The notes beneath the pieces are model-generated. The model saw only the letters and a program-made list of their open reading frames with translations. It was not told where the DNA came from and ran no database searches. A stretch of DNA of 64,000 nucleotides, taken from contig NZ_SMFX01000001.1 of the NCBI RefSeq assembly GCF_004339085.1, positions 1,191,227-1,255,226 on the forward strand, written 5' to 3'. Source of the stretch: Thiogranum longum (GTDB lineage Bacteria > Pseudomonadota > Gammaproteobacteria > DSM-19610). The position numbers were made by a program, and so were the translations under genes. Positions 1 through 64,000 of the stretch are shown here, piece by piece. Within the stretch, counting starts at the first letter, position 1, and each line of letters begins with the position of its first letter.

Positions 1-735
1 GGGCACATAGTCACGTGTTTCACGAGGCAGGTTAAGATCCCAGAAGCTGATCGGTTTGCCTTTCTTGCGGTTGCGGCGAATTGCCTTGCCAACGGTGCCT
101 TCACCGGAGTTGTAGGCAGCCAGCGCCAGCATCCAGTCACCATCGAAGCGTTTGTTCAGGTATTCGAGATAGTCGAGTGCGGCGCGCGTGGATTCGATCA
201 GATCGCGCCGGCCGTCGTACCACCAGTCCTGTTTCAGTTTGAAGCGCTTCCCTGTGGCGGGGATGAACTGCCACAGTCCGGCGGCGCGTCCGTGTGAATA
301 GGCGAAAGGATCGTAGGCGCTTTCGACAATAGGCAGCAAGGCAATCTCGGCGGGCAGGTTACGTTGCTGGACCTGCTGCAAAATGTAGGCTGCATAGCGG
401 CTGGCGCGCTGGCTGACACGACGCATGTACTCGGGATGTCTTGCGTACCAGTTGCGTTGTGTACGAACACGTTCGTTATTGTTCGCCGGCAGTCCGAAAT
501 CCCGGCGCATGGACTCCCACAGGTCGGTCGAGGCCAGTGCGGCGGGTGTATCGGACAGAATACCGCTCAGGGGCTGGGCCGAGGCAAGCAGGGTGGCGCC
601 CGCTCCGGGGCGCGAAAGGGTTTGTTCAACCGGGTCAGGAGCTGACGAAATTCCCTCTGCGACAGGCGGCTGTGTCGCGCAGGCGCACAGTAGCAGGGCG
701 GTTGTCGGGAGCAGCAGTCGGATTCGCTTGAGCAT
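1..735 (-). CDS. mltD: Membrane-bound lytic murein transglycosylase D, N-terminal 245 residues (runs off the window)
   Basis: The reading frame opens at the ATG at 733–735 on the minus strand and stays open to the window edge, so the C-terminus (including any LysM repeats) is outside. Residues 1–19 form a lipoprotein signal with an L-C-A-C lipobox, which predicts an outer-membrane-anchored lipoprotein. Residues after about 110 carry the lytic transglycosylase (SLT) fold: the catalytic Glu lies in LLPIVESAYDPFA, followed by AAGLWQFIPATG and the LALAAYNSGEGTV motif. The family cleaves peptidoglycan between MurNAc and GlcNAc and forms 1,6-anhydro ends. The neighbourhood with the methyltransferase, rnhA and dnaQ on the other strand matches the enterobacterial arrangement. 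Identification is by motif recognition. Confidence 0.93.
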   Translation of the reverse strand, partial: MLKRIRLLLPTTALLLCACATQPPVAEGISSAPDPVEQTLSRPGAGATLLASAQPLSGILSDTPAALASTDLWESMRRDFGLPANNNERVRTQRNWYARHPEYMRRVSQRASRYAAYILQQVQQRNLPAEIALLPIVESAYDPFAYSHGRAAGLWQFIPATGKRFKLKQDWWYDGRRDLIESTRAALDYLEYLNKRFDGDWMLALAAYNSGEGTVGKAIRRNRKKGKPISFWDLNLPRETRDYVP

Positions 736-874
736 AATATCTCTATCGGCGGAGAGCCGGTGTCATTGAGCGACAAGTGGGTGATCGGTAAAGAATTTCA
801 GTAAAAATTAGCCGATATGCTGACAGCCTCGAGCGGGCGCGTCAAGCACTGTAGCTGATCCCCCGGTATGCGTT

Positions 875-1666
875 ATGATCATGCCGGTAATGGTCAGAAA
901 CAGAGACTTTCATAGCGGCATTGCCCGGCTTGATATGCTGCGGGAGTGGTGTGGGCGACCGCTTGGGCGTCATCTGGCAGAGGCCGAGCAGGCTGCTTTG
1001 CGCGACGTACTGAGTGATGTATTCGGTTATCACCTGGTAGTAATAGACCCGAGCTGTGAGATCGACTCACTGCAAGCAAGCCGCATAATCCATAGAATCG
1101 TACAGACGCGCAGCAGCAGTGGACTCGCGCTTCGTCCCGACCTGCTTTCGGAGAGTGAGCAACTGCCGTACCAGTCTGATTGTATTGATGCTTTTGTACT
1201 GCCACACGCGCTCGAGATCGCAGAGGATCCCCACCAGGTGTTACGTGAAATCGATCGTTGCCTGGTTGCTGAAGGCCATCTCATCGTTCTGGGGTTCAAT
1301 CCTTATGGTTGGTGGGGTCTGCGCCGTATGCTGGGCCGCAAGCAGCGTGCTGGCCCGTGGGCATTACGCTTTATCGGTCTTGCCCGGCTGAAAGACTGGT
1401 TGTCATTACTGGGCTTCGACACGGTTCACACGCGTTATCTCTTTCCACACCCACCCTGGAGTTATGGGCTTGGCAGGGATCGTTGGGGCGTTCTTGAACG
1501 TCTGCACCGGGAGCGCTGGCCACTGTTGGCAGCGTCCTACCTGCTGGTGGCGAAGAAACGGGTTGCGACCCTGACACCGATCAAGCCACGCTGGCGACCG
1601 CGCCGCGCCATTCTTGCCGGCGGGGTGATTGAATCACGAGATGGAGGTTTGCCAGGACATGGCTGA
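875..1666 (+). CDS. Class I SAM-dependent methyltransferase (YafS-like)
   Basis: This 263-residue protein looks like a class I methyltransferase of the Methyltransf_11 type. The segment [20 protein letters not shown] (about residues 95–114) resembles the motif II/III strand, and [20 protein letters not shown] resembles the strand–turn after it. The N-terminal glycine-rich SAM loop is poorly conserved. The substrate is unknown. The gene sits directly upstream of rnhA and overlaps it by 8 bp, the same position as yafS in Escherichia coli. Three ATGs lie close together (875, 881, 890) and none has a strong ribosome site, so the exact start is uncertain. The C-terminus is rich in Arg and Pro. Confidence 0.85.
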
Positions 1667-2138
1667 GAAGGAGGTTGCAACAGCCCGGCAAGGTGCCCGG
1701 GGTGACGTGGAGATTTTTACCGATGGTGCCTGCAAGGGAAATCCGGGGCCGGGAGGATGGGGGGCATTGTTACGTTACAATGGACACGAAAGAGAACTGT
1801 TCGGCGGCGAGCCTGAGACGACCAATAATCGCATGGAGCTGATGGCAGCCATTCAGGCACTGGAAAGCCTTACACGACCTTGCACGGTCAATCTTACAAC
1901 CGACTCTGTCTATGTACGTAGCGGTATAACGGAATGGATGCCCAACTGGAAAAAGCGCGGCTGGAAAACGGCCGCGCGCAAGCCGGTCAAGAACGTAGAT
2001 TTGTGGAAACGCCTGGATGAAGCAACACAGCAACACGATGTATCCTGGCATTGGGTGAAAGGTCATAGCGGACACCCCGAAAATGAACGTGCTGATGAAC
2101 TGGCCAACCGCGGCATTGAACAACAGGGCAGTCGGTAA
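1659..2138 (+). CDS. rnhA: Ribonuclease HI
   Basis: RNase HI removes RNA from RNA–DNA hybrids using two metal ions. The four catalytic acids are visible: Asp in [16 protein letters not shown], Glu in [10 protein letters not shown], Asp in [10 protein letters not shown], and Asp in [11 protein letters not shown], which follows the conserved HSGH loop. I chose the ATG at 1659, giving 159 residues. GGAGG lies 11 bases upstream, and this start overlaps the methyltransferase stop by 8 bp. An upstream TTG at 1629 and an ATG at 1641 are in frame but would sit deep in the preceding gene. dnaQ begins 31 bp downstream, so the three genes probably form one operon. Confidence 0.97.
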
Positions 2139-2169
2139 CAACCCGGCCCGCGCCACTGGAGATAAAGAC

Positions 2170-2889
2170 GTGCGACAAATTGTACTGGATACAGAAACTA
2201 CAGGTCTGGAACCCAAAGATGGCCACCGTATTATTGAAATCGGTTGTGTCGAACTGGTTGGCCGTAAACTGACCGGGAATACCTTCCACCAGTATTTGCA
2301 GCCCGGCCGGGAAATCGATCCCGGTGCTATCGAGGTGCACGGGATCACCAATGAATTCCTTGCCGACAAACCGGTATTTGAAGATGTCGTCGATGACTTC
2401 GTGGAATTCATTCGGGGTGCTGAGCTGGTAATCCACAACGCACCATTCGATGTGGGTTTTATTAACCACGAGCTGCAGTTGTGTGATCATGGCATCCAGG
2501 TTGCCGATATCTGCGGAGTACTGGATACCCTGAAAATGGCGCGCCGTATGCATGCGGGGCAGAAGAATAATCTGGATGCGCTGTGTAAACGCTACATGAT
2601 CGACAATTCCAGCCGCGATCTTCACGGCGCCCTGCTCGATGCGGAGATTCTGGCCGACGTTTATCTGGCCATGACAGGCGGGCAGGTCACCCTGTCACTG
2701 GGTGACGGTGAAGAGTCTGCCAGTGGTGCCCACCTGGCGCAGCCAGTGCGACGACTCGACAGCGACCGTCCTGCGCTGCGCGTAATTCACCCGGATAGCG
2801 ATGAACTTGCTGCACATGACGCCTGTATTGAAAATCTGTCGAAGGCGGCCGGTGGCCAGGCGATCTGGCAGAAAGACAGCACTCACTGA
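2170..2889 (+). CDS. dnaQ: DNA polymerase III epsilon subunit (3'-5' proofreading exonuclease)
   Basis: All three DEDDh exonuclease motifs are present: DTETTGL (ExoI), HNAPFDVGF (ExoII) and DLHGALLDAEIL (ExoIIIepsilon, H-x4-D). The protein proofreads as part of the replicative core. I place the start at the GTG at 2170, preceded by GGAG eight bases upstream, giving 239 residues (E. coli 243). The open frame extends upstream into rnhA, but that would add 29 unrelated residues. The C-terminal tail after about residue 190 is the part that contacts the alpha subunit in the family. The gene ends 6 bp from the convergent nhaD stop. Confidence 0.97.
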   Translation: MRQIVLDTETTGLEPKDGHRIIEIGCVELVGRKLTGNTFHQYLQPGREIDPGAIEVHGITNEFLADKPVFEDVVDDFVEFIRGAELVIHNAPFDVGFINHELQLCDHGIQVADICGVLDTLKMARRMHAGQKNNLDALCKRYMIDNSSRDLHGALLDAEILADVYLAMTGGQVTLSLGDGEESASGAHLAQPVRRLDSDRPALRVIHPDSDELAAHDACIENLSKAAGGQAIWQKDSTH

Positions 2890-2895
2890 CCGGTA

Positions 2896-4359
2896 CTACC
2901 AGGTGCTTGCATTCAGCCACAGGTGGGTGGCAATGCTGGCGGCGTACCCCAGGGCAATCACCGGAGTCCATTTCAGGTGTGTGAAGAAGGTATAGCGTCC
3001 GCGTGCCTGACCCATCAATGCCACGCCGGCTGCAGAACCGATGGATAGCAGGCTGCCCCCCACGCCAGTGGTCAGGGTTACCAGTAGCCACTCGCCGAGC
3101 GGCATATCGGGATTCATCGAAAGCACAGCAAACATCACCGGTATGTTGTCGATGACCGCGGATAGCATGCCGACAAGAATATTGGCGGTGGTAGCGCCCA
3201 GCTGGCCGTACATCAGTTCGGCAAAATGTCCTAGGTAGCCAATAAAGCCAAGTCCACCGACACATAGTACGACACCATAGAAAAACAGCAGCGTGTCCCA
3301 CTCGGCGCGGGCAAGACGGCGGTAGATGTCAAAAGGTTTGTCCTTGTGTGCTATCGGGAGCACATCACCCACTGCTCCAAAGTTCGAGGAATTTCGGGTG
3401 TGGTTATGATGCGTTCTTTTCAGGTAGTAACTAAAAAACTGGAGGTAAGCCAGTCCTGTCATCATGCCCAGCATGGGGGGCAGGTTCAGGTAGTTGTGGA
3501 AACTGATGGCCGTTACGATTGTGGCAGCAAACAGGAACACGATAATAATGCCTCCGCGTCGTATCGATATCCGTGCTCCATCCGAGTGCGGGGTCTCGTC
3601 CGGAATAAAGGCATGCATACAGAGCGCCGGTATCAGGAAATTTACAGCAGAGGGAATGAACAGCAGTAAAAAATTGTCGAATTCCACCAGCCCCTTTTGC
3701 CAGACCATAAGTGTAGTGATGTCGCCAAATGGACTGAATGCGCCGCCGGCATTGGCAGCAACGACGATGTTGGTGCAGGCCAGGCTGATAAACTTTGTAT
3801 TATCCTTGCCTACGGCAAGTACAACGGCGCACATGACAAGTGCAGTTGTCAGGTTATCGATGACCGGAGAAAGAAAGAAGGCAATGACGCCGGTTATCCA
3901 GAACAGCAGGCGGTAGCTGCAATGCATTCTTGCCAGCCAGGAACGTAATGCCTCAAAAATCTGCCGTTCGCTCATGGCGTTGACATAGGTCATGGCAGCC
4001 AGCAGGAACAGGAATAATTCTGCAAACTCCAGCAATGTGTGTCGCAGTGCTTCGGAGGCAGCCAGGGGCATCCCGTTTCGACTGTATTCCCAGGCTACCA
4101 GTGCCCAGATTATCCCGGCCGCGAGGATGACCGGTTTGGATTTTCGCAACTGTGTGAATTCTTCACACATGACCAGCAGGTAGGCGAGGCTGAACAGAAC
4201 CAGGGAAATATAGCCAACCGGCTGGCTCGTCAGGTCAAGAGCAGTCTGATTCGGGGTTGCAGCCAACGTGTGCGGAGAGTACAGGAACAGCCCTGTGAGC
4301 AGCACCAGCCCGCACGTACGAACAAGAACAGTGAGCGGCAGGGTGAAACCAGCAGGCAT
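2896..4359 (-). CDS. nhaD: Na+/H+ antiporter of the NhaD family
   Basis: This 487-residue polytopic protein belongs to the NhaD branch of the ion transporter superfamily. After an N-terminal hydrophobic segment it shows about 12 membrane helices. Recognisable stretches are FLSPVIDNLTTALVM, NIVVAANAGGAFSPFGDITT and LSAVIDNIPVMFAVLSM, two inverted repeats each containing a D-N pair in a membrane break. NhaD exports Na+ or Li+ in exchange for protons and is common in halotolerant and marine bacteria. The gene is convergent with dnaQ. No strong ribosome site precedes the ATG at 4359, and its promoter probably lies in the short gap before the PilZ gene. Confidence 0.93.
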   Translation of the reverse strand: MPAGFTLPLTVLVRTCGLVLLTGLFLYSPHTLAATPNQTALDLTSQPVGYISLVLFSLAYLLVMCEEFTQLRKSKPVILAAGIIWALVAWEYSRNGMPLAASEALRHTLLEFAELFLFLLAAMTYVNAMSERQIFEALRSWLARMHCSYRLLFWITGVIAFFLSPVIDNLTTALVMCAVVLAVGKDNTKFISLACTNIVVAANAGGAFSPFGDITTLMVWQKGLVEFDNFLLLFIPSAVNFLIPALCMHAFIPDETPHSDGARISIRRGGIIIVFLFAATIVTAISFHNYLNLPPMLGMMTGLAYLQFFSYYLKRTHHNHTRNSSNFGAVGDVLPIAHKDKPFDIYRRLARAEWDTLLFFYGVVLCVGGLGFIGYLGHFAELMYGQLGATTANILVGMLSAVIDNIPVMFAVLSMNPDMPLGEWLLVTLTTGVGGSLLSIGSAAGVALMGQARGRYTFFTHLKWTPVIALGYAASIATHLWLNASTW

Positions 4360-4428
4360 ACGCCAAGTATATCTGCTGTCTGGCGGTATGCAATTATTGT
4401 ATTGTAACGGGCTTGCCCGGCCAGGGCA

Positions 4429-4779
4429 TCAGTCGTAAACCAGTGTGCTGATGATTTCCAGGTGCTCGGACGAGATGTCGATAATATGGAACCCGGTCCA
4501 GCACACCCCGGATTCGTCGGTATCATCACACCACAGACTTTCTACGCCAACCAGTATATCGACAACGCTCTCACAACACTGCAGCGGGATCCGGAACTGC
4601 AGTAAAGTACCCGGGTTTACCGGGGAAGGGCTCATCATCATCAGCCCCTCGATCGAAAGATTGACGAGCTGCCCGGCTACCGTATTGTTGTTTACATCAA
4701 AGATCTGCGGATGCTCCGGTATGGAGACGCGAGTGAGCCTTCGTTGCTCGTCATCTTTAATGTTGGTTTCGTTGTTCAT
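4429..4779 (-). CDS. PilZ-domain protein
   Basis: This 116-residue protein resembles single-domain PilZ proteins, which bind cyclic di-GMP. Features are the basic RRLTRVSIPE stretch near residue 14 (the RxxxR-like N-terminal binding part), the VNLSIEGLMMMSPSPVNPG loop where the family has D/NxSxxG, and a following beta-barrel pattern. The start at 4779 has a clear AAGGAG site. It lies 17 bp after the stop of the DUF1631 gene on the same strand, so the two are probably cotranscribed; DUF1631 genes are often found with PilZ genes. A cyclic di-GMP role is inferred from the family. The frame extends upstream to 4848, but that stretch has no ribosome site. Confidence 0.8.
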   Translation of the reverse strand: MNNETNIKDDEQRRLTRVSIPEHPQIFDVNNNTVAGQLVNLSIEGLMMMSPSPVNPGTLLQFRIPLQCCESVVDILVGVESLWCDDTDESGVCWTGFHIIDISSEHLEIISTLVYD

Positions 4780-4795
4780 TGGCTGCTCTCCTTTG

Positions 4796-7165
4796 TCAGG
4801 CCTGGGCTGTCTGTCGGGTACCATGGTCGAGCATCCGGTGTATCGCATTCAGCGCCCGGTCGACAAAAGGTTTCTTCTGGTCATGGATAACACGCACCTT
4901 GCCTGCGATCATGTTGTCGGCAAGCTCTGTCATGGAGATGATGGCGGCTTTGACGCCCATCTGGTCCACGAACATAAATTTCTCTGTCACGGTACTGCGC
5001 CACGATAACTTTGCACGCTGTGCAGCCTCACCTTCACCGGTAAATTCAAACCAGGTTCCGAACGGAACAGATTTAAGTTCATGGATCATGGTTTCCTGCT
5101 CCGGTGACAGGCTGGCAGTTGCAGATTTCTGTTCAGCCCTGACCGGTTCCGGTTCAGCAACTTCTACGGGTACCTCGGCAGCAGGGCTGTATTCATCAAC
5201 AAGTTTTTTCTGGCTGGAAAACAGCCGGGTCAGAAGTTTTTCCTTGTCGGGTTGTTGCAAGGTTGCAGATGCTTCCCGCAGGGATTTCTGGTGCTCTTCC
5301 AGTGATTGCTCGCGCTGTTCACGTTCTCCGTTGCTATCAATCGGTGAAGCATAACGAATGACCGCCCCGGCAATCTGGATTGCATCGCGCCAGTCATCAC
5401 TGTTATCGGCATCTGGCTGGCGCAGCAAAATAAATGTCAGCTTGTCTGACCAGATACGTTGCAGGAATTCCTTTGCATCCACGGCAATGGTGTGCTCGCT
5501 GAGCAGTGACTGTATTTCCTGCTGGGCGCGTTGTCGTGCAGCCTGCAGTTTCTCCTGTCCGTTGGCAGCTTCTGTGGTACGTTTTTCCACAAGACTGGAT
5601 CGCTGTTCGAGATCTGCGACGGCTTCCCCGAAATCGGTGACCAGCCCCTCAAATATATCCACGTCCTCGTCGAACTCGTTCAGTACCTGGTCGACGATTT
5701 CTTTCATCTTGGGAAAGATGCCGCGCTCGATATTGCCTTCATCGACCCAGCTGATGCCGGCAGCAGTCATATCATTGAGAAGCTTTCTGGCCGGGTGCTG
5801 TGAACGGGTGAAGAAAGATTTGTCGATTACTGCAGCCTTGAGCAACGGAGTGTGCAGACGACTCAATAATGCCTTGACGATGTTGGGCAGACTGTCTTCT
5901 TTCAGCATGTATTCAAACAGTAACCCGACCAGCTCGATAACATTGGTATCTGCAGCCGGGAGTTTCCGGCGATCCATGTCGCCATAAACCTTGTCGCGTT
6001 CCTCGGTGAGCGTTGTCTGCAGCCGGTCTATCAAAGTCTGGTCAATTTCGATATTTTCGATGAACTCGTCGCTGGAGACAGTGGCCGATGCAGACGACAT
6101 ACGTGCCTGTACCTGCTTGATACGTGGCAATAGTGGAGAATGTCCACCACCACCCGGTTCACCACCCATATTGCCCCCTTCGACAGGTGCTCCAGCTGTG
6201 CCCGGCGCAGCACCTCCACCATAACCGCCGCCTGATACCGGGGCGGATCCGGCGTAGCCGGCAGTGGCATGAGAATGAATGGGTGTAACATTATCGGCTG
6301 CCATGGCCGCGTCGCCGCCGATACCACCCCCGCCGGCCTGGCCCGCCGGTGCTGTGCGCCGGACGGCCATTAACTCACAGATACGACCAAACAGTTCATC
6401 ACCGAGTTCCGACGGACTCTGCTCGGGTTCTGTGTCAGCTGTCATATCGGTATTGTCGGGTTGGTCCGTTTCGCTGCCCGGTTCAACTTCTTTCTGGATG
6501 ATTTCAACGCTGCCGGGTTGCTTGCGTACTTCATACCGCAGGTTCGGCAATATATCTGCTTCGATAAGCCGTTTGTTGTATTCATCGAACAGACTGTCAA
6601 CCTTGATCAGCACGTACTTTTCGAACAATGCGACAAAGACAACGCGAACCTTGTTTTCGAGTTCCAGTTCACCGACGGCATGCTGGAAAGCTGCACCGAG
6701 CCAGGCAGGTCCGCCAGGTATCTGGGACTCGTCGATTGCGTTGCCACCATTTACAATGGACAGTCGTTGTTTGAGCGCAAAGATGCGGTCCATGATACGG
6801 CTGCTGAGTTTCTGGCTGGCGTTCTGGATGGCGACTGAAAGTTCCATGTCCTCAGGGTTCACCAGGGACAGCGCACCGTCATCCGGATTGACAAGCCCTT
6901 CGTTGCCTGGCGAGACAGGAAACTCCGAGTAGCTGCGTTTAAGCTCCTTGTAAAAGCCCTGCTCAATTGCCTTGCGCCGTTTACGTACTTCGTTCATCGC
7001 CTCGAAGAACACCGATTGCGCCATGTTGTTCTGGGCTTTTTCAGCGAAATCAAGCAATGCGACATCGGCATTTTCAAACATGCGATCGACAAGAGGCCGA
7101 AGATGACTGATTTCCATATCCAGACACATATCCAGCAATTTAGTGAATTGTGGTGCGATTGCCAT
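4796..7165 (-). CDS. DUF1631 family protein
   Basis: The 789-residue protein matches the DUF1631 family of large soluble proteins of unknown biochemical activity, typically 700–800 residues in beta- and gammaproteobacteria. The N-terminal half is helical and acidic. Residues around 270–360 form a low-complexity Gly/Ala/Pro-rich linker. The C-terminal half has the pattern LLKAAVIDKSFF and HPARKLLNDMTAAGISWVDE, and ends with a short PilZ-like barrel (GTWFEF, LSWRS, KFMFVDQMG). I chose the ATG at 7165 because GGAG lies seven bases upstream. A TTG at 7198 is also in frame. The following PilZ gene is in the same transcription unit, which suggests a cyclic di-GMP link (inference). Confidence 0.87.
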   Translation of the reverse strand: MAIAPQFTKLLDMCLDMEISHLRPLVDRMFENADVALLDFAEKAQNNMAQSVFFEAMNEVRKRRKAIEQGFYKELKRSYSEFPVSPGNEGLVNPDDGALSLVNPEDMELSVAIQNASQKLSSRIMDRIFALKQRLSIVNGGNAIDESQIPGGPAWLGAAFQHAVGELELENKVRVVFVALFEKYVLIKVDSLFDEYNKRLIEADILPNLRYEVRKQPGSVEIIQKEVEPGSETDQPDNTDMTADTEPEQSPSELGDELFGRICELMAVRRTAPAGQAGGGGIGGDAAMAADNVTPIHSHATAGYAGSAPVSGGGYGGGAAPGTAGAPVEGGNMGGEPGGGGHSPLLPRIKQVQARMSSASATVSSDEFIENIEIDQTLIDRLQTTLTEERDKVYGDMDRRKLPAADTNVIELVGLLFEYMLKEDSLPNIVKALLSRLHTPLLKAAVIDKSFFTRSQHPARKLLNDMTAAGISWVDEGNIERGIFPKMKEIVDQVLNEFDEDVDIFEGLVTDFGEAVADLEQRSSLVEKRTTEAANGQEKLQAARQRAQQEIQSLLSEHTIAVDAKEFLQRIWSDKLTFILLRQPDADNSDDWRDAIQIAGAVIRYASPIDSNGEREQREQSLEEHQKSLREASATLQQPDKEKLLTRLFSSQKKLVDEYSPAAEVPVEVAEPEPVRAEQKSATASLSPEQETMIHELKSVPFGTWFEFTGEGEAAQRAKLSWRSTVTEKFMFVDQMGVKAAIISMTELADNMIAGKVRVIHDQKKPFVDRALNAIHRMLDHGTRQTAQA

Positions 7166-7447
7166 CCTGGAGCTCCATTGCGTGATTTGGGGTAACAATC
7201 AGGGTTACCTGACGGCATATCGGCATATTTTGTCGACTTCTTGAGCCAGAATACTGAAAATACTGGCGTTAGCCGGCATCGCTGCTGCCGGGGTGTGCGG
7301 TTGCTTTAGATGCGGTTGTTGGTAGTATTCCCCAATATGCTTAATAACTTACGGGGCAACAGGCAATGCGCAGATTGGCGGGCAGGATATCGATGCTGCC
7401 AGCCGGGCGCTGCGTAGCACCTGTATTACGGGTACATACGCAAGACC

Positions 7448-8482
7448 ATGTCTGATATAAATTCACAGCCGACAGCCCTGCGTTTTGTACTTGGGCTCGC
7501 AGCCCTTGTTGTGATTGTCGCCGGCATGAAAACCGCACAGTCCATTATTGTGCCGTTCCTGCTGGCGGCATTTATCTCCATTATCAGTGCGCCCTACCTG
7601 AACTGGTTGAATCGCAAGGGCATGCCCATGCCACTGGCATTGCTCGTTATTATCCTTGTCATTGTCGCAGCCGGTGTAGCGCTGGCCGCCTTGCTGGGAA
7701 CCTCGCTGGATGCCTTCAGCGAGGCACTGCCTTCGTACCAGGAGCGGTTGCAGGACAAGGTGGTGGAGTTGGCGCAATGGCTTGCTGCCCAGGGTATTGA
7801 CGTATCCGATCGGACTTTTCTGAGTTTCTTCAACCCGGGCTCTGCCATGGCACTGGTCTCGGGACTGTTGAAAGGCCTTGGCAACGTGCTGACCAACGCC
7901 TTCCTGATCCTGCTGACGGTGATCTTTATTCTTATGGAAGCTTCGAGCTTTCCCGTAAAACTGCGTACTGCACTGCGTTCCCCCGAGCACTCCCTGACAG
8001 AAAGCTACACAGTGCTGGACAATATAAAGAGTTACATGAGCATCAAGTTACTGACCTCGGCCCTGACCGGTTTTCTGGTGTCTGTCGGGCTGTCGGTTAT
8101 GGGCGTCGATTTTGCCATGTTGTGGGGCTTCTTTGCTTTTCTGCTGAATTTCATTCCCAACATCGGGTCGATCATTGCGGCCATTCCGGCAGTACTGCTG
8201 GCCCTGCTGCAGTTCGGCGCGGGTGGGGCACTCGGTGTTGCGGGGTTGTTCCTGGTTGTGAACATCGTTATTGGCAGTATTCTCGAACCACGCTGGATGG
8301 GTAACCAGCTCGGCCTGTCACCACTGATCGTATTTGTTTCATTGGTGTTCTGGGGGTGGGTGTTTGGACCCGTGGGGATGTTCCTGTCAGTGCCGTTGAC
8401 GATTTCGGTGCAGATTGCACTGGCGTCACGCGATGATACGCGCTGGATTGCGGTGTTGCTGGGGCCGGGCATGACGGAATAG
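7448..8482 (+). CDS. AI-2E family transporter (PerM/TqsA-like permease)
   Basis: The 344-residue protein has the AI-2E family (formerly UPF0118) layout: two N-terminal helices, a soluble amphipathic insert (about residues 80–140), then helices in the second half. Signature segments are ALTGFLVSVGLSVMGVDFAMLWGFFAFLLNFIPNIGSIIAAIPAVLLALLQ (read in pieces) and GSILEPRWMGNQLGLSPLIVFVSLVFWGWVFGPVGMFLSVPLT. Members export quorum signals, act as Na+/H+ antiporters, or have no known substrate, so the substrate here is open. The gene is alone, with tRNA-Val on the opposite strand downstream. The gap before it (7166–7447) holds no gene I can support. Confidence 0.9.
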   Translation: MSDINSQPTALRFVLGLAALVVIVAGMKTAQSIIVPFLLAAFISIISAPYLNWLNRKGMPMPLALLVIILVIVAAGVALAALLGTSLDAFSEALPSYQERLQDKVVELAQWLAAQGIDVSDRTFLSFFNPGSAMALVSGLLKGLGNVLTNAFLILLTVIFILMEASSFPVKLRTALRSPEHSLTESYTVLDNIKSYMSIKLLTSALTGFLVSVGLSVMGVDFAMLWGFFAFLLNFIPNIGSIIAAIPAVLLALLQFGAGGALGVAGLFLVVNIVIGSILEPRWMGNQLGLSPLIVFVSLVFWGWVFGPVGMFLSVPLTISVQIALASRDDTRWIAVLLGPGMTE

Positions 8483-8497
8483 CCGGGAGCCGGGAAT

Positions 8498-8574
8498 TGG
8501 TGGGCGATACTGGATTCGAACCAGTGACCTCCGCCGTGTGAAGGCGGCACTCTAACCAACTGAGCTAATCGCCC
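8498..8574 (-). tRNA. tRNA-Val (anticodon CAC)
   Basis: Read on the minus strand, the 77 bases fold as a full cloverleaf with a GGGCGAT acceptor stem, a D arm with AGCTCAGTTGGTTAGAG, an anticodon stem CCGCC/GGCGG around a seven-base loop with CAC, a T arm GGTTCGAATCC, and an encoded CCA end. The sequence resembles bacterial valine tRNAs. It lies between the AI-2E permease gene and the DUF5666 gene. Confidence 0.95.
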
Positions 8575-8645
8575 GGCATGTGCGAGTGATGGATTCTAGA
8601 GCGGCGGGGGAGGCGGGTCAACGGACAAGGCTGTATTGCCCGGGT

Positions 8646-8681
8646 AAAAAAGTGGCGGACCGTGAAAGTACGATCCGCCAC
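8646..8681 (-). terminator. Rho-independent terminator of the DUF5666 gene
   Basis: On the minus strand an 8-bp perfect stem (GTGGCGGA paired with TCCGCCAC, 14-base loop) is followed immediately by six T residues. It begins 17 bp beyond the stop of the DUF5666 gene, so it is well placed to end that transcript. Confidence 0.88.
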
Positions 8682-8698
8682 AAGGTGGGGATACTCTG

Positions 8699-9955
8699 TC
8701 AGGGGTCGTCGCGTTCCAGTTTGACGGCCACGCTGTCACCGCTGGTGGTATCGACAAACAGGTGAACTTCCACGAAGTCCCCGATGGCGAGCGCCTGCAG
8801 ATTGAAACGTGTGTCAGGAGTCATACCGTTATCGCGGCTGTCCTTCATGATGGTGGAGTTGGTCACGGTGATCACCGAACCATCCTGTAATGTAACCGTG
8901 CCGCTATTGACGCCGGTTGCATTGATGTCGGCCACAATACCCTGGATCTCGGTATCGCCTTCATCCTCGAAGTTGATCTTTTCGGCAACCAGCTCACCGG
9001 TAGCATTGAAGTTACCTTCAGCTTCAACCAGAATACCTGTCTGCAGGCCACTGCTGTCGCCACTTCGGAACACAGTGTTATCGGTCACGATGACAGTGGT
9101 ACCGTCCATGCTGAAACTTGTGCCGTCAAAGGGCGACGAGATGACGGCCTTTATTTCAAATTCCTCACCGTCATCACCCTGACGGCCTTTCACGCCGTCG
9201 TCTTCCAGCTCCACCTTGCTGGCAACCAGTACTCCGCTACCATCAATACCGGCAACACTTTTGACTTCAACAAACAAGTCGGCGGCAAGGGTTACATCAT
9301 TATCGATAATCGCGCCGGCGTAACTGACAGCCATGGTGCCGATATCAAAGGTCTGCATGGCAGGGTCAAGATTGCTGACCACGCCTTTCACTTCCACGCC
9401 GTTGGGGTGATCAATAAGGTAGGTAGCCAGGTCGGGCGCCTTGACTTCGACACGGGTTGCAAACACTGATCCGGTTCCATCACTGTAACCACTGACTTCA
9501 ACAATATGTCCTGCGGCTACCTGGTCAATGGTGGTAACACCTGCAACCTTGCTTTCGAACAGGGTGTTGAGATCAACAGTAACGGTCTGTCCCATGATCA
9601 CCATGGTGCCTGTGCCAGCCGCTACACTGTTACTCTGCACAATGCCTTCCAGTTCATCACTGGCGTTGATGGTCAGCGCACGACCTGTGGCGCCACTCGC
9701 ACTGCCGGTCAGTTCGACCACCATGCCAACGGCCAGATCAGATTCGGTGCCCGGGTTGCCATCAATAATGATGCTGGCGCCACGCGTTTCATATTCCACA
9801 CCGTTGACGAATATGCTGCCAAAACCGGTGATGGTGCCAACCGAAGAAGCACCAGCCGTTGCACTGGTAGTGCCACTCCCGCCACCACCACAGGCAGACA
9901 GTCCAAGCACTACAGCAATTGCACCAGCAGCCTTGGTTAACTTATTGATAGTCAT
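8699..9955 (-). CDS. DUF5666-containing lipoprotein with repeated beta domains
   Basis: This 418-residue protein begins with a lipoprotein signal; the lipobox LSAC places the lipidated Cys at residue 22, followed by GGGGSG. The rest consists of about five divergent repeats of 60–75 residues with the DUF5666 pattern: a phrase such as VKGVVSNLD or IQGIVADIN, a short beta strand naming a value, and GDFVEVHLFV or GHIVEVSGYSDGTG, usually followed by a strand with V.A..VE.. Composition is acidic and rich in Gly, Thr and Val, as expected for a surface or outer-membrane protein. The function is unknown. It is transcribed alone, with its own terminator. Confidence 0.85.
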   Translation of the reverse strand: MTINKLTKAAGAIAVVLGLSACGGGGSGTTSATAGASSVGTITGFGSIFVNGVEYETRGASIIIDGNPGTESDLAVGMVVELTGSASGATGRALTINASDELEGIVQSNSVAAGTGTMVIMGQTVTVDLNTLFESKVAGVTTIDQVAAGHIVEVSGYSDGTGSVFATRVEVKAPDLATYLIDHPNGVEVKGVVSNLDPAMQTFDIGTMAVSYAGAIIDNDVTLAADLFVEVKSVAGIDGSGVLVASKVELEDDGVKGRQGDDGEEFEIKAVISSPFDGTSFSMDGTTVIVTDNTVFRSGDSSGLQTGILVEAEGNFNATGELVAEKINFEDEGDTEIQGIVADINATGVNSGTVTLQDGSVITVTNSTIMKDSRDNGMTPDTRFNLQALAIGDFVEVHLFVDTTSGDSVAVKLERDDP

Positions 9956-10113
9956 ATTAATCTCCTTGAGCTTAATTTAGGTTTGGAGGGCTGTAGCATG
10001 AGGTATGCCCTGCTTTACGCTCCAGTAATGGGAATAATATCCCAAAAATAACAAGAGTCAAGGGAATGCAGGCAGGGATTCAGAGAAATGTGACGCTGTT
10101 CCGGTAAACGCTT

Positions 10114-10122
10114 TGCTACAAT
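10114..10122 (+). promoter_or_regulatory. Candidate extended -10 promoter for gltX
   Basis: TGC followed by TACAAT is an extended -10 element 33 bp before the gltX start. There is no good -35 hexamer at the usual distance, which is tolerated when TGn precedes the -10. Placement in the only gap upstream of gltX–glnS supports it. Confidence 0.45.
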
Positions 10123-10154
10123 GCGCCCTTTTCACAAAGAGTTACTGCATCTCC

Positions 10155-11570
10155 ATGACTGTCAGAACCCGTTTTGCCCCAAGCCCGACCGGCTATTTGC
10201 ACATAGGTGGCGCGCGTACGGCGTTGTTTTCCTGGTTGTACGCACGTCGTCACGGCGGCACCTTTGTACTGCGCATCGAAGATACCGACCTGGAACGCTC
10301 CACTCCGGAATCGGTGCAGGCGATACTCGACGGTATGGCGTGGCTGGGGCTGGACTATGACGAAGGGCCGATATACCAGACCGATCGCTTCGATCGCTAC
10401 CGGGATGTGATTCAGCGACTGCTGGACGAGGACAAGGCCTACAAATGTTATTGCAGTCGTGAACGGCTGGATGCGTTGCGTGCCGAACAGATGGAACAAA
10501 AAATCAAGCCGCGTTATGACGGTACCTGTCGTGCAGGCGTCGAACCTCCATCGGCCGATGCCCCTTATGTAATTCGCTTCCGTAATCCGCAGGATGGTGA
10601 GGTGGTGATCGATGACATGATTCGTGGTCGTGTGACGATCAGTAACGATGAACTCGATGATCTGATTCTTGCGCGTACCGATGGCACGCCAACCTATAAC
10701 TTTACCGTTGTGGTCGACGACAGTGACATGAAGATATCGCACGTAATACGCGGCGACGATCACCTCAACAATACACCGCGCCAGATCAATATCTTTCGTG
10801 CGCTGGGCCTTGAACCACCTACCTATGCCCATGTGCCGATGATACTCGGGTCTGATGGAAAGCGTCTGTCCAAGCGGCACGGCGCCGTCAGTGTGTTGCA
10901 ATACCGTGAAGACGGTTACCTGCCCGAAGCGCTGGTGAACTACCTGGTGCGGCTCGGCTGGTCACACGGTGACCAGGAGGTCTTTACCCGTGAGGAAATG
11001 ATCGAGCTGTTCGATATAACCGATGTAAACCGTGCGGCCTCGGTATTCAACCCGGAAAAACTGGCCTGGCTGAACCAGCAATACATCATGAACAGCGATG
11101 TTGCAAAGCTTGCCCCGTTGCTGGCGGAACAGCTGGAGAAGCGGGGGATTGACGTAACGCAGGGGCCGGATATCCTCGAAGTGACACGCGTCCAGCAGGA
11201 ACGCGCGAAAACCTTTGTCGAGATGGCCGAGATCAGTGAGTTCTTTTACCGGGACTTCGATGCGTTCGACGAAAAGGCGGCAAAGAAACACTTGCGCCCG
11301 GTGGCACTGGAGCCGCTGGAGAAAGCCCGTGATGCGCTGGCTGCACTGGATGAATGGGAACCGGAAGCCCTGCACCGCACTGTGCAGGAAGTCTCCGAGG
11401 CACTGGAGTTGAAAATGGGCAAGGTCGCACAGCCGTTGCGTGTCGCCGTGGTCGGGCGCGCCGCTTCACCGGGTATCGATGAAACCCTGTACCTGGTGGG
11501 CCGTGATGCGTGCCTGCGGCGTATCGACCGGGCACTCGACTTTATCCGTCAGCGCGCCGGGCAGGAATAA
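10155..11570 (+). CDS. gltX: Glutamyl-tRNA synthetase
   Basis: A class I aminoacyl-tRNA synthetase that charges tRNA-Glu. The HIGH-type motif [13 protein letters not shown] is at residues 7–19, and the KMSKS-type motif KRLSKRHG is near residue 235. The 471-residue length is standard. I use the ATG at 10155; an upstream in-frame ATG at 10113 would add 14 residues and lie in the promoter region. The single C-terminal anticodon-binding domain is of the discriminating GluRS type, consistent with a separate glnS immediately downstream. glnS starts 5 bp after this stop, so the two synthetases are cotranscribed. A tRNA-Glu gene lies 2.1 kb downstream. Confidence 0.98.
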
Positions 11571-11575
11571 CTACA

Positions 11576-13270
11576 ATGACTAATGAAGAAACCGGTAAAC
11601 CAAACAATTTTATTCGCAATATTATCGATGCAGATATCGCCAGCGGCAAACACGGCGGCCGGGTAGCGACACGGTTTCCGCCGGAACCGAACGGTTACCT
11701 GCACATCGGGCATGCAAAATCGATCTGCCTGAACTTCGGTATTGCCGAGGATTACAAGGGCACCTGTAACCTGCGCTTTGACGACACCAATCCGCACAAG
11801 GAGAACGTCGAGTTTGTCGAAGCCATTAAAAAGGATGTGCACTGGCTGGGCTACGACTGGGGTGACCGCCTGTTCTACGCTTCGGATTATTTTGAACGTC
11901 TCTACGCGTATGCCGTTGAGTTAATCAAAAAGGACAAGGCCTACGTCTGCGATCTAAGCCCCGAGCAGACCCGTGAGTACCGTGGCACGCTCACAGAACC
12001 GGGCAAGGACAGTCCTTTCCGTACCCGCAGCGTAGAGGAGAACCTGGACCTGTTCGCGCGTATGCGCGCCGGTGAGTTCAGGGACGGTGAAAAGATCCTG
12101 CGCGCAAAAATCGATATGGCCTCATCGAACATGAACCTGCGTGACCCGGCCATCTACCGTATCCGTCACGGCGTGCTACACCACCAGACGGGCGAAGCCT
12201 GGTGCATCTACCCGATGTACGATTTCACCCACTGTCTGTCGGATGCCATCGAAGGCATTACGCATTCCCTGTGCACCCTCGAATTTGAAGACCATCGTCC
12301 CCTGTATGACTGGTTCCTCGATACGCTGGATGTCGAGCACCATCCACGGCAGATCGAGTTCTCCCGGCTGGAACTGGAATACACCATTACCAGCAAGCGC
12401 AAGCTTACCCAACTGGTTGACGAGGGACATGTCGAGGGCTGGGATGACCCGCGCATGCCGACACTGGCCGGCATGCGCCGGCGTGGTTACACGCCGGCGT
12501 CGATCCGTGACTTCTGTGACCGCATCGGCGTGACCAAGTCGACCAACAATGTTGAAATGAGCGTGCTGGAAAATTGTGTGCGCGAGGACCTGAACCCGTG
12601 TGCGCCGCGTCGTATGGCCGTGCTGCACCCGCTCAAGGTTGTTCTAGAAAACTACCCGGAAGCACAGTGCGAAACACTCCAGGCCGCCAACCACCCGCAG
12701 GATGAGTCCATGGGCGTTCGCGATCTACCCTTCACCCGCGAACTTTATATCGATCATGAAGATTTCCTCGAAGTGGCGCCCAACAAAAAGTTCAAGCGCC
12801 TGGTCACCGGTGGTGAAGTGCGGTTGCGCAATGCCTACGTGATTCGCTGCGATGAAGTCATCAAGGACGGTGACGGTGAGATCATCGAACTGCGTTGCAG
12901 CTACGACCCGGACACCCTGTCGAAAAACCCGGAAGGCCGCAAGGTGAAGGGGGTCATTCACTGGGTCTCTGCACCACACGCGGTTGCCGCAGAGATTCGC
13001 CTGTACGATCGCCTGTTCAACCAGCCGAACCCGGGCAGCGACAGGGAGGGCGGTGATTTCACTGACCACCTTAACCCGGAATCGCTACTGACCCTGACCC
13101 GCTGCTACCTGGAACCAAACCTGAAACAGGCCGTGCCCGGCGCTTTTTTCCAGTTTGAGCGGGAAGGCTATTTCTGTGCCGACCCTGACCAGAGCCACGG
13201 CCTGCCAGTATTCAACCGCACCGTGACGCTGCGCGATTCCTGGGCGAAAATCGAGAAAAAAGGTGGCTGA
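11576..13270 (+). CDS. glnS: Glutaminyl-tRNA synthetase
   Basis: A class Ib synthetase of 564 residues that charges tRNA-Gln. The HIGH-type motif [17 protein letters not shown] lies near residues 32–48 and the KMSKS-type motif TITSKRKL near residue 270, followed by the conserved [11 protein letters not shown]. The C-terminal half has the two beta-barrel anticodon-binding domains ([19 protein letters not shown]). The start at 11576 is chosen because the family begins close to the FIRNII segment and the gltX stop is just upstream. The longer frame from 11510 lies inside gltX. Having both gltX and glnS argues for direct rather than transamidation-based Gln-tRNA formation. Confidence 0.98.
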
Positions 13271-13310
13271 AAAAAACTGCCCGAAAGCGCCCGGAATTCC
13301 CGCCTTTTTA

Positions 13311-13339
13311 TTGACAGGGCAGGGCCTGTCACGTAAAGT
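13311..13339 (+). promoter_or_regulatory. Sigma-70 promoter of tRNA-Ala
   Basis: TTGACA at 13311–13316 is followed by 17 bases and TAAAGT at 13334–13339. A GC-rich stretch (GCGCGCC) follows the -10, as is common for stringently controlled stable RNA promoters. The mature tRNA-Ala starts at 13356. Confidence 0.75.
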
Positions 13340-13355
13340 GCGCGCCTTACTTTCC

Positions 13356-13431
13356 GGGGCTATAGCTCAGCTGGGAGAGCACTTGCATGGCATGCAAGGG
13401 GTCGGCGGTTCGATCCCGCCTAGCTCCACCA
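13356..13431 (+). tRNA. tRNA-Ala (anticodon GGC)
   Basis: The 76 bases form a complete cloverleaf: GGGGCTA acceptor stem paired with TAGCTCC, the D arm AGCTCAGCTGGGAGAGC, an anticodon arm CTTGC–loop–GCAAG whose loop contains GGC, the T arm GCGGTTCGATCCCGC, and an encoded CCA end. Confidence 0.97.
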
Positions 13432-13474
13432 GATTTACAGGCAGTTTGCCTGATCGTTCGGAAAGTGGCATCCA

Positions 13475-13672
13475 ATGAGGCACATCGGCCGTTACACGGT
13501 CTATGCAGGAGTTGTTCTGATCGCCATCGGGTTGATCGGAGGCTTCACCGCCTTGTTCAGGGATGCTGACAGTCTGGCAGTGAATTTGCTGACACTGGTT
13601 CCTCTGGGCTTTATTGCCCTGCTGGCCGGTACAGTCGTTTCACAGTTGTCGGGTCCACCCGACGGCCAGTAA
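13475..13672 (+). CDS. Small two-helix membrane protein, unknown function
   Basis: A 65-residue frame lies between tRNA-Ala and tRNA-Glu. The predicted product has a short basic start (MRHIGRY), a hydrophobic helix of about 20 residues (VYAGVVLIAIGLIGGFTALF), a short charged turn (RDAD), and a second helix (LLTLVPLGFIALLAGTVV) ending in SGPPDGQ. This pattern, with no internal rare features, fits a small inner-membrane protein. GGAAAG upstream of the ATG could serve as a ribosome site. The stop is only 5 bp before tRNA-Glu, so its mRNA must be separated from the tRNA by processing. I recognise no family. Confidence 0.6.
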   Translation: MRHIGRYTVYAGVVLIAIGLIGGFTALFRDADSLAVNLLTLVPLGFIALLAGTVVSQLSGPPDGQ

Positions 13673-13677
13673 AAACT

Positions 13678-13753
13678 GTCCCCATCGTCTAGAGGCCTAG
13701 GACATCGCCCTTTCACGGCGGCGACAGGGGTTCGACTCCCCTTGGGGACGCCA
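13678..13753 (+). tRNA. tRNA-Glu (anticodon TTC)
   Basis: The 76 bases form a typical glutamate tRNA: GTCCCCA acceptor stem, the D arm GTCTAGAGGCCTAGGACA, an anticodon loop CTTTCAC containing TTC, the T arm AGGGGTTCGACTCCCCT, and an encoded GCCA end. The gene is followed directly by a terminator. Confidence 0.97.
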
Positions 13754-13763
13754 ACAAAGCTAA

Positions 13764-13792
13764 AGGGCCTGTGGTCATGCAGGTCCTTTTTT
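13764..13792 (+). terminator. Rho-independent terminator of the tRNA-Ala/tRNA-Glu unit
   Basis: AGGGCCTG pairs with CAGGTCCT (one G·T pair) around an eight-base loop, followed by a run of six T residues at 13787–13792. It begins 10 bp after the tRNA-Glu CCA end. Confidence 0.88.
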
Positions 13793-13825
13793 AACGCATA
13801 ATCAACTTGCCCGGGAGTGCATGAA

Positions 13826-13948
13826 ATGACTAAAACTTGTCTTAAATGCCGTTACTGTCGAGTGAAGCTGAGCGTCTGGTTTTCTGCGGTTGTAGTCGCA
13901 ATCAGCATCGCAGCTATTGTCACAGGTATTGCCCCGCTTCAGGTCTGA
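13826..13948 (+). CDS. Candidate 40-residue membrane microprotein with a Cys-rich head
   Basis: This small frame encodes a head with three cysteines (TCLKCRYC, residues 4–11) followed by KLS and one hydrophobic helix (VWFSAVVVAISIAAIVTGIA). GGGAG lies eight bases before the ATG, a good ribosome site. The CxxC plus nearby Cys could bind a metal or be lipid- or disulfide-modified, but a complete zinc ribbon would need a fourth ligand. I do not recognise a family. It stands alone between the tRNA terminator and the degraded genes downstream. Support comes only from frame, ribosome site and composition. Confidence 0.4.
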   Translation: MTKTCLKCRYCRVKLSVWFSAVVVAISIAAIVTGIAPLQV

Positions 13949-14031
13949 AGCATCCACGGCACTAAAAAAACCGGCCGCGTGCCTGGCCGTTACATAAGGG
14001 TGTTGTCGCCAAGTCGTCGAGGGTTGCGCGA

Positions 14032-14427
14032 TTGGGCGTCAGTCCTCCCGCTGCACCTCTGATTCCGCCTGCATTCGGGCTGGCAGGCGTGAATCCCCAT
14101 ACCCGGACGGGTTGGGGAGGCGTGCCGCATTGGAGCGCCCTGATAGCGCTCCTGGCTATGGGTAGTGAAGGGCAGTTATTCGGTCACCTCGCGGCACAAT
14201 GTGGTGAGCAGATTTTCAATGGCAAGGCGCAATGCTATGTCTGTCATGTCCCACCACTTTTTACCGAGCCTGGCTGGAATATCCGCAAACCCGAAGAAAT
14301 CGGTATCGATACGTTTCAGGCAGAGCGTAGCCCTGATGGCGGTTATCGAACCACGCCGATGAAAGGACTCTGGACGCATACCAAGGGTGGGTTCTTCCAA
14401 GATGGTCGGTTCACGACGATACCGTGA
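14032..14427 (+). pseudogene. Remnant of a c-type cytochrome (di-haem peroxidase/oxidoreductase-like)
   Basis: The frame keeps one CxxCH haem site (CYVCH) in GEQIFNGKAQCYVCHVPPLFTEPGW, and the distal phrase RSPDGGYRTTPMKGLWTHTKGGFFQDGRF, which is typical of large secreted c-type cytochromes of the di-haem peroxidase/oxidoreductase kind. The segment before it (PPAFGLAGVNPHTRTGWGGVPHW) also resembles these proteins, but the roughly 50 residues expected between the two parts are missing. There is no signal peptide, and the frame stops right after GRFTTIP where the family continues. I therefore read it as a decayed gene with an internal deletion and both ends lost. Confidence 0.7.
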
Positions 14428-14729
14428 TCGAGGAAGTGCCTGATACTCTGCCGGGCAAGGCATTTGGTGGACTTGCAGGCTTCATGGTTGGCGCGGCAGT
14501 TGGAGGACCGGTTGGTGCTATCGGTGTTGGTTTCGCTAGCGTCTGGTTGGGCGGGAATGTCCAGGAAACCACCGGTCTTCATGGGCGTGCGTATCGTATA
14601 AAGTCACACGACGGGACCATCCGGATAGTCCGCTCACCACAGCAGCAGTGGTCGATCGGAGATCAGGTCCAGGTTGACGATAACCGTTTGGCATACCTGG
14701 AAAAGCAGCAGGTTTCCCGGTCGAAATAG
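14424..14729 (+). CDS. Glycine-zipper protein, probably 5'-truncated
   Basis: The 101-residue frame begins with GTG at 14424, overlapping the cytochrome remnant by four bases. It shows a glycine zipper (GKAFGGLAGFMVGAAVGGPVGA, then GVGFASVWLGGNV, read in pieces) followed by a small beta unit (GRAYRIKSHDGTIRIVRSP, WSIGDQVQVDDNRL) like the C-terminal part of SlyB-type outer-membrane lipoproteins. Such proteins normally start with a lipoprotein signal. None is present, and the zipper begins at once, so the 5' end was probably lost when it became joined to the cytochrome remnant. It may still be translated, but its export is doubtful. Confidence 0.45.
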   Translation: MIEEVPDTLPGKAFGGLAGFMVGAAVGGPVGAIGVGFASVWLGGNVQETTGLHGRAYRIKSHDGTIRIVRSPQQQWSIGDQVQVDDNRLAYLEKQQVSRSK

Positions 14730-14741
14730 TTAAATAAAACC

Positions 14742-15044
14742 TTGGCTGATGAGATTATTATGCGGCGTTACAACCCGCGGCTTTTTCGTGTGGCGCGTAG
14801 TATTTTACGTGATGACGACTCAGCACAAGATGCAATTCAGGAAGCCTATGTATCTGCTTTCGTCAAGACCCGCTACCATCGGGCACGGAACCTGATGCAA
14901 GAAGCACTTGATCAGCAGATGGATGTTGCTGGCCTGCATGTTTTCGAATTCGCAGGCAAGCGATGTGACGCTATGGTCGTAACCGTGCTAAAGCGGCTCG
15001 GAGCAGACTTGATAAGCAGCGAAGCTCTTAAGCAGTTGCATTGA
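14742..15044 (+). pseudogene. ECF sigma factor with an internal deletion (region 2 joined to region 4)
   Basis: The first part (MRRYNPRLFRVARSILRDDDSAQDAIQEAYVSAF) is the region 2 helix pair of an ECF sigma factor. It is followed directly, in the same frame, by VKTRYHRARNLMQEALDQ, the end of region 4.2, and by the C-terminal FEFAGKRCDAMVVTVLKRL tail seen in the same subfamily. Complete members have roughly 90 more residues between these pieces, including regions 2.4 and 4.1 with promoter-contacting helices. The frame is open, so a 100-residue product is possible, but it cannot act as a normal sigma factor. The start is TTG at 14742 or ATG at 14760. Confidence 0.78.
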
Positions 15045-15152
15045 ACCTTTATTGCCCTACGTGGATTCGAATAGATGTCCCTGCACCAGTACCGCCAGGC
15101 TGGTAAGCTTATACTTTGATGAATTCTATCCTGTACTCATAACCGATTTTAT

Positions 15153-16883
15153 ATGTCACACAGTATCCAGCGCTGGTTCGAAACCTTCCGTCTGCAGCTT
15201 TCCCGGCCCGACGCCATTTTGCCGTTTTCCATTCTGGGTCTTATTGCAGGTACGTTGGCAGCACTCACTGTCATTGCACTGCGTCTGTTGGTCGATTATG
15301 TGCAAGTCAAGGTGCTGCCGTTCGACGTGGCTGAAAATTTCGAGTCGATATCACCTGTCTGGCGGGTGGGGGCTGCCGTTACCGGCGGGTTACTGATCGG
15401 CCTCCTGTTTCGCGTAACACGCAAAGAAACACACAGTGTGGGTGTGTTACATGTGCTGGAACGACTGGCGCATCACCAGGGTCGCTTGCCCTGGCGCAAT
15501 GCACTGGTTCAGTTTGTGGGTGGTGCGATCACAATGATTTCAGGTCACTCGGTCGGGCGGGAAGGGCCAAGCGCCCACCTGGGTGCTGCCAGCAGTAACC
15601 TGCCTGCGCAGGCCTTGCGCTTACCCAATAATAGTTTGCGGGTGTTGGCAGCCTGTGGTGCGGCTGCAGGGATTGCTGCGTCGTTTAATACTCCGCTGGC
15701 CGGGGCGGCCTTTGCTATGGAAGTCTTGTTAATGGAATACTCGGTTGCAGGTTTTGCACCGGTTATCCTGGCCACGGTGAGTGCCACGGCACTGACGCGG
15801 GCCGTGTTTGGAAGTGACCTCGCGTATGATGTCCCGCATTTGTCACCGGGCGCGCTTTCCGAACTGCCGTATATCCTGGTCTGTGGTGTTCTCATCGGTC
15901 TGTTGGCCGCCGGTTTCAGTGCACTGTTTCAGTGGGTCTCGGTGCAGGGTGAAAAAATGCCTGCCTGGATACGCCCGATGCTTGCCGGTTTACTGGTCGG
16001 TGTGTGCGGGGCGATGGTTCCGGAAGTGATGGGTATTGGTGATGATACGGTTAACCATGTGCTTCGCGGTGAGCTGGCGATTACATTGTTGTTTGTCATT
16101 CTCGTGGTAAAGATCATTGCCACCACCGGCGGGATTGGTCTTGGCCTACCCGGCGGGATCATCGGGCCGACCTTGTTTATTGGTGCGGCGGCTGGTGGTT
16201 TACTGGGCGCTGTCGGTGCGATGTTGGGTATCAACGAGGCTTCATCGTTTGGCTTGTACGCCATTATAGGTATGGGCGCCATGATGGCGGGTACCTTACA
16301 GGCACCTATGGCCGGTTTGATTGCCATCCTGGAACTGACGGGGGAACCCAACCTGATCTTGCCGGGTATGCTTGTAGTGGTTGCTGCCACGATCACCAGT
16401 GGCTATGTCGGTCGCCGCGAGTCGGTGTTTCAGGGTTTATTGCGCACGCGTGGTCTTGACTATCGAAATGATCCGGCTGCGCAGTCATTGCGTCGTATCG
16501 GTGTGGGCAGTGTGATGAATCGTCAGGTGGTGACGCTGCCGCGTCGGGTGTCTCCGGCCGAAGTCGATGAGGCGCTGGCAGGGAAGCCAGTGTGGATCCT
16601 GGTGCGTGAAGCGGGGCGGGCGGACACGTTGCTGCCAGCTGTCGATCTTGTGCGGGCCCGCAGGGATGCACCCGACCAGGAAAGCTACGATCTGATCGAT
16701 GTACCGGGAGAACGGGTGCAGACCCTGCCTGTCGATATGGGAGCAACGTTACAGGAAGCACAGGAAAAAATGCGGGAAAGCGGTGCAGGAGCCTTGTATG
16801 TCATCAGTCAGACCGTACCGGGAATTCCGCGTGTGCTGGGTGTACTGACAGCTGAAGATATCGAAAACAGCTACCATTACTAG
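15153..16883 (+). CDS. CLC-family chloride channel/transporter with CBS domains
   Basis: This 576-residue protein has the CLC membrane domain (residues 1–430) and a C-terminal CBS pair (GVGSVMNRQVVTLPRRVSPAE to RVLGVLTAEDIE). The gating glutamate is in GHSVGREGPSAHLGA, and the second chloride-site motif in GLGLPGGIIGPTLFIGAA. The helix matching the E. coli NAPLAG…IIEEM segment reads NTPLAGAAFAMEVLLMEY, so the position of the internal proton-transfer Glu appears to be Val. That would favour channel-like Cl- flux over Cl-/H+ exchange (inference from family knowledge). No clear ribosome site precedes the ATG. The gene is convergent with the MtfA-like gene. Confidence 0.93.
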   Translation: MSHSIQRWFETFRLQLSRPDAILPFSILGLIAGTLAALTVIALRLLVDYVQVKVLPFDVAENFESISPVWRVGAAVTGGLLIGLLFRVTRKETHSVGVLHVLERLAHHQGRLPWRNALVQFVGGAITMISGHSVGREGPSAHLGAASSNLPAQALRLPNNSLRVLAACGAAAGIAASFNTPLAGAAFAMEVLLMEYSVAGFAPVILATVSATALTRAVFGSDLAYDVPHLSPGALSELPYILVCGVLIGLLAAGFSALFQWVSVQGEKMPAWIRPMLAGLLVGVCGAMVPEVMGIGDDTVNHVLRGELAITLLFVILVVKIIATTGGIGLGLPGGIIGPTLFIGAAAGGLLGAVGAMLGINEASSFGLYAIIGMGAMMAGTLQAPMAGLIAILELTGEPNLILPGMLVVVAATITSGYVGRRESVFQGLLRTRGLDYRNDPAAQSLRRIGVGSVMNRQVVTLPRRVSPAEVDEALAGKPVWILVREAGRADTLLPAVDLVRARRDAPDQESYDLIDVPGERVQTLPVDMGATLQEAQEKMRESGAGALYVISQTVPGIPRVLGVLTAEDIENSYHY

Positions 16884-16911
16884 GCCGGAACCACGCTGTT
16901 TTTTCACGCTC

Positions 16912-17655
16912 TTAAGTGTATTGAAGTGGATCCTGCCGGTAAAACAGGCTCAATTGCCGGTACACCTTCGGGTACAGCCTGTGCAGTAACGCCGGTTGCA
17001 CAAAAAAGACTTCTGTCAGCACCGCGAAAAACTCGGCCGGGTTTTCGGCTGCATAAGGATCAATAGACGTGTGGTGATGACGCTCGACCTGGTGGTACAG
17101 GTTTTCGTAGGCGTGCGACAGTGAGGCCGTCCATTCCTCGCGTACCATGTCGCGGTGCAGGGGCGGCATACCGTTCGCTGCCCCATTAAGCATGTCGAGC
17201 TTGTGGGAAAACTCATGCAGGATGACATTGGATGCCGGGCCATGCGGGTGGCTCCCCGGCCGGGCATCCGACCAGGAGAGGATGACCGGGCCACGTTGCC
17301 AGGCTTCCCCGGCAAGTGCCTTGCGTGTTTCGTGCACCACACCACTGGCATCATATTCTTCCCGTTTAATGACAAAGGTGTCCGGGTAGACAATGACCTC
17401 ACTCCAGCCCTGGAAGTCATCGAGATCCAGGTTCAGGATCAGCAGGCAGGCCTGTGCTGCGATATACACCCGCATGAAGTCATCGACCTCCAGTCCACCT
17501 GCACCGGTAATGGCCTTTTCATGCAGGAACAGGCTGGCCAGTTTGCGCAGTCGATGCAGTTCCCGGTGGCCCAGTCGAGCCACAACCGGTGCTGAAGAGA
17601 CCGCCTCATGCCATAGCGGGTATGGAATGCGCGAGCGAAACAGAACATGCTGCAA
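16912..17655 (-). CDS. MtfA-like zinc metallopeptidase
   Basis: The protein matches the MtfA (Mlc titration factor) family, peptidase M90. It has the zinc motif HEFSHKLD (HExxH), preceded by GPVILSW and GPASNVILHEF, and the downstream third-ligand region IDPYAAENPAEFFAVLTEVFF, ending in FYRQDPLQ, all as in E. coli MtfA. MtfA binds the glucose repressor Mlc and has aminopeptidase activity. The start is doubtful: a TTG at 17655 begins close to the family core, but GGGAGG at 17698–17703 lies six bases upstream of an in-frame CTG at 17689–17691, which would add 12 basic residues typical of the family. The zinc-ribbon gene ends 39–75 bp upstream on the same strand. Confidence 0.88.
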   Translation of the reverse strand: MQHVLFRSRIPYPLWHEAVSSAPVVARLGHRELHRLRKLASLFLHEKAITGAGGLEVDDFMRVYIAAQACLLILNLDLDDFQGWSEVIVYPDTFVIKREEYDASGVVHETRKALAGEAWQRGPVILSWSDARPGSHPHGPASNVILHEFSHKLDMLNGAANGMPPLHRDMVREEWTASLSHAYENLYHQVERHHHTSIDPYAAENPAEFFAVLTEVFFVQPALLHRLYPKVYRQLSLFYRQDPLQYT

Positions 17656-17730
17656 CCAGGCGCGGTGCAGGCGTTTCAGCAGGCCACTCAGCGCCTGCCT
17701 CCCGGTTCGTTATCGCAACTGTGGCCGCCG

Positions 17731-18243
17731 CTATCGATGGAAGCTGGTTCCGTGGCACTTGGGGCAGGGTGGAACCTTGCCGGTCTTGTAAAAATGCAGC
17801 TTCTCGCCGCAATTGTCACAAGTCAGCGTACCAGGACCGGTAATTTCTCCCGTGTGGAACGTGGAAGCCTCCCTGGCCTGCTCTTTAAGCTCCAGCAGCT
17901 TGACGGTCGTTGTGTCGGCAGCTTTCAGCAGGAAGTCGAAGATCCCGCTTTCGAGCAGGGTGGTTTCAAAACCCAGCCAGTCTTTAAGCTCGTGCCCGGT
18001 TTCTGACAGATAGGCCACGGCCTCACTCATGTCGCGCTTCAGCCAGTCGGCCAGCTTCTCGGCATCTTCAGCAGAGACCTCTTTCAGTTCAACCGCTTTC
18101 TCCTTGGCTTCATCAATCAGCTTGTGCAGCAGCGGTACCGTCTTTTCTTCCGCCTCGTGGAAACGCTGTGCGGCACGCTCGTACATTTTCTCATAGGCTT
18201 CACCGAGTGCGTCAAGCGGGTCGTGTTTCTGCGGGTCTTTCAT
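17731..18243 (-). CDS. Zinc-ribbon protein (DUF1451, YbeL-like)
   Basis: The 170-residue protein has an N-terminal acidic, helical part with heptad-like charge pattern (AYEKMYERAAQRFHEAEEKTV, read as two halves) and a C-terminal zinc ribbon: CDNC near residue 138 and CPKC near residue 159. This is the DUF1451 pattern, as in E. coli YbeL, whose function is not settled. I chose the ATG at 18243, which has AGGAGAG just upstream; the frame extends to 18291 without a second ribosome site. It is upstream of the MtfA-like gene on the same strand and may be cotranscribed with it. Confidence 0.85.
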   Translation of the reverse strand: MKDPQKHDPLDALGEAYEKMYERAAQRFHEAEEKTVPLLHKLIDEAKEKAVELKEVSAEDAEKLADWLKRDMSEAVAYLSETGHELKDWLGFETTLLESGIFDFLLKAADTTTVKLLELKEQAREASTFHTGEITGPGTLTCDNCGEKLHFYKTGKVPPCPKCHGTSFHR

Positions 18244-18385
18244 GTTTCTCTCCTGTAAGGCTGTTCTGATCCCATGGCATGCAATGTACATGGGGGCAAA
18301 CCGGTACGATGCAACCTGGGTGACAGAAAGGCTTGCATATCTGCCCTATGGTGCGATCCTGATCCTGAATACAACCACAGGGGCA

Positions 18386-18712
18386 ATGAAAATGCGAGAT
18401 TACGGGAATATGCCAAAGATTGACTGGCAGGATGACAAGCCGACACTGGTCAAGGTCAAGGCGCAGCTGATGCGCGAAGAACCGGTGATTTTGCAGTTAC
18501 CGGACGGGTTCAGGCTGGATTTCGATGCACAGGCGTGCGGATGTGAAGGCGAACCTGATTTGTTGCTGGATTGTCAGCCACAGGGGGTTTTTGCGGCGCT
18601 TGCCGAGAACAACAATATGCCTGCCATGGCGGAGATTGGAGAACAGGCCAGGGAGACCGGGCAGATTGTCGACGTGGATATAGCCGGTCAGCGACTGATT
18701 CTGCATGACTGA
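18386..18712 (+). CDS. Hypothetical protein, 108 residues
   Basis: An unrecognised soluble protein. The likely start is the ATG at 18386 (MKMRDYGN) with AGGGG just upstream; other in-frame ATGs at 18284 and 18290 would add about 34 residues. The product is acidic and contains CGCEGEPDLLLDC, three cysteines within 13 residues, and a C-terminal stretch EQARETGQIVDVDIAGQRLILHD that looks like a small beta unit. It lies divergent from the zinc-ribbon gene and 88 bp before the multihaem cytochrome on the same strand. I cannot assign a role. Confidence 0.55.
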   Translation: MKMRDYGNMPKIDWQDDKPTLVKVKAQLMREEPVILQLPDGFRLDFDAQACGCEGEPDLLLDCQPQGVFAALAENNNMPAMAEIGEQARETGQIVDVDIAGQRLILHD

Positions 18713-18800
18713 AAGGTTCTCCAGCCCCGCTGGCAGAGCTGCTCGCCACACTCGGGATACAGGTTGGCGAAGTCAACGAAACCCTGCAGAGGAATGACTC

Positions 18801-20075
18801 ATGAAGGTATTGATCCATCTGGCAGTACTGTTCTTTTCAATACCGGTATTCGCTGCAAATGAGGTGAAGGACGACCCGGCTTACCAGTACCAGCCTAACA
18901 GCTATTGTGGTGCCTGCCACCAGGAGCAGCTCAGGGATTACAGCCAGTCCATGATGGGAAAGACCCCGCATGACAAGGTATTTCAGCAGTTTTACCTGGG
19001 GCTGAATGCCAAGGGTGAAAAGGACGGCATGGGCTACAAGGGCTTTCACCCGGATGAGCCAGGTGATTGCGCGAACTGCCATACGCCGGATGTGGTGCTG
19101 AACGAAGGCCATGAAGTGGACCTGACCGAAGCTATCGACAAGGGTAGCCAGGGAATATCCTGCGATTTCTGCCATACCGTGGCAGACGTCAGGGTGATTC
19201 GTGATCCTGACACCGGCCGCTATACCACGGATATCAACCATGTCGTGACGCGGGCGCGCGGTGACACCAAACGTGGCCCCTATGACGATGCGGTTTCACC
19301 CGCGCACAAGACTGTAATGTCACCGATCCATCTCAAATCGGAATTCTGTGCCATGTGTCATTTGAACCAGGAGCACCTGTTGTCGATCAGTACCTATGCG
19401 GACTGGAAGGCGGCCTATGACAAGGGCGCTGTTACGCAGCAGTGCCAGGAATGCCACATGCCGACGGGTGGAAAAGATCGGCCTGTGGCCATCGGTGGCA
19501 AGGTTCGCAAGGCCGAGACAATCCGACGACACCTGTTCCACGGCGGGCACAGCAAGGACATGCTGGACAAGGCGGCCACACTGAAACTGGAAGCCGGTAA
19601 AAAGGATGGCGTGCTGGTGGTCGATGCCAGCGTGACAAACAGTGGCGCCGGCCACACCCTGCCGGGTGGTGCAACATTACGAAATATTATCCTGGTGGTG
19701 GATGCGCAGGATGCCGCAGGCAATCATTTGCAGCACCTGGGCGGAAAGCAGGAAAAACTGCCGCCCCTGGCTGGCGTCGGCAACACGGAACGTGACTTTG
19801 CCGGCCATCCCGGCAAAATGTTTGCCCGGCCGTTTGTCACCAAAACCGGTATGGTGCCCGCCGGTGGCTTCAATGCGGATCATGAGCTGTTCAATACCCG
19901 TATCCCGCCACGCGAAACCGACCACTCGACCTTCCACTTTACCCTGCCGGAAAAGGGTGCAATCAAGGTGACCGCCCGGCTCATCTATCGCTGGACCTAT
20001 AAACCGATGGCTGACAAGAAAGGCTGGGATCTTGAGGATATCGAGATGACGCGGCAGTCCGTTGAGGTCGATTGA
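18801..20075 (+). CDS. Pentahaem c-type cytochrome (cytochrome c554-like)
   Basis: The 424-residue protein has a cleavable signal peptide (MKVLIHLAVLFFSIPVFA) and five CxxCH sites: CGACH (C36), CANCH, CDFCH, CAMCH and CQECH. They are spread over the first 230 residues. The C-terminal half has no haem and looks like a beta domain (DGVLVVDASVTNSGAGHTLPGG, read in pieces). The haem pattern and the phrase NYSQSMMGKTPH-like start resemble periplasmic cytochromes of the c554 group, which shuttle or store electrons. The physiological partner is unknown. A GAGGAA site precedes the ATG. It is followed by the arsenite pump gene, which has its own promoter. Confidence 0.88.
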   Translation: MKVLIHLAVLFFSIPVFAANEVKDDPAYQYQPNSYCGACHQEQLRDYSQSMMGKTPHDKVFQQFYLGLNAKGEKDGMGYKGFHPDEPGDCANCHTPDVVLNEGHEVDLTEAIDKGSQGISCDFCHTVADVRVIRDPDTGRYTTDINHVVTRARGDTKRGPYDDAVSPAHKTVMSPIHLKSEFCAMCHLNQEHLLSISTYADWKAAYDKGAVTQQCQECHMPTGGKDRPVAIGGKVRKAETIRRHLFHGGHSKDMLDKAATLKLEAGKKDGVLVVDASVTNSGAGHTLPGGATLRNIILVVDAQDAAGNHLQHLGGKQEKLPPLAGVGNTERDFAGHPGKMFARPFVTKTGMVPAGGFNADHELFNTRIPPRETDHSTFHFTLPEKGAIKVTARLIYRWTYKPMADKKGWDLEDIEMTRQSVEVD

Positions 20076-20120
20076 AGGATATTACCCGACATGTATGCTG
20101 GCCCAGGCATTAATATTCGG

Positions 20121-20149
20121 TTGACAATATATACGTAAAAACATATATT
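20121..20149 (+). promoter_or_regulatory. Strong sigma-70 promoter overlapped by an ArsR-type palindrome
   Basis: TTGACA at 20121–20126, a 17-base spacer, and TATATT at 20144–20149 form a near-consensus promoter. The spacer and -10 are covered by a perfect inverted repeat, AATATAT at 20126–20132 and ATATATT at 20143–20149, ten bases apart. Such AT-rich dyads across the promoter are typical of ArsR/SmtB repressor operators. No arsR gene is present in the window. Confidence 0.75.
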
Positions 20150-20156
20150 CAGTCGC

Positions 20157-21296
20157 ATGAGTGGACAATGTGAAGTTGCGGCTAAAAAATCGGGCGGCGC
20201 CAGGATAGGGTTCTTTGAACGTTACCTGACGGTGTGGGTATTTCTGTGCATTGTTGCCGGTATTGCACTGGGCCATTTCTTCAGCGAGACCTTCCATGCC
20301 ATCGGCAGACTGGAAATAGCAGAGGTCAACCTCCCGGTTGCAGTGCTGGTCTGGTTGATGATTATCCCCATGCTGCTCAAGGTCGATCTGCATGCACTCA
20401 AGGGTGTACGCGCACACTGGCGAGGCGTCAGCGTAACCCTGTTCGTCAACTGGGCTGTAAAACCGTTTTCCATGGCTTTGCTCGCCTGGTTATTCATCGG
20501 CGGGTTGTTCCGGACCTGGCTACCGGCAGAACAGATCGACAGTTACATCGCCGGGCTTATCATCCTGGCGGCCGCACCCTGTACGGCTATGGTGTTTGTG
20601 TGGAGCAACCTGTCGAACGGAGAGCCACACTTCACCCTGTCACAGGTAGCGCTCAACGACGTCATTATGATCTTTGCCTTTGCACCTGTTGTCGGGTTGT
20701 TGCTCGGCCTGTCAGCCATCACGGTGCCATGGGAAACGCTGCTGCTGTCGGTGCTGGTTTATATTGTCGTGCCGTTAGTGATTGCCAATGTCTGGCGAAA
20801 CGCGTTGCTGAAAGGCGAGCACGGTTATCTGCGTTTGCAACGGGTACTTGACCGCATGCACCCGGTCTCGCTGCTGGCACTGCTAACCACCCTGGTACTG
20901 CTATTCGGATTCCAGGGTGATCAGATCATCGCCCAGCCATTGATTATTGCACTACTGGCAGTGCCGATCCTGATCCAGGTGTTTTTTAACGCCGGCCTCG
21001 CTTATCTGCTCAACCGTGCGGTGCGCTCACCACATTGTATTGCCGGGCCTTCCGCGCTGATCGGCGCCAGCAACTTCTTCGAGCTGGCCGTGGCCACCGC
21101 GATCTCCCTGTTCGGGTTCCAGTCCGGTGCAGCGCTCGCTACGGTGGTCGGTGTGCTTATCGAAGTGCCGGTGATGCTGATTGTCGTGGGCATCGTGAGT
21201 CGCACACAAGACTGGTATGAACGCCGCGATGGCGTCCCAGGCTATGAAGAATGTTGTCCGGTTGACTTGCACCTCCATGGCGAACATCGGGCCTGA
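20157..21296 (+). CDS. ACR3-family arsenite efflux transporter
   Basis: A 379-residue membrane protein of the ACR3 (bile acid/arsenite) family, with about ten helices. It begins with the characteristic FFERYLTVWVFLCIVAGIALG and carries the essential Cys in ILAAAPCTAMVFVWS, plus NFFELAVATAISLFG near the end. ACR3 expels arsenite using the proton gradient. The first ATG, at 20157, lies only eight bases after the -10 element, so the mRNA probably starts at or next to the start codon (leaderless). The C-terminus is His/Cys-containing (EECCPVDLHLHGEH). OsmC follows 36 bp downstream in the same direction. Confidence 0.94.
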   Translation: MSGQCEVAAKKSGGARIGFFERYLTVWVFLCIVAGIALGHFFSETFHAIGRLEIAEVNLPVAVLVWLMIIPMLLKVDLHALKGVRAHWRGVSVTLFVNWAVKPFSMALLAWLFIGGLFRTWLPAEQIDSYIAGLIILAAAPCTAMVFVWSNLSNGEPHFTLSQVALNDVIMIFAFAPVVGLLLGLSAITVPWETLLLSVLVYIVVPLVIANVWRNALLKGEHGYLRLQRVLDRMHPVSLLALLTTLVLLFGFQGDQIIAQPLIIALLAVPILIQVFFNAGLAYLLNRAVRSPHCIAGPSALIGASNFFELAVATAISLFGFQSGAALATVVGVLIEVPVMLIVVGIVSRTQDWYERRDGVPGYEECCPVDLHLHGEHRA

Positions 21297-21332
21297 TACG
21301 ATCCAATTACCCTGGTTGCCGGGAGAAGTCTG

Positions 21333-21743
21333 ATGCTGGAATACGAGGTGACTGCACAACGTGTTGATACGCACGGCAGCCTGGCGCAATGCAAACAGGC
21401 GCAACTGGTTATTGATACCGATCTGGATGGACGTCCCGATGCGTTTAATCCGGCAGAGTTGCTACTGGCTGCTGTAGCGGCCTGTATCCTGAAAAATTTG
21501 GAACGTATCGCACCCATGATTCACTTTGACTATCGCGGTGTGACAGTGAAAGTGCACGGCGTACGTCAGGATTCGCCGCCAAAGATGATGCGCATCGAGT
21601 ATGAAATTACAGTGGACAGCGACGAAAATGATCGCAAGCTGGAACTGATGCACGAAAATATTCGCAAGTACGGTACCGTCTACAATACGGTGGCGCCGGG
21701 AACTGAATTGAAAGGTATCCTGCGACGCAGCGCAAGTGTATGA
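21333..21743 (+). CDS. OsmC-family protein
   Basis: The 136-residue protein resembles OsmC/YhfA thiol peroxidase relatives: an N-terminal beta sheet, then NPAELLLAAVAACILKNLERIA on the core helix, where OsmC proteins carry the first catalytic Cys (here AAC), and a second half with RIEYEITVDSDENDRKLELMHENIRKYGTV (read in pieces). The usual second peroxidatic Cys appears to be missing, since the matching place reads KYGTVYN rather than an HxxCP-like turn. That makes organic-peroxide reduction uncertain. It lies between the arsenite pump and the sigma factor gene in one direction, so it is probably expressed with them. Confidence 0.85.
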   Translation: MLEYEVTAQRVDTHGSLAQCKQAQLVIDTDLDGRPDAFNPAELLLAAVAACILKNLERIAPMIHFDYRGVTVKVHGVRQDSPPKMMRIEYEITVDSDENDRKLELMHENIRKYGTVYNTVAPGTELKGILRRSASV

Positions 21744-21759
21744 ATAGAAGGCCTTGCGA

Positions 21760-22296
21760 ATGAATTGTCTGATGAAAGCCTGGAATGCGCATGAAAATGA
21801 ATTGCGGGCCTGGCTCCGCCGTCGCCTGGGAAGTCAGACAGATGCCGAAGACATGCTGCAGGATCTGTTCCTCAAGGCCATGCGCCAGGACCAGCGCTTT
21901 TGCCAACTCGATAACGCACGCGCCTGGCTATTCCAGGTGGCGCGCAATGCCCTGGCTGACCGGTTGCGGCTGAGCCGCGAGCAGGTTGCATTACCGGAGG
22001 ACCTTGCCAGTGACAGTGAGGAGCCGGTGGCCATCGCCAGCATGGCAGCTTGTCTGCCGCGCGCCCTCTCTGAGCTGAATGAAGAGGATCGCGATGCCCT
22101 GAGTCATTGTGATCTCGAAGGCATGAAACAAAAAGACTATGCAAATCAAAAGAATATCAGTCTTCCAGCGGTAAAATCACGCGTCCAGCGAGCCCGTCGG
22201 CGATTGCGCGCCCACCTCACCGAGGCCTGCCAGGTGCGCTTCGACGAGGCCGGCAAGGTGTGCTGCTTCGAACCGCGCTCGAAAAAAAGTAACTGA
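21760..22296 (+). CDS. ECF-type RNA polymerase sigma factor (SigZ-like)
   Basis: The 178-residue protein has sigma region 2 (RLGSQTDAEDMLQDLFLKAM, then DNARAWLFQVARNALADRLRL) and region 4 (LSELNEEDRDALSHCDLEGMKQKDYANQKNISLPAVKSRVQRARRRLR, read in pieces). It ends with KVCCFEPRSKKSN. This length and tail resemble the SigZ group, which often lies with metal or arsenic genes. No anti-sigma gene follows. The Cys pair near the C-terminus could sense metal or thiol oxidation, as proposed for some Cys-tailed ECF factors; that is inference. ATG at 21760 with AGAAGG upstream is preferred over TTG at 21754. Confidence 0.9.
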   Translation: MNCLMKAWNAHENELRAWLRRRLGSQTDAEDMLQDLFLKAMRQDQRFCQLDNARAWLFQVARNALADRLRLSREQVALPEDLASDSEEPVAIASMAACLPRALSELNEEDRDALSHCDLEGMKQKDYANQKNISLPAVKSRVQRARRRLRAHLTEACQVRFDEAGKVCCFEPRSKKSN

Positions 22297-22362
22297 TTCC
22301 GGACTCGCCCTGCATCCTTTTTCCGGTTCATTCGTCTCCCTGGGTAACGACGGAGACACACG

Positions 22363-23415
22363 ATGCAAGCGATAGCCCTCAAAATGAAACACTGGCCCGG
22401 TCGGCAGCCACAGGTATTCCTTGTGTTGGCAGCGCTGGCATGGTTCGCACTGTACCAATCCCTGCTGCCCGCTTCGGAACTGCTGGTCAGCCTGTTGCCG
22501 GTAGCACGTGACAGCCATCTCGGCGGTGCGTTGCAATTTTTCTTTTATGACACGCCCAAGGTGCTGTTACTGCTGACGGGTGTTGTGTTCGTGATGGGCG
22601 TGATCCATACCTTCGTGTCTCCTGAACGGACGCGTGCGTTGTTGTCCGGCAGGCGTACCGGCGTAGGCAACATCATGGCTGCCGGGCTGGGCATTGTTAC
22701 ACCCTTCTGCTCCTGCTCGGCCGTGCCCCTGTTTATCGGCTTCCTGCAGGCCGGTGTCCCGCTCGGCGTGACCTTTTCCTTCCTGATCGCTGCACCCATG
22801 GTTAACGAGATTGCACTGGCACTGTTGTTTGGCCTGTTCGGGTGGAAAATCGCTGCCCTGTACATGGGACTGGGCCTGACAGTGGCTATCCTGTCCGGTC
22901 TGTTAATCGGGCGACTGGGGATGGAGCATCACCTGGAAGACTGGGTGCGCGAGCTGCAAAACAGCGAGACAGACGTGGCAACACCCGACACCCGTATGGA
23001 ATGGTCCGAACGCATCGGTAGCGGTTTCAAACATGTACGCGAAATTGTCGGCAAGGTCTGGCTCTATATCGTCATGGGTGTCGCACTGGGTGCGGCCATT
23101 CATGGTTATGTGCCGGAAGATTTCATGGCCAGCATTATGGGGCGTGATGCCTGGTGGGCCGTACCGCTGGCGGTCGTGATCGGCGTACCCATGTACACCA
23201 ATGCCGCCGGGGTTATCCCGGTCGTGCAGGCCTTGCTGGCCAAGGGTGCCGCGCTGGGTACCGTGCTGGCGTTCATGATGAGTGTGATTGCGTTGTCGGC
23301 CCCCGAAATGATTATTCTGCGCAAGGTGCTCAAGCCCCGGTTGATTGCCACCTTCGCAGCTGTCGTCTCCACCGGCATATTGTTGGTGGGCTATGTGTTC
23401 AATTTCGTACTGTAG
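22363..23415 (+). CDS. Permease of the ArsP/DUF318 family
   Basis: A 350-residue membrane protein with about eight helices. The family signature is TPFCSCSAVPLFIGFLQAG in the first half and PMYTNAAGVIPVVQALLAKG plus LSAPEMIILRKV in the second. DUF318 permeases include ArsP, which exports trivalent organoarsenicals, and relatives of unknown substrate that travel with thioredoxin-like proteins. A cytoplasmic, acidic loop (about residues 190–215) separates the halves. Here the gene is followed by an HMA-like protein, a thioredoxin-like protein and a ferritin-like protein, so a thiophilic metal or metalloid is a reasonable substrate (inference). GACGGAGA precedes the ATG. Confidence 0.88.
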   Translation: MQAIALKMKHWPGRQPQVFLVLAALAWFALYQSLLPASELLVSLLPVARDSHLGGALQFFFYDTPKVLLLLTGVVFVMGVIHTFVSPERTRALLSGRRTGVGNIMAAGLGIVTPFCSCSAVPLFIGFLQAGVPLGVTFSFLIAAPMVNEIALALLFGLFGWKIAALYMGLGLTVAILSGLLIGRLGMEHHLEDWVRELQNSETDVATPDTRMEWSERIGSGFKHVREIVGKVWLYIVMGVALGAAIHGYVPEDFMASIMGRDAWWAVPLAVVIGVPMYTNAAGVIPVVQALLAKGAALGTVLAFMMSVIALSAPEMIILRKVLKPRLIATFAAVVSTGILLVGYVFNFVL

Positions 23416-23443
23416 ATTTTTATAACCCGAACAGGAGAAAAAC

Positions 23444-23662
23444 ATGAGCCAGTCTGATGTACAAATTAAAGTCGGCGGCATCTGTTGTGGCAACAGCATT
23501 GTCCGTGCGCAAAAAGTCATCAAGGCATTTGATGAGGTAAAGGCCGTGCGTATTGATCTGGCGAATAACCTCGCACATATCGAAGGTAGCCCCGACCCCG
23601 AGGCGATTGTAGCCGCCCTGATCGGGGCAGGATTTCCGGCATCCTGTGAACCGGCCAGTTAG
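23444..23662 (+). CDS. Small HMA-like protein with a CC motif
   Basis: The 72-residue product has the beta-alpha-beta-beta-alpha-beta pattern of heavy-metal-associated (HMA) domains: VQIKVGGICCGNS, VIKAFDEVKAVRIDLANNLAHIEG, PEAIVAALIGAGFPA. In place of the usual GMTCxxC metal loop it has GGICCGN, with two adjacent cysteines, and a third Cys near the end (ASCEPAS). It may bind a thiophilic metal or metalloid with altered geometry and pass it to the permease upstream (inference). AGGAGA lies nine bases before the ATG. Neighbours on both sides are in the same direction. Confidence 0.78.
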   Translation: MSQSDVQIKVGGICCGNSIVRAQKVIKAFDEVKAVRIDLANNLAHIEGSPDPEAIVAALIGAGFPASCEPAS

Positions 23663-23699
23663 GCCCGGTTTACGATTTCAGTGACGTAAGGAGTAAGTG

Positions 23700-23933
23700 A
23701 TGAAAACATTCAAAGTGCTTGGAAGCGGTTGTGCCAACTGCAAAACGACAGCGAAACTTATCGAGGATATCGCCCGCGACAAAGGTGCCGATGTCGTGGT
23801 GGAAAAAGTCGAGGATATCAAGGACATCATGGGCTACGGCGTGATGTCGACACCCGGTGTGGTTGTTGATGGCAAGGTTGTTCATGCGGGCGGAATTCCT
23901 GACAGACAAACAGTGGAGAGCTGGCTGCAATGA
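23700..23933 (+). CDS. Thioredoxin-like protein (MTH895/TM0996 type)
   Basis: A 77-residue glutaredoxin-like thioredoxin. The active site CANC is at residues 12–15 in KVLGSGCANCKTTAKL, followed by the cis-Pro loop GVMSTPGVVVDGKVVHAGG. This family often sits beside DUF318 permeases and is thought to handle the redox chemistry of the transported species. TAAGGAG lies eight bases before the ATG at 23700. The last four bases overlap the start of the ferritin-like gene (ATGA), which implies translational coupling. Confidence 0.93.
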   Translation: MKTFKVLGSGCANCKTTAKLIEDIARDKGADVVVEKVEDIKDIMGYGVMSTPGVVVDGKVVHAGGIPDRQTVESWLQ

Positions 23934-24391
23934 GCAGGGCTAAACTGGAACAGGCATTGAACGAGGCTCTTGATGATGAATACAAGGCCCGGGCTACCTA
24001 CCGTAAAGTTATCGAAACCTGGGGTGAAATTCGGCCATTCGTGAATATCGTAGAGGCCGAGGAACGTCATATTCAGGCATTGTTACCCTTGTATGAACAC
24101 TATGACATCCCGGTACCGGAAGACCCGTGGATGGATCAGATTGAGATACCTGCTTCGGAGACTGAAGCGTGTCAAATGGGTGTCGAGGCAGAAATTGAAA
24201 ATGCCGAACTGTACAACCGTTTGCTGGATATGACGCAGGACTATGCCGATGTGCAATCAGTGTTTTTGCAATTGCAGCGTGCTTCACAGGAAAACCATCT
24301 GCCTGCTTTTCGTCGCTGCGCTGAGCGGGGTGGTGGCCGTGGTCATCAGGGTAAAGGTTGCCGGGGTGGCGCTGGCAGGCAGGGCTGCTAA
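23930..24391 (+). CDS. Ferritin-like (DUF2202) protein
   Basis: The 153-residue protein has the ferritin-like helical bundle of the DUF2202 group: ALNEALDDEYKARATYRKVIE with a metal-binding Glu, VNIVEAEERHIQALLPLYE with the ExxH pair, AEIENAELYNRLLDM with another Glu, and ASQENHLPAFRRC with a further ExxH-like pair. These would bind a di-iron or other di-metal centre. The C-terminus (GGGRGHQGKGCRGGAGRQGC) is a Gly-rich tail with two Cys. It is translationally coupled to the thioredoxin-like gene. The substrate is unknown; iron or peroxide handling is inferred from the fold. Confidence 0.85.
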   Translation: MSRAKLEQALNEALDDEYKARATYRKVIETWGEIRPFVNIVEAEERHIQALLPLYEHYDIPVPEDPWMDQIEIPASETEACQMGVEAEIENAELYNRLLDMTQDYADVQSVFLQLQRASQENHLPAFRRCAERGGGRGHQGKGCRGGAGRQGC

Positions 24392-24459
24392 AGTAATATA
24401 CACTTTGCCAACTGCAATATAACAATCTGACTCATCACTGCATTAAGGAGACACCTTCC

Positions 24460-24768
24460 ATGGAACACCGTTATAGTAAACGTGTCGATGCACAGCTGAA
24501 TGTCCTGCTGTACAGTAATGGTGTGCCGGTGGCCGTCGGGAAGACCCGGAATATCTCGGCGAGTGGTGTCTTTGTGGAAACTATCTATCAGCAGCAACAC
24601 GGAAACCGGTCTATGGATATTGAATTTCTGCCTGGAAATGGTGCCGGTACGGACAAGTACTATGTTAAAGGGATGATCGTGCACAGTGAGCCGGATGGCG
24701 TCGGGTTAATGATTGAGGATTTTGATCCCGATGAAAGATTTCAGCTGCAGACAGCACACACAACGTAA
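24460..24768 (+). CDS. PilZ-domain protein
   Basis: A 102-residue stand-alone PilZ domain. The N-terminus carries EHRYSKRVDAQLNV, the RxxxR-type c-di-GMP binding stretch, followed by GKTRNISASGVFVET, the N/DxSxxG motif, and the barrel strands YYVKGMIVHSEPDGVGLMIEDF. It should bind cyclic di-GMP. A clear AAGGAGA site precedes the ATG. The HlyD-type gene begins 20 bp downstream in the same direction, so it may be the first gene of the exporter operon, which would let c-di-GMP influence export (inference). Confidence 0.88.
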   Translation: MEHRYSKRVDAQLNVLLYSNGVPVAVGKTRNISASGVFVETIYQQQHGNRSMDIEFLPGNGAGTDKYYVKGMIVHSEPDGVGLMIEDFDPDERFQLQTAHTT

Positions 24769-24788
24769 AACCGATTTCAGGATGCCTG

Positions 24789-25955
24789 TTGAATAATCGT
24801 AGTAAGCGCTTGATATACAGTCTGTTGCTTTTGTTCGCAATTGCGGGCGTGCTGGCATTGATTATGATCAAGGGCCCACTCGCGCCGGTGTCGGTGCAGA
24901 CGGTGCGGCTGACGCAGGGGAATCTGCAACCTGCACTATTTGGCGTAGGCACCGTGGAAGCACGGCGGAGTTACACCATCGGCCCGACGCGAACTGGCAG
25001 GGTATTGCAACTGGACGTCGATCATGGCGACCGGGTCATCACCGGCCAACTGCTCGGCAAGATGGACCCGGTGGATCTGCCCGACAGGTTACAGAGCGCT
25101 CAAAAGAGTATCGAACGGAGTGAGCACCAGGTAGAGGCGGCCCAGTCACGGCTTGATGAGGCCAACAGCCGATCTGCACTGGCACGACGTGAGGCCAAAC
25201 GCTACCGGGAACTGCTGGCAAAAAGCCAGATCAGTCACGAAGCGGCAGAGACGAAGGAGACGGATGCGAAGACGGCAGCGGATCAGGTGCGCGGTGCCCA
25301 GGCTGATCTGGAAGGGGCACGTCACGACTTGCAGCGCTTGCAGTCTGACCTGAAGGCACTGCAGGCGCAGATCGAGGAGCTGAAGCTGGTCAGTCCGGTA
25401 GAGGGCCTGGTGACCGCGCGTGAGGTGGAGCCCGGCTCCGTGATTGTAGCGGGTACAACAGTGTTGCGGTTGATCGAACCGGCCACGCTTTGGGTGCGCA
25501 CCCGCATCGAACAGCGGGGCAGCGGGGACATCCGCAAAGGACAGTCAGCGGAAATCCTGTTGCGCAGTCAGCCGAAACAGCCTCTGAACGGAAGCGTGGC
25601 ACGTGTTGAATTGATTGCCGATAGTCTCACCGAGGAGCGCTGGGTCGATGTAGCTTTCGATGAGATTCCTGAAGGTGTGGCCGTTGGTACATTGGCCAAT
25701 GTGACGATCAATGCACCGGAGGTGCCGAATGCGTATTGGTTGCCTGCCGCGGCTTTACAGACGCACGAGCGACAGACGGGCGTCTGGTTGATTGTCAGTG
25801 GCAAGTCGCACTTTGCGCCCGTCAGAACCGGCAGTCGAACCCTGGACGGGAAAATACAGATACACACTGGCGTCACGCCGGAGGATCTTGTGGTGAGCTA
25901 CTCGCCAAAGCCCTTGAGTGAGGACAAGCGGTTAAAAACCACCGACCATGATTAG
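24789..25955 (+). CDS. HlyD/MacA-type periplasmic adaptor protein
   Basis: The 388-residue membrane fusion protein has an N-terminal anchor helix (LIYSLLLLFAIAGVLALIMI), a lipoyl half (FGVGTVEARRSYTIGPTRTGRV), a long coiled coil (about residues 95–200, rich in Gln, Glu, Arg), the second lipoyl half (LVSPVEGLVTAREVEPGSVI), and beta-barrel/MP domains. Such adaptors link an inner-membrane pump to an outer-membrane channel. Translation most likely starts at TTG 24789, with AGGA seven bases upstream. It overlaps the FtsX-like permease gene by 8 bp. No outer-membrane TolC-type gene is in the window. Confidence 0.9.
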   Translation: MNNRSKRLIYSLLLLFAIAGVLALIMIKGPLAPVSVQTVRLTQGNLQPALFGVGTVEARRSYTIGPTRTGRVLQLDVDHGDRVITGQLLGKMDPVDLPDRLQSAQKSIERSEHQVEAAQSRLDEANSRSALARREAKRYRELLAKSQISHEAAETKETDAKTAADQVRGAQADLEGARHDLQRLQSDLKALQAQIEELKLVSPVEGLVTAREVEPGSVIVAGTTVLRLIEPATLWVRTRIEQRGSGDIRKGQSAEILLRSQPKQPLNGSVARVELIADSLTEERWVDVAFDEIPEGVAVGTLANVTINAPEVPNAYWLPAAALQTHERQTGVWLIVSGKSHFAPVRTGSRTLDGKIQIHTGVTPEDLVVSYSPKPLSEDKRLKTTDHD

Positions 25956-27135
25956 CCTGGCTTACCGGGATATCTCAAACACCGTTGGTCGCTATGTGTT
26001 GACGGGCATCGGGCTGGGCCTGCTGATTGGCGTTACCTTGACCATGGCAGGCGTATTTCGTGGCATGGTGGATGATGGCCGCGCGTTGTTGCGCGCTGCC
26101 GATGCCGATATCTGGGTGGTGCAGCAGAATACGCTGGGCCCGTTTGCAGAACCTTCATCTCTGCCCGACGACATCTACCGGGGAATCCTGGCCATCGATG
26201 GCGTGACGCGCGCGACCAATGTGGCCTACCTCACATTGGAGGTAAGTCATGCCGGCCGCAGTGTGCGGGTGATGCTGGAGGGTATTGAGCCAGGCCAGAA
26301 TCGACTGCAGCTGACGGCTGGAAGGCCGGTTACCCGTTCCCACTACGAATTGGTGGCTGACGAGCGCAGCGGTTTCCGGGTAGGCGACCTGATCCCTGTC
26401 CATCGTCATGTGTACCGGGTGGTGGGATTGACCCGGGGGATGCGTTCCCCTTCCGGTGACCCCATCCTTTTTCTGCCCCTGAAAGATGCCCAGGAAATCC
26501 AGTTTCTCAAGGACAACGATGCGTTGTTTCGTGACCGGCGCCTGCTGGAAGACAATCCCCGACTCAACCCGCCCGGCAACCCGGCGCTGCTCGGTGGCCT
26601 GGAAGACACACTGTTTTCCAACCACCGGGTCAATACTGTGCTGGTACAGCTTGCGCCCGGGGTAAATGCGCAGCAGGTGGCAACTGATATCGAACAGTGG
26701 CTGCGCCTGACCGCCTACCCGCGAGAAGAGATGGAACAGATCCTCATCGGCCAGTTGATTGCCATGGCCTCCAGGCAGATCGGGCTGTTCCTGGTAATCC
26801 TGACGGTGGTCAGTGCCGCCATTGTGGCCCTGACGGTCTACTCCATGACCCAGACCAAGCTGAAAGAGATTGCCGTACTTAAATTGATCGGAACACCCAA
26901 TAGTCTGATATCACGCATGATCCTGCTGGAGGCCATTGGCCTGGGCCTGATCGGTTTTCTCACCGGCAAACTGGCCGTGACCTACTGGGCACCCCTGTTC
27001 CCGAAGCATGTCCTGTTGCTGACGGAGGATACCTTGCGTGCGCTGATCATAACTTTGGTCATCTGTATCCTCGCCAGCGTGGCGGGTATCCGTGCGGCAC
27101 TGCGTATTCCACCCGGCTCGGCGATCGGTGGTTGA
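25948..27135 (+). CDS. ABC transporter permease (FtsX/MacB-like, DevC type)
   Basis: The 395-residue protein has the FtsX-like layout: one N-terminal helix (YVLTGIGLGLLIGVTLTMAGVF), a periplasmic domain of about 220 residues, and three C-terminal helices including IGLFLVILTVVSAAIVALTVYSMTQTKLKEIAVLKLIGTPNSLISRMILLE (read in pieces), where the KEIAVLKLIG phrase is typical of the DevC subgroup. It would form the membrane part of a tripartite mechanotransmission-type exporter with the adaptor upstream and the ATPase downstream. The substrate is unknown; DevBCA exports glycolipids in cyanobacteria, and related systems export other lipids or peptides. Confidence 0.9.
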   Translation: MISLAYRDISNTVGRYVLTGIGLGLLIGVTLTMAGVFRGMVDDGRALLRAADADIWVVQQNTLGPFAEPSSLPDDIYRGILAIDGVTRATNVAYLTLEVSHAGRSVRVMLEGIEPGQNRLQLTAGRPVTRSHYELVADERSGFRVGDLIPVHRHVYRVVGLTRGMRSPSGDPILFLPLKDAQEIQFLKDNDALFRDRRLLEDNPRLNPPGNPALLGGLEDTLFSNHRVNTVLVQLAPGVNAQQVATDIEQWLRLTAYPREEMEQILIGQLIAMASRQIGLFLVILTVVSAAIVALTVYSMTQTKLKEIAVLKLIGTPNSLISRMILLEAIGLGLIGFLTGKLAVTYWAPLFPKHVLLLTEDTLRALIITLVICILASVAGIRAALRIPPGSAIGG

Positions 27136-27137
27136 CC

Positions 27138-27857
27138 ATGACCGGGCCGGCCATACAGGTAGAGAATCTGAGCAAGACCTATGGCAAGGGCGCATCGGCT
27201 GTGCAGGCGCTGAAAGATGCCAGCATGTATGTACAGCCGGCAGAGGTGGTAGGGTTGCTCGGCCCCAGCGGTTCCGGCAAGACCACCCTGTTACAGTGCC
27301 TGGGCGCCATCATCGACCCCAGCGGCGGGCGCATCACGCTGGGGGGCGATACGCTTTTCGATAGCGGCTGGCAATACAGTGACCGGCGCACCCTGCGGCG
27401 GGACCGGATCGGCTTTATTTTCCAGCGCCCGTACCTGATCCCTTTTATGGATGCGACCGAGAACATTGCTATCCTGCCCATGTTGCAGGGGCAGACCAAT
27501 CACCAGGCTTATGACCGGGCAAATGAACTGCTCGACATCCTGGACATCACCGATCGCGCTGCAGCACGGATCGAAGAACTTTCAGGCGGCGAACAGCAGC
27601 GGGTGGCCATAGCCCGTGCACTGGCCAACCGGCCCTCGATTATTCTGGCCGATGAGCCGACTGCGCCACTGGACAGCCACCGGGCCATGTCGGTCATGCA
27701 GTTGCTGCACGAAATGGCGGCAGAATCCAACACGGCGATTATTGTCGTGACGCATGACGAGAACATCATCCCGGTGTTCAAACGCCTCTACCGGCTGCGT
27801 GATGGTGTGTTGCACGAGGAAGCCGGGGAAGGGCGGCCGTTCAGTACCGGGACATGA
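27138..27857 (+). CDS. ABC transporter ATP-binding protein (DevA/LolD type)
   Basis: The 239-residue ATPase has Walker A GPSGSGKTTLL near residue 42, the Q-loop in FIFQRPYLIPFM, the signature LSGGEQQRVAIARAL, Walker B IILADEPTAPLD (the Asp-Glu pair is intact; the usual NLD reads PLD), and the switch His in VVTHDENI. I start it at ATG 27138, two bases after the permease stop at 27135. It shares its last four bases with the following small gene (ATGA), so the ABC genes and the next two small genes are one translation-coupled unit. Confidence 0.93.
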   Translation: MTGPAIQVENLSKTYGKGASAVQALKDASMYVQPAEVVGLLGPSGSGKTTLLQCLGAIIDPSGGRITLGGDTLFDSGWQYSDRRTLRRDRIGFIFQRPYLIPFMDATENIAILPMLQGQTNHQAYDRANELLDILDITDRAAARIEELSGGEQQRVAIARALANRPSIILADEPTAPLDSHRAMSVMQLLHEMAAESNTAIIVVTHDENIIPVFKRLYRLRDGVLHEEAGEGRPFSTGT

Positions 27858-28135
27858 AAATTACACTCGTTGGCACCGACAGAGATAAGCTGATTCGTAT
27901 GAAAAAGCGCCTTCGCTGCGCGGCGAGGGGCCTGCGTATTGACGTAATCATCGAAGAAGACCGGGATGATTACAGGGCGCTGGACCTTGGCGCCCGGAAT
28001 GGACCGATTGCGGTTGCCAGGTCGGATGACGGAAGATTGCATACCTTGATGAATGGGCTGGAGCAGGTTGAAGTGGTTCAGCAACGACTGGTACAGTGGT
28101 TTTCCGATGAAAGGGGGAGTAAGCAGGATGGATGA
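27854..28135 (+). CDS. Hypothetical 93-residue protein in the ABC exporter operon
   Basis: An unrecognised small protein, translation-coupled to the ATPase gene. Its sequence suggests an alpha/beta fold: a first strand (MKITLVGT), a basic helix (KLIRMKKRLRCAARG), a second strand (RIDVIIEED), and a later pair (GPIAVARSDDGRLHTLMNGLE). That order resembles small thioredoxin-like proteins without a CxxC, but one Cys only (RRLRC-like region) makes this speculative. Its last 8 bp overlap the next gene. A role connected with the exporter is inferred from position only. Confidence 0.6.
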   Translation: MKITLVGTDRDKLIRMKKRLRCAARGLRIDVIIEEDRDDYRALDLGARNGPIAVARSDDGRLHTLMNGLEQVEVVQQRLVQWFSDERGSKQDG

Positions 28136-28586
28136 AGACTCCGGGCAGACAGACCCTGCCAACCGCAAGCATTCCCCGAAAAATATCGAGGAACTCCACC
28201 GTGAAGTAAAGAAATGGCGCAGTGAACACGACACGTGGCTGGAGGATGTTGAAAAGTGGCGACGTGAGGAAAGGTATCTCAAACTGCTGCTGTTCAGAAT
28301 GGAGCGCGCCTTGCCCGACGAGGGCAGCTCGCTGGATGAACACGCCAGGCGTGTCAAAGATCATGTGCAACGCGTAGGCGCCTATGAAAAGCGATTGCAG
28401 GCGCTTATGAAAAAAGGCAATCCATACTCTGATATAGATGATACGCTACTGGAAGAACACCGGTTGCAGAAGAATCTGCATCTGCAAGAAAGAGAGCGGC
28501 ATGCGTCATTTCGAAACTCCCATGAGGCTGCAATGTTTGAGCTGACCCGCCTTACCCGTGCACTGGAACAGGCAGAGCGGCAATAG
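28128..28586 (+). CDS. Coiled-coil protein, unknown function
   Basis: The 152-residue product is highly charged and almost wholly helical. From residue 15 on it shows heptad-like spacing (ELHREVKKWRSEHDTWLEDV, then RRVKDHVQRVGAYEKRLQAL, and HRLQKNLHLQERERHASF). It has no signal peptide, membrane helix or recognisable catalytic motif. I chose the ATG at 28128 (MDEDSG), with GGGGGAG about 15 bases and CAGGA about 5 bases upstream; the frame extends to 28053 inside the preceding gene. It is the last gene of the ABC exporter unit and converges with the gene at 28599. Confidence 0.65.
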   Translation: MDEDSGQTDPANRKHSPKNIEELHREVKKWRSEHDTWLEDVEKWRREERYLKLLLFRMERALPDEGSSLDEHARRVKDHVQRVGAYEKRLQALMKKGNPYSDIDDTLLEEHRLQKNLHLQERERHASFRNSHEAAMFELTRLTRALEQAERQ

Positions 28587-28598
28587 ACAGGACGCCTG

Positions 28599-28937
28599 TC
28601 ACGGGAAATCATCGTAGGGCGGTTCGTCTTCAAGCCCCATCTTTTTTCTTTTCGCGACGGCAAGCGAGGCCAGCCAGGCGCCGGCAACCAGTCCCAGGCA
28701 GCGCAGGAGATTGACGACCAACGGGCTGAGTTCATAGGGTAGTGGCAACTTTCCACCGTACTCAACGATCAATCTCTCATCCACATGGCCCGGGACAAAG
28801 AACAGGATGATGCCAGCCGAGATCACGACAGCGGCCCATGATAACGTGTTGCTGCGGGTCAACGCGCAAACAAGGCGAAACAGTATGGCACCCAGTACTG
28901 CGCTCAACAGTATTTCTATACTCAGTATCTTAAGCAT
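28599..28937 (-). CDS. Small membrane protein, unknown function
   Basis: This 112-residue protein has three predicted helices: IEILLSAVLGAILFRLVCAL, SWAAVVISAGIILFFVP, and LVVNLLRCLGLVAGAWLASLAVA. A loop with HVDERLIVEYGGKLPLPYEL separates the second and third, and the tail KRKKMGLEDEPPYDDFP is charged and probably cytoplasmic. An AGGAG site lies six bases before the ATG. It shares the minus strand with the TauE/SafE gene upstream and ends 12 bp from the convergent coiled-coil gene. I recognise no family. Confidence 0.68.
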   Translation of the reverse strand: MLKILSIEILLSAVLGAILFRLVCALTRSNTLSWAAVVISAGIILFFVPGHVDERLIVEYGGKLPLPYELSPLVVNLLRCLGLVAGAWLASLAVAKRKKMGLEDEPPYDDFP

Positions 28938-29004
28938 CTAACGCTCCTTGCAAGTCAGTACATTTATAACGTGATATTATTACCTGGGCTACTACTATTG
29001 AGCA

Positions 29005-29808
29005 TCAGGGTTTCCATTCGCTAACGGGTAAGCGTGTGCGGGCTCTGCGACTGCCATGCAGGTAGTGGAGCCCCAGCAGGACCAGTAAGATACCAAAGGC
29101 GATGCGTAACCCCTGTTCCGGCAAGGCCAGTGCAATTCTGCTACCGAGCCAGGCGCCGATAATGGCACCGAATGCCAGGGACGGAACCAGGCTCATCCAC
29201 ACATTGCCAAGGCGCCAGTTTTCCCAACTGCCGGTCAACACAGCGGGCAATCGGGCCAGTAGTGAGCAACCCTGCGCCAGCTGTTGCGGCATGCCCAGGC
29301 CAAATACGAACAGCGGTGCCAGTACCGGGCCACCACTAATGCCGATGACGCCGGCCACCAGTCCTTCGATAATGCCTACCGCCAACAGGTAGGGCAGTTG
29401 CAGATTTTCCGGCACCAGCGCACTGGTTGTGATCAGGTCACGAAAGATAACCAGTAGTCCGCCCAGCATGACCACGACGCCAAAGCCGGCCTTGAGGCGT
29501 GCCGCTGGCCAGTTTTCCGACCAGGCAGCCGCCAGCGGGGTAACCAGCAATGCAGGTACGGCAACCCACAGTATCACTCGCAGATCGAACATCCCGTGGC
29601 GGGCATAGACCAGCCCGGCCATGGAGGCTGTGAACAGGCTGACGAACAGTGCGGTGCCGCGTGCATTGACAGGACTTAACCCGGCCCAGCCCATCAGCAT
29701 CGGGATAACCAGTGTACCGCCTCCCAGGCTAACCAGTCCGCCACCCATACCGGCGGTCAGGCCAATGATAAGGCCTTTTATATGCTGGTTTGACTGAATG
29801 GAGGTCAT
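29005..29808 (-). CDS. TauE/SafE-family sulfite/anion exporter
   Basis: A 267-residue membrane protein with eight helices in two halves. The paired signature is GLTAGMGGGLVSLGGGTLVIPMLM near the N-terminus and GLVAGVIGISGGPVLAPLFVF in the middle, characteristic of TauE/SafE (DUF81) permeases. Members move sulfite, sulfonates or other anions; the substrate here is unknown. The ATG at 29808 is preferred over a TTG at 29850 (14 extra residues); neither has a good ribosome site. The H+-ATPase gene ends 90 bp upstream on the same strand. Confidence 0.9.
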   Translation of the reverse strand: MTSIQSNQHIKGLIIGLTAGMGGGLVSLGGGTLVIPMLMGWAGLSPVNARGTALFVSLFTASMAGLVYARHGMFDLRVILWVAVPALLVTPLAAAWSENWPAARLKAGFGVVVMLGGLLVIFRDLITTSALVPENLQLPYLLAVGIIEGLVAGVIGISGGPVLAPLFVFGLGMPQQLAQGCSLLARLPAVLTGSWENWRLGNVWMSLVPSLAFGAIIGAWLGSRIALALPEQGLRIAFGILLVLLGLHYLHGSRRARTRLPVSEWKP

Positions 29809-29898
29809 GTTATTACTGGTCTCAGGGTTTTGTTTTATCGCGGTTACCAACGGTTTTCAGTACATACATGCTGGCCAGGTATGATTCCTTTACCACTA

Positions 29899-32502
29899 TC
29901 AGGTGGTTATTCCCTCCCGCCGCAACACGCGGTAGGTCAGCATTTTCAGCACATCGTTGAACACAAACCACGACAGGGCATAAACCCACATCAACATGGC
30001 ATATTTCCAGCCGATGGGTGTAATCAGAAAACCATAGACGGCAATCAGGGTGCCAAGGATACGGGTAGAGAACGTGGCCCCGAAAAGCAGCCAGGACGGG
30101 TAAGGTTTTTTCCAGAACCAGTCGTCGATGCGGGTGTTATAGATCGTACCGTGACCGGCAATCACCAACTTGGCAAAAAACATCGACTGGATCATTTCTG
30201 TCGAGAAATTTAGTTGCATGAGGATGTAGAACAGGAGAAATGACGAGAGTACACCTCCGATCCCCAGTACGCTTGAGACAGTCAGTATCTCCGGCATGTT
30301 CCAGCGCACCGGCTTGCTGGACACTTTGGTGTTGTCGTAAGCGATGGCAAGGATGGGGATATCATTCAGTAATGCGAGAACGATAATCATCAGTGCAGTG
30401 ATAGGATAAAAATTAAATACCACAATCGCCAGTGTCATGAACAGAATGATGCGAATGGTCTCGGCGATACGAAAGATGGTATAGCTCTTCATGCGTTCGA
30501 ATGTGATGCGCGCCTGCTTCACCGCTTCGTTAATGACGCCCAGGCCGGGTGCGGTAAGGATAATGTCCGCTGCTGCGCGCGCTGCATCGGTGGCGTTTGA
30601 AACAGCAAAGCCACAGTCGGCCTTTTTCAGTGCCGGGGCGTCATTGACGCCGTCGCCTGTCATGGCAACGATGTGACCACCTTTCTGCAAAGTGTCGACA
30701 ATTCGATATTTGTCTTCCGGCACTACCTCGGCAAAGATGTCCACTTCCTCGATCATTTCGATGATGGCGGATTCGTGGGTGTGCAGGAACTCGCGCTCCA
30801 GCAGGCGGGTATCGTAGAGCGTTTCCACTCCCGCCATCACCTTGCTGGCAAAACGTCTGGCTTCCTTAAGCGACACATCTCCTTTGAGGTTGTGATAAAT
30901 CTCGGTCGTCAGCACCTCAACCAGAGTCAGCAGCTCGTTGCTGGCAGCACCCGACAGTTGCGCCGAACGGATAGTGCGTTGCTCAAGGTTCAACAGACGC
31001 CCGATCTCTTTGGCGATGGCCAGGTTGTCACCGGTTACCATCTTCACCTTGACGCCGTTGTTCTGCATCTCGGCGATGACGTGCACGGAATCCTCGCGTG
31101 GTGGGTCATACATCGGGATCAGGCCCAACAGTTCCAGTGGGGTGTCTTTGTATTGGCGGCCTACGGCCAGTGTGCGATAACCCTTGGTCGCGAGTTGCTC
31201 CACCGTTTGATTGATTTCGCGGGTCTCGTCATCGGAAAGCTGTGCCAGTTCCAGTAGCACCTGGGCCGCACCTTTCATGGCAATGTATCGCTCATCGCCG
31301 TTTTCAATCTGTGCTTCCGTACGCTTGCGTACGGGGTCAAAGGGTGTGAACTGCACCTGGTGGCAGGCACGCCAGTCCAGGTCGGGGAAATGTTCATCGA
31401 TGTACTGAAAGATGGGCAGTTCAATGGGGTCGTTATTCTCGATCCGGGAGGCCAGTGCCGCCACCAGGAACAGGTCACGTTCCTGAAAGCCTTCACGCAC
31501 TACCGGTTCGGCGACCTGCATCTCGTTCCTGGTGAGCGTGCCGGTCTTGTCGGAGCAGAACACATCCACTCCCGCCAACTCCTCAATCGCTGCAAGACGG
31601 CTGACGATGGCCTGGCGCCGCGCCAGGTTCAGGGCGCCTACTGCCATGGTGACTGAAAGCACCGCCGGTAACGCGACCGGGATGGAGGCTATGGTCAACA
31701 CCAGGGCGAAGCGAAGGATCTCCAGGAAGTTTTCATCGCGGAACAGCGCAACCATGATGATCAATACCACCATGACAGCGGTGATCAGGATGAGAAAATC
31801 GCCGATACGAATTACCATTTTCTGGAAGTGGCTGCGCTCCTCCAGCGATGCCTTGGCCACCAGGGCCACCACGGTATGGAAGTTGGTGTTGTTGCCAGTG
31901 TTCACTACGACTGCCAGCATTTCGCCTTGCCTGACGATGGTGCTGGCATAGGCCGTCTCACTGGCCTTTTTGCTCACTGGCAGGGATTCACCGGTCAGTG
32001 CCGACTGGTCGATGAGCAGGTAGTCACCTGAGAGTAACTGCACATCTGCGGGCACGATGTTGCCGATCTTGAGCTTGATGATGTCGCCAGGTACCAGTTC
32101 CCGGGACGGAATGGTCTTGAATTTCCCATCGCGTAACACGGTGATCTCGTGGGAGAGGCTTTGCTTCAGTGTCTTGAGCGCGTTAAGAGCCCGGTGCTCC
32201 TGGAAAAAATCCAGGAAAGCATTCACCAGCAACATAATCATGATGATGATGAAATCTTCCCATTTTTGCACCAGGGCAGAGAGGACCGCGGCAATCTCGA
32301 TCATCCATGGAATCGGCCCCCAGAAGCGGCGAAAAATCCGGTGCCAGAGCGATTCTTCCCTTTCCTCGATTTCGTTATAGCCATACTGTTCGATGCGCCG
32401 GGTTGCTTCGGCGTCAGAAAGGCCCTGATCGGCCTTGACTTCAAAGGCTCTCAGCGTTTCAGCTATCGGTTGTTGAGCGTAGCTATCAGTATTCTGTGGC
32501 AT
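29899..32502 (-). CDS. Plasma-membrane-type (P3A) proton-translocating P-type ATPase
   Basis: The 867-residue protein has the P-type ATPase core: the TGES actuator loop in QSALTGESLPV, the phosphorylation site DKTGTLTRNE, the ATP-site KGAAQVLLE, and the hinge MTGDGVNDAPALKKA. Helix 4 reads IASIPVALPAVLSV, which is the P3A (H+-ATPase) version rather than the PEGL of Ca2+ pumps, and the N-terminus (GLSDAEATRRIEQYGYNEI) is also of that type. P3A pumps are typical of fungi and plants but also occur in some bacteria and archaea. It would extrude protons at the cost of ATP. It faces the secreted Cys-rich protein across a 363-bp gap. Confidence 0.92.
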   Translation of the reverse strand: MPQNTDSYAQQPIAETLRAFEVKADQGLSDAEATRRIEQYGYNEIEEREESLWHRIFRRFWGPIPWMIEIAAVLSALVQKWEDFIIIMIMLLVNAFLDFFQEHRALNALKTLKQSLSHEITVLRDGKFKTIPSRELVPGDIIKLKIGNIVPADVQLLSGDYLLIDQSALTGESLPVSKKASETAYASTIVRQGEMLAVVVNTGNNTNFHTVVALVAKASLEERSHFQKMVIRIGDFLILITAVMVVLIIMVALFRDENFLEILRFALVLTIASIPVALPAVLSVTMAVGALNLARRQAIVSRLAAIEELAGVDVFCSDKTGTLTRNEMQVAEPVVREGFQERDLFLVAALASRIENNDPIELPIFQYIDEHFPDLDWRACHQVQFTPFDPVRKRTEAQIENGDERYIAMKGAAQVLLELAQLSDDETREINQTVEQLATKGYRTLAVGRQYKDTPLELLGLIPMYDPPREDSVHVIAEMQNNGVKVKMVTGDNLAIAKEIGRLLNLEQRTIRSAQLSGAASNELLTLVEVLTTEIYHNLKGDVSLKEARRFASKVMAGVETLYDTRLLEREFLHTHESAIIEMIEEVDIFAEVVPEDKYRIVDTLQKGGHIVAMTGDGVNDAPALKKADCGFAVSNATDAARAAADIILTAPGLGVINEAVKQARITFERMKSYTIFRIAETIRIILFMTLAIVVFNFYPITALMIIVLALLNDIPILAIAYDNTKVSSKPVRWNMPEILTVSSVLGIGGVLSSFLLFYILMQLNFSTEMIQSMFFAKLVIAGHGTIYNTRIDDWFWKKPYPSWLLFGATFSTRILGTLIAVYGFLITPIGWKYAMLMWVYALSWFVFNDVLKMLTYRVLRREGITT

Positions 32503-32865
32503 GGTCGCTTTCCGGGTCGAGAGGGTTACTAAAACCCGACAGTACGACTCTATCCGGATCGCCCGGGCCGGGATGCAACCCAGGTGACAGTCTGACTACG
32601 CGCGAGAATAAAGGTAATATCGTGTATGCATTGACGGAAGGCCAGGCTGCGCCGGCAATATGCTCTTTTGTCATTTGCGTATATGGACTGAATTCAATCA
32701 ACGATATTATTCCAGATCCCATTGATTGGGCCTCCCGGTTAGATTCAGCTTACACAACTTGAAACTTTGACAGATATTAGCCTGTCACACTGATAAATCC
32801 GGGAGTTTGTGCTAGGTTTAACCACACAATTCGTTATTAACAACGAGGGCTTGACAGGCAGGGCT
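32503..32865. other. 363-bp intergenic region between divergent genes
   Basis: I see no gene here. Frames on both strands (for example one on the plus strand from 32496) lack a ribosome site and family features. The right part contains a candidate promoter at 32767–32796 with an overlapping TGACAG/CTGTCA inverted repeat, listed separately. The H+-ATPase promoter must also lie in this stretch, but I could not choose a convincing one. Confidence 0.6.
32767..32796 (+). promoter_or_regulatory. Candidate promoter with overlapping inverted repeat
   Basis: TTGACA at 32767–32772 is followed, 18 bases later, by TGATAA at 32791–32796. TGACAG (32768–32773) and CTGTCA (32782–32787) form a perfect inverted repeat across the -35 and spacer, a suitable place for a repressor. 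It precedes the gene at 32866. Confidence 0.45.
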
Positions 32866-33261
32866 ATGAAATCGGTTTTCCGGACATTGCTGAATGTGCT
32901 ATTGGTGGTGAGCCTGGCCACCACGCCGGTTGCTGTGGCACTTGCGACAGTACAGGCCGGAAGTCAGCTGTCAGTTATCAGTGGCGACAGTATGGCGCCA
33001 TGTCCTCACGCCATGCAGGAACGAGCGCCTGCAGTTAGCCAAAAGGCGTCACCCGAAAAAGTATCCTGCACCTGTCGTGTTGACGATTGCAGTTCGATGG
33101 ATAGCGACAGCTGTCACCATTTCACAGCTTTTTCACTCATTGCCTTGCTGACAGGCGCTGTGAAGTTTCCTGCCATGGGCAAGGAGCACATGAAAGCCGT
33201 CCTGCAGGATCGCCATACTGGTTTGAACATCACTCCCGAGTCACCCCCGCCTATCGTGTAA
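32866..33261 (+). CDS. Small secreted Cys-rich protein, unknown function
   Basis: The 131-residue protein has an N-terminal signal (MKSVFRTLLNVLLVVSLATTPVAVALA). The mature part carries six cysteines and several His and Met: APCPHAMQ, SCTCRVDDCSSMDSDSCHH, then a weakly hydrophobic stretch FTAFSLIALLTGAV. The clustered Cys/His/Met pattern resembles small periplasmic proteins found next to copper genes (for example of the DUF2946 kind), but the match is not close enough to assign. I use the ATG at 32866; the frame extends to 32809. It lies just before the MerR-type promoter of the copper operon. Confidence 0.6.
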   Translation: MKSVFRTLLNVLLVVSLATTPVAVALATVQAGSQLSVISGDSMAPCPHAMQERAPAVSQKASPEKVSCTCRVDDCSSMDSDSCHHFTAFSLIALLTGAVKFPAMGKEHMKAVLQDRHTGLNITPESPPPIV

Positions 33262-33381
33262 TTCCCTTCAGACGGTTGCTTGCCGTCACTTGTGTGGCCG
33301 ATCTTTTTCAGCGCCACTACCCGGCACCCGGGTTTCAGCCGATTATTTTCATGGAGCCCCGGGCGGCCTGTTATAAAAACC

Positions 33382-33413
33382 TTGACCTGTGTCCAAGGTG
33401 CAGGTTGTAAAGT
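33382..33413 (+). promoter_or_regulatory. MerR-type promoter with 20-bp spacer (copper operon)
   Basis: TTGACC at 33382–33387 and TAAAGT at 33408–33413 are 20 bases apart, longer than the 17 preferred by sigma-70 and typical of promoters activated by MerR-family proteins. A dyad, ACCTG at 33385–33389 and CAGGT at 33401–33405, spans 21 bp between the two boxes. The MerR gene lies two genes into the same operon (34456). Confidence 0.8.
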
Positions 33414-33457
33414 CGATTCACCAGTCATGATGAATTCAGTAATCAAGGAGGTTAGCC

Positions 33458-34444
33458 ATGAAGCACTTGATCCGATTATTCGTTGCCACCCTGGCAGTTA
33501 CAACAGGGATGGTTTTGGCTGCACCAACAGTGTATATCCCGCTGGGGTCAGGCAACAGGGTTATTGCCGTTGATGCCGCCAGCGGAAAAATAACCGCCAC
33601 CTTTACCGGCGTCGAAAATCCACACGGACTGGTGGCGACCCCGGATGGAGAATACCTGGTAGCAGGAAGTCTGAGTGAAACACCGCTTGCCGCGGGCCAG
33701 TCCGCCGACACGCCCAACAGTAAGCTGGCTCTCATTCACCCGGCCCACGGGCACGTGATGCTGACCATTCCTGTGTCCGGATGGACGCACCACGAGGCGA
33801 TTACACCGGACGGTCGCTACGTCATTTCCACTCACCCGACGCGTGGTGGTATTAGCGTGGTGGATATGCAGAGTAACCAGGTCATCAAAACCGTCAGCAC
33901 GGGTCCTGCACCAAACTACGCCGTGGTTACGCCGGACGGTAAACGGACCTTTGTGACGAACAGCGGCAATGGAACCATTAGCGAGATAGATACCGCTACA
34001 TGGGCGGTAACTCGTACGCTTGAAGGAGGCCCCGGGCCGACGCATATGGTGTTATCCGGGGACGGAAGTCGATTATTTGTGACTAATCCACGTGCTGGGA
34101 AGATTTCCGCCGTTTCCATCAAAACGGGCAAGGTGGTTGATAGCTGGCAGGTTGGAAATAACCTGCATGGCCTGGATATCGGTGACGATGGAAAGACACT
34201 GTTTGTCAGCAGCAAGCAGGGTGACAAGCTGATTGCCCTGGATTCCGAGACCGGGAAGGTGATCCGTGAGACCAGCCTTTCACCGGCGCCCTACCACCTG
34301 AATACGATTCATGGAACCGGCAAGCTCTATGTCTCCAGTCGCAGCGAACCAAAGATCTGGGTTGTGGAGCAGGATTCGTTGAAAGTACTGGGCGAGATTG
34401 CCCTCCCAGCCGGGGAAGGCCATCAAATGGCAATTGTGAAATAA
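33458..34444 (+). CDS. Secreted YVTN/YncE-type beta-propeller protein
   Basis: The 328-residue protein has a signal peptide (MKHLIRLFVATLAVTTGMVLA) and about seven repeats of the YVTN-like propeller: GNRVIAVDAASGKITATF, SVVDMQSNQVIKTVSTGP, GTISEIDTATWAVTRTLEGG, RAGKISAVSIKTGKVVDSWQ, DKLIALDSETGKVIRETS. The HGL/THMV phrases at blade edges are also typical. Propellers of this group are periplasmic; some bind metals or haem, but no haem ligand motif is evident here. It is the first gene behind the MerR-type promoter and precedes the regulator gene by 11 bp, which suggests a role in metal response or periplasmic metal binding (inference). Confidence 0.88.
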   Translation: MKHLIRLFVATLAVTTGMVLAAPTVYIPLGSGNRVIAVDAASGKITATFTGVENPHGLVATPDGEYLVAGSLSETPLAAGQSADTPNSKLALIHPAHGHVMLTIPVSGWTHHEAITPDGRYVISTHPTRGGISVVDMQSNQVIKTVSTGPAPNYAVVTPDGKRTFVTNSGNGTISEIDTATWAVTRTLEGGPGPTHMVLSGDGSRLFVTNPRAGKISAVSIKTGKVVDSWQVGNNLHGLDIGDDGKTLFVSSKQGDKLIALDSETGKVIRETSLSPAPYHLNTIHGTGKLYVSSRSEPKIWVVEQDSLKVLGEIALPAGEGHQMAIVK

Positions 34445-34455
34445 GCGGAGAGGTT

Positions 34456-34899
34456 ATGTACACACTGACTGTAACGGACCTGGCAAATCGCAGCGGCGCT
34501 ACGCCTCATGCGGTGCGTTACTACACCCGTATGGGCCTGCTGCGACCGAAGCGAAACCCGGATAACGGTTACCGCCTGTATCAATATCGTGAAGTGGGCT
34601 GGCTACGCTTTATTCGGCAGGCAAAGCGCCTGGGCTATACACTGAATGAGATTCGGGAAATCATGCATGACTCCGACCAGGGGAAATCACCCTGCCCACG
34701 CGTGCGTGAAATATTGAACCAGCGTATCGATGAAAATCGCCGGCAGCTGGAGGAACTCATGGCATTACAGACCCGAATGGAACAGGCGCTCGATCAGTGG
34801 GAAAACATGCCTGATGGCATCCCGGACGGTAATTCTGTCTGTCACCTGATCGAATCGTTTGCCGGAAATGAAAATGAGTCGCCCGGAAACAAACATTGA
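34456..34899 (+). CDS. MerR-family metal-responsive transcriptional activator
   Basis: The 147-residue protein has the MerR winged helix at residues 4–72 (VTDLANRSGATPHAVRYYTRMGLLRP, GYRLYQYREVGWLRFIRQAKRLGYTLNEIREIM, read in pieces) and a long dimerisation helix (about 83–115). Metal-site cysteines are C80 in KSPCPRV and C129 in SVCHLIES. The latter aligns with the second loop Cys of CueR/ZntR-type sensors, while the first loop Cys, eight residues earlier, is a Gly. C80 resembles the Cys that marks divalent-metal sensors. It probably activates the promoter at 33382 and the matching sites at 57387 and 63519. Copper is likely from context, but the Cys set is unusual. Confidence 0.9.
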   Translation: MYTLTVTDLANRSGATPHAVRYYTRMGLLRPKRNPDNGYRLYQYREVGWLRFIRQAKRLGYTLNEIREIMHDSDQGKSPCPRVREILNQRIDENRRQLEELMALQTRMEQALDQWENMPDGIPDGNSVCHLIESFAGNENESPGNKH

Positions 34900-34947
34900 G
34901 TTGTACCTGACCTGAATGATCAATTGACCTCAACACAGGAGATAAAA

Positions 34948-35175
34948 ATGGACGTAATGATAATCGCATCCAGAGACTGCACCCATTACAGGAACCTGGC
35001 GCGTGAACTGGACGACCTTGGTGTGGACTACAAGGTGTTTTATGTCGAGGACGAGCCGGAACTGGTGGAGAAATACAAGATCCGGCATTCACCGAACCTG
35101 GTCGTGGATGGTGAAGTCAGGTTTCGTGAGTTGCCAACCGAACATGAATTAAGGGAGTGCCTGAAGCCCGGTTAG
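34948..35175 (+). CDS. Small thioredoxin/glutaredoxin-like protein
   Basis: A 75-residue protein of the glutaredoxin-like kind. The active-site region reads IASRDCTHYRNLAREL with a single Cys (C11) in a CxxY arrangement rather than CxxC, followed by VDYKVFYVEDEPELVEKY and the cis-Pro loop IRHSPNLVVDGEVRF. It may act as a monothiol reductase or bind metal together with glutathione. AGGAG lies eight bases before the ATG at 34948. It lies between the MerR gene and the Cu-ATPase gene, all in one direction. Confidence 0.85.
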   Translation: MDVMIIASRDCTHYRNLARELDDLGVDYKVFYVEDEPELVEKYKIRHSPNLVVDGEVRFRELPTEHELRECLKPG

Positions 35176-35241
35176 CCGTATCGGGCCTGGCTATTTCAAT
35201 ATGATGGGATGTTTTTCCGGAAAATAAAAAAAGGAATCACC

Positions 35242-37719
35242 ATGTCAGAGCATGCAAACAAGTCAACAAGTAGCGGAAATCCACAGACTGATCCTGTCTG
35301 TGGCATGACAGTTACAGAAGAAACAGAGCACCGGTATATCCACGAGGGCAAGGTGTACCTGTTTTGCAGTGACTCGTGCCGTGTGAAGTTTACGGCCAGG
35401 CCGGAGATGTACCTGCACCCGGAAAAGCCGGCGAATGATGAAGAAAACCAGCCCGGTGGCTACTGTGTAGATAACAGCTGTGATATCGATACATCACTTT
35501 ACACCTGTCCCATGCACCCGGAGGTACAGCAGACCGGCCCCGGCTCCTGTCCAAAATGCGGCATGGCGCTGGAGCCGTTGACAGTACCGGTGATGGCTAC
35601 AAAAACCGAGTACACCTGTCCCATGCACCCGGAAATTATCCAGGACCACCCCGGCAGTTGCCCGAAGTGCGGTATGGCGCTGGAGCCAAGAAGCGTGGAG
35701 GTTGAAGAAGACACCAGCGAGCTGGACTATATGACCCGGCGCTTCCGGGTGAGTACGTTACTGGCCATCCCGGTATTCTTTAGCGCCATGGCGGCGGAGT
35801 TCTGGCCAGATACAGTGGCGGAAATCGTCAGTCCACATACCCGACAGTGGCTTGAGCTGATACTGGCGACACCGGTGGTATTGTGGGGCGGCTGGCCATT
35901 TTTCGTGCGCTGCTGGCAGTCTATCATCAACCGCAGCCTCAACATGTTCACCCTGATTGGCATCGGTGTTGGGGTGGCCTGGATCTATAGTGTGGCCGGA
36001 ACAGTATTCCCGGGCATATTCCCGCCATCGGTGTTCAATGAATCCGGCGTGGTGCCGGTCTACTTCGAGGCGGCTGCTGTGATTACCGCCCTGGTGCTGC
36101 TGGGCCAGGTCATGGAATTACGCGCCCGTAGCCAGACCAATACCGCCATCAAAATGTTGCTGGGCCTGGCGCCGAAAACAGCACGTATTGTTCGCGCAGA
36201 TGGCTCTGAAGAAGATATCCCGATGGAGCAGGTAAAAGTGGGTGACATTCTGAGAGTGCGTCCCGGTGAAAAGATTCCCGTCGATGGCACGGTGCAGGAT
36301 GGTCTGAGTAACGTGGACGAATCCATGGTTACCGGTGAACCTCTCCCGGTCGAGAAAGCACCGGGCGACAAGCTGATCGGTGCAACAGTCAATGGTACCG
36401 GCAGCTTGTTGATGCGTGCCGAGAAGGTAGGTTCAGATACGTTGCTTGCACAGATCGTCAAGATGGTGGCTGAAGCGCAGCGTTCCCGTGCACCCATCCA
36501 GAAACTCGCCGATATCGTTGCCGCGTACTTTGTGCCGGCGGTGGTACTGATTTCTATTCTCACCTTTTTTGTCTGGTGGAACTGGGGTCCGGAACCGGCG
36601 CTGGCCAATGCTGTGATCAATGCGGTTGCCGTGTTGATCATTGCCTGTCCGTGCGCACTGGGACTGGCTACACCCATGTCAATTATGGTGGGTACCGGCA
36701 AGGGCGCGATGATGGGTGTATTGATCAAAAACGCCGAGGCGCTGGAAGTCATGCGCAAGGTGGACACCCTGGTGGTCGACAAGACCGGTACGCTGACCGA
36801 GGGTAAGCCACAACTGGTGTCGGTTGTTGCGGTCGATGGTTACAAGGAGCACGACATTCTGCGCCTGAGCGCCAGTCTTGAGCGCGCCAGCGAGCATCCC
36901 CTGGCAGAAGCGATTGTGCGTGGTGCTGAAGAAAAAGAAGGTGTCTCTCTCTCTTCGACCGAGGATTTCGAATCCTTCACCGGTAAGGGGGTTGTCGGGA
37001 AGGTGGATGGCCAAACTGTGGCACTGGGGAACCTGAAATTGCTGGAAAGCCTGTCCATCGACCCGGGTGAGTTGCCGCAACTGGCTGAAAAAGGCCGGAC
37101 AGAAGGTCAGACGGTCATGCTGGTTGCAATAGAAGGTAAAGCCGCCGGGTTGATTGGCGTAGCGGACCCGATCAAGGCATCTACACCGGAAGCCATTGAG
37201 GACCTTCACAAGGAGGGTCTCAGCATTGTGATGCTGACCGGTGACAGCCGAACCACCGCACAGGCCGTTGCCGGCAAGTTGAATATTGACCAGGTAGAGG
37301 CTGAGGTATTGCCGGATCAGAAAGCAGCCATTGTGAAGAAACTCCAGGATGAAGGTCGCATCGTCGCCATGGCCGGTGACGGTATCAATGATGCTCCCGC
37401 ACTGGCCCAGGCACATGTCGGTATCGCCATGGGTACCGGTACGGATGTGGCAATGGAAAGTGCCGGCGTCACCCTGGTAAAAGGTGACCTGCGCGGTATC
37501 GTTCGGGCGCGTCGCCTGAGCCGTATGGTGATGCGCAATATCAAGCAGAACCTGTTCTTTGCCTTTGTCTATAACTCGCTCGGTGTCCCGATTGCTGCCG
37601 GCGTACTCTACCCGGTATTCGGCATCCTGCTGTCACCCATGATTGCAGCGGTTGCAATGAGTTTCAGCTCGGTATCAGTCATCAGCAATGCCTTGCGCCT
37701 GCGTAATGCACGCATCTGA
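35242..37719 (+). CDS. copA: Cu+-translocating P1B-type ATPase with YHS and CPMHPE domains
   Basis: The 825-residue pump begins with a YHS/TRASH domain ([21 protein letters not shown]… FCSDSC, about residues 16–60), then two heavy-metal-binding modules, each YTCPMHPE… [12 protein letters not shown] (about residues 87–115 and 128–156). It then has the P1B core: TGEP ([10 protein letters not shown]), the transport CPC in [23 protein letters not shown], the HP dipeptide in SEHPLAEAI, and [10 protein letters not shown]. The last helices carry [11 protein letters not shown] and [17 protein letters not shown], which mark Cu+ (P1B-1) pumps. It exports Cu+ from the cytosol. ATG at 35242 has AAGGA upstream; 35209 is an in-frame alternative. 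The PII-like gene follows 14 bp later. Confidence 0.95.
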
Positions 37720-37733
37720 TAAAGGAGAAATTT

Positions 37734-38063
37734 ATGGACTTTCGAAAAGTAACGGCTATCTTCCGACCTGAGCGCCTCGAGGCGGTGGAAGAAAAACTGC
37801 GCAGCATGGGTGTACCTGGTGTCAGTGTCACCAAGGTCAAGGGCTACGGTGAATATGCCAATTTCTATGAACCGGACTGGATGTGTGAGCATGTTCGTAT
37901 CGAGGTGTTTATCGGGAAAGGCAAGGCAGAAGAGATTGCCGAAGCCATCGTAGAGGCCGCTCACACGGGTCTGGACGGTGATGGGATCGTTGCTGTTTTG
38001 CCCGTTGAGTCTGTTTATCATATTCGCCGAAAAGAGAAGTGTAACCACGAAGTATGTGAATAA
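37734..38063 (+). CDS. PII-like signalling protein in a copper operon
   Basis: The 109-residue protein has the PII ferredoxin-like fold: MDFRKVTAIFRPERLEAVEEKL, VSVTKVKGYGEY, MCEHVRIEVFIGKGKAEEIAEAIVEAAHTG, then DGIVAVLPVESVYHIRRKEK (all read in pieces). The B-loop TGxxGDG is present as TGLDGDG. The T-loop is short and lacks the Tyr uridylylated in GlnB. Extra Cys/His residues (FYEPDWMCEH and KCNHEVCE at the C-terminus) suggest metal or thiol sensing. PII-like proteins of this kind have been seen beside metal pumps and could tune CopA. No ammonium transporter or glnA gene is near. Confidence 0.88.
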   Translation: MDFRKVTAIFRPERLEAVEEKLRSMGVPGVSVTKVKGYGEYANFYEPDWMCEHVRIEVFIGKGKAEEIAEAIVEAAHTGLDGDGIVAVLPVESVYHIRRKEKCNHEVCE

Positions 38064-38082
38064 CCTTGATGGAGGTGACAGC

Positions 38083-39396
38083 ATGCTGCTCTCAGGAAGA
38101 AAATTCGATTCATTACAGGATCCCAGCCCGGGTACCAGGCAGTGCGACAGTCGCGGGTTGATTGGCGCAGATATCGTTTCAACAGTGCTCAGGGATTACC
38201 AGGGTGAAATAGCTGTCAGACTCTGGGATAACACGCTTGTGCAAGGGAAGTCCGGTGCGCCCTGTACTATAGTTTTCAGGGAGCCTGGAGCATTACGTGA
38301 GTTGATACTTCATCGCAATCTTTTACGTCTTGTCGACGCCTACCTGGCTGGTGCAATTGATGTGGAAGGTGACATTGTATCCCTGTTTGAGCTTGAGGAC
38401 AGCCTGAAAAAGCTGGACCTGTCCCTGCTTACACGCTTGCACCTGGTGCGACAGGTACTACGTCTGCCAGGGCTAAGGCGCTGCATAGGGTCTACACGAC
38501 TCCGGCGGGCAAAACTGACGGCGCACCGGAACAGCCGATCCAGTATTGCCCACCATTACGATGTCGGCAATGATTTCTATGCGTTATGGCTTGACCCTGA
38601 GATGGTGTATTCCTGTGCCTACTATCGCAGTAACAGTCAGCCGCTGGCCGAGGCGCAGCGGGATAAACTGGATTATCTATGCAGAAAACTGCGCCTGAAA
38701 CCGGGCCAGACACTACTGGATATTGGCTGTGGCTGGGGTGCCCTGGCACTGTGGGCTGCCCGCCACTACGGGGTAAAGGTGCACGGTATCACGCTCAGCG
38801 AGGCCCAGCTTGAACTGGCACAGACGAGAGTGCATGACAGTGGTCTGGAAGGGCAGGTGCATATTGAATTACTGGATTACCGCAAACTTCCGGATGACAG
38901 GCAATATGACCGCGTCGTAAGTGTGGGCATGTTTGAACATGTAGGGATAAAAAATTTACCGACTTATTTCAGTACCGTGCGACGGGTACTTAAACCCGAC
39001 GGCCTGTTTCTGAATCACGGCATCACCAGCGAGACTGGCTGGAAGCGTACGCCGATGACCCGCTTCATGAACCGTTATATTTTTCCTGATGGCGAACTGG
39101 CACGTATCAGTGATGTGACTGACGCTATGGAGCAGGCCGGTTTTGAACCGCTTGACGTTGAATGTCTGCGGCGACATTACGCGCTTACATTACGCCACTG
39201 GGTTGACAGGCTTGAGGGAAAGCGTGACGAGGCAATCGCCTGCTCAAGTGAGGTAACGTACCGTTTGTGGCGCCTGTATATGGCGGGTTGTGCCTGGTAT
39301 TTTGACGAAGGAAGCATCAGCCTGCACCAGGTGCTGGCCGGCCACCGGCATCAGCCGCAACCTGTACCGCTGCGACGTGATGACCTGTACAACTGA
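38083..39396 (+). CDS. Cyclopropane-fatty-acid synthase-type methyltransferase
   Basis: The 437-residue protein has an N-terminal lipid-binding region and a class I methyltransferase of the CFA synthase family. Key segments are SIAHHYDVGNDFYALWLDPEMVYSCAYY, LDIGCGWGALALWAARHYG (SAM loop), GITLSEAQLELAQ, and VSVGMFEHVGIKNLPTYF. These enzymes convert unsaturated membrane lipids to cyclopropane forms using SAM. I use the ATG at 38083, preceded by GGAGGTGA. Its place in the copper operon, after CopA and the PII-like gene, suggests that membrane lipid change accompanies metal stress (inference). Confidence 0.92.
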   Translation: MLLSGRKFDSLQDPSPGTRQCDSRGLIGADIVSTVLRDYQGEIAVRLWDNTLVQGKSGAPCTIVFREPGALRELILHRNLLRLVDAYLAGAIDVEGDIVSLFELEDSLKKLDLSLLTRLHLVRQVLRLPGLRRCIGSTRLRRAKLTAHRNSRSSIAHHYDVGNDFYALWLDPEMVYSCAYYRSNSQPLAEAQRDKLDYLCRKLRLKPGQTLLDIGCGWGALALWAARHYGVKVHGITLSEAQLELAQTRVHDSGLEGQVHIELLDYRKLPDDRQYDRVVSVGMFEHVGIKNLPTYFSTVRRVLKPDGLFLNHGITSETGWKRTPMTRFMNRYIFPDGELARISDVTDAMEQAGFEPLDVECLRRHYALTLRHWVDRLEGKRDEAIACSSEVTYRLWRLYMAGCAWYFDEGSISLHQVLAGHRHQPQPVPLRRDDLYN

Positions 39397-39437
39397 ACCT
39401 GTATTCATACACCCGGACCGGGTGCAGGAGATGAGGC

Positions 39438-39713
39438 ATGAAAAACAGAATCTCGATATATGCAGTTGGTAACGCTACCAGTCTGTTTCTGGCGATTACG
39501 TTTGTATTGTGTGTTGGTTTTGATTTGCTTTTTCCGGGATACGCGATGTATACAGTCTGGCAGGATCTCCTTCCAGGCTTTGAGTGGCTGAGTGTAAAAA
39601 GCTTCTTTATCGGGCTGGTGGAAGCCTGGGCATATGGCTGGTATTTCGCATTGATCTGGGTGCCGATCTATAACGTGACGGCCTCGCGTAAGCGTAGCCC
39701 TGACATAACATAG
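39438..39713 (+). CDS. DUF5676 family small membrane protein
   Basis: A 91-residue membrane protein with two helices: AVGNATSLFLAITFVLCVGFDLLF near the start and SFFIGLVEAWAYGWYFALIWVPIYN near the end. They are joined by the amphipathic segment AMYTVWQDLLPGFEWLSVK. The order and wording (ATSLFLAITFVLCV.FDL.FP) match the DUF5676 family, which is common next to copper and silver ATPase genes. Its function is unknown. GCAGGAGATG lies upstream. It is the last small gene of the copper operon; transaldolase follows 99 bp later with its own ribosome site. Confidence 0.85.
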   Translation: MKNRISIYAVGNATSLFLAITFVLCVGFDLLFPGYAMYTVWQDLLPGFEWLSVKSFFIGLVEAWAYGWYFALIWVPIYNVTASRKRSPDIT

Positions 39714-39812
39714 ACAGGAACTTTTTGCCTGTATACCACTCGAATCAGTCGCCTGCCAGCGGTCGTTGCAGGTGGTATTGATACATTCGCCATATATGCC
39801 AAAGGAGAGAGA

Positions 39813-40943
39813 ATGAACCCGGTAAGGCAACTGGAAGAAGCTGGCCAGTCAGTATGGCTGGACTATATTCGCCGCAGTCTGCTGGCTAATGGTGGACTCA
39901 AACGGCTGATCGAGGACGATGGTGTAAAGGGAATGACGTCTAATCCCGCTATTTTCGAGAAAGCCATTGCCGGAAGTGATGATTACATCGAGGTGATACG
40001 GGAACTGGCAGAACAGGAGGGCAGTGATGCCGAGTCTGTTTACAAGCGAATCGCTGTTGATGATATCCGGTCCGCCGCCGATATCCTGCATCCGGTCTAT
40101 CGCGCCAGTACGGGCAGAGACGGGTATGTGAGTCTTGAGGTTTCACCACGGTTGGCCCATGACACGGCGGGTACGATTCAGGCGGCGCGCTATTTGTGGC
40201 GTACGGTTGACCGTGAGAACCTGATGATAAAGGTTCCGGCTACCGAAGCGGGTATGCCTGCCGTAGAGACCCTGCTTGAGGAAGGGATCAACGTCAATGT
40301 CACGCTGCTTTTTTCGCGCAAGGTTCATGCGCGGGTGGTTGAAGCCTACCTGCGCGGTCTGGAGCGTCTGGACAAGGCCGGTGGTGATTTATCCAGGGTA
40401 GCCAGTGTGGCCAGCCTGTTTGTCAGTCGGGTAGACAGTGCAGTAGACCGGCTGCTGGATGAGAAGCTCGAAACCGCTACATCCGGGGAAGTTACAGCAC
40501 GTTTGCAGGCGCTCAAGGGAAAGACGGCCGTCGGCAATGCCAAACTTGCCTACCAGCAATACAGGGCCCTGTTCAGTGGCGAGCGCTGGGAAGCCCTTGT
40601 CGCACGAGGCGCTCGCAGTCAGCGCCTGTTGTGGGCCAGTACCGGCACAAAGAACCCGGCCTATAGTGATGTACTCTATATTGAGTCCCTGATTGGACCG
40701 GAAACCGTCAATACGGTACCACCGGCTACACTGGATGCATTTCGTGACCATGGCTCGGTACGGGCGCAGCTGGAAGAGCACCTGGAGCAGGCAAAAGCAG
40801 ACCTGGCGACACTGGAAGAGGAAGGTATCTCACTGGATGACGTTACCGATGCGCTGTTGACGGAAGGTCTGTACAAATTTGTCCTTGCCTACGAAAAATT
40901 ACTCGATGCAGTGGCGCATGCACTGCAAGATGCCCGCGCATAA
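39813..40943 (+). CDS. tal: Transaldolase (long, actinobacterial/cyanobacterial type)
   Basis: The 376-residue protein is a TalB-type enzyme of the longer subfamily. It begins with GQSVWLDYIRRSLLANGGL and has VKGMTSNPAIFEKAI, VSLEVSPRLAHDTAGTI, and the Schiff-base Lys in ENLMIKVPATEAGMPAVE, followed by INVNVTLLFS. Transaldolase transfers a dihydroxyacetone unit in the non-oxidative pentose phosphate pathway. AAGGAGA lies upstream of the ATG. zwf follows in the same direction 116 bp downstream, giving a compact oxidative/non-oxidative pentose phosphate pair. Confidence 0.95.
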   Translation: MNPVRQLEEAGQSVWLDYIRRSLLANGGLKRLIEDDGVKGMTSNPAIFEKAIAGSDDYIEVIRELAEQEGSDAESVYKRIAVDDIRSAADILHPVYRASTGRDGYVSLEVSPRLAHDTAGTIQAARYLWRTVDRENLMIKVPATEAGMPAVETLLEEGINVNVTLLFSRKVHARVVEAYLRGLERLDKAGGDLSRVASVASLFVSRVDSAVDRLLDEKLETATSGEVTARLQALKGKTAVGNAKLAYQQYRALFSGERWEALVARGARSQRLLWASTGTKNPAYSDVLYIESLIGPETVNTVPPATLDAFRDHGSVRAQLEEHLEQAKADLATLEEEGISLDDVTDALLTEGLYKFVLAYEKLLDAVAHALQDARA

Positions 40944-41059
40944 AATGCGGTTTCACGGGCAATCAAAGTACTGAACCGTCGGTCATAAAGCGAGTGGTGC
41001 GCGGCGGATTTTGCGGTCACCAGGAAAATAAAAAATAATGCCATCGAGAGTAATGCATC

Positions 41060-42622
41060 ATGCCAGACACTGAAATACAGACCGATACACTTCCGGCGCC
41101 ATCCTGCATTATGGTGATATTCGGCGCAGCCGGAGATCTGGCCAAGCGTAAACTGTTTCCTGCGCTTTATTATTTATCCCTGGCAAACCAGCTGCCGGAA
41201 AAATTTGCCATCCTGGGCGTCAGTCGCGAAGACTTCAGCAGCGAAACGTACCGTGAGCTGATGAATCGCGAAAGTCGCGCGCACCTCGATGGCGACTATT
41301 CACAGGATGTCTGGAACCGACTGGTCAAGTGTTGTCACTACTTGCAAGGTGATTTCCGGGATCCGGCGGCTTACCAGGCGCTGGCGAAGAAGCTGTGTGA
41401 GCTGGACGATCAGTGCAAAACGCCAGGCAATTACCTGTTTTACATGGCAACGCCACCGACCTTCTTTGGCGATATTGCCGGGCATATTGCCGGTGCAGGC
41501 CTGGCTGCCGAGCAAGACGGTCACTGGCGCCGCCTGGTCATCGAAAAACCCTTTGGTCGTGACCTGCAATCCGCGCGTGTACTGAATCGCAGGCTGCTGG
41601 AGGTATTTGATGAGCGCCAGCTGTACCGGATTGATCATTATCTCGGCAAGGAGACTGTACAGAACTTCCTTACGTTCCGTTTTGCCAACGGGGTTATCGA
41701 ACCCATCTGGAACCGTCGTTATATCGATCATGTGCAAATCACCGTTGCTGAACCGCTGGGCGTTGAAAATCGCGCCAGTTATTACGAAGGCGCCGGCGCG
41801 CTGCGGGACATGATCCCCAATCATTTGCTGGCCGTGCTTTCCATTATTGCTATGGAACCCCCCATATCCTTCGATGCCGATGAAATCCGCAATGAGCAGG
41901 CCAAGGTGTTGCGTGCTATTCAGCCGCTGACACCAGAAGAGGTGCTGACCCATACCGTACGCGGCCAATACGATACCGGTGTCATGCCCGACGGCAAGCG
42001 TGTGCCGGCCTATCGCCAGGAACCGGGTGTTGCGCCGGATTCCGAGACCGAAACCTTTGTTGCGTTGAGTCTTATGATCGACAGCTGGCGCTGGGCCGGT
42101 GTGCCGTTCTATCTGCGTACGGGCAAGCGCCTGCCCGGTCGTTTCACCGAGGTCATGATCCAGTACAGGCATGCGCCGAATGCCGCGTTCAAACGTTCTG
42201 TTCTGAAAGACAGACAGGTTGAGCCCAATGTCATGGTATTGCGCATACAACCCAGTGAAGGGATCAGCCTGGGAATTAATGCCAAGGTACCTGGCCAGGC
42301 ACTCCGGTTGAGTCCGGTGGAAATGGATTTCAGCTACGATGATTACTTTGGACATGAGCCCAGTACCGGCTATGAGACACTGATTTATGATTGCATGCAG
42401 GGCGATCCCACCTTGTTCAAGCGCGCGGATATTATCGAAACCTCCTGGCAGCTGATGGAGCCGATACTCGATGTATGGAGCGCGTTGCCGCCGCGCGATT
42501 TCCCGAACTATGCCGCCGGAGAATGGGGGCCATCCGCAGCCGATGAGTTACTGCAGCGCGAAGGGCGTTCGTGGCGCGTCTGTTCGGCAGGCGATTGCGG
42601 GCGTAAAACGGCCGGTCGTTAA
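41060..42622 (+). CDS. zwf: Glucose-6-phosphate 1-dehydrogenase
   Basis: The 520-residue enzyme oxidises glucose 6-phosphate and makes NADPH. The dinucleotide motif FGAAGDLAKRKLFPALYYL lies near residues 16–34. The catalytic motif RIDHYLGKETVQNFL is near residue 190, and the substrate-binding IEKPFGRDLQSA is just before it. The C-terminal region has GVPFYLRTGKRL, typical of the family. It sits downstream of tal and upstream of a DUF2231 gene. NADPH supply could support the thiol-based metal defences nearby, but that link is inference. Confidence 0.97.
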   Translation: MPDTEIQTDTLPAPSCIMVIFGAAGDLAKRKLFPALYYLSLANQLPEKFAILGVSREDFSSETYRELMNRESRAHLDGDYSQDVWNRLVKCCHYLQGDFRDPAAYQALAKKLCELDDQCKTPGNYLFYMATPPTFFGDIAGHIAGAGLAAEQDGHWRRLVIEKPFGRDLQSARVLNRRLLEVFDERQLYRIDHYLGKETVQNFLTFRFANGVIEPIWNRRYIDHVQITVAEPLGVENRASYYEGAGALRDMIPNHLLAVLSIIAMEPPISFDADEIRNEQAKVLRAIQPLTPEEVLTHTVRGQYDTGVMPDGKRVPAYRQEPGVAPDSETETFVALSLMIDSWRWAGVPFYLRTGKRLPGRFTEVMIQYRHAPNAAFKRSVLKDRQVEPNVMVLRIQPSEGISLGINAKVPGQALRLSPVEMDFSYDDYFGHEPSTGYETLIYDCMQGDPTLFKRADIIETSWQLMEPILDVWSALPPRDFPNYAAGEWGPSAADELLQREGRSWRVCSAGDCGRKTAGR

Positions 42623-42765
42623 TTTTAACAGCTGATCATTGTCCCTATGCGCTGATATCGCCGGTCAGCGACAGTTGTCATTTTTACCGGCCAGGCGTTG
42701 ATCGGCTTCGCTGCGGTAATGAGCCAGTTTTCGATGATACTATTCAGACGCAAGGAGATTACTTA

Positions 42766-43230
42766 ATGATAGATATTGCACATATACATCCCATGCTGGT
42801 TCATTTCCCGATCGTTTTGTTCCTGGCAGCGATTGCGATTGATTTTTTTGTACTGGTAAGAAAAGGTGATCTTGCATCGAGAGATTGCCTTCCCACGGCT
42901 GGTCTGAGTGCACTGGTACTGGCCGCCCTGGCGGCGATAGTGGCTGCAACCTTTGGTGATATCGCACTGGATAAAGCCGTAGACCTCGGCTTTGACAAGG
43001 CGCCACTGGAACAGCATGAGGAGCTTGGCCTTACAACACTGTGGATATTGATTGGCCTTGCAGTATGGCAAGTGTTTTCACGCTGGCGTGGTATGCGGTT
43101 GGCTGCGACCACAGGCTGGGTGTTCTTCGCCATTTCCCTGGTGGGAACCGGGACCCTTCTGACGGCGGCCTATTTTGGTGGTGAACTGGTGTATAACCTT
43201 GGGGTTAATGTGGCGCCTGTTCACCCGTGA
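42766..43230 (+). CDS. DUF2231 membrane protein
   Basis: The 154-residue protein has four helices and starts with the DUF2231 signature IAHIHPMLVHFPIVLFLAAIAIDFFVLV, in which the His residues (HPMLVHFP) are conserved. Further helices are LPTAGLSALVLAALAAIVAATFGDIAL, LTTLWILIGLAVWQVFSRW, and TGWVFFAISLVGTGTLLTAAYFGGELVYN. The family is of unknown function; the paired His suggest haem or metal binding. AAGGAG precedes the ATG. The 3' end overlaps the convergent glucoamylase gene by 10 bp. Confidence 0.88.
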   Translation: MIDIAHIHPMLVHFPIVLFLAAIAIDFFVLVRKGDLASRDCLPTAGLSALVLAALAAIVAATFGDIALDKAVDLGFDKAPLEQHEELGLTTLWILIGLAVWQVFSRWRGMRLAATTGWVFFAISLVGTGTLLTAAYFGGELVYNLGVNVAPVHP

Positions 43231-45623
43231 AGCGCGCGGCTGACAATGTTGATCCGGTGATTGCCCTGTAGTGCGCCATCGACCTCGTCGGTTTCGATGG
43301 TAAAGTGTATTGATTCACCGGTAGCGAGCCCCTCAACCGGCAAGGTGGTTCTGTGCATGCCAAGACCGGCCTGTGTTGTGTGCAACGTCCCGGTCGTGCC
43401 TGTGTTACCGATCTGAAAGCGAATCGTGGCGGGCTGTGGCAGACACAAGCACAGCGACTCACCGAGTAGCATGGATTCAACAGGTGCCCCGGGTGACCAA
43501 ACCGCAAGATCGACTTTCGGGCGCCGGCCAGCATAGCGGCGCCATACCGTATCGATCCTGTCTACCGGATGACCGGCTGCGCGGGAATATGCCAGCTTGA
43601 TAAATTCTGCATGAGCCCACACAAGCGGCATGGCTGACCCTGTCGCACGACCGGGGTACAGCCGGTGTTTGGGAACAGGTTCACTGTCCCAGACCTGTTC
43701 CGGCAGCATCCCGCCAAGTCCTGTCATCGCAGCCATGGCGCCCAGGTATGGCAAGGGGTCGTTACCGGCCAGCAACTCGTAGTGGCCGCGTTCTCCGGTA
43801 AGCAACGGCCAGGGGCGACCGTGACCGGTGCCATCAAATGCAGACCCATCACGGTGTTCACCGTAACCGTCGCCATTGTAGCGATACCAGGCCGGACCGT
43901 TCGGTGTCTCCACCCTGAGCAGGGCATCGATAACCCGGACACTGTCAGTGACTAACGGATCGTCTGCACGCCGCAGCCCGAAACGTACCAGTTGCAGGAA
44001 GTCTGTGCTGATCTGTTCTGCTGCGGACAGCCCGGGATCCTGTAACCGGTTCTTGATCGGTAACTGCTCACTTAGCGCTTCTTCATCCATAATGACTTTC
44101 GGCGGGGCAGTGCGAATGTAATAGCCGTTAACGCCGTGTTGTCGCGCCAGCGCAGTGTTGTATACAGCGGTCCAGGACTCGATCCGGCTGTTCCAGAAGT
44201 CAGCAATGGCCAACGCCGTTTCCCTGTCCGGATCGTCCAGAAAGTCCGCGCCGCTGACCAGTGCGGCGATACAGATCGCCAGGGTGAAGGTATTGACGCC
44301 GGCATTTTCCTCCCAGCGATCCTGGTCGGTGGCAGGGCCATTATGTGCAATAAACATCAGCGCGCGGCAGACCATGTCACCGACCTCGATGCCGTCCAGG
44401 GCACCGCGCGCGGCCAGTTCTGCCGCCAGCAACACCGGGAAGGCGATCTCATCGAGTTGGGTGCCTTGCCAGAAAGGTTTCCCTCCCAGCCACTGGTTCT
44501 GGTACCAGTGGCCGTCTTCAAGCTGGGTGGCAATGAGATAGCGCAGGATTTCACGCGCCTTGTCATCGGCGCCCAGTACCAACAGTGCACCCGCACTCTC
44601 CACCAGGTCACGCGGCCAGACCAGGTGGTAACCGCCACGCTTGTTACGCGTTTCGCCCCAGGGAATACTGAGGCTGGCGATCATGGCGCCGGTAAAGATC
44701 TGGTCCTGATGAGTGCGCAGCACCATTGCCGAGATTTTCAGTTCATCGTGCAGGGCATTGGGCAGGCCCAGGTCGAGTGCACAACGCAGGCCGCAGTCTG
44801 AATGCCAGTTACGCCAATCATCTATTTGCTGCTGCCATGGGCTGCCAAAATCTCTTGGCAGGGCGGAAAGAGCGACTGTGGCAGCGGATTCGCGACTGCT
44901 GGCAAAACCGAGCGCCAGAACTGAGTGACGGGGCAGACCACCGGTCAACGCAACATTGCCGGGACCGGCCTGTTGGTAACGCCAACGCATGGAGCCGTTG
45001 CGATTGAAGTCCTGCCAGCCATCGCTGCTACCCACAAAACCGGCGCTGGCTTCCTGGATAGCGTCATGCTGATGTGCGTCCACAGCGGCCAGTGCCAGGC
45101 CAAACGGCCCCTGTTCGGCCCACAGTACACGGCGTCCACGGTAGTGTGCCGTTGCTGCATGATTATCGTAACCGGTTCCGCCCAGTCGCGGCGCCAGCAG
45201 TACAAAGGGACGCAGTGCTTTATCACCCTGCAGACGGCATTCGATCAGCAGCACATCACGCTGTGCGTCGGGTGAGATACGCAGTGTCAGCGTAAAACGC
45301 GAGTGCCGGTGTTCCAGCGTGTAGGCAGGGATGCCCGGTTCGGGCTGGCTTATGGTGTACGCATTCAGACGTTTGACCTCCACCCAGAAACCGGCGCCAT
45401 CGGCGACGATGAAGCCGAGGTCACGGATCTGCGGCAGGTCGACGCGTGGATAGTAGACTTCATTGATGATGCCGCGGCCGAGGGTAAACCACAGGCGTGA
45501 CGGGCCAAGCGAACAACCCACGGCGTTCTTGCGTCCGCCGCTCCAGGTGGGCGGTATACCGGGTTTGCCGGGAGCGTGGTCAGCGACTTCAGTTAGCCCA
45601 GCGGTGAGTGATTGCTCGTCCAT
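43221..45623 (-). CDS. GH15 glucoamylase (glucan 1,4-alpha-glucosidase)
   Basis: The 800-residue protein has an N-terminal beta-sandwich (about 30–270: NAVGCSLGPSRLWFTLGRGIINEVYYPRVDLPQIRDLGF, read in pieces) and an (alpha/alpha)6 catalytic barrel (from DQIFTGAMIASLSIPWGETRNKRGGYHLVWPRDLVESAGALL). The barrel contains the general acid region ENAGVNTFTL, LLTGERGHYELL with the catalytic base region, and a C-terminal domain (PVESMLLGESLCLCLPQPATI). This is the bacterial/archaeal GH15 layout. It has no signal peptide, so it is probably cytosolic and acts on glycogen or maltooligosaccharides to release glucose. That could feed zwf next door. Confidence 0.93.
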   Translation of the reverse strand: MDEQSLTAGLTEVADHAPGKPGIPPTWSGGRKNAVGCSLGPSRLWFTLGRGIINEVYYPRVDLPQIRDLGFIVADGAGFWVEVKRLNAYTISQPEPGIPAYTLEHRHSRFTLTLRISPDAQRDVLLIECRLQGDKALRPFVLLAPRLGGTGYDNHAATAHYRGRRVLWAEQGPFGLALAAVDAHQHDAIQEASAGFVGSSDGWQDFNRNGSMRWRYQQAGPGNVALTGGLPRHSVLALGFASSRESAATVALSALPRDFGSPWQQQIDDWRNWHSDCGLRCALDLGLPNALHDELKISAMVLRTHQDQIFTGAMIASLSIPWGETRNKRGGYHLVWPRDLVESAGALLVLGADDKAREILRYLIATQLEDGHWYQNQWLGGKPFWQGTQLDEIAFPVLLAAELAARGALDGIEVGDMVCRALMFIAHNGPATDQDRWEENAGVNTFTLAICIAALVSGADFLDDPDRETALAIADFWNSRIESWTAVYNTALARQHGVNGYYIRTAPPKVIMDEEALSEQLPIKNRLQDPGLSAAEQISTDFLQLVRFGLRRADDPLVTDSVRVIDALLRVETPNGPAWYRYNGDGYGEHRDGSAFDGTGHGRPWPLLTGERGHYELLAGNDPLPYLGAMAAMTGLGGMLPEQVWDSEPVPKHRLYPGRATGSAMPLVWAHAEFIKLAYSRAAGHPVDRIDTVWRRYAGRRPKVDLAVWSPGAPVESMLLGESLCLCLPQPATIRFQIGNTGTTGTLHTTQAGLGMHRTTLPVEGLATGESIHFTIETDEVDGALQGNHRINIVSRALHG

Positions 45624-45695
45624 ACAGTCCCATAGTGCCGTTTTTCCCTGTAACTTACGCCCGAGGGCAGCCTCGATGCATTCCGGTGTGGGTGC

Positions 45696-47048
45696 TCATG
45701 GCAACATCGATTCGAGGTCAGATGCGCTGGTTGGATAGGTAAAGGTGGCGTAAGCGAGATCCGTAGCCTTGAGGCCGGTGCGCATGGCAAGCCCGAACAG
45801 GTTGATGATTTCGACGGCACCGGGACCGACTACGTGGGCGCCTAACACGCGCTCGCTCCCATCCTCGACCAGCACCTTGAATGCATAGCACGATTCGTTT
45901 ATGCGTCGTGCACTGTACCAGCCCGGAACAGTCTCGTGCTTTACGCGATACCTGAGTCCGTGTGCTTTCGCCTCTGCTTCCAGCAGACCGACCCGTGCGA
46001 GCACCGGTTCCGTGAACACCGCGGTCGGTATGCCTGTGTAGTCGACTGTGGCGTGATTCCCTTCCAGCAGATTGGCGGCAGCAGCGCCGGCTTCCAGTGC
46101 AGCAACAGGCGTAAGCGGCAATGGCGGGGCGCCGGCATCGCCGACGACATAAACCGCCGGATTGGACGTGCTCTGAAAAAAGTCGTTGCGCAAAATACGC
46201 AGCCCCTCGTGAGCGATATTCGCAGCTTCGAGGTCGAGATCGCTAACCGCCGGCACACGTCCCCCGCTGTGGATGACATTGACCGCTTCAAAAACAGCCT
46301 TACCATCCGGGCTGGCGGCGCGAACGGTGTAACCGTCGCTGGTTTGTTCAACTGCCCTGACTTCGTGATTGCACAGCACTCTGATCCCCAGCGCCTGAGT
46401 TCGTTCGACGAGTGCAGCGACAAGGTCCGGATCAAACTGCTTGAGTGGATGTGGGCCGCGGTTGAGGATAACGACATCGGCGCCCGCGCGCGCGGCCACA
46501 TGCGCGAATTCGAAGCCGATAAAGCCGCCGCCGACAAATACCAGCCGCTGTGGCAGCGTCTCGAGTTCAAGGAAGGCGTCACTCAACATCAGGTGCCCGG
46601 CACCATCGACGGGTAGTGGCGCCGGTTCCGCACCGGCTGCAATGACGATATGCTTTGCATCCAGGGTCTCGGCGCCGATCTGAACCTGCCGGATGCCTGT
46701 AAAGCAGGCTTTGCCGTGAAAGGTCGAGATACCCTGTTCCTGCAACATCTGCTCGCGCCGCGCGGGCACCGGGTCGGTGAACGAGCGCTTGAAGCGTTGC
46801 AATGCCGCCCAGTCGATGCTCGCTTTCCCCTGAATGACATTCACATCCGCCATGCGGGCTATACCGTCCATGACTTCGGCAGCTGCAACCAGCATTTTCT
46901 TCGGGTCGCAGCCGCGCAGTGCACAGGTGCCGCCATAGGGACGATGGTCGACAACGGCGACGGACCAGCCGGCCTTACGGCAGTGTGTCGCGCTCACAGT
47001 AGCCGCGGTGCCGCTGCCAATAACGACAAGATCGAATTGTTGTGCCAT
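45696..47048 (-). CDS. FAD-dependent pyridine nucleotide-disulfide oxidoreductase (class I-like)
   Basis: The 450-residue flavoprotein has the FAD-binding motif VVIGSGTAATVSATHCRKAGWSVAV, the redox-active disulfide GGTCALRGCDPKKML (C-x4-C), a second dinucleotide fold RLVFVGGGFIGFEFAHVAARAGADVVIL, and the FAD ribityl site AVYVVGDAGA. The C-terminal interface, which in glutathione reductase carries the His-Glu base as HPT..E, reads FTYPTSASDLESML, so the catalytic His is a Tyr. The enzyme may use another acceptor or mechanism. GGGAGGG precedes the ATG. It lies downstream of nuoN on the same strand across a 217-bp gap. Confidence 0.9.
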   Translation of the reverse strand: MAQQFDLVVIGSGTAATVSATHCRKAGWSVAVVDHRPYGGTCALRGCDPKKMLVAAAEVMDGIARMADVNVIQGKASIDWAALQRFKRSFTDPVPARREQMLQEQGISTFHGKACFTGIRQVQIGAETLDAKHIVIAAGAEPAPLPVDGAGHLMLSDAFLELETLPQRLVFVGGGFIGFEFAHVAARAGADVVILNRGPHPLKQFDPDLVAALVERTQALGIRVLCNHEVRAVEQTSDGYTVRAASPDGKAVFEAVNVIHSGGRVPAVSDLDLEAANIAHEGLRILRNDFFQSTSNPAVYVVGDAGAPPLPLTPVAALEAGAAAANLLEGNHATVDYTGIPTAVFTEPVLARVGLLEAEAKAHGLRYRVKHETVPGWYSARRINESCYAFKVLVEDGSERVLGAHVVGPGAVEIINLFGLAMRTGLKATDLAYATFTYPTSASDLESMLP

Positions 47049-47265
47049 GGTGCCCTCCCGCCAGGTGTTCCTGGCTCAGGTTTCCGTGTGTTGCGTTACT
47101 TCAATGCCGGCACACTACCTGCACTGAAGAACGGTTTACATTTAACCGGTAAGAATAGAGGCTGTACCGGCGTACGGTGTCAAGGGTCAGCACGGCGGTG
47201 TGGAAACGGGGACAACTGACAGGAACCCGACGTGCAAGCCATACTGTTCCTGTCACCATGAGCCG

Positions 47266-48651
47266 TCAGACAAGCTGTCCGAGCAGACTCTGTGCCGCCA
47301 GCCCGATGCCCAATGTAAAGATGAAAGCAATGATCCACACCAGTCTTATCAATGGCATTATCGGTTCAGCGGCTGGTACAGGAGGTGGCTCCGTTGCATC
47401 GCCGCCTTGCTGATACATCGGCACCACAACGCGCAGGTAGACCGCCAGTGACAACACACTGTTGAGAATTGCCACTACCGCCAGCCAGGTGAACCCCGCG
47501 TCGATCGAGGCACCGAACAACATAAATTTGCCGACGAAACCTGCCAGCGGCGGGATGCCGGCCAGGGAAAGCAGAAACACCACCATCGCCACGCTCATGG
47601 CCACTTTTTTGCGCCCGATGTCAGAGAACGTATCGAGCGTTCGGCCGGTGCACATAACCACAGTAAAAGCACCCAGATTCATGGCGGCGTAGGCGGCGGC
47701 AAAAACAACGAGGGATTCGAACGCAAGCGTGCTGGTTCCAACAGCGACAATGCCGAGCAGAAAATAACCGGCCTGTGCAATGGAGGAGTAGGCCAGCAGT
47801 CGCACAACATTGTTCTGCACCAGCGCAGCCAGATAGCCGTAGGTCATGGTCAGTACGGAAACCACGGCAATGACCAGGGGCCAACCTGTGTTCAGGGGTA
47901 AATCGCGTACCACTTGCGCGATAGCAAAGATAGCGCCTATCTTGGGAACCACTGACAGATAAGCGGCGATCGACACGGGTGCACCTTCATACGCATCCGG
48001 CGCCCAGAAATGAAACGGTACCAGTGAAGCCTTGTAACCCAGTCCGACGATGACGCCAATCAGGCCAACCGCGGCGATCACCGGTTTTGTATCAAGGCGG
48101 GCCAGATCACTGAGCAGTGTCGAACCGGTACCGCCAAACCAGTAGCTGAGGCCAAAGATCATGATGGCGCCGGTGACCGAAGCAAACACGAAAAACTTCA
48201 TTGAGGCTTCAGTAGCGATAGCGTTACGCAGCCAGGCGACCAGCACAAAGGACGCCAGGCCGGAGAGCAATATACCCAGCACCAGCAGCATGGTGTCACC
48301 GGCACTGGCCAGTACCAGTGAACCCAGCGTGACCAGGCTGACCAGTACATAGACGGTACCTTCGCGATCACTGCCCGCGAGTTCTGCGCGTACCAGCAGA
48401 ACGGATAACGCTGTCGCAGGTAACAGGATGAGCTTGGCCCAGACACTCAAGGTATCAATGCGATAGGTGCCACTGAACACGCTGGTGTCTGTGCCCAGCA
48501 GTGGCAGGGTCAGGCCGGTGGCGAGCAGCAGGCCGATCAGTGTGACGGCCAGTGCAACACGGGGCAGGCGCAGCATCTCGGCCACCAGCGCGAAGACGAT
48601 GGTCAGCAGGAGCGTGATCTCGGGGATCAGCAGGGCAAGATCGTCTGCCAT
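47266..48651 (-). CDS. nuoN: NuoN-like subunit of a complex I-like system
   Basis: The 461-residue protein is an antiporter-type complex I subunit of about 14 helices. The central Lys region is GLGYKASLVPFHFWAPDAYEGAPVSIAAYLSVVPKIGAI, and the distal FVGKFMLFGASIDAG carries the terminal Lys. The helix with the proton-channel Glu is LGILLSGLASFVLVAWL-like, and is weaker than in NuoL/M. It is the last gene of the operon running from 57251. Its ATG lies in the stop of nuoM (TGATG-type overlap), so the two are translation-coupled. Confidence 0.92.
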   Translation of the reverse strand: MADDLALLIPEITLLLTIVFALVAEMLRLPRVALAVTLIGLLLATGLTLPLLGTDTSVFSGTYRIDTLSVWAKLILLPATALSVLLVRAELAGSDREGTVYVLVSLVTLGSLVLASAGDTMLLVLGILLSGLASFVLVAWLRNAIATEASMKFFVFASVTGAIMIFGLSYWFGGTGSTLLSDLARLDTKPVIAAVGLIGVIVGLGYKASLVPFHFWAPDAYEGAPVSIAAYLSVVPKIGAIFAIAQVVRDLPLNTGWPLVIAVVSVLTMTYGYLAALVQNNVVRLLAYSSIAQAGYFLLGIVAVGTSTLAFESLVVFAAAYAAMNLGAFTVVMCTGRTLDTFSDIGRKKVAMSVAMVVFLLSLAGIPPLAGFVGKFMLFGASIDAGFTWLAVVAILNSVLSLAVYLRVVVPMYQQGGDATEPPPVPAAEPIMPLIRLVWIIAFIFTLGIGLAAQSLLGQLV

Positions 48652-50120
48652 CAGAACTGCAACGCGGCCGTCGTCTTGTGAATGACATCCAGCACCCAGG
48701 CCGGTGCAATGCCTACCGCCACGATCAGGATCAACAGTGGGCAGATGGCGAGTACTTCGCGGGTATTCAGGTCACCCATGCCGGCCCACTGTTCGCGCGG
48801 TTCGCCAAGGAAGACCTTGCCAATCGCTCTCAGGTACAGGCCGGCGGTAATGACGATACCGAGAATAACGATCACGGCAGCAGGTTCGACCCGCAGTGTC
48901 GCCAGGAAGATCTGGAACTCGGCGGGAAAGTGCGCCAGCCCCGGCAGGCCCAGCGAGGCGAAGGCAGCCAGCACAAAGGACCAGCCGAGTACCGGTACGA
49001 TTTTAAGCAGGCCGCCGAACCGGTCCATCTCGCGCGTGTGGGCGCGGTCCTGCAACATACCGACCAGCATGAACAGGGCGCCGGTGACCAGCCCGTGACT
49101 GACCATCTGCAATACCGAACCGTCCATGGCCACGGCGCGCACTGCAGGATCGACAGCCAGTGCGGCGATGGCAACACCAACGATGATATAGCCCATATGA
49201 TTGACCGAGGTATAGGCCACCAGGCGTTTGAGGTCAGTTTGTGCCAGCGCGGCAAAGGCGCCGTAGATGGCACTGATGACACCGAACACCAGGATGACAA
49301 TACCTGCCTCCCGAAACGCATCCGGTGTCATCTGCAGGGCAAAACGTATCAGGCCGTAGGTGCCGAATTTCAACATCACCCCGGCGAGGATGACACTGCC
49401 GGCGGCAGGCGCCTGAACGTGCGCAGCCGGCAGCCAGGTATGGAACGGAAACACCGGCGTCTTGACCGCGAACGTGAACAGCATGGCCACCAGTGCCAGC
49501 ATGGCCGCGCTGCCGCTTAACGGTGGACTATCGATCCAGACGCGCATATCAAAGGTATGCGGGTCGCTGCCCAGGTACAGCCCGAGGATGGCGAGTAATA
49601 GCGGCAGGCTGCCCAGCAGGGTATAGATGAAGAACATCAGCGCGGCACGCTGGCGGTCTTCGTGACCCCAGCCGGCAATCATGAAGTACATCGATACCAG
49701 TGACACTTCAAAGAACACATAGAACAGGATCGCATCCAGTGCCGTGAAGGCACCGATCGAGGCAGTTTCCAGCAGCAACATCAACACGACATAGGCGTGT
49801 GGCCGTTCCTTCACTTTGGCTGAATAAATAAAGCTCAGGAAGAACAGCAGCGCACTCAGCAGCACCAGTGGCAGACTGATGCCGTCCACGCCCACGCGGT
49901 AGGCCGCGCCGATGGCCGGCATCCACTCAAACTGTTCGAGCTGGGCAAAACCGCTTGCGTTGACGCCGCGCGACCACATCCACAGAGCCCCCACGAGTGT
50001 TAGCCCGCTGGTACTGATGCCGATGGTATGCACGACCGGCGCCGGCGCCTTGCGCAAGGCCATAACGAGCAGCGCGCCGAGAAGCGGCAGGAACAGGGTG
50101 ATGGACACAATGGGAAGCAC
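48651..50120 (-). CDS. nuoM: NuoM-like subunit of a complex I-like system
   Basis: The 489-residue antiporter-type subunit keeps the expected channel residues: Glu in FYVFFEVSLVSMYFMIAGWG, Lys in FAVKTPVFPFHTWLPAAHVQAPAAGSVILAGVMLKFGTYGL, the His-containing half-channel, and a Glu in LAHFPAEFQIFLATL on the broken helix. GLAHFPAEF matches the FVGEF of canonical NuoM. It moves protons in complex I. The start lies 15 bp after the nuoL stop and its own stop overlaps nuoN. Nothing suggests decay. Confidence 0.94.
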   Translation of the reverse strand: MLPIVSITLFLPLLGALLVMALRKAPAPVVHTIGISTSGLTLVGALWMWSRGVNASGFAQLEQFEWMPAIGAAYRVGVDGISLPLVLLSALLFFLSFIYSAKVKERPHAYVVLMLLLETASIGAFTALDAILFYVFFEVSLVSMYFMIAGWGHEDRQRAALMFFIYTLLGSLPLLLAILGLYLGSDPHTFDMRVWIDSPPLSGSAAMLALVAMLFTFAVKTPVFPFHTWLPAAHVQAPAAGSVILAGVMLKFGTYGLIRFALQMTPDAFREAGIVILVFGVISAIYGAFAALAQTDLKRLVAYTSVNHMGYIIVGVAIAALAVDPAVRAVAMDGSVLQMVSHGLVTGALFMLVGMLQDRAHTREMDRFGGLLKIVPVLGWSFVLAAFASLGLPGLAHFPAEFQIFLATLRVEPAAVIVILGIVITAGLYLRAIGKVFLGEPREQWAGMGDLNTREVLAICPLLILIVAVGIAPAWVLDVIHKTTAALQF

Positions 50121-50135
50121 GCGTGCGTCTCCTTA

Positions 50136-51953
50136 TCAATAAACCAGTAAAGTCACCAGCAGGGTGACGAGAATCAGTGCCGTGCCGACCACGGTGATGG
50201 CCATTTCGCGATGGATCAGGCCGCTCTGCAGGGTACGGGCGCGCTGGCCGAGTGCGACCGTGCCGCGCACCAGTGAAAAGATCAGGCCGTCGATGCCCTG
50301 GTCGTCACTGCGGCGTATGGTACGGCCCATGGCGAGGCCTGACCGGCCCACGGCAAGTACCGTGTTATACAGGCCGCGTTCCAGTTGTTCGCAGCTGCGT
50401 GCCATGGCGAGGGCGGGGCGCACCATCCAGGTATCGAAACCGCCGGCAATGGCAAAGCCCTGTTGCGCCCAGGGCAGCAGCGGTCCCAGCAGACGTCGCC
50501 CGGCGATGAACCAGCCCAGCGTCAGACCACTCAGTGCAGCGCCCAGTCCAAGGATCCGGGCAAGGGTGTTTTCGGACAATGCAGTGTGCAGCAGGGTCTC
50601 AATGGACGGGAAGGCGGCGCCGAGAATGACGGCCAGCGTAACCAGTCCCGCCAGTCCGGCGCCCATCCAGCCAAGCCCTGCGATATTGCGATGCTGACGA
50701 TCGCCACGCCACAGGATGCGTAACGCGCGGGCCATGTAGGCACCGGTCAGCAGGGTCCCGGCCAGCGCGAACGAGGCCAGCAGCCAGGCGTTGGGTGAAG
50801 ACAGCGCAGCGGCAATGATGGCGTCCTTGGAAAAGAAACCGCTCAGCGGCGGGATGCCGGCCAGCGCCAGTGCCGCCAGTGCAAAACCGGAAAATACCAG
50901 CGGCCGGTCACGACCGGCGCCTTTCAGCTCAGTCAGCATGGTGCTTTCACGACTATGCTGGAACACACCGGCACCGAGGAACAGGGAACTCTTGATCGCG
51001 GCGTGCGCGATCAGGTGCAACAGTGCTGCCAACGGCACACCGGCACCTACTGCGACCAGCATCAAGCCGTACTGACTTGAGGTCGACGCAGCGAGCAGGC
51101 GCTTGAGGTCACGCTCGCCCAGCGCGATCATCCCGGTCACAACGGTGGTAATGCCGCCGATGATAGCCGCCACCAGCAGCGTTTCCGCGGGCAGCATCGG
51201 TGCCGTGCGGATCAGCAGAATAGCGCCGGCCGCGACCAGGGTGGCTGAGTGCAGCAGTGCCGACACCGGTGTGGGTCCGGCCATGGCGCGTTGCAGCCAG
51301 TCGTGCAGCGGGGTTTGCGCTGACTTGCCCATGGCGGCGACCAGCAATAAAAGCCCGGCCACGACTGCGGTGTTACCCCCGGTGTTCAGCGTAACGGCGA
51401 TATCGCTGCTGCCGGCATGGGCAATGAGGATGAACACCGCGATATACAGTCCAAGGTCAGCGCTGCGGGTAGTCAGGAAGGCACGGGTGGCGGCGGACCG
51501 GACGCCCGGTCGCCGGTACCAGAAACCGATCAACAGATAACTGCTCAGGCCGATGAGTTCCCACGCTGCGAGCAGCAGGATCCAGTCACCGGCGAGTACC
51601 AGCGTCTGCATGGCCGAGACAAACAGCAGCATGGTGGCAAAGAAACGGATCTTTTCGTTGTCCTGTTTCATGTAGCCGGCGGCGTAGACCAGCACCAGGC
51701 TGCTGACGACAGCAACCAGTGTGGAAAGCAGCGCGGTCAGGGGTGTGGCGACCAGGCGTAGTGGCATGTCCGGCAGGCCGGGCAGGATCAGCTCGCTACT
51801 CATGCCGTTAAAGGCATTGGACAGTAATCCGATGCTGGCGAGCAGACCGACCGCAGCGCCCAGTAACGCCAGCGCAGCGGGTAAACGCCGCAGTAACAGG
51901 ATCAACACCATCATGGACAGTGGCGCCAGGATGGCGATAGCAATCAGGTTCAT
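50136..51953 (-). CDS. nuoL: NuoL-like subunit of a complex I-like system
   Basis: The 605-residue subunit has the antiporter core with Glu in LLAAWELIGLSSYLLIGFWY, Lys in VAAMGKSAQTPLHDWLQRAMAGPTPVSALLHSATL, and the distal Lys in PPLSGFFSKDAIIAAAL. The C-terminal 150 residues include a long amphipathic stretch and a final helix (TVVGTALILVTLLVTLLVY), consistent with the lateral helix of NuoL. It overlaps nuoK by 4 bp. All three proton-pathway residues I looked for are kept, so ion pumping or antiport is plausible even though the electron-input arm is altered. Confidence 0.94.
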   Translation of the reverse strand: MNLIAIAILAPLSMMVLILLLRRLPAALALLGAAVGLLASIGLLSNAFNGMSSELILPGLPDMPLRLVATPLTALLSTLVAVVSSLVLVYAAGYMKQDNEKIRFFATMLLFVSAMQTLVLAGDWILLLAAWELIGLSSYLLIGFWYRRPGVRSAATRAFLTTRSADLGLYIAVFILIAHAGSSDIAVTLNTGGNTAVVAGLLLLVAAMGKSAQTPLHDWLQRAMAGPTPVSALLHSATLVAAGAILLIRTAPMLPAETLLVAAIIGGITTVVTGMIALGERDLKRLLAASTSSQYGLMLVAVGAGVPLAALLHLIAHAAIKSSLFLGAGVFQHSRESTMLTELKGAGRDRPLVFSGFALAALALAGIPPLSGFFSKDAIIAAALSSPNAWLLASFALAGTLLTGAYMARALRILWRGDRQHRNIAGLGWMGAGLAGLVTLAVILGAAFPSIETLLHTALSENTLARILGLGAALSGLTLGWFIAGRRLLGPLLPWAQQGFAIAGGFDTWMVRPALAMARSCEQLERGLYNTVLAVGRSGLAMGRTIRRSDDQGIDGLIFSLVRGTVALGQRARTLQSGLIHREMAITVVGTALILVTLLVTLLVY

Positions 51954-52264
51954 CCTTTCAACTCCGCGGCTTCTTCCATTTCCACCGAACCTTTGGCGCG
52001 GAAGCGCGCTATGGCAATGCCGAAGCCCACCGCCATCTCGATCGCCATCACCGTCATAATGATCAGTACAAACATCTGCCCGGCCGGGTTATCCGGGTGA
52101 AGGTAACGCCAGAACGCCACCAGGTTGACCATGGCCGCGGCAAGCATCAGTTCTATACCCATCATGATCATCACCAGGTTGGTCTGTGACAGGGCGCCGT
52201 AGACGCCGACCCCGAACAATGCCGCGCCGGTCATCAGGGCGAGAAGGAGTTCAATGCTCATCGT
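51950..52264 (-). CDS. nuoK: NuoK-like subunit of a complex I-like system
   Basis: The 104-residue protein has three helices and both essential acidic residues: Glu in IMMGIELMLAAAMVNLVAFWRY and Glu in VMAIEMAVGFGIAIARFRAKG. This is the normal NuoK pattern. I use the ATG at 52264 (MSIELLLALM); a longer frame to 52300 reads back into nuoJ without a ribosome site. It overlaps nuoJ by 14 bp and nuoL by 4 bp, so translation of the membrane subunits is tightly coupled. Confidence 0.93.
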   Translation of the reverse strand, partial: TMSIELLLALMTGAALFGVGVYGALSQTNLVMIMMGIELMLAAAMVNLVAFWRYLHPDNPAGQMFVLIIMTVMAIEMAVGFGIAIARFRAKGSVEMEEAAELKG

Positions 52265-52820
52265 TTGCCGGTCTCTTTGATGCCTTACCCTTACCGTCAT
52301 TCCGGCGTATGCCGGAATCCAGGGGTTTGTTTATGGACACCGCCGTGGCTGCAATCATCGCAGTGAGGATGGTGATACCGGCGGTTTCAAAAATCAGCAT
52401 CGATCGTCCCAGCAGCTCAAGGCCGAGATCGACCGTCTGTTGCGCAGCGCCCGGTGCAGCGTTGGCCACCGGTCCCCAGTCCACAAACACAGCGACGGCT
52501 ACAGCAGCGAGAAAGGAAACGATACCGGTGCCCAGTGACAGGCGTTTCTGGTGGGTCATCTCCATCTCGCCGAGACCTCCGGGATCCATCATGAACATCA
52601 CCATAAAAATGGCCATGATGCTCATCTCCGTGGCCATCATCATGATCTGCAATACGCCGAGAAACTCTGCCTGCATAGTCAGGAACAGGGCGCCAAGCGC
52701 GGTCTGTGAGAACAGCAGCGCCAGCGCAGAGCGCACCATCGAAAACGTGCGGAACACAACAACCCCGAACCACACCGCGGCGAGCCCGAAGAAACCGATA
52801 AAGAACATTTGCGCCGTCAT
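52251..52820 (-). CDS. nuoJ: NuoJ-like subunit, Met-rich
   Basis: The 189-residue protein has five helices. In canonical NuoJ the third helix reads VYAGAIMVLFLFV; here the matching segment is QIMMMATEMSIMAIFMVMFMMDPGG, unusually rich in Met (ten in 25 residues) with a Glu where a Gly is usual. The loop after it (LGEMEMTHQK) also has Met and His. The C-terminal ends in RNDGKGKASKRPANDEH. The start at 52820 (MTAQMFF) shares bases with the nuoH stop. The Met pattern could favour soft-metal contacts, or be structural only. Confidence 0.85.
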   Translation of the reverse strand: MTAQMFFIGFFGLAAVWFGVVVFRTFSMVRSALALLFSQTALGALFLTMQAEFLGVLQIMMMATEMSIMAIFMVMFMMDPGGLGEMEMTHQKRLSLGTGIVSFLAAVAVAVFVDWGPVANAAPGAAQQTVDLGLELLGRSMLIFETAGITILTAMIAATAVSINKPLDSGIRRNDGKGKASKRPANDEH

Positions 52821-53716
52821 TATGGAAACACCAGTACGAGGACACCGACGAGGAAGATATTCAGCAGCGCCAGCGGGATGCCCAGCTTCCAGCACCAGGC
52901 CAGCAGGTGTGCTTCGCGGATGCGCGGCATCATGCGTCCGGCCAGCAGCATGGTGGCGGTCACTGCCAGTATCTTGATGGCACTCCAGGCCCAGGGCGGT
53001 AGCCACGGACCCTGCCATCCACCGAGGTAGAAAATCACCGTGGCTGCCGCCAGGGTAATAATCAACGCCAGGCGTCCAAGCCGGAACACCGCCAGTCGGA
53101 CGCCGGTATATTCGGCTTCCACGCCACCGGCCAGTTCACCTTTCGCCGTTGGCAGGTCAAACGGTGGCAGAAACGCCAGTGCCATGGCCGCGATGAAAAA
53201 CAGCACAAAGCCCAGTGGTTGATAGAGGACATTCCACAACTGCGCCTGTGAGATCACGATTTGTGTGGTAAATAATGACTCGGCACGCATCGCAACCGCA
53301 GTAATCGGCATCACAATGAGCATGGAATAGGCAATAAGCTGGCCGAGAAAACGCCAGCCACCGACCATGGCATAGGCGCCGTCCGGCCCCCAGCCGGCCA
53401 TCAGCAGGGCCACCAGTACATAGACCAGCGCGGCGTTGATGAACAGTGCGCCGGTGGCAAGGTCGGTGATGATCAGGTTCGGTGTCAGCGGTACGACGGC
53501 AGCCGCGAGTACTGCCGAGAGCAACAGCAGCACCGGGGCGACCTCGAAGAAAATCCGGTCGGGTTTGCGCGTCAGGATAGATTCCCGCCCCAGCAGGGCG
53601 ATGCCGGCAAGTACCGGCGCGGCCAGTCGAAAACGTCCGCACGTTGTCCAGTTTTCCAGGACAGCGACCAGGTAGGCGCCGAATGCCAGTAACAGCAGCA
53701 GGAGCACGGTCGTCAT
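52820..53716 (-). CDS. nuoH: NuoH-like subunit with altered quinone-site motif
   Basis: The 298-residue protein aligns with NuoH (E. coli 325), especially in the loop and helix after [37 protein letters not shown], and [12 protein letters not shown]…[23 protein letters not shown]. The canonical AETNRTPFDLPEGE is changed to [16 protein letters not shown], so two acidic residues near the quinone pocket are missing (E of AETNR and E of LPEGE). The N-terminus is short. In complex I this subunit joins NuoB/NuoD and forms the quinone channel. It overlaps the fusion gene by 4 bp. Confidence 0.9.
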
Positions 53717-55656
53717 TGCCGCACCTCCCAGGGAGACAGGTCGAGGGAACCGACGGCGACCAGCGCATCACCCAGTTCCTGTTGTTCGGTCAGCGGGGCA
53801 ATGAGGGTGAGGTGGTGCGTGGATGGGGTCTCCAGTTGTGCCGCAGTGACCTGCCCCGTCTCCAGTGTCAGCTGCAGGCGGGCCGGGCCGCGGGGTGTTT
53901 CTACGCTGGCTTCACTGCTCCCGGATGCTTCACCGGGAAGAGGGGGTGTCGGTACCGCGATGGCGCCAGCGGATTCAATGAGCATCAGGCTGTGAGTGAT
54001 TTCATCAAGGCGGACGTGCAGGCGGGCCAGGGCATCGCCTTCTTTACGCCTGGCTGGTGTGAACCCCAAGGTGATAAAGGTCTTATCCGTATTGCGTGCA
54101 TCGTCACTGATTCCAGAGGCGCGCGCCACGGGACCGCGCAGTGCCGTATCCTGCGCCAGCCGGCCGATACCGGCTATTCGGGATTTCAGTAAAGGCGTTC
54201 GTTGCAGGCGTTTCATCAGGGACTGTATGGCTGGTCTCAGCGCCGCGACCTGTTTCATGTCGGCATGCCGGAAATCCAGTTGCAGTACTGCTGCGCGTTG
54301 CACCAGCCAGTCGAAACCGGTTTGTTGCCCAAACAGCGCCAGCCAGCCCAGGTGGCTCACGATACGTTCCCGTTCCAGCGCGCCGGCACGCGCCTGTGCC
54401 GTTTCGGCAGGCACCTTTTCGCCAGCGGCCTTTTCCAGTGCCTGGCAGGCAAGGAGCCGGTAGGCAACGGGTGCCAGTGGGTCCAGGTCGGCCATTCTTT
54501 CGATGAAGTGCGTGGCGTCCATCGGTGAGTGGCAGAGCAGTTCCCGGTTTCCGTTCAACGCGAGTGCTTCGGACCCGGCGACAGTATCTCCGTCGAGTGT
54601 CAGTGTCAGCAGTAATCCGCCGGGCAGGCCCGGGAAAAAAGGCCCGAAGGGGGCATCAATCCATTCCATCTGCAGGCCATCACCACTGCGTGGCAGGTCT
54701 TTGGTAACGTCGATCATGGACATGAAGCCCATGTCATCGTGATCCATGGCGCTATGGTTCATGTGTTGATGATCGTGCGCCGGTTCAGCCGTTATCTCGC
54801 GGGGTTCCAGGTCCATCCCGCACTTGGGACAGGAACCGGGTTCACTCTGTACGACTTCCGGGTGCATGGGACAGGTGTATTCGACTGCCGCATCGTGATC
54901 CATATGTGAATGATCGTGCGCCGGTTCAGCCTGTATCTCGCGGGGTTCCAGGTCCATCCCGCACTTGGGACAGGAGCCGGGTTCACTCTGTACGACTTCC
55001 GGGTGCATGGGGCAGGTATATTCGACCGCTGCGTCGTGATCCATGTGGTGATAGTCATGAGCTGGTGTCACCTGCGTATCCGCACTGGCATCAGCCTGTG
55101 CTTGATCCGCATGCGTATGCCCAACGCCGGCCTGGACTTCGCGTGGCACCAGGAACATGCCGCACTTCGGGCAGGACCCCGGTTCGTCCCGGACGACTTC
55201 CGGATGCATCGGGCAGGTATATTCGATACGGACTTGCAGTACCGGCGCGTCGAAGTCCGATACGTCCGGGCGGAAGGCGCTTTCGGAAAATACATGGCGC
55301 AGTTGACGCACACCTTCGAGCAAATTCTGCTGGGAAAGCCCCGTTGCAACGTCAGCGCCTGGTAAAGGCGACAGGTCTTCTGTACCCAGTACGAACAACG
55401 CCCGCGGGCGGACCATCTGGGCATAAACTACGGCTGCGGCTTCCCGCAACGCCGGGGGAATAGGGCCGACCACCAGCAGCACACTGGCGTGGCGCGGGCT
55501 GGCGACCCGCTGCAGTCCGGCCGCTTCAATGTCCAGGCCGTGGGCGCGGGCAATGTCGGGACCGGGAATGAGGAATACGTTGAGATCACGGGCCATCGCG
55601 CCAGCAACCAGCCGCCGTAATCCGGACAGTTTTCCCTGTCGGGCGCCGGTAATCAT
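53713..55656 (-). CDS. NuoB-like – triple CPMHPE metal-binding – NuoD-like fusion protein
   Basis: This 647-residue protein has three parts. Residues 1–140 resemble NuoB/hydrogenase small subunits ([36 protein letters not shown]) but have no Cys, so the ligands of cluster N2 are missing. Residues 145–310 hold three modules YTCPMHPEV… [10 protein letters not shown] (Cys at 148/162/165, 215/229/232, 262/276/279) linked by His-rich segments ([33 protein letters not shown]). Residues 315–647 resemble NuoD/49-kDa ([72 protein letters not shown]). It sits between nuoA and nuoH, exactly where nuoB, C and D would be. Metal handling by a complex I-like enzyme is inferred. Confidence 0.85.
54771..55052. 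repeat. Two tandem 141-bp units encoding the second and third CPMHPE modules
   Basis: The block beginning GATCGTGCGCCGGTTCAGCC at 54771 is repeated at 54912, 141 bp (47 codons) later, with only scattered differences over most of its length. Each unit encodes one CPMHPE/CPKCGM module plus its His-rich linker. The first module, upstream in the protein, is more diverged. Confidence 0.9.
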
Positions 55657-56019
55657 TTATTGTCTCCGCAGCGCACCCTGACTCCAGCCGTAGAGTAATC
55701 CCAGAAACAGAATGGCCAGAAAGACGCCCATGTCGAGCAGGGCAACCAGTCCTTCCTGCTTGTATACCACTGCCCAGGGGTACATGTAGGCCATTTCCAT
55801 ATCGAAGGATAAAAACAGTAACGCGTAGCCATAGTAGCGGGCGTGGTAACGCACCCAGACCGGGTCGCGTGACAACTGGCCAGCGGTTGCGGGTACCTCC
55901 TTGCCCGGTTCCTTGCGCGCTTTGCCAAACGCGCTGGCAAGGGCATACAGACTGAGGACAAAGCCGATGGTGCCGACTGTCAGGCCCAGCAGTAATCCGT
56001 ATTCTTCAAGGGTAGTCAT
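55657..56019 (-). CDS. nuoA: NuoA-like subunit of a complex I-like system
   Basis: The 120-residue membrane protein has three helices. The diagnostic second half of helix 1/loop and helix 2 reads WVRYHARYYGYALLFLSFDMEMAYMYPWAVVYKQEGLVALLDMGVFLAILFLGLLYGW (read in pieces), matching NuoA RYH.RYY..ALLF..FD.E..F.YPWA. The loop before it (KEVPATAGQLSRDP) takes the place of the canonical GLLPTG…R.RF loop and lacks its Cys. The stop touches the start of the fusion gene. In complex I it lines the quinone cavity with NuoH and NuoJ. Confidence 0.92.
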   Translation of the reverse strand: MTTLEEYGLLLGLTVGTIGFVLSLYALASAFGKARKEPGKEVPATAGQLSRDPVWVRYHARYYGYALLFLSFDMEMAYMYPWAVVYKQEGLVALLDMGVFLAILFLGLLYGWSQGALRRQ

Positions 56020-56066
56020 TATTGTCTGTCCTCTTGTCAGTCAGTCCTGGCAGGCATGCTGACAGC

Positions 56067-57251
56067 CTACAGGTAACGCAAATAAAACAGGTACAGTCGC
56101 TCAAACAGGTTCTTGACGGTGATGAGTTTGCGCGAATGACGCGGAAAAATATTCCAGAATGGCGGCTTATCATCGTTGGCGGCATGCAGCCATATCGCAT
56201 CGTTCTCCATGTTCAAAATGCAGGAAAGTTCGAAGCGATAGGTGTGTGTGGGTTCTTTGCCTTTTAACACAGCGCGCATATTTTTAGCCGCGGCTTGTGA
56301 GCGCAATTGCGCCATGTGAGCCTGGTGAGGCACCCAGGGCGGTGGATTTTCATGATTACTGCAATCACCGGCAGCGAAAACCTTGTCCAGGCCCTGTACA
56401 CAGCCGAACCTGTCGACCGCGATATGACCGCCAACGGAGACCGGCAGACAGGATTGCTGTACCCAGTCTGGTGCTCTGATGCCGGGTGTAAACAGGATCA
56501 GGTCCGCTTTTCTGAAAGTGCCGTCTACGTCTCGCATACCGCCATCGATAAATTCCGCCGGCTCATAGCCGTAGTCGAGGATAATGTCGCGCTCGAGCAG
56601 CCGATCGGTGATGGCGCCGGTTTCCCCCGGCGCAATGTCCGGGGAAAAAAGATGAATTTCGAATTTGTCGCGCAGGCCCTTTTCTTTCAGGGCATAGTCA
56701 AACAGGCAGGCGCACTCGTACATCTGGCCACCGCGGCCGGCAACAAAGCCATCGAGTTTATTGAGCTTGAAGCCCACGTAGATAATACCTTCCTGTAGGG
56801 TGTTCAGCCGTTGCATGAAGGCATTCATGTCATCCGGCCCGCCGCAGGGTGAAAAGGTATGTATGCCTGTGCCGGGAATATCATCGACCCGGAACGCCGG
56901 ACCTGTGCCTATGAACAGGGCATCGTTGGTGTAACGACCCTGTGTGGTCAGTACAGTTCTTCCACCATCCTGAACATCGACTACCTGGTCATCTATAAAA
57001 TGTATGTTGCGACGCCACAGCCAGGGTCGGATATCAAGCGTGATGCCATCCTTCGTTTTTTTGCCGGTGATGAATTCAGGTATGGCCGGGAAATAGATGA
57101 ACTGGCCATTGCCAATAACGGTAATGTCGTAGCGTGAATAAATCCGTCGCACAAAGAATGCAAAAACCGGGAAGACCGGTAGTGATAACAGGTAACCGAT
57201 AAAAAACAGGGAGGCGAAACCATTGCCGATGATGACGATCTTTGTCTTCAT
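56067..57251 (-). CDS. Membrane-associated flavoprotein, SQR/NDH-2 family
   Basis: The 394-residue protein has the FAD motif IVIIGNGFASLFFIGYLL, IGTGPAF, the second fold region, and VFAAGDCSNHENPP for the FAD ribityl site. The C-terminus (WNIFPRHSRKLITVKNLFERLYLFYLRYL) is amphipathic, like the membrane anchors of sulfide:quinone reductases and NDH-2. CACLFDYALKEKG resembles the loop of sulfide dehydrogenases. The helix after the first FAD motif is unusually long and hydrophobic. It is the first gene of the complex I-like operon, 47 bp before nuoA, which makes it a good candidate for the electron-input partner (inference). The donor is unknown. Confidence 0.85.
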   Translation of the reverse strand: MKTKIVIIGNGFASLFFIGYLLSLPVFPVFAFFVRRIYSRYDITVIGNGQFIYFPAIPEFITGKKTKDGITLDIRPWLWRRNIHFIDDQVVDVQDGGRTVLTTQGRYTNDALFIGTGPAFRVDDIPGTGIHTFSPCGGPDDMNAFMQRLNTLQEGIIYVGFKLNKLDGFVAGRGGQMYECACLFDYALKEKGLRDKFEIHLFSPDIAPGETGAITDRLLERDIILDYGYEPAEFIDGGMRDVDGTFRKADLILFTPGIRAPDWVQQSCLPVSVGGHIAVDRFGCVQGLDKVFAAGDCSNHENPPPWVPHQAHMAQLRSQAAAKNMRAVLKGKEPTHTYRFELSCILNMENDAIWLHAANDDKPPFWNIFPRHSRKLITVKNLFERLYLFYLRYL

Positions 57252-57386
57252 GAAACCCGCTTGTTGGTTTTTGTTTGAGGTTCTGGTCAGACTGCTGTTG
57301 GCCAGCGTGGTTCCGCTAGTATAGCGCGCATGGTAAAGAATTAAATGATCTTTGTATCTATACTCGGGGTAGTGTTATTTGCCGTA

Positions 57387-57418
57387 TTGACCTGTGTGTA
57401 GTGCACAGGTTCTATACT
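57387..57418 (+). promoter_or_regulatory. MerR-type promoter with 20-bp spacer (YHS gene)
   Basis: TTGACC at 57387–57392 and TATACT at 57413–57418 are 20 bases apart. The dyad arms ACCTGTG (57390–57396) and CACAGGT (57404–57410) span 21 bp, with the same phasing as the sites at 33382 and 63519. It lies in the gap divergent from the complex I-like operon and points to the gene at 57469. Confidence 0.83.
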
Positions 57419-57468
57419 TGTGCATGTCGTGGCATTAACGATATGGACAATCAACAAGTGAGGAAATT

Positions 57469-57966
57469 ATGAGTGTTGAATACACAAAAGTCAGGGATCC
57501 GGTCTGTGACATGATGGTGGATCCGCGTGAGTTGTCTATCGACTACCTGGGGATGCATTTTTCATTTTGCTCCGAGCAATGCAAACAGCGGTTTTTAGAT
57601 AACCCTAATCTGTATATAGGTACAGCCGGGCATAAATCCCCCAGACAGGAAGGCCGGGTAGTGCTTAAGCGACGGCGCCTGAAACTGTCGGAGCCACTGT
57701 CAGCTGAAGCCAGAGAGGGATTGATTAAACAGCTCCAGTCGATGATGGGTATCAAGCGCGTCGATGTTGAAGGCGATATCGTCGATATTACTTACGACTT
57801 GCTCGAAGCAACAGAAGCGCAGATCGAGGAGACGATTGCGCAATCCGGTGCAGTCCTCGGACAGAGTCTGGCGAGACGTCTGAGTCGGGGGTTTGTAAAG
57901 TATCTTGAGGAAACAGAGATTGAAAACCTTGAGGTAAAGCCGCAACCTCACCATCATGGTCATTAG
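57469..57966 (+). CDS. YHS-domain metal-binding protein with a C-terminal HMA-like part
   Basis: The 165-residue protein starts with a YHS/TRASH domain (VRDPVCDMMVDPRELSI… SFCSEQCKQRFLDNP, residues 8–45) whose Cys residues bind metal. Residues about 65–130 look like a ferredoxin-like HMA fold without the CxxC (LQSMMGIKRVDVEGDIVDITYDLLEATEAQIEETIAQSG, read in pieces). The C-terminus ends in a His cluster (PQPHHHGH). This resembles copper chaperones in which a Cys-rich domain is joined to an HMA domain. It follows a MerR-type promoter and overlaps the sensor-kinase gene convergently by 4 bp. A chaperone or sensor role is inferred. Confidence 0.85.
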   Translation: MSVEYTKVRDPVCDMMVDPRELSIDYLGMHFSFCSEQCKQRFLDNPNLYIGTAGHKSPRQEGRVVLKRRRLKLSEPLSAEAREGLIKQLQSMMGIKRVDVEGDIVDITYDLLEATEAQIEETIAQSGAVLGQSLARRLSRGFVKYLEETEIENLEVKPQPHHHGH

Positions 57967-59348
57967 CCTGTGGGTAGTATGACCTGAAAACGGGTAATGC
58001 CTTCGGACGAAGTTACACTGACGCTGCCGCCATGCGCTTCAACGATGGATTTAACGATGGCCAATCCCAGTCCGGTACCACCCTCCTGCCGGGCCGGGTC
58101 GACACGATAGAACCGATCGAACAATTTGGGGAGGTGTTCGGGTGATATTGACGGGCCAGGGTTTTCTATTACGATATAGGCTTCGTTCATAGCTGTAGCA
58201 CTGAGTTCTATCCGTACAGTAGCTCCCGGAGATGCGTGGCGTATCGCATTGGAAAGCAGGTTTCCCAATGCACGTTGCAGCATGAGTCTATCACCCGGTA
58301 CCTTGGCAGTGCCTTCAAGTTTCAGTTTAACCCCATGCTCTTCGGCCCATGCCTCGTAAAACTCGAACAGAGTCTCCACTTCACTTGCCAGATCCACCTC
58401 AGCTGTTTTCATGTCGTCAGGGTCATTGTCTGCTTTTGCAAGGAAAAGCATGTCGTTGATCATCTGGGCCATGTGCTCGTATTCTTCGATATTCGAGAAG
58501 AGAATCTCCTTGTATTCCTCGATCGTACGTGGCTTCGAAAGGGCGACCTGGGTTTGGGTCATCATGTTGGTCACCGGCGTACGCAGATCATGCGCAATAT
58601 CGGCAGAAAAATTGGAAAGGCGACGAAAATCTTCTTCCATGCGCTCAAGCATTTCATTGAACGAGACAGCAAGATCGGTCAGTTCACGCGGCACCGTTTC
58701 CGGCGACAGACGCGTATTCAGTTCATTCGCGGAGATGTGGCGTATTTGGGTAATTATTTGATGCAGTGGTGCGTGTCCGTAGCGAACCACGACCCAGCCC
58801 ATGAGGCTGGTAATGGCGAAACCACTGGCGATCATGAGCCACAGAGTATGGCGAAAGCGTTTGAGAAACTGCAGGTGAAAGTCTATAGGCAGTGCTGCAA
58901 CGATGGTGTAGACCTGATTACCTTGTGCGGTATTGTCACGCATCTTGCGAACCAGGATATGAAAGCGATGTTCGCCATCGGTCCATTCCTGTATGTTGGC
59001 ATCTTTGGCTGTCTTTACTGCAATGCCTTCAAGCATCGACAGATCCGGCCCGGAACTGGAATAGTGTACTTTTCCGTTCTGGTCGGTTATGTAAAGTGAT
59101 GCGTCGTGATGCCCGACCAGTAGATCACCAAATCGCTGTCTGAGGAGGGAAGGGTCATCATTTTCGGTGCTTGAAACTATTGCCTGGTGAACCGCCTGGG
59201 CCATGGTTTCGAGTTCTTTGGCATCTTCCATGGCGAAGTGGTGTTTGATCGAGCTTTCGATCAGCCAGCCAAACCCGGAGAACACGATAATGGCCACGAC
59301 ACCGAATAAAACGGTGAGTCGTAGCGTTAGTGAATGTGGGCGCCGCAT
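57963..59348 (-). CDS. Heavy-metal sensor histidine kinase (CusS/CopS type)
   Basis: The 461-residue kinase has two membrane helices (LTVLFGVVAIIVFSGFGWLIE near the start and LWLMIASGFAITSLMGWVVV around residue 175), flanking a periplasmic sensor domain of about 135 residues. It then has HAMP (APLHQIITQIRHISANELNTRL), the phospho-acceptor in FSADIAHDLRTPVTNM, the N box LGNLLSNAIRHAS, and the G boxes DRFYRVDPARQEGGTGLGLAIV. This layout and the phrase around the H box are those of the CusS/CopS family, which senses periplasmic copper or silver. ATG at 59348 is 10 bp after the regulator stop. Adjacent copA/copB support copper. Confidence 0.93.
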   Translation of the reverse strand: MRRPHSLTLRLTVLFGVVAIIVFSGFGWLIESSIKHHFAMEDAKELETMAQAVHQAIVSSTENDDPSLLRQRFGDLLVGHHDASLYITDQNGKVHYSSSGPDLSMLEGIAVKTAKDANIQEWTDGEHRFHILVRKMRDNTAQGNQVYTIVAALPIDFHLQFLKRFRHTLWLMIASGFAITSLMGWVVVRYGHAPLHQIITQIRHISANELNTRLSPETVPRELTDLAVSFNEMLERMEEDFRRLSNFSADIAHDLRTPVTNMMTQTQVALSKPRTIEEYKEILFSNIEEYEHMAQMINDMLFLAKADNDPDDMKTAEVDLASEVETLFEFYEAWAEEHGVKLKLEGTAKVPGDRLMLQRALGNLLSNAIRHASPGATVRIELSATAMNEAYIVIENPGPSISPEHLPKLFDRFYRVDPARQEGGTGLGLAIVKSIVEAHGGSVSVTSSEGITRFQVILPTG

Positions 59349-59358
59349 TGTCCCTGAT

Positions 59359-60042
59359 TCAGCTCGCGTCCTGAAGGTCAAGTATGTAGCCCATGCCGCG
59401 ACGGGTATGGATCAACCTCGGTTCAAAATTCTCGTCTATCTTGGCGCGGAGTCGACGAATCGCGACATCAATGACGTTGGTGTCGCTGTCGAAGTTCATG
59501 TCCCAGACCTGTGATGCAATCAGGGAACGGGGTAGTACTTCGCCCTGCCGTCTGACCAGCAGTTCCAGCAGTGCAAATTCCTTGGCGGTGAGTTGTATAT
59601 TCTGCCCTGCACGTGTTGCGCATCTTCGCAATAAATCGAGTTCGAGATCGGCAACGCTCAACCTCGTTTCATTTACCGGCGTTGCACCGCGCCGCAGCAG
59701 GGTTCGAACCCGTGCCAGCAGTTCGGAGAAGGCGAATGGTTTGACCAGATAGTCGTCGGCACCGAGTTCCAGTCCCTTGACGCGGTCATCAACACTGTCT
59801 CGTGCGGTAAGAAACAGTACCGGCACATTTCTGCCAGCCTCGCGAAGTGATTTGAGAATTTTCCAGCCATCGATGTCAGGCAGCATGACATCAAGGATCA
59901 GCAGGTCAAAATCTTCAGTCATGGCCTGATGATGGCCATCCAGCCCATTACGTGCGAGGTCAACGATAAATCCGGCCTCACTGAGGCCCTGGTGGAGGTA
60001 ATCGCCAATTTTGCTTTCGTCTTCGACGATCAGGAGTTTCAT
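59359..60042 (-). CDS. OmpR-family response regulator (CusR/CopR type)
   Basis: The 227-residue regulator has a receiver domain ([24 protein letters not shown], phospho-Asp in [15 protein letters not shown], Lys in [15 protein letters not shown]) and an OmpR-type winged helix ([37 protein letters not shown], and [11 protein letters not shown]). It would bind a cop box and activate copA/copB; such a box lies 144 bp upstream, between the divergent genes. I use the ATG at 60042 (MKLLIVEDE); the longer frame to 60186 adds 48 residues that fit no receiver domain. The kinase gene follows. Confidence 0.95.
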
Positions 60043-60173
60043 CTGTAATCCGCGCAAATACCCGTTGTTATAAAAAGGTCTTCCAGATATTCCGGCCGTT
60101 GTGACGGAACATTGCCAATCTTTCTGCCAGGCCGGGTTAGTCGCCATATTAAGCAGGGTTGAATGGCGGGAAG

Positions 60174-60211
60174 ATGACACAACCATGACAAAATTGTAAT
60201 GGTTGTGTCAT
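60174..60211. promoter_or_regulatory. Cop box nested in a 13-bp palindrome
   Basis: ATGACACAACCAT (60174–60186) and ATGGTTGTGTCAT (60199–60211) are a perfect 13-bp inverted repeat with 12 bases between. Within it, TGACA (60186–60190), four bases and TGTAAT (60195–60200) match the cop box TGACAnnnnTnTnAT bound by CopR/CusR. It lies between the regulator gene and copA, so it may serve both. Confidence 0.82.
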
Positions 60212-60296
60212 GTCAGGGAAAGCAGTGTACTGCTAGCTTGTGCGCCACTGACCAGCCAGATTGCCAGGAAATATTTAAACGGAGGATCATACTCGT

Positions 60297-62054
60297 ATGA
60301 AACGCACTTTAGCGCAGGCAGATATCATCCCGGATCATTCACGGCGCCGATTTGTACAGGGTCTTGCTGCAGGAGGGGCCATGCTGGGCCTGTCCCCCAT
60401 GCTGAGCCCGGTGTGGGCTCAGCAGGCTGCCGGGACAAAAACAGGCATGGCCCCCGTGCTCACAGGAAAAGAATTTGATCTCACTATAGCCGAGACAATG
60501 GTCAACTACACCGGCAAGCCACGCCTGGCGACTACGATCAACGGTTCAATACCTGCGCCAATCCTGCGCTGGCGCGAGGGAGACACCATTACCCTGCGTG
60601 TAACGAACCGTCTTGCGGTATCTACATCGATACATTGGCACGGGATTATCCTCCCTTTCCAGATGGATGGTGTCCCGGGCGTCAGTTTTTCGGGCATCGC
60701 ACCAGGTGAAACCTTTGTCTACCGTTTTAAAGTCCGGCAATCGGGAACCTACTGGTATCACTCTCATACAGCTTTTCAGGAACAGACCGGTATGTATGGC
60801 GCCATAATCATTGATCCCGCCGAGGGAGGTCGTATTCGTGCAGATCGTGATTATGTCGTCCAGTTATCTGACTGGACCGACGAGAATCCGCTTGCCGTCT
60901 TTGCAAAACTGAAGAAGCAAAGCGATTACTACAATTTCAATCAGCTCACCGCCGGTGATTTCCTTAAGGATGTATCTGATAAGGGGCTGGGTATAGCCAT
61001 GGACAAAAGGCGCATGTGGAACCGTATGCGAATGAATCCTACGGACCTGGCGGATATTTCGGCGTATACCTACACCTTTCTGATGAACGGGACGACACCC
61101 TCGGGTAACTGGACGGGCCTGTTCAGGCGTGGTGAACGTGTGCGGTTACGTTTTATTGGCAGCGGGACCCAGAGTTTTTTTGATGTTCGGATTCCCGGCC
61201 TGAAAATGACGGTTGTGCACGTTGATGGTCAGGATGTAGAGCCGGTTACGGTTGATGAGTTCCGTTTCGGACCGGGTGAGACCTATGATGTGATTGTCGA
61301 GCCGAAGGATGACAGGGCTTACACCATCTTTGCACAGTCCATGGATCGAACCGGCTATGCGCGAGGAACACTGGCGCCACGTATCGATATGGAAGGTGAA
61401 GTACCGGCGCTTGACAAGCCGCAATGGCTGACTATGGCAGACATGATGGGGAGTATGGCGCGAGAGAGTATGAGCGGCATGCAGACGATGGATGCGATGG
61501 ATCATGGGTCCATGGCAATGGGTGACAACAAGGTGCATGCCCGCCACGCCAGAACCGAATACGGACCCAGCGTCGATATGCGTGTCGATACGCCACGCAC
61601 AAATCTGGATGACCCCGGTGTCGGGTTGCGCAACAACGGCAGGCGAGTATTGACCTATGCCGACCTGCACACGATCGGTGGGCCACTCGATCCGCGTGAC
61701 GCTGAACGCGAAATTGAACTCCATCTCACTGGCAATATGGAGCGCTATACCTGGTCGCTCGATGGTCTCGAGTTCGGCAAGTCCACACCGGTGCATTTCC
61801 GCCATGGCGAGCGGCTGCGCGTCATACTGCATAACGACACCATGATGACACACCCCATGCATCTGCATGGTATGTGGAGTGAACAGGAAACAGCGGATGG
61901 AGAATTTCTGGCCCGGCGCCACACTATCAGCGTACAGCCGGCGCAACGCGTCAGTTTCCTTGTGACCGCAGATGCGCTCGGTCGCTGGGCATGGCACTGC
62001 CATCTTCTTTATCACATGGATGCGGGAATGTTCCGCGAAGTGGTTGTGGCGTGA
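60297..62054 (+). CDS. copA: Periplasmic multicopper oxidase CopA (copper resistance)
   Basis: The 585-residue protein has a Tat signal (HSRRRFVQGLAAGGAMLG) and three cupredoxin domains. Copper ligands are visible in SIHWHGIILP and YWYHSHTAFQEQTGMYG (N-terminal), and in HPMHLHGMW and RWAWHCHLLYHMDAGMF (C-terminal), covering the type 1 Cys-His-Met and the trinuclear sites. Between them is a Met-rich stretch (MADMMGSMARESMSGMQTMDAMDH), which binds extra copper in this family. It oxidises Cu+ in the periplasm. Upstream is a cop box; copB follows 33 bp downstream. The symbol is shared with the Cu-ATPase at 35242, a different protein. Confidence 0.96.
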   Translation: MKRTLAQADIIPDHSRRRFVQGLAAGGAMLGLSPMLSPVWAQQAAGTKTGMAPVLTGKEFDLTIAETMVNYTGKPRLATTINGSIPAPILRWREGDTITLRVTNRLAVSTSIHWHGIILPFQMDGVPGVSFSGIAPGETFVYRFKVRQSGTYWYHSHTAFQEQTGMYGAIIIDPAEGGRIRADRDYVVQLSDWTDENPLAVFAKLKKQSDYYNFNQLTAGDFLKDVSDKGLGIAMDKRRMWNRMRMNPTDLADISAYTYTFLMNGTTPSGNWTGLFRRGERVRLRFIGSGTQSFFDVRIPGLKMTVVHVDGQDVEPVTVDEFRFGPGETYDVIVEPKDDRAYTIFAQSMDRTGYARGTLAPRIDMEGEVPALDKPQWLTMADMMGSMARESMSGMQTMDAMDHGSMAMGDNKVHARHARTEYGPSVDMRVDTPRTNLDDPGVGLRNNGRRVLTYADLHTIGGPLDPRDAEREIELHLTGNMERYTWSLDGLEFGKSTPVHFRHGERLRVILHNDTMMTHPMHLHGMWSEQETADGEFLARRHTISVQPAQRVSFLVTADALGRWAWHCHLLYHMDAGMFREVVVA

Positions 62055-62086
62055 TGTTGCTTAAGCGAGTATCGGAGAGCACTGCG

Positions 62087-62914
62087 ATGATAAACAGGCA
62101 AGCGACTTACCTGATGACTGCTGTACTGGTATTTGGTCTACCCGGTGTACAGGCGCAGGTATCAACTCCCCAGGTGAAAACACCTTTGATGCAGGGTGGT
62201 TCACCACCAGCTGATGCACGTGATCCATATGCTTATTCAGATGGTTATGATTTCGGCGATGTGCCACGTCCGCGATTTGCAGATGAGAAAAACTTTTACC
62301 TCGTCCTTATGGATCGACTGGAAACTGTCAGAACAAGCGATATCACCTCGGGTTTCTACGACTTGCAGGCCTGGTATGGTCGGGATTACGACCGTGCGGT
62401 GTTAAAGGCCGAAGGCACCGTTGACAGTAACCGGCTCGAGGATGCCAGTACGGAGTTGTTATGGGGCCATGCAGTGGCTACTTACTGGGATACACAGCTT
62501 GGCATTCGCTACGATAGCGGTGACGGGACTGACAGAAGGTGGCTGGCCTTTGGTGTGCAGGGATTGGCGCCTTACTGGTTTGAAGTGGATGCGACCGCGT
62601 ATGTTGGTGAAGGAGGACGAACGGCAGCAAATCTGGAAACGACGTATGACCTGTTGCTGACGCAGAAACTCATTTTACAGCCAAGAATTGAAGCCGACTG
62701 GTATGGAAAGCGCGATACACGGCGTGGGCTGGGTAGCGGGGTTTCCGAAGTGAAAGCAGGCTTGCGATTGCGCTATGAGGTCCGTCGTGAGCTGGCCCCG
62801 TACGTGGGGCTTGAATGGGCAAGGAAGTATGGTGATACAAAAGACTTTTCGCAGAGCGCCGGGCAAGAGGCAAGTGAGGCAAGATTGGTTGCCGGTCTGC
62901 GGTTCTGGTTCTGA
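62087..62914 (+). CDS. copB: Outer-membrane copper resistance protein CopB
   Basis: The 275-residue protein has a signal peptide (MINRQATYLMTAVLVFGLPGVQA) and the CopB/PcoB beta-barrel pattern: FYLVLMDRLE, YDLQAWYGRDYDRAVLKAEGTVD, ELLWGHAVATYWDTQLGIRYDSG, PYWFEVDATAYVGE, LQPRIEADWYGK, and a C-terminal Phe-rich strand (RLVAGLRFWF) for outer-membrane insertion. The Met-rich N-terminal stretch found in many CopB proteins is short here. I use the ATG at 62087, preceded by GGAG; ATGs at 62054 and 61991 are alternatives. It follows copA in the same unit. Confidence 0.92.
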   Translation: MINRQATYLMTAVLVFGLPGVQAQVSTPQVKTPLMQGGSPPADARDPYAYSDGYDFGDVPRPRFADEKNFYLVLMDRLETVRTSDITSGFYDLQAWYGRDYDRAVLKAEGTVDSNRLEDASTELLWGHAVATYWDTQLGIRYDSGDGTDRRWLAFGVQGLAPYWFEVDATAYVGEGGRTAANLETTYDLLLTQKLILQPRIEADWYGKRDTRRGLGSGVSEVKAGLRLRYEVRRELAPYVGLEWARKYGDTKDFSQSAGQEASEARLVAGLRFWF

Positions 62915-62950
62915 TTATTTAACAATACGACTACGACTGAGAGGTTTACA

Positions 62951-63499
62951 ATGAAAAAGATGATTTCGATTATAGCGTTTACCACCTTGCCTGCCTTTGC
63001 CATGGCGGGTAGTGGACATACTGATACCCATCACGGAAATGCAGTGAATGCCAAAGGGCATCACGATCATGCTACCTCTTCCATGAATCACGCAGAAGAA
63101 GGCAGCCATAAGGCGGATGCCGGTAAACCGGGTGACCCGGAAAAAGTGACGCGTACGATAGAAGTAAGCATGGAAGATAGTATGCGGTTCGCACCAGGCA
63201 ACATGACCTTCGATGCAGGAGAGACGGTACGTTTTATTGTCAGAAACAACGGGAAGATTACGCACGAAATGGTCATCGGATCTGTCGATGAGCTCAGGGA
63301 ACACGCAGATATGATGCGTACCATGCCGACGATGAAACACACGGAATCGAATATGATTTCTCTGGATTCGGGGAAGCAAGGTGAGCTGATCTGGCAATTC
63401 AGCCAGCCCGGTACGTTTGATTTTGCCTGCCTTGTACCCGGCCACCTTGAGGCGGGCATGACCGGAAAAATCGCAGTAAACCGTGTGTCGTCCCACTAG
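62951..63499 (+). CDS. Periplasmic cupredoxin (plastocyanin/azurin-like copper protein)
   Basis: The 182-residue protein has a signal peptide (MKKMISIIAFTTLPAFAMA), then a His/Met-rich linker (SGHTDTHHGNAVNAKGHHDH, NHAEEGSH) and a cupredoxin domain from about residue 70. Type 1 ligands are His in GKITHEMVIG, Cys and His in FACLVPGHLEAGM, and the following Met. The order His…Cys-x4-His-x4-Met is standard. The N-terminal linker probably binds further copper. It may carry copper or electrons in the periplasm. A Shine–Dalgarno-like GAGAGG precedes the ATG, and it lies 36 bp after copB. Confidence 0.92.
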   Translation: MKKMISIIAFTTLPAFAMAGSGHTDTHHGNAVNAKGHHDHATSSMNHAEEGSHKADAGKPGDPEKVTRTIEVSMEDSMRFAPGNMTFDAGETVRFIVRNNGKITHEMVIGSVDELREHADMMRTMPTMKHTESNMISLDSGKQGELIWQFSQPGTFDFACLVPGHLEAGMTGKIAVNRVSSH

Positions 63500-63518
63500 A
63501 TGATTGACGGAGGCATCC

Positions 63519-63550
63519 TTGACCTGTGCCCAGAGCACAGGTTGTAGGTT
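63519..63550 (+). promoter_or_regulatory. MerR-type promoter with 20-bp spacer (Rieske gene)
   Basis: TTGACC at 63519–63524 and TAGGTT at 63545–63550 are 20 bases apart. The dyad arms ACCTGTGC (63522–63529) and GCACAGGT (63535–63542) are perfect and span the same 21 bp as the sites at 33382 and 57387. The Rieske gene starts at 63578. Confidence 0.8.
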
Positions 63551-63577
63551 GTGTGGCAAACCAGGGAGGATGCAGTT

Positions 63578-64000
63578 ATGACTGAATCAATTGACAAGAA
63601 GCGGCGGCGCTTGCTGATAGCCGCGGCCACTGTGGCGGGTGGGGTCGGTGTTGTTGCTACCGTGGTGCCGTTCATTGAGTCATGGAACCCCAGTGAAAAA
63701 GCGCGCTCGGCCGGTGCGCCGGTAATGGTGGATTTTAGCAAACTGGAACCCGGGCAGCAGATTGCCGTGAGTTGGCGAGGGAAGCCGGTCTGGGTCCTTC
63801 GGCGCACTCCGAAAATGCTGAAAGACCTGCGTTCTTCGACTATCCGGGACAAGCTGCGTGATCCGGACTCAGCGGTCGAATCCCAACAGCCGGCTTATGC
63901 GAAAAATGAATTTCGTGCCATTAAAGCCGAGTATCTGGTTGTGATCGGTATTTGTACACACCTGGGCTGTGTGCCGACGTTCCGACCGGATGTCGCACCT
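63578..64000 (+). CDS. petA: Rieske iron-sulfur subunit of cytochrome bc1 complex (runs off the window)
   Basis: The first 141 residues are in the window. The start is Tat-like and anchor-forming: KKRRRLLIAAATVAGGVGVVATVVPFIESW, as in proteobacterial UQCRFS proteins. It continues with VDFSKLEPGQQIAVSWRGKPVWVLRRTP and the first half of the [2Fe-2S] site in VVIGICTHLGCVPTF. The second half of the site is outside the window. GGGAGGA lies ten bases before the ATG. It follows a MerR-type promoter, which is unusual for a bc1 gene; whether cytochrome b and c1 genes follow cannot be seen. Confidence 0.94.
   Translation, partial: MTESIDKKRRRLLIAAATVAGGVGVVATVVPFIESWNPSEKARSAGAPVMVDFSKLEPGQQIAVSWRGKPVWVLRRTPKMLKDLRSSTIRDKLRDPDSAVESQQPAYAKNEFRAIKAEYLVVIGICTHLGCVPTFRPDVAP

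Follow-up and report, generated by a model that had tools for sequence, protein, structure and literature searches.

No electron source is known for the complex I-like clusters of copper islands, as far as the consulted part of PMC8233155 goes. The closest described case, a published complex I-like cassette with a link to copper, is NuoADHJKL of Marinobacter atlanticus, which according to the same portion of that article lies inside a copper-resistance region and is co-regulated with it; the seven genes given there are six nuo-like ones and a hypothetical one, with no flavoprotein listed, and the donor is left open (PMC8233155). Among flavoproteins, the closest described enzyme is the type VI SqrF of Thiocapsa roseopersicina, characterized in the excerpt of PMC9666304 used here by residues Cys121, Val331, Cys332, Ile333 and Phe366 and by a single terminal helix. 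The window, that is the whole stretch of 64,000 nucleotides of Thiogranum longum that was analysed, contains a complex I-like gene run that begins with a flavoprotein gene. We consider this flavoprotein to be probably a SqrF-like, monotopic membrane quinone reductase, which would work on its own and is placed in a copper island before the complex I-like module.

The ORF list places the flavoprotein gene exactly at the coordinates of Table 1, with an ATG start and 394 aa, and its product scores 42.9 bits with the Pfam family Pyr_redox_2, whose cut-off is 26.1. On one strand the order is flavoprotein, nuoA, a HMBD/NuoB-NuoD-like fusion, then nuoH, J, K, L, M and N; none of the NuoE, NuoF and NuoG families was recognized among the scanned window proteins. 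The 47-bp gap between the flavoprotein stop and nuoA carries a purine-rich GAGGA ahead of the nuoA ATG, and a simple scan of it listed no promoter- or terminator-like site. The flavoprotein had been described in the earlier note as leading an operon: it does head a series of genes that leads into nuoA on one strand, and the spacing suggests co-transcription. That it should also be the only redox flavoprotein of the operon is doubtful, because a glutathione-reductase/MerA-type flavoprotein comes after nuoN, 217 bp further on and on the same strand. Glucoamylase-like GH15 genes follow nuoN within about 12 bp (alignment bounds) at three other loci (L114, L116, L117), with G6PDH nearby.

Table 1. 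Features of the flavoprotein locus, in window coordinates.
Feature	Position	Strand	Remark
Flavoprotein gene, probably SqrF-like, 394 aa	56067..57251	-	ATG ORF, Pfam match
nuoA-like	55657..56019	-	47 bp downstream of flavoprotein stop
Fusion: NuoB-like N-terminus without N2 cysteines, three HMBD, partial NuoD-like C-terminus	53713..55656	-	
nuoH-like	52820..53716	-	
nuoJ-like	52251..52827	-	start chosen inside listed ORF 52251-53018
nuoK-like	51950..52265	-	start chosen inside listed ORF 51950-52300
nuoL-like	50136..51953	-	
nuoM-like	48651..50120	-	
nuoN-like	47266..48651	-	
Glutathione-reductase/MerA-type (disulfide-reductase-type) flavoprotein	45696..47048	-	between nuoN and GH15
Glucoamylase-like GH15 gene	43221..45623	-	
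YHS-domain protein	57469..57966	+	divergent from flavoprotein
CusS-like copper/silver sensor kinase	57963..59381	-	
CusR-like response regulator	59359..60186	-	

Upstream of the flavoprotein are the divergent YHS protein, CusS and CusR, followed by a copper oxidase, CopB and a cupredoxin. The link to copper sensing recurs, because the order CusS homologue, flavoprotein, nuoA, all on one strand and with the kinase directly upstream of the flavoprotein, is also found at loci L033 and L002; CusR may act on the flavoprotein gene. Homologues of the YHS protein adjoin the flavoprotein at three other loci (L010, L051, L052).

Several lines of evidence bear on the class of the flavoprotein. With a 45-member profile searched against solved structures, SQRs rank highest, those of Acidianus with 82 bits, of Aquifex with 79 and of A. 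ferrooxidans with 72, and NDH-2 reaches 65 bits. The AlphaFold2 model (pLDDT 90.7, pTM 0.89) has the predicted fold of an SQR, with an FAD-binding first Rossmann domain, and the best Foldseek matches are the SQRs of Aquifex and A. ferrooxidans (TMq 0.82-0.84), ahead of human SQR (0.77-0.79) and FCSD (0.75-0.76). In the alignment Cys136 occupies the column of the FAD-side Cys128 of A. ferrooxidans, Cys344 that of the C-terminal catalytic Cys356, and Phe383, at least 90% conserved in 45 rows, that of the quinone-site Phe394; the second sulfur cysteine of Type I/V SQRs (Cys160/Cys178) is absent, its column being taken by Arg173, which is invariant in the same 45 rows. Cys136, Cys297 and Cys344 are present in 65/65 alignment rows, Cys180 in 61/65 and Cys182 in 57/65. 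A tree of 48 proteins recovers the family (14/14 rows, support 100/99) and joins it, with moderate support (92/86) and with long branches flagged by the program, to a sister group of 14 relatives, apart from the SqrA-like, FCSD and E. coli NDH-2 rows; the sequence of T. roseopersicina SqrF is not among the rows. Membership in SqrA is ruled out by the tree and by Arg173 at the Cys160 column, and membership in FCSD by the separate clade and by the Pfam scan, in which the FCSD-flav_bind domain PF09242 was not found in the flavoprotein.

The sister-group relatives have cysteines at or near positions 121 and 332, and one of them (L019) has Val331, Ile333 and Phe366 exactly on the SqrF numbers, as counted by hand from the C-terminus; we call these relatives SqrF-like because their residue numbering matches that of SqrF in the consulted part of PMC9666304. 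In the flavoprotein itself, which can be compared with SqrF here by published numbering only, the equivalents of the pattern are Cys136, Cys344, Ile345 and Phe383, with Ser343 in the place of Val331. The identity first proposed from the sequence, SQR/NDH-2-like, holds, and of the two kinds it is SQR that the profile, the fold, the cysteines and the tree all favour: the protein groups with SqrF-like relatives, and not with SqrA, FCSD or NDH-2.

The FAD motif, G9-N-G-F-A-S14, is followed by a hydrophobic stretch, whose best 19-mer, starting at residue 16, has a mean Kyte-Doolittle value of 2.18. This stretch had been taken in the earlier note for an unusually long hydrophobic helix; the hydrophobicity is confirmed, but in place of a long helix two short ones are modelled (residues 12-21 and 29-38), separated by a proline-containing loop, with pLDDT of 61-65 for residues 21-40. 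A single transmembrane helix after the FAD motif is rejected, in view of the broken helix and the low confidence of the model in this region. What distinguishes the family is a hydrophobic insert of 13 residues at about positions 20-32, present in 14/14 of the family rows shown and in 0/34 of the others. At the other end, the apparent membrane attachment of the C-terminus remains likely, and in the model the C-terminal helix spans residues 375-393.

A scan of the genome contigs of the collection identified 61 loci of the family, whose full-length members are 58-88% identical; outside this tight family identity falls to about 34%. Going by record titles, most hosts are Acidithiobacillus or Gammaproteobacteria that oxidise sulfur, with a few others besides. 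When plasmids were searched with the flavoprotein, 5 records matched, all below 60% identity and none in the tight family. NCBIfam gives only matches far below cut-off (SQR_III, 33 bits vs 525), and in our literature searches no paper on the family was recognized. Two MAGs, HyVt-444 (L034/L037) and HyVt-418 (L040/L085), have two copies each, one leading a nuo cluster and one elsewhere; in HyVt-418 the copy leading the cluster is L040, and L085, an incomplete copy that shares 84% identity with the flavoprotein of the window, lies beside sulfur genes. Within 5 kb, and counting the 60 of 61 loci with a called ORF (all except L064), sulfur-type genes (cysteine desulfurase-type, Cys/Met-PLP, ArsR-rhodanese or TauE) occur in 13/60 loci and metal genes (MerR, HMBD P-type ATPase or YHS) in 15/60. 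The sulfur-type neighbours, of which the ArsR-rhodanese proteins are regulators and the TauE proteins exporters, are concentrated in one deep acidophile branch (at L079 a Cys/Met enzyme gene starts 81 bp after the flavoprotein); outside that branch only L070 and L085 have them.

These features can be assembled into a mechanism for the SqrF-like enzyme. The substrate would be some form of reduced sulfur, either sulfide or a persulfide or thiol from copper-stressed cysteine pools, and would bind close to Cys344 and Cys136 with the help of Arg173. From there electrons would reach FAD and, in turn, a quinone whose channel Ile345 and Phe383 line; the N-terminal insert and the C-terminal helix would lie on the membrane face. 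The enzyme would feed the quinone pool alone, any tie to the pump being through that pool. Such an enzyme could be useful where sulfide and copper stress meet, and might sometimes be wired into copper islands, under copper control. Several observations temper this interpretation: Arg173 replaces the second sulfur cysteine of SqrA, and sulfide oxidation by the family is a prediction; the SQR_III score and the change of Val331 to Ser343 do not favour it; the sulfur-gene neighbours belong mostly to one acidophile branch, and the grouping with the SqrF-like relatives is moderate and involves long branches. Finally, the co-occurrence with the module described below would also suit a joint role.

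We have studied the relationship between the flavoprotein and the module both by adjacency and by genome content. In the collection scan nuoA comes directly after the flavoprotein, as it does in the window, in 6/61 loci (L033, L035, L037, L039, L040, L048), five loci (L037, L052, L063, L071, L078) having less than 600 bp of sequence downstream, although L037 still shows nuoA; at L054 a nuo cluster is near the flavoprotein but on the opposite strand. In the class sample, among the 10/13 clusters with visible upstream sequence (L116, L119 and L120 being cut off), the flavoprotein is adjacent in 3/10 (window, L118, L122) and not in 7/10. On plasmids, 12 matches (H6-H17) span at least 72% of the HMBD protein; in the 6/12 examined (two Paracoccus, Roseovarius, Rubrobacter, Nitratireductor, Thioclava) nuoA-HMBD-HJKLMN is complete in 6/6 and the flavoprotein is present in 0/6. 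The plasmid-borne nuoA-HMBD-HJKLMN is a mobile complex I-like unit. On these plasmids, from Alphaproteobacteria and an actinobacterium (L105-L110, with Rubrobacter as L108), transposases or copper genes are often near the module. On the family tree, adjacency to nuo is no more clustered than in shuffles (144/500 as low). It needs 6 changes, at least 3 of them forced by well-supported branches, and no member of the deep acidophile branch is adjacent to nuo, so that the idea of an ancestor already adjacent to nuo is rejected.

Genome content was scored, with nuoH standing for the module, in 369 genomes within one class, and the p-values that follow ignore phylogeny and vent-like habitat. The flavoprotein is carried by 14 genomes, the module by 13 and both by 9 (Fisher p 4e-12); by taxonomic family, the flavoprotein is in 10, the module in 10 and both in 7. 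In the nine genomes with both, the genes are adjacent in 3 and apart in 5, the view in the ninth (G204) being limited by contig ends. Among copA+ genomes the flavoprotein is in 8/12 nuo+ versus 4/107 nuo-, and among soxB+ copA+ genomes in 7/8 versus 4/51 (p 7e-6). Co-occurrence thus exceeds what copper-resistance or sulfur-oxidation markers alone explain, and its strength keeps a functional link between flavoprotein and module open.

A possibility to which we give a minor but real chance, and which is compatible with a SqrF-like enzyme, is that the flavoprotein is a passenger with respect to the module, both being cargo that sulfur oxidisers of metal-rich habitats carry in metal islands, where the two merely become neighbours. 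Both go with copA (12/14 flavoprotein carriers and 12/13 module carriers, against a background of 119/369), and the scattered adjacency on the family tree points the same way; against it, the association persists within soxB+ copA+ genomes and by family, neither comparison being fully corrected for phylogeny or habitat. An NDH-2-like role, as a reductase of quinone by NAD(P)H or of cupric ions and so a guard against copper, is unlikely. E. coli NDH-2 has cupric reductase activity, the setting is a copper island, bacterial NDH-2 structures resemble the model (TMq 0.72-0.77), and the PHQAHMAQ region is as much like NDH-2 as SQR. However, the GxGxxG NADH motif, looked for in the second Rossmann region, is absent, the SQR-type cysteines are invariant in the family and missing from E. 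coli NDH-2 at those columns, and membership in NDH-2 is ruled out by these motifs and by the tree.

Quite unlikely is a copper-induced sulfur-to-quinone-to-ion-pump pair, in which a SqrF-like enzyme would load a local quinone pool that the N2-less HMBD module uses or relieves, the two forming a functional unit and not one complex. In the fusion protein, some 52 positions of the NuoB-like N-terminus can be aligned with NuoB/MbhJ (best E 7.8e-7), the NuoD-like part covers only positions 55-155 of the 271-position Pfam model, and the number of HMBD copies, counted by a simple motif, ranges among loci from 0 to 5. In the first 140 residues of the NuoB-like part there are 0 cysteines in the window and in 3/5 other sequences, the last two having 1 and 2; the ligands of the N2 cluster are thus gone, and there would be no canonical cluster to receive a flavoprotein's electrons. 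Very improbable is the role first proposed for the flavoprotein, that of an electron-input subunit of the complex I-like machine replacing NuoEFG: it heads the run 47 bp from nuoA and co-occurs with the module, but the module is often complete without it on plasmids and in the class sample, it is more often apart than adjacent in the genomes with both, most orthologues are elsewhere than before nuoA, those of deep branches stand alone, and the N2 cysteines are lost.

Since this kind of flavoprotein usually stands alone in sulfur bacteria that tolerate metals, and here stands before the pump, an independent quinone reducer is likelier than a built-in electron-input part, and the alternative already offered in the earlier note, independent reduction of what is presumably quinone, fits better than a subunit role. 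These results remove the easy answer to the donor question, the sole candidate flavoprotein here being optional and probably an independent SqrF-like enzyme, while the strong co-occurrence makes the two a testable gene pair; if the sulfur-quinone-pump pair were true, it would name the electron source of a widespread complex I-like machine. The family, with its insert and without the second sulfur cysteine, would represent a separate branch of enzymes from bioleaching and vent bacteria that are likely to reduce quinone.

In comparison with known systems, the flavoprotein resembles SqrF, as presented in the consulted part of PMC9666304, in its FAD-side Cys, its C-terminal Cys followed by Ile, its quinone-site Phe, its one main C-terminal helix (accompanied in the model by a 4-residue helix) and its grouping on the tree with the clade bearing SqrF's numbering; it differs in the hydrophobic insert after the FAD motif, the Ser before the C-terminal Cys, the extra Cys180/182 and the metal-island context. 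With Type I SQRs (A. ferrooxidans and Aquifex; 3t31, 3hyw) it shares the fold and the equivalents of Cys128, Cys356 and Phe394, whereas Arg173 in place of Cys160, a shorter C-terminus and an identity of about 21% set it apart. The two-Rossmann flavoprotein fold is shared with NDH-2 (4nwz, 5na1; E. coli Ndh), which differs in its NADH motif, its lack of SQR-type cysteines and its separate position on the tree. Finally, the window run is like the Marinobacter atlanticus cassette in that complex I-like genes lie in a copper-resistance setting, but is led by a flavoprotein, for which the consulted text on Marinobacter lists no counterpart (PMC8233155).

Follow-up and report, generated by a model that had tools for sequence, protein, structure and literature searches.

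The window analysed in this study is a stretch of 64,000 nucleotides that comprises bases 1,191,227-1,255,226 of the complete Thiogranum longum genome (2,916,906 bp, 2.92 Mb). A bc1-type Rieske gene lies at its end and runs out of it, preceded by a MerR-type promoter and a set of copper resistance genes. The features on which the argument depends are the following.

33382-33413, plus strand: third copy of the MerR-type promoter, its dyad with two mismatches, in front of the merR operon
33458-34444, plus strand: YncE-like beta-propeller protein, first gene of the merR operon
34456-34899, plus strand: MerR-family protein whose cysteines lie in SPCPxVR and SVCxLIE motifs, the presumed regulator of all three promoters
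34948-35175, plus strand: thioredoxin/glutaredoxin-like small protein (PF13192)
35209-37719, plus strand: copper P-type ATPase with YHS and two HMBD domains (TIGR01511, 598 bits, cut-off 397)
37734-38063, plus strand: PII-like protein (PF00543)
57387-57418, plus strand: second copy of the MerR-type promoter, TTGACC-N20-TATACT, with a good -10 (TATACT)
57469-57966, plus strand: YHS-domain gene behind the 57387 promoter (PF04945)
57963-60186, minus strand: CusS/CusR-like copper two-component system (ORFs; CusS sensor domain PF21085), kinase 57963-59381 and regulator 59359-60186
60185-60200, plus strand: CopR/CusR-box-like dyad ATGACAAAATTGTAAT 5' of copA, weak evidence by itself
60297-62054, plus strand: copA-type multicopper oxidase, TAT (TIGR01480, 935 bits, cut-off 479)
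62087-62914, plus strand: copB, outer-membrane copper resistance protein (PF05275, E=1.9e-86)
62951-63499, plus strand: CopI-like periplasmic cupredoxin (PF00127)
63519-63550, plus strand: MerR-type promoter TTGACC-N20-TAGGTT, a 0-mismatch pattern match, supported also by a MerR spacing scan
63578-64000, plus strand, on to 64171 in the genome (L003:4805-5398): orphan bc1-type Rieske gene, 197 aa

The initial annotation had called the last of these genes a bc1-type Rieske gene, and rightly so. It begins with the ATG at 63578, with the Shine-Dalgarno sequence GGGAGG in front, scores 235.2 bits against TIGR01416 (curated cut-off 97.4), lies above the cut-offs of Pfam PF00355 and PF10399, and matches the solved bc1 Rieske chain 8smr_C with a phmmer E value of 1e-73. 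The start predicted for transcription from the MerR-type promoter, shortly upstream of 63578, also makes the alternative, longer reading frame from the GTG at 63551 less likely. Of named relatives, a Thiogranum MAG (L107) was the nearest found, with a Rieske protein that is 82% identical. The genes copA, copB and that of the cupredoxin lie 5' of the Rieske gene on the same strand, and the CusS/CusR-like pair is divergent from copA; the cupredoxin is named CopI-like only, its score against the CopI model NF047895 (99.7 bits) falling below the cut-off of 200. Rieske genes of this type usually, though not obligatorily, form an operon with cytochromes b and c1, and this one does not: no petB or petC was found behind it in the sequence past the window end, so that the bc1 gene set proposed in the initial annotation is not there. 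A SHOCT mini-protein and a geranylgeranyl-reductase (GGR)-like flavoprotein follow instead, with a fatty-acid cis/trans isomerase, convergently oriented, after them. Enzymes of membrane lipids are a repeated feature of the copper loci, namely a cyclopropane fatty acid synthase (37978-39396), the cis/trans isomerase (L003:6878-9310, minus strand) and the GGR-like flavoprotein (L003:5719-6846), the gene of the last adjoining the orphan Rieske in many genomes. Also beside copper genes, in a nuo-like cluster, a 647-aa complex I-like subunit (53713-55656, minus strand; 49-kDa region, PF00346) carries three HMBD (CPMHPE..CPKCGM).

In MerR-family promoters, a dyad that begins within the -35 element occupies the spacer of 19-20 bp. 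At 63519 we found a TTGACC -35, a -10 and a 20-bp spacer with a dyad, and a merR gene is present in the genome. The operator is a perfect 8-bp dyad, ACCTGTGC-CCAGA-GCACAGGT, at 63522-63542, about 20 bp past the end of the cupredoxin gene; the initial annotation had noted a perfect dyad ahead of the Rieske gene. A chance origin was rejected, because the window holds an exact match where 0.03 matches would be expected even with up to three mismatches allowed, and because of the genome-wide control; an intrinsic terminator was likewise dismissed, none being reported there by the terminator scan. A pattern built from the 63519 site and its nearest match, run over the 2.92 Mb genome with a tolerance of three mismatches, found exactly three sites, all inside the window and all heading copper-linked genes; the reversed pattern used as control gave 0 matches. 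One of the three promoter units includes the merR gene itself, the arrangement that autoregulation of a MerR operon would lead one to expect. By family score (TIGR01511) the ATPase of this operon is a copper-type P1B pump. The regulator scores 70.6 bits against the CueR model TIGR02044 (cut-off 147.4), so it is not filed as CueR, and it also lies below the curated cut-offs of the ZntR, MerR and CadR models; the sensed metal is therefore not named from the sequence. By sequence, then, the orphan Rieske gene belongs to a three-promoter MerR regulon that includes a copper P-type ATPase.

The complete genome encodes two bc1-type Rieske proteins and one PF00033 cytochrome b, the composition of a bc1 with an accessory Rieske subunit. 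The sole cytochrome b gene, at about 1,072,923, belongs to a housekeeping operon petA-petB-petC-sspA (about 1,072,250-1,074,840) that lies 180 kb from the orphan. The Rieske protein of this operon (petA, L005:8253-8846) is 62% identical to the orphan and has the same ligands, hinge and Tat anchor; unlike the orphan, it sits in petABC-sspA and has Ser at position 132, and none of the three MerR-type sites of the genome is at its operon. The initial annotation would have been undermined had there been no other bc1 operon and had this one been driven constitutively from a different promoter; in fact the housekeeping operon lies at another place and lacks the operator. Among 16 orphan-bearing genomes searched, 14 contain a full-length petB-like gene, and the exceptions are fragmented MAGs: G019 (85% complete), with no full petB, and G004 (97% complete, 270 contigs), in which none was found although an orphan Rieske is present. 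In the latter (L045, G004:C84) the orphan lies directly behind a MerR operator; the assembly may be incomplete at petB, or this orphan may have no bc1 to partner with.

The association with copper recurs. Rieske loci were gathered by similarity to the orphan and not by context, truncated, distant and duplicate loci being left out, and Cu-ATPase, CopA/CopB, cupredoxin, MerR/CueR, DUF5676 and DUF2933 were counted as copper genes within the stretch available for each locus. Copper genes were near 24 of 32 lone-Rieske loci and none of 81 petABC loci (Fisher p=4.8e-18, an indicative value given that the loci are not phylogenetically independent); with the plasmid loci removed, they were near 19 of 26 lone-Rieske loci. 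Among the carriers are Halomonas, Aquisalimonas, Chromatiales and betaproteobacterial MAGs, and copper islands on plasmids of Halomonas, Cupriavidus and Burkholderia also hold orphan Rieskes. On the plasmid of Halomonas sp. KO116 the order is DUF5676, ICMT, SHOCT, copper ATPase, DUF2933 and then petA, and the plasmids of Cupriavidus gilardii and C. oxalaticus carry RND efflux genes, CueR, a P-type ATPase, DUF2933 and petA. The plasmid-borne petABC of Legionella adelaidensis and of Alteromonas pBGP9 are complete operons and were kept as contrast. Taken jointly, the orphan status, the single bc1, the MerR regulon and the recurrent copper association are very nearly certain on the genome data.

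The operator is found in other genomes as well. It is present in 11 of 17 genomes of the genus, and in nine loci it opens the transcription unit of a lone Rieske gene: the window's own (L003), L041 (10330, minus strand), L042 (8778), L043 (9124), L045 (6930), L088 (9538), L090 (12102, minus strand), L103 (9258) and L110 (4683), the last with an operator nearly identical to the window's site. The same search of 1.39 Mb around petABC operons gave 0 matches. Homologues of the window MerR occur in most of the nine loci, and all those at least 50% identical have SPCPxVR and SVCxLIE-type cysteines. Outside this set, the Alteromonas macleodii MerR WP_012516866.1 is 40% identical to the window MerR, has the cysteines at the same positions and is preceded by the site TTGACCTGTGAGCAACACATAGGTT. 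It is tabled among merR-copA clusters, and merR-copA is copper-induced in strains CUKW and KCC02 (PMC8478169). The merR-copA-cupredoxin-DUF2933-ICMT islands of Alteromonas resemble the Thiogranum locus in regulator, operator and types of neighbour; they differ in that copper induction has been measured there and that the paper makes no mention of a Rieske gene (PMC8478169). The same operator in front of a cluster of copper-induced type suggests, indirectly, that the window MerR answers to copper.

According to the alignment, the orphan protein keeps the Tat N-terminus, the membrane anchor, the hinge, and CTHLGC and CPCHGS with the disulfide cysteines. The four Fe-S ligands and the two disulfide cysteines are present in every row of the 23-row orphan clade, and the main orphan clade retains most of the other residues invariant in operon Rieskes. 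Pairwise comparison gave a dN of 0.07-0.13 against a dS of 0.3-2.4 (the value of 2.4 being saturated), so the gene is under purifying selection. In a reduced tree of 65 rows, from which long branches had been removed, a single branch (94/82) parts the orphans, except L101, from the operon Rieskes, so the window's orphan did not arise recently from the petA of its own genome. The possibility that Rieske genes were recruited to copper islands more than once was also considered; the larger tree suggests at least three label changes, the reduced tree shows only the one branch, and convergence is not claimed. Taken as a clade of their own, the copper-linked orphans are rejected (AU test, p 0.013), in keeping with the non-copper orphans interspersed among them. 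One old orphan lineage, some copies of which are outside copper islands, is the simpler reading. Two further loci stood out. In a Thiothrix-type genome, a lone Rieske with Ser132 (L101:8153-8740) groups with that genome's own bc1 Rieske and lies just before an apparent cbb3 oxidase operon; we read it as an independent duplication. The lone Rieske at L102:8779-9405, of the orphan lineage, lies beside a nuo operon and has CACH, not CPCH, in its cluster-binding loop.

With one cytochrome b in the genome and an intact bc1 contact sequence in the orphan, exchange into the existing bc1 is the simplest function. The best explanation, to which we give a probability of about 0.6 on genomic grounds, is that the orphan is a copper-induced replacement Rieske for the single housekeeping bc1. 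Copper, the putative inducer, would on rising cause the MerR protein to untwist the promoter with its over-long 20-bp spacer, and the spare Rieske would be made together with the copper export ATPase and the thioredoxin-like, PII-like and YHS proteins. Tat would export it with its cluster, and the membrane-anchored protein, presumably more resistant to copper than the housekeeping Rieske, would enter the sole cytochrome bc1 in place of the latter, so that quinol oxidation could go on even with the ordinary Rieske damaged or blocked in its maturation. A Rieske recruited to replace a copper-damaged one had been offered as a possibility in the initial annotation; the orphan paralogue, the MerR regulon with its Cu-ATPase and the recurrence across proteobacteria bear this out in part, and the replacement itself we infer. 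The recurrence in many bacteria suggests that copper damages the Rieske protein and that the cell swaps in a spare.

It is also possible, though rather unlikely, that the orphan enters bc1 for retuning, an altered redox potential or docking slowing or rerouting electrons under copper and, for example, limiting superoxide. Consistent differences from the operon Rieskes do lie beside the cluster-binding loops: position 132, next to a disulfide cysteine, is V, I or T in 31 of 31 orphans compared and S or A in 81 of 81 operon proteins, Y152 is typical of the main orphan clade where operon Rieskes have F, and the orphans have a two-residue insertion at 87-88. However, the main residues known to set the potential are alike, Ser159 being kept and position 161 being mostly Phe in both groups. 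A Val after CTHLGC is also found in an alphaproteobacterial-type bc1 Rieske chain matched among solved structures, so V132 is not copper-specific; residue 132 marks the lineage and may matter for function, but it does not prove copper hardening. Nor was there a clear gain of metal-binding residues, the C, H and M counts of orphan and operon proteins being similar.

Less probable still, the orphan may not act in bc1 at all but carry electrons in the periplasm, anchored to the membrane, and feed the CopA oxidase or the CopI-like cupredoxin. In the window the orphan comes directly after the genes for CopA, CopB and the CopI-like protein, and one conjugative plasmid of Burkholderia contaminans (L084:7977-12958) pairs a lone Rieske (petA) with a multicopper oxidase and a HiPIP, alongside two cueR genes and a PII-like gene. 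Against this, the hinge and the cluster tip have kept their bc1 sequence, and most orphan loci have a Cu-ATPase but no match to a multicopper oxidase or cupredoxin. A duplicated Rieske that sits in copper islands by chance, with no copper-specific benefit, seems improbable: a few members of the orphan lineage (L044, L097 and L102) have no clear copper neighbours, but the contrast between lone and operon loci, the operator at the Rieske unit itself and the strong purifying selection all speak against such a passenger. A second, metal-induced bc1 complex, the other possibility raised in the initial annotation, is excluded in T. longum, bona fide bc1-type though the orphan is, by the missing petBC downstream and the lack of a cytochrome b of its own.

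The replacement reading has partial precedents. More than one Rieske gene per bc1 is known from Rubrivivax gelatinosus, whose subunits are reported to be exchangeable (Ouchane 2005, as cited in PMC6256036 and PMC4013037). In Thiogranum, by contrast, the spare is part of a metal regulon, and its exchange is a proposal only. The second Rieske gene of R. gelatinosus is not known to have been described as a copper-island gene. In Mesorhizobium loti a second Rieske gene is likewise under conditional control, but there a cytochrome b follows and the response is to low oxygen, whereas the Thiogranum orphan stands alone and is tied to copper genes (PMC6256036). As for the damage, dehydratase Fe-S clusters are among the primary targets of copper (Macomber and Imlay 2009, cited in PMC6769254), and respiratory complexes of R. 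gelatinosus are stated to be damaged by metal ions, in a study that did not test bc1 (PMC6247083); extending this to the Rieske protein is an inference. None of the open-access PMC papers searched lists the Rieske cluster among the targets of copper, and no earlier report of a copper-linked Rieske was found in them. Each component is of a known kind, and the combination appears to be undescribed in the open-access literature.

Known copper resistance consists mainly of export, oxidation or sequestration of copper. That copper islands carry a dedicated, separately evolved and copper-hardened Rieske, swapped into the host bc1, is a tentative proposal that we rate at somewhat under even odds. If it is true, the bc1 Rieske protein would be a physiological target of copper poisoning, and a spare part of the respiratory chain would be a mobile resistance gene. 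The recurrent mobile duplicate of one respiratory subunit points to a specific weak spot of aerobic respiration under copper, and makes testable the question of whether the bc1 Rieske protein is a main periplasmic target of copper.
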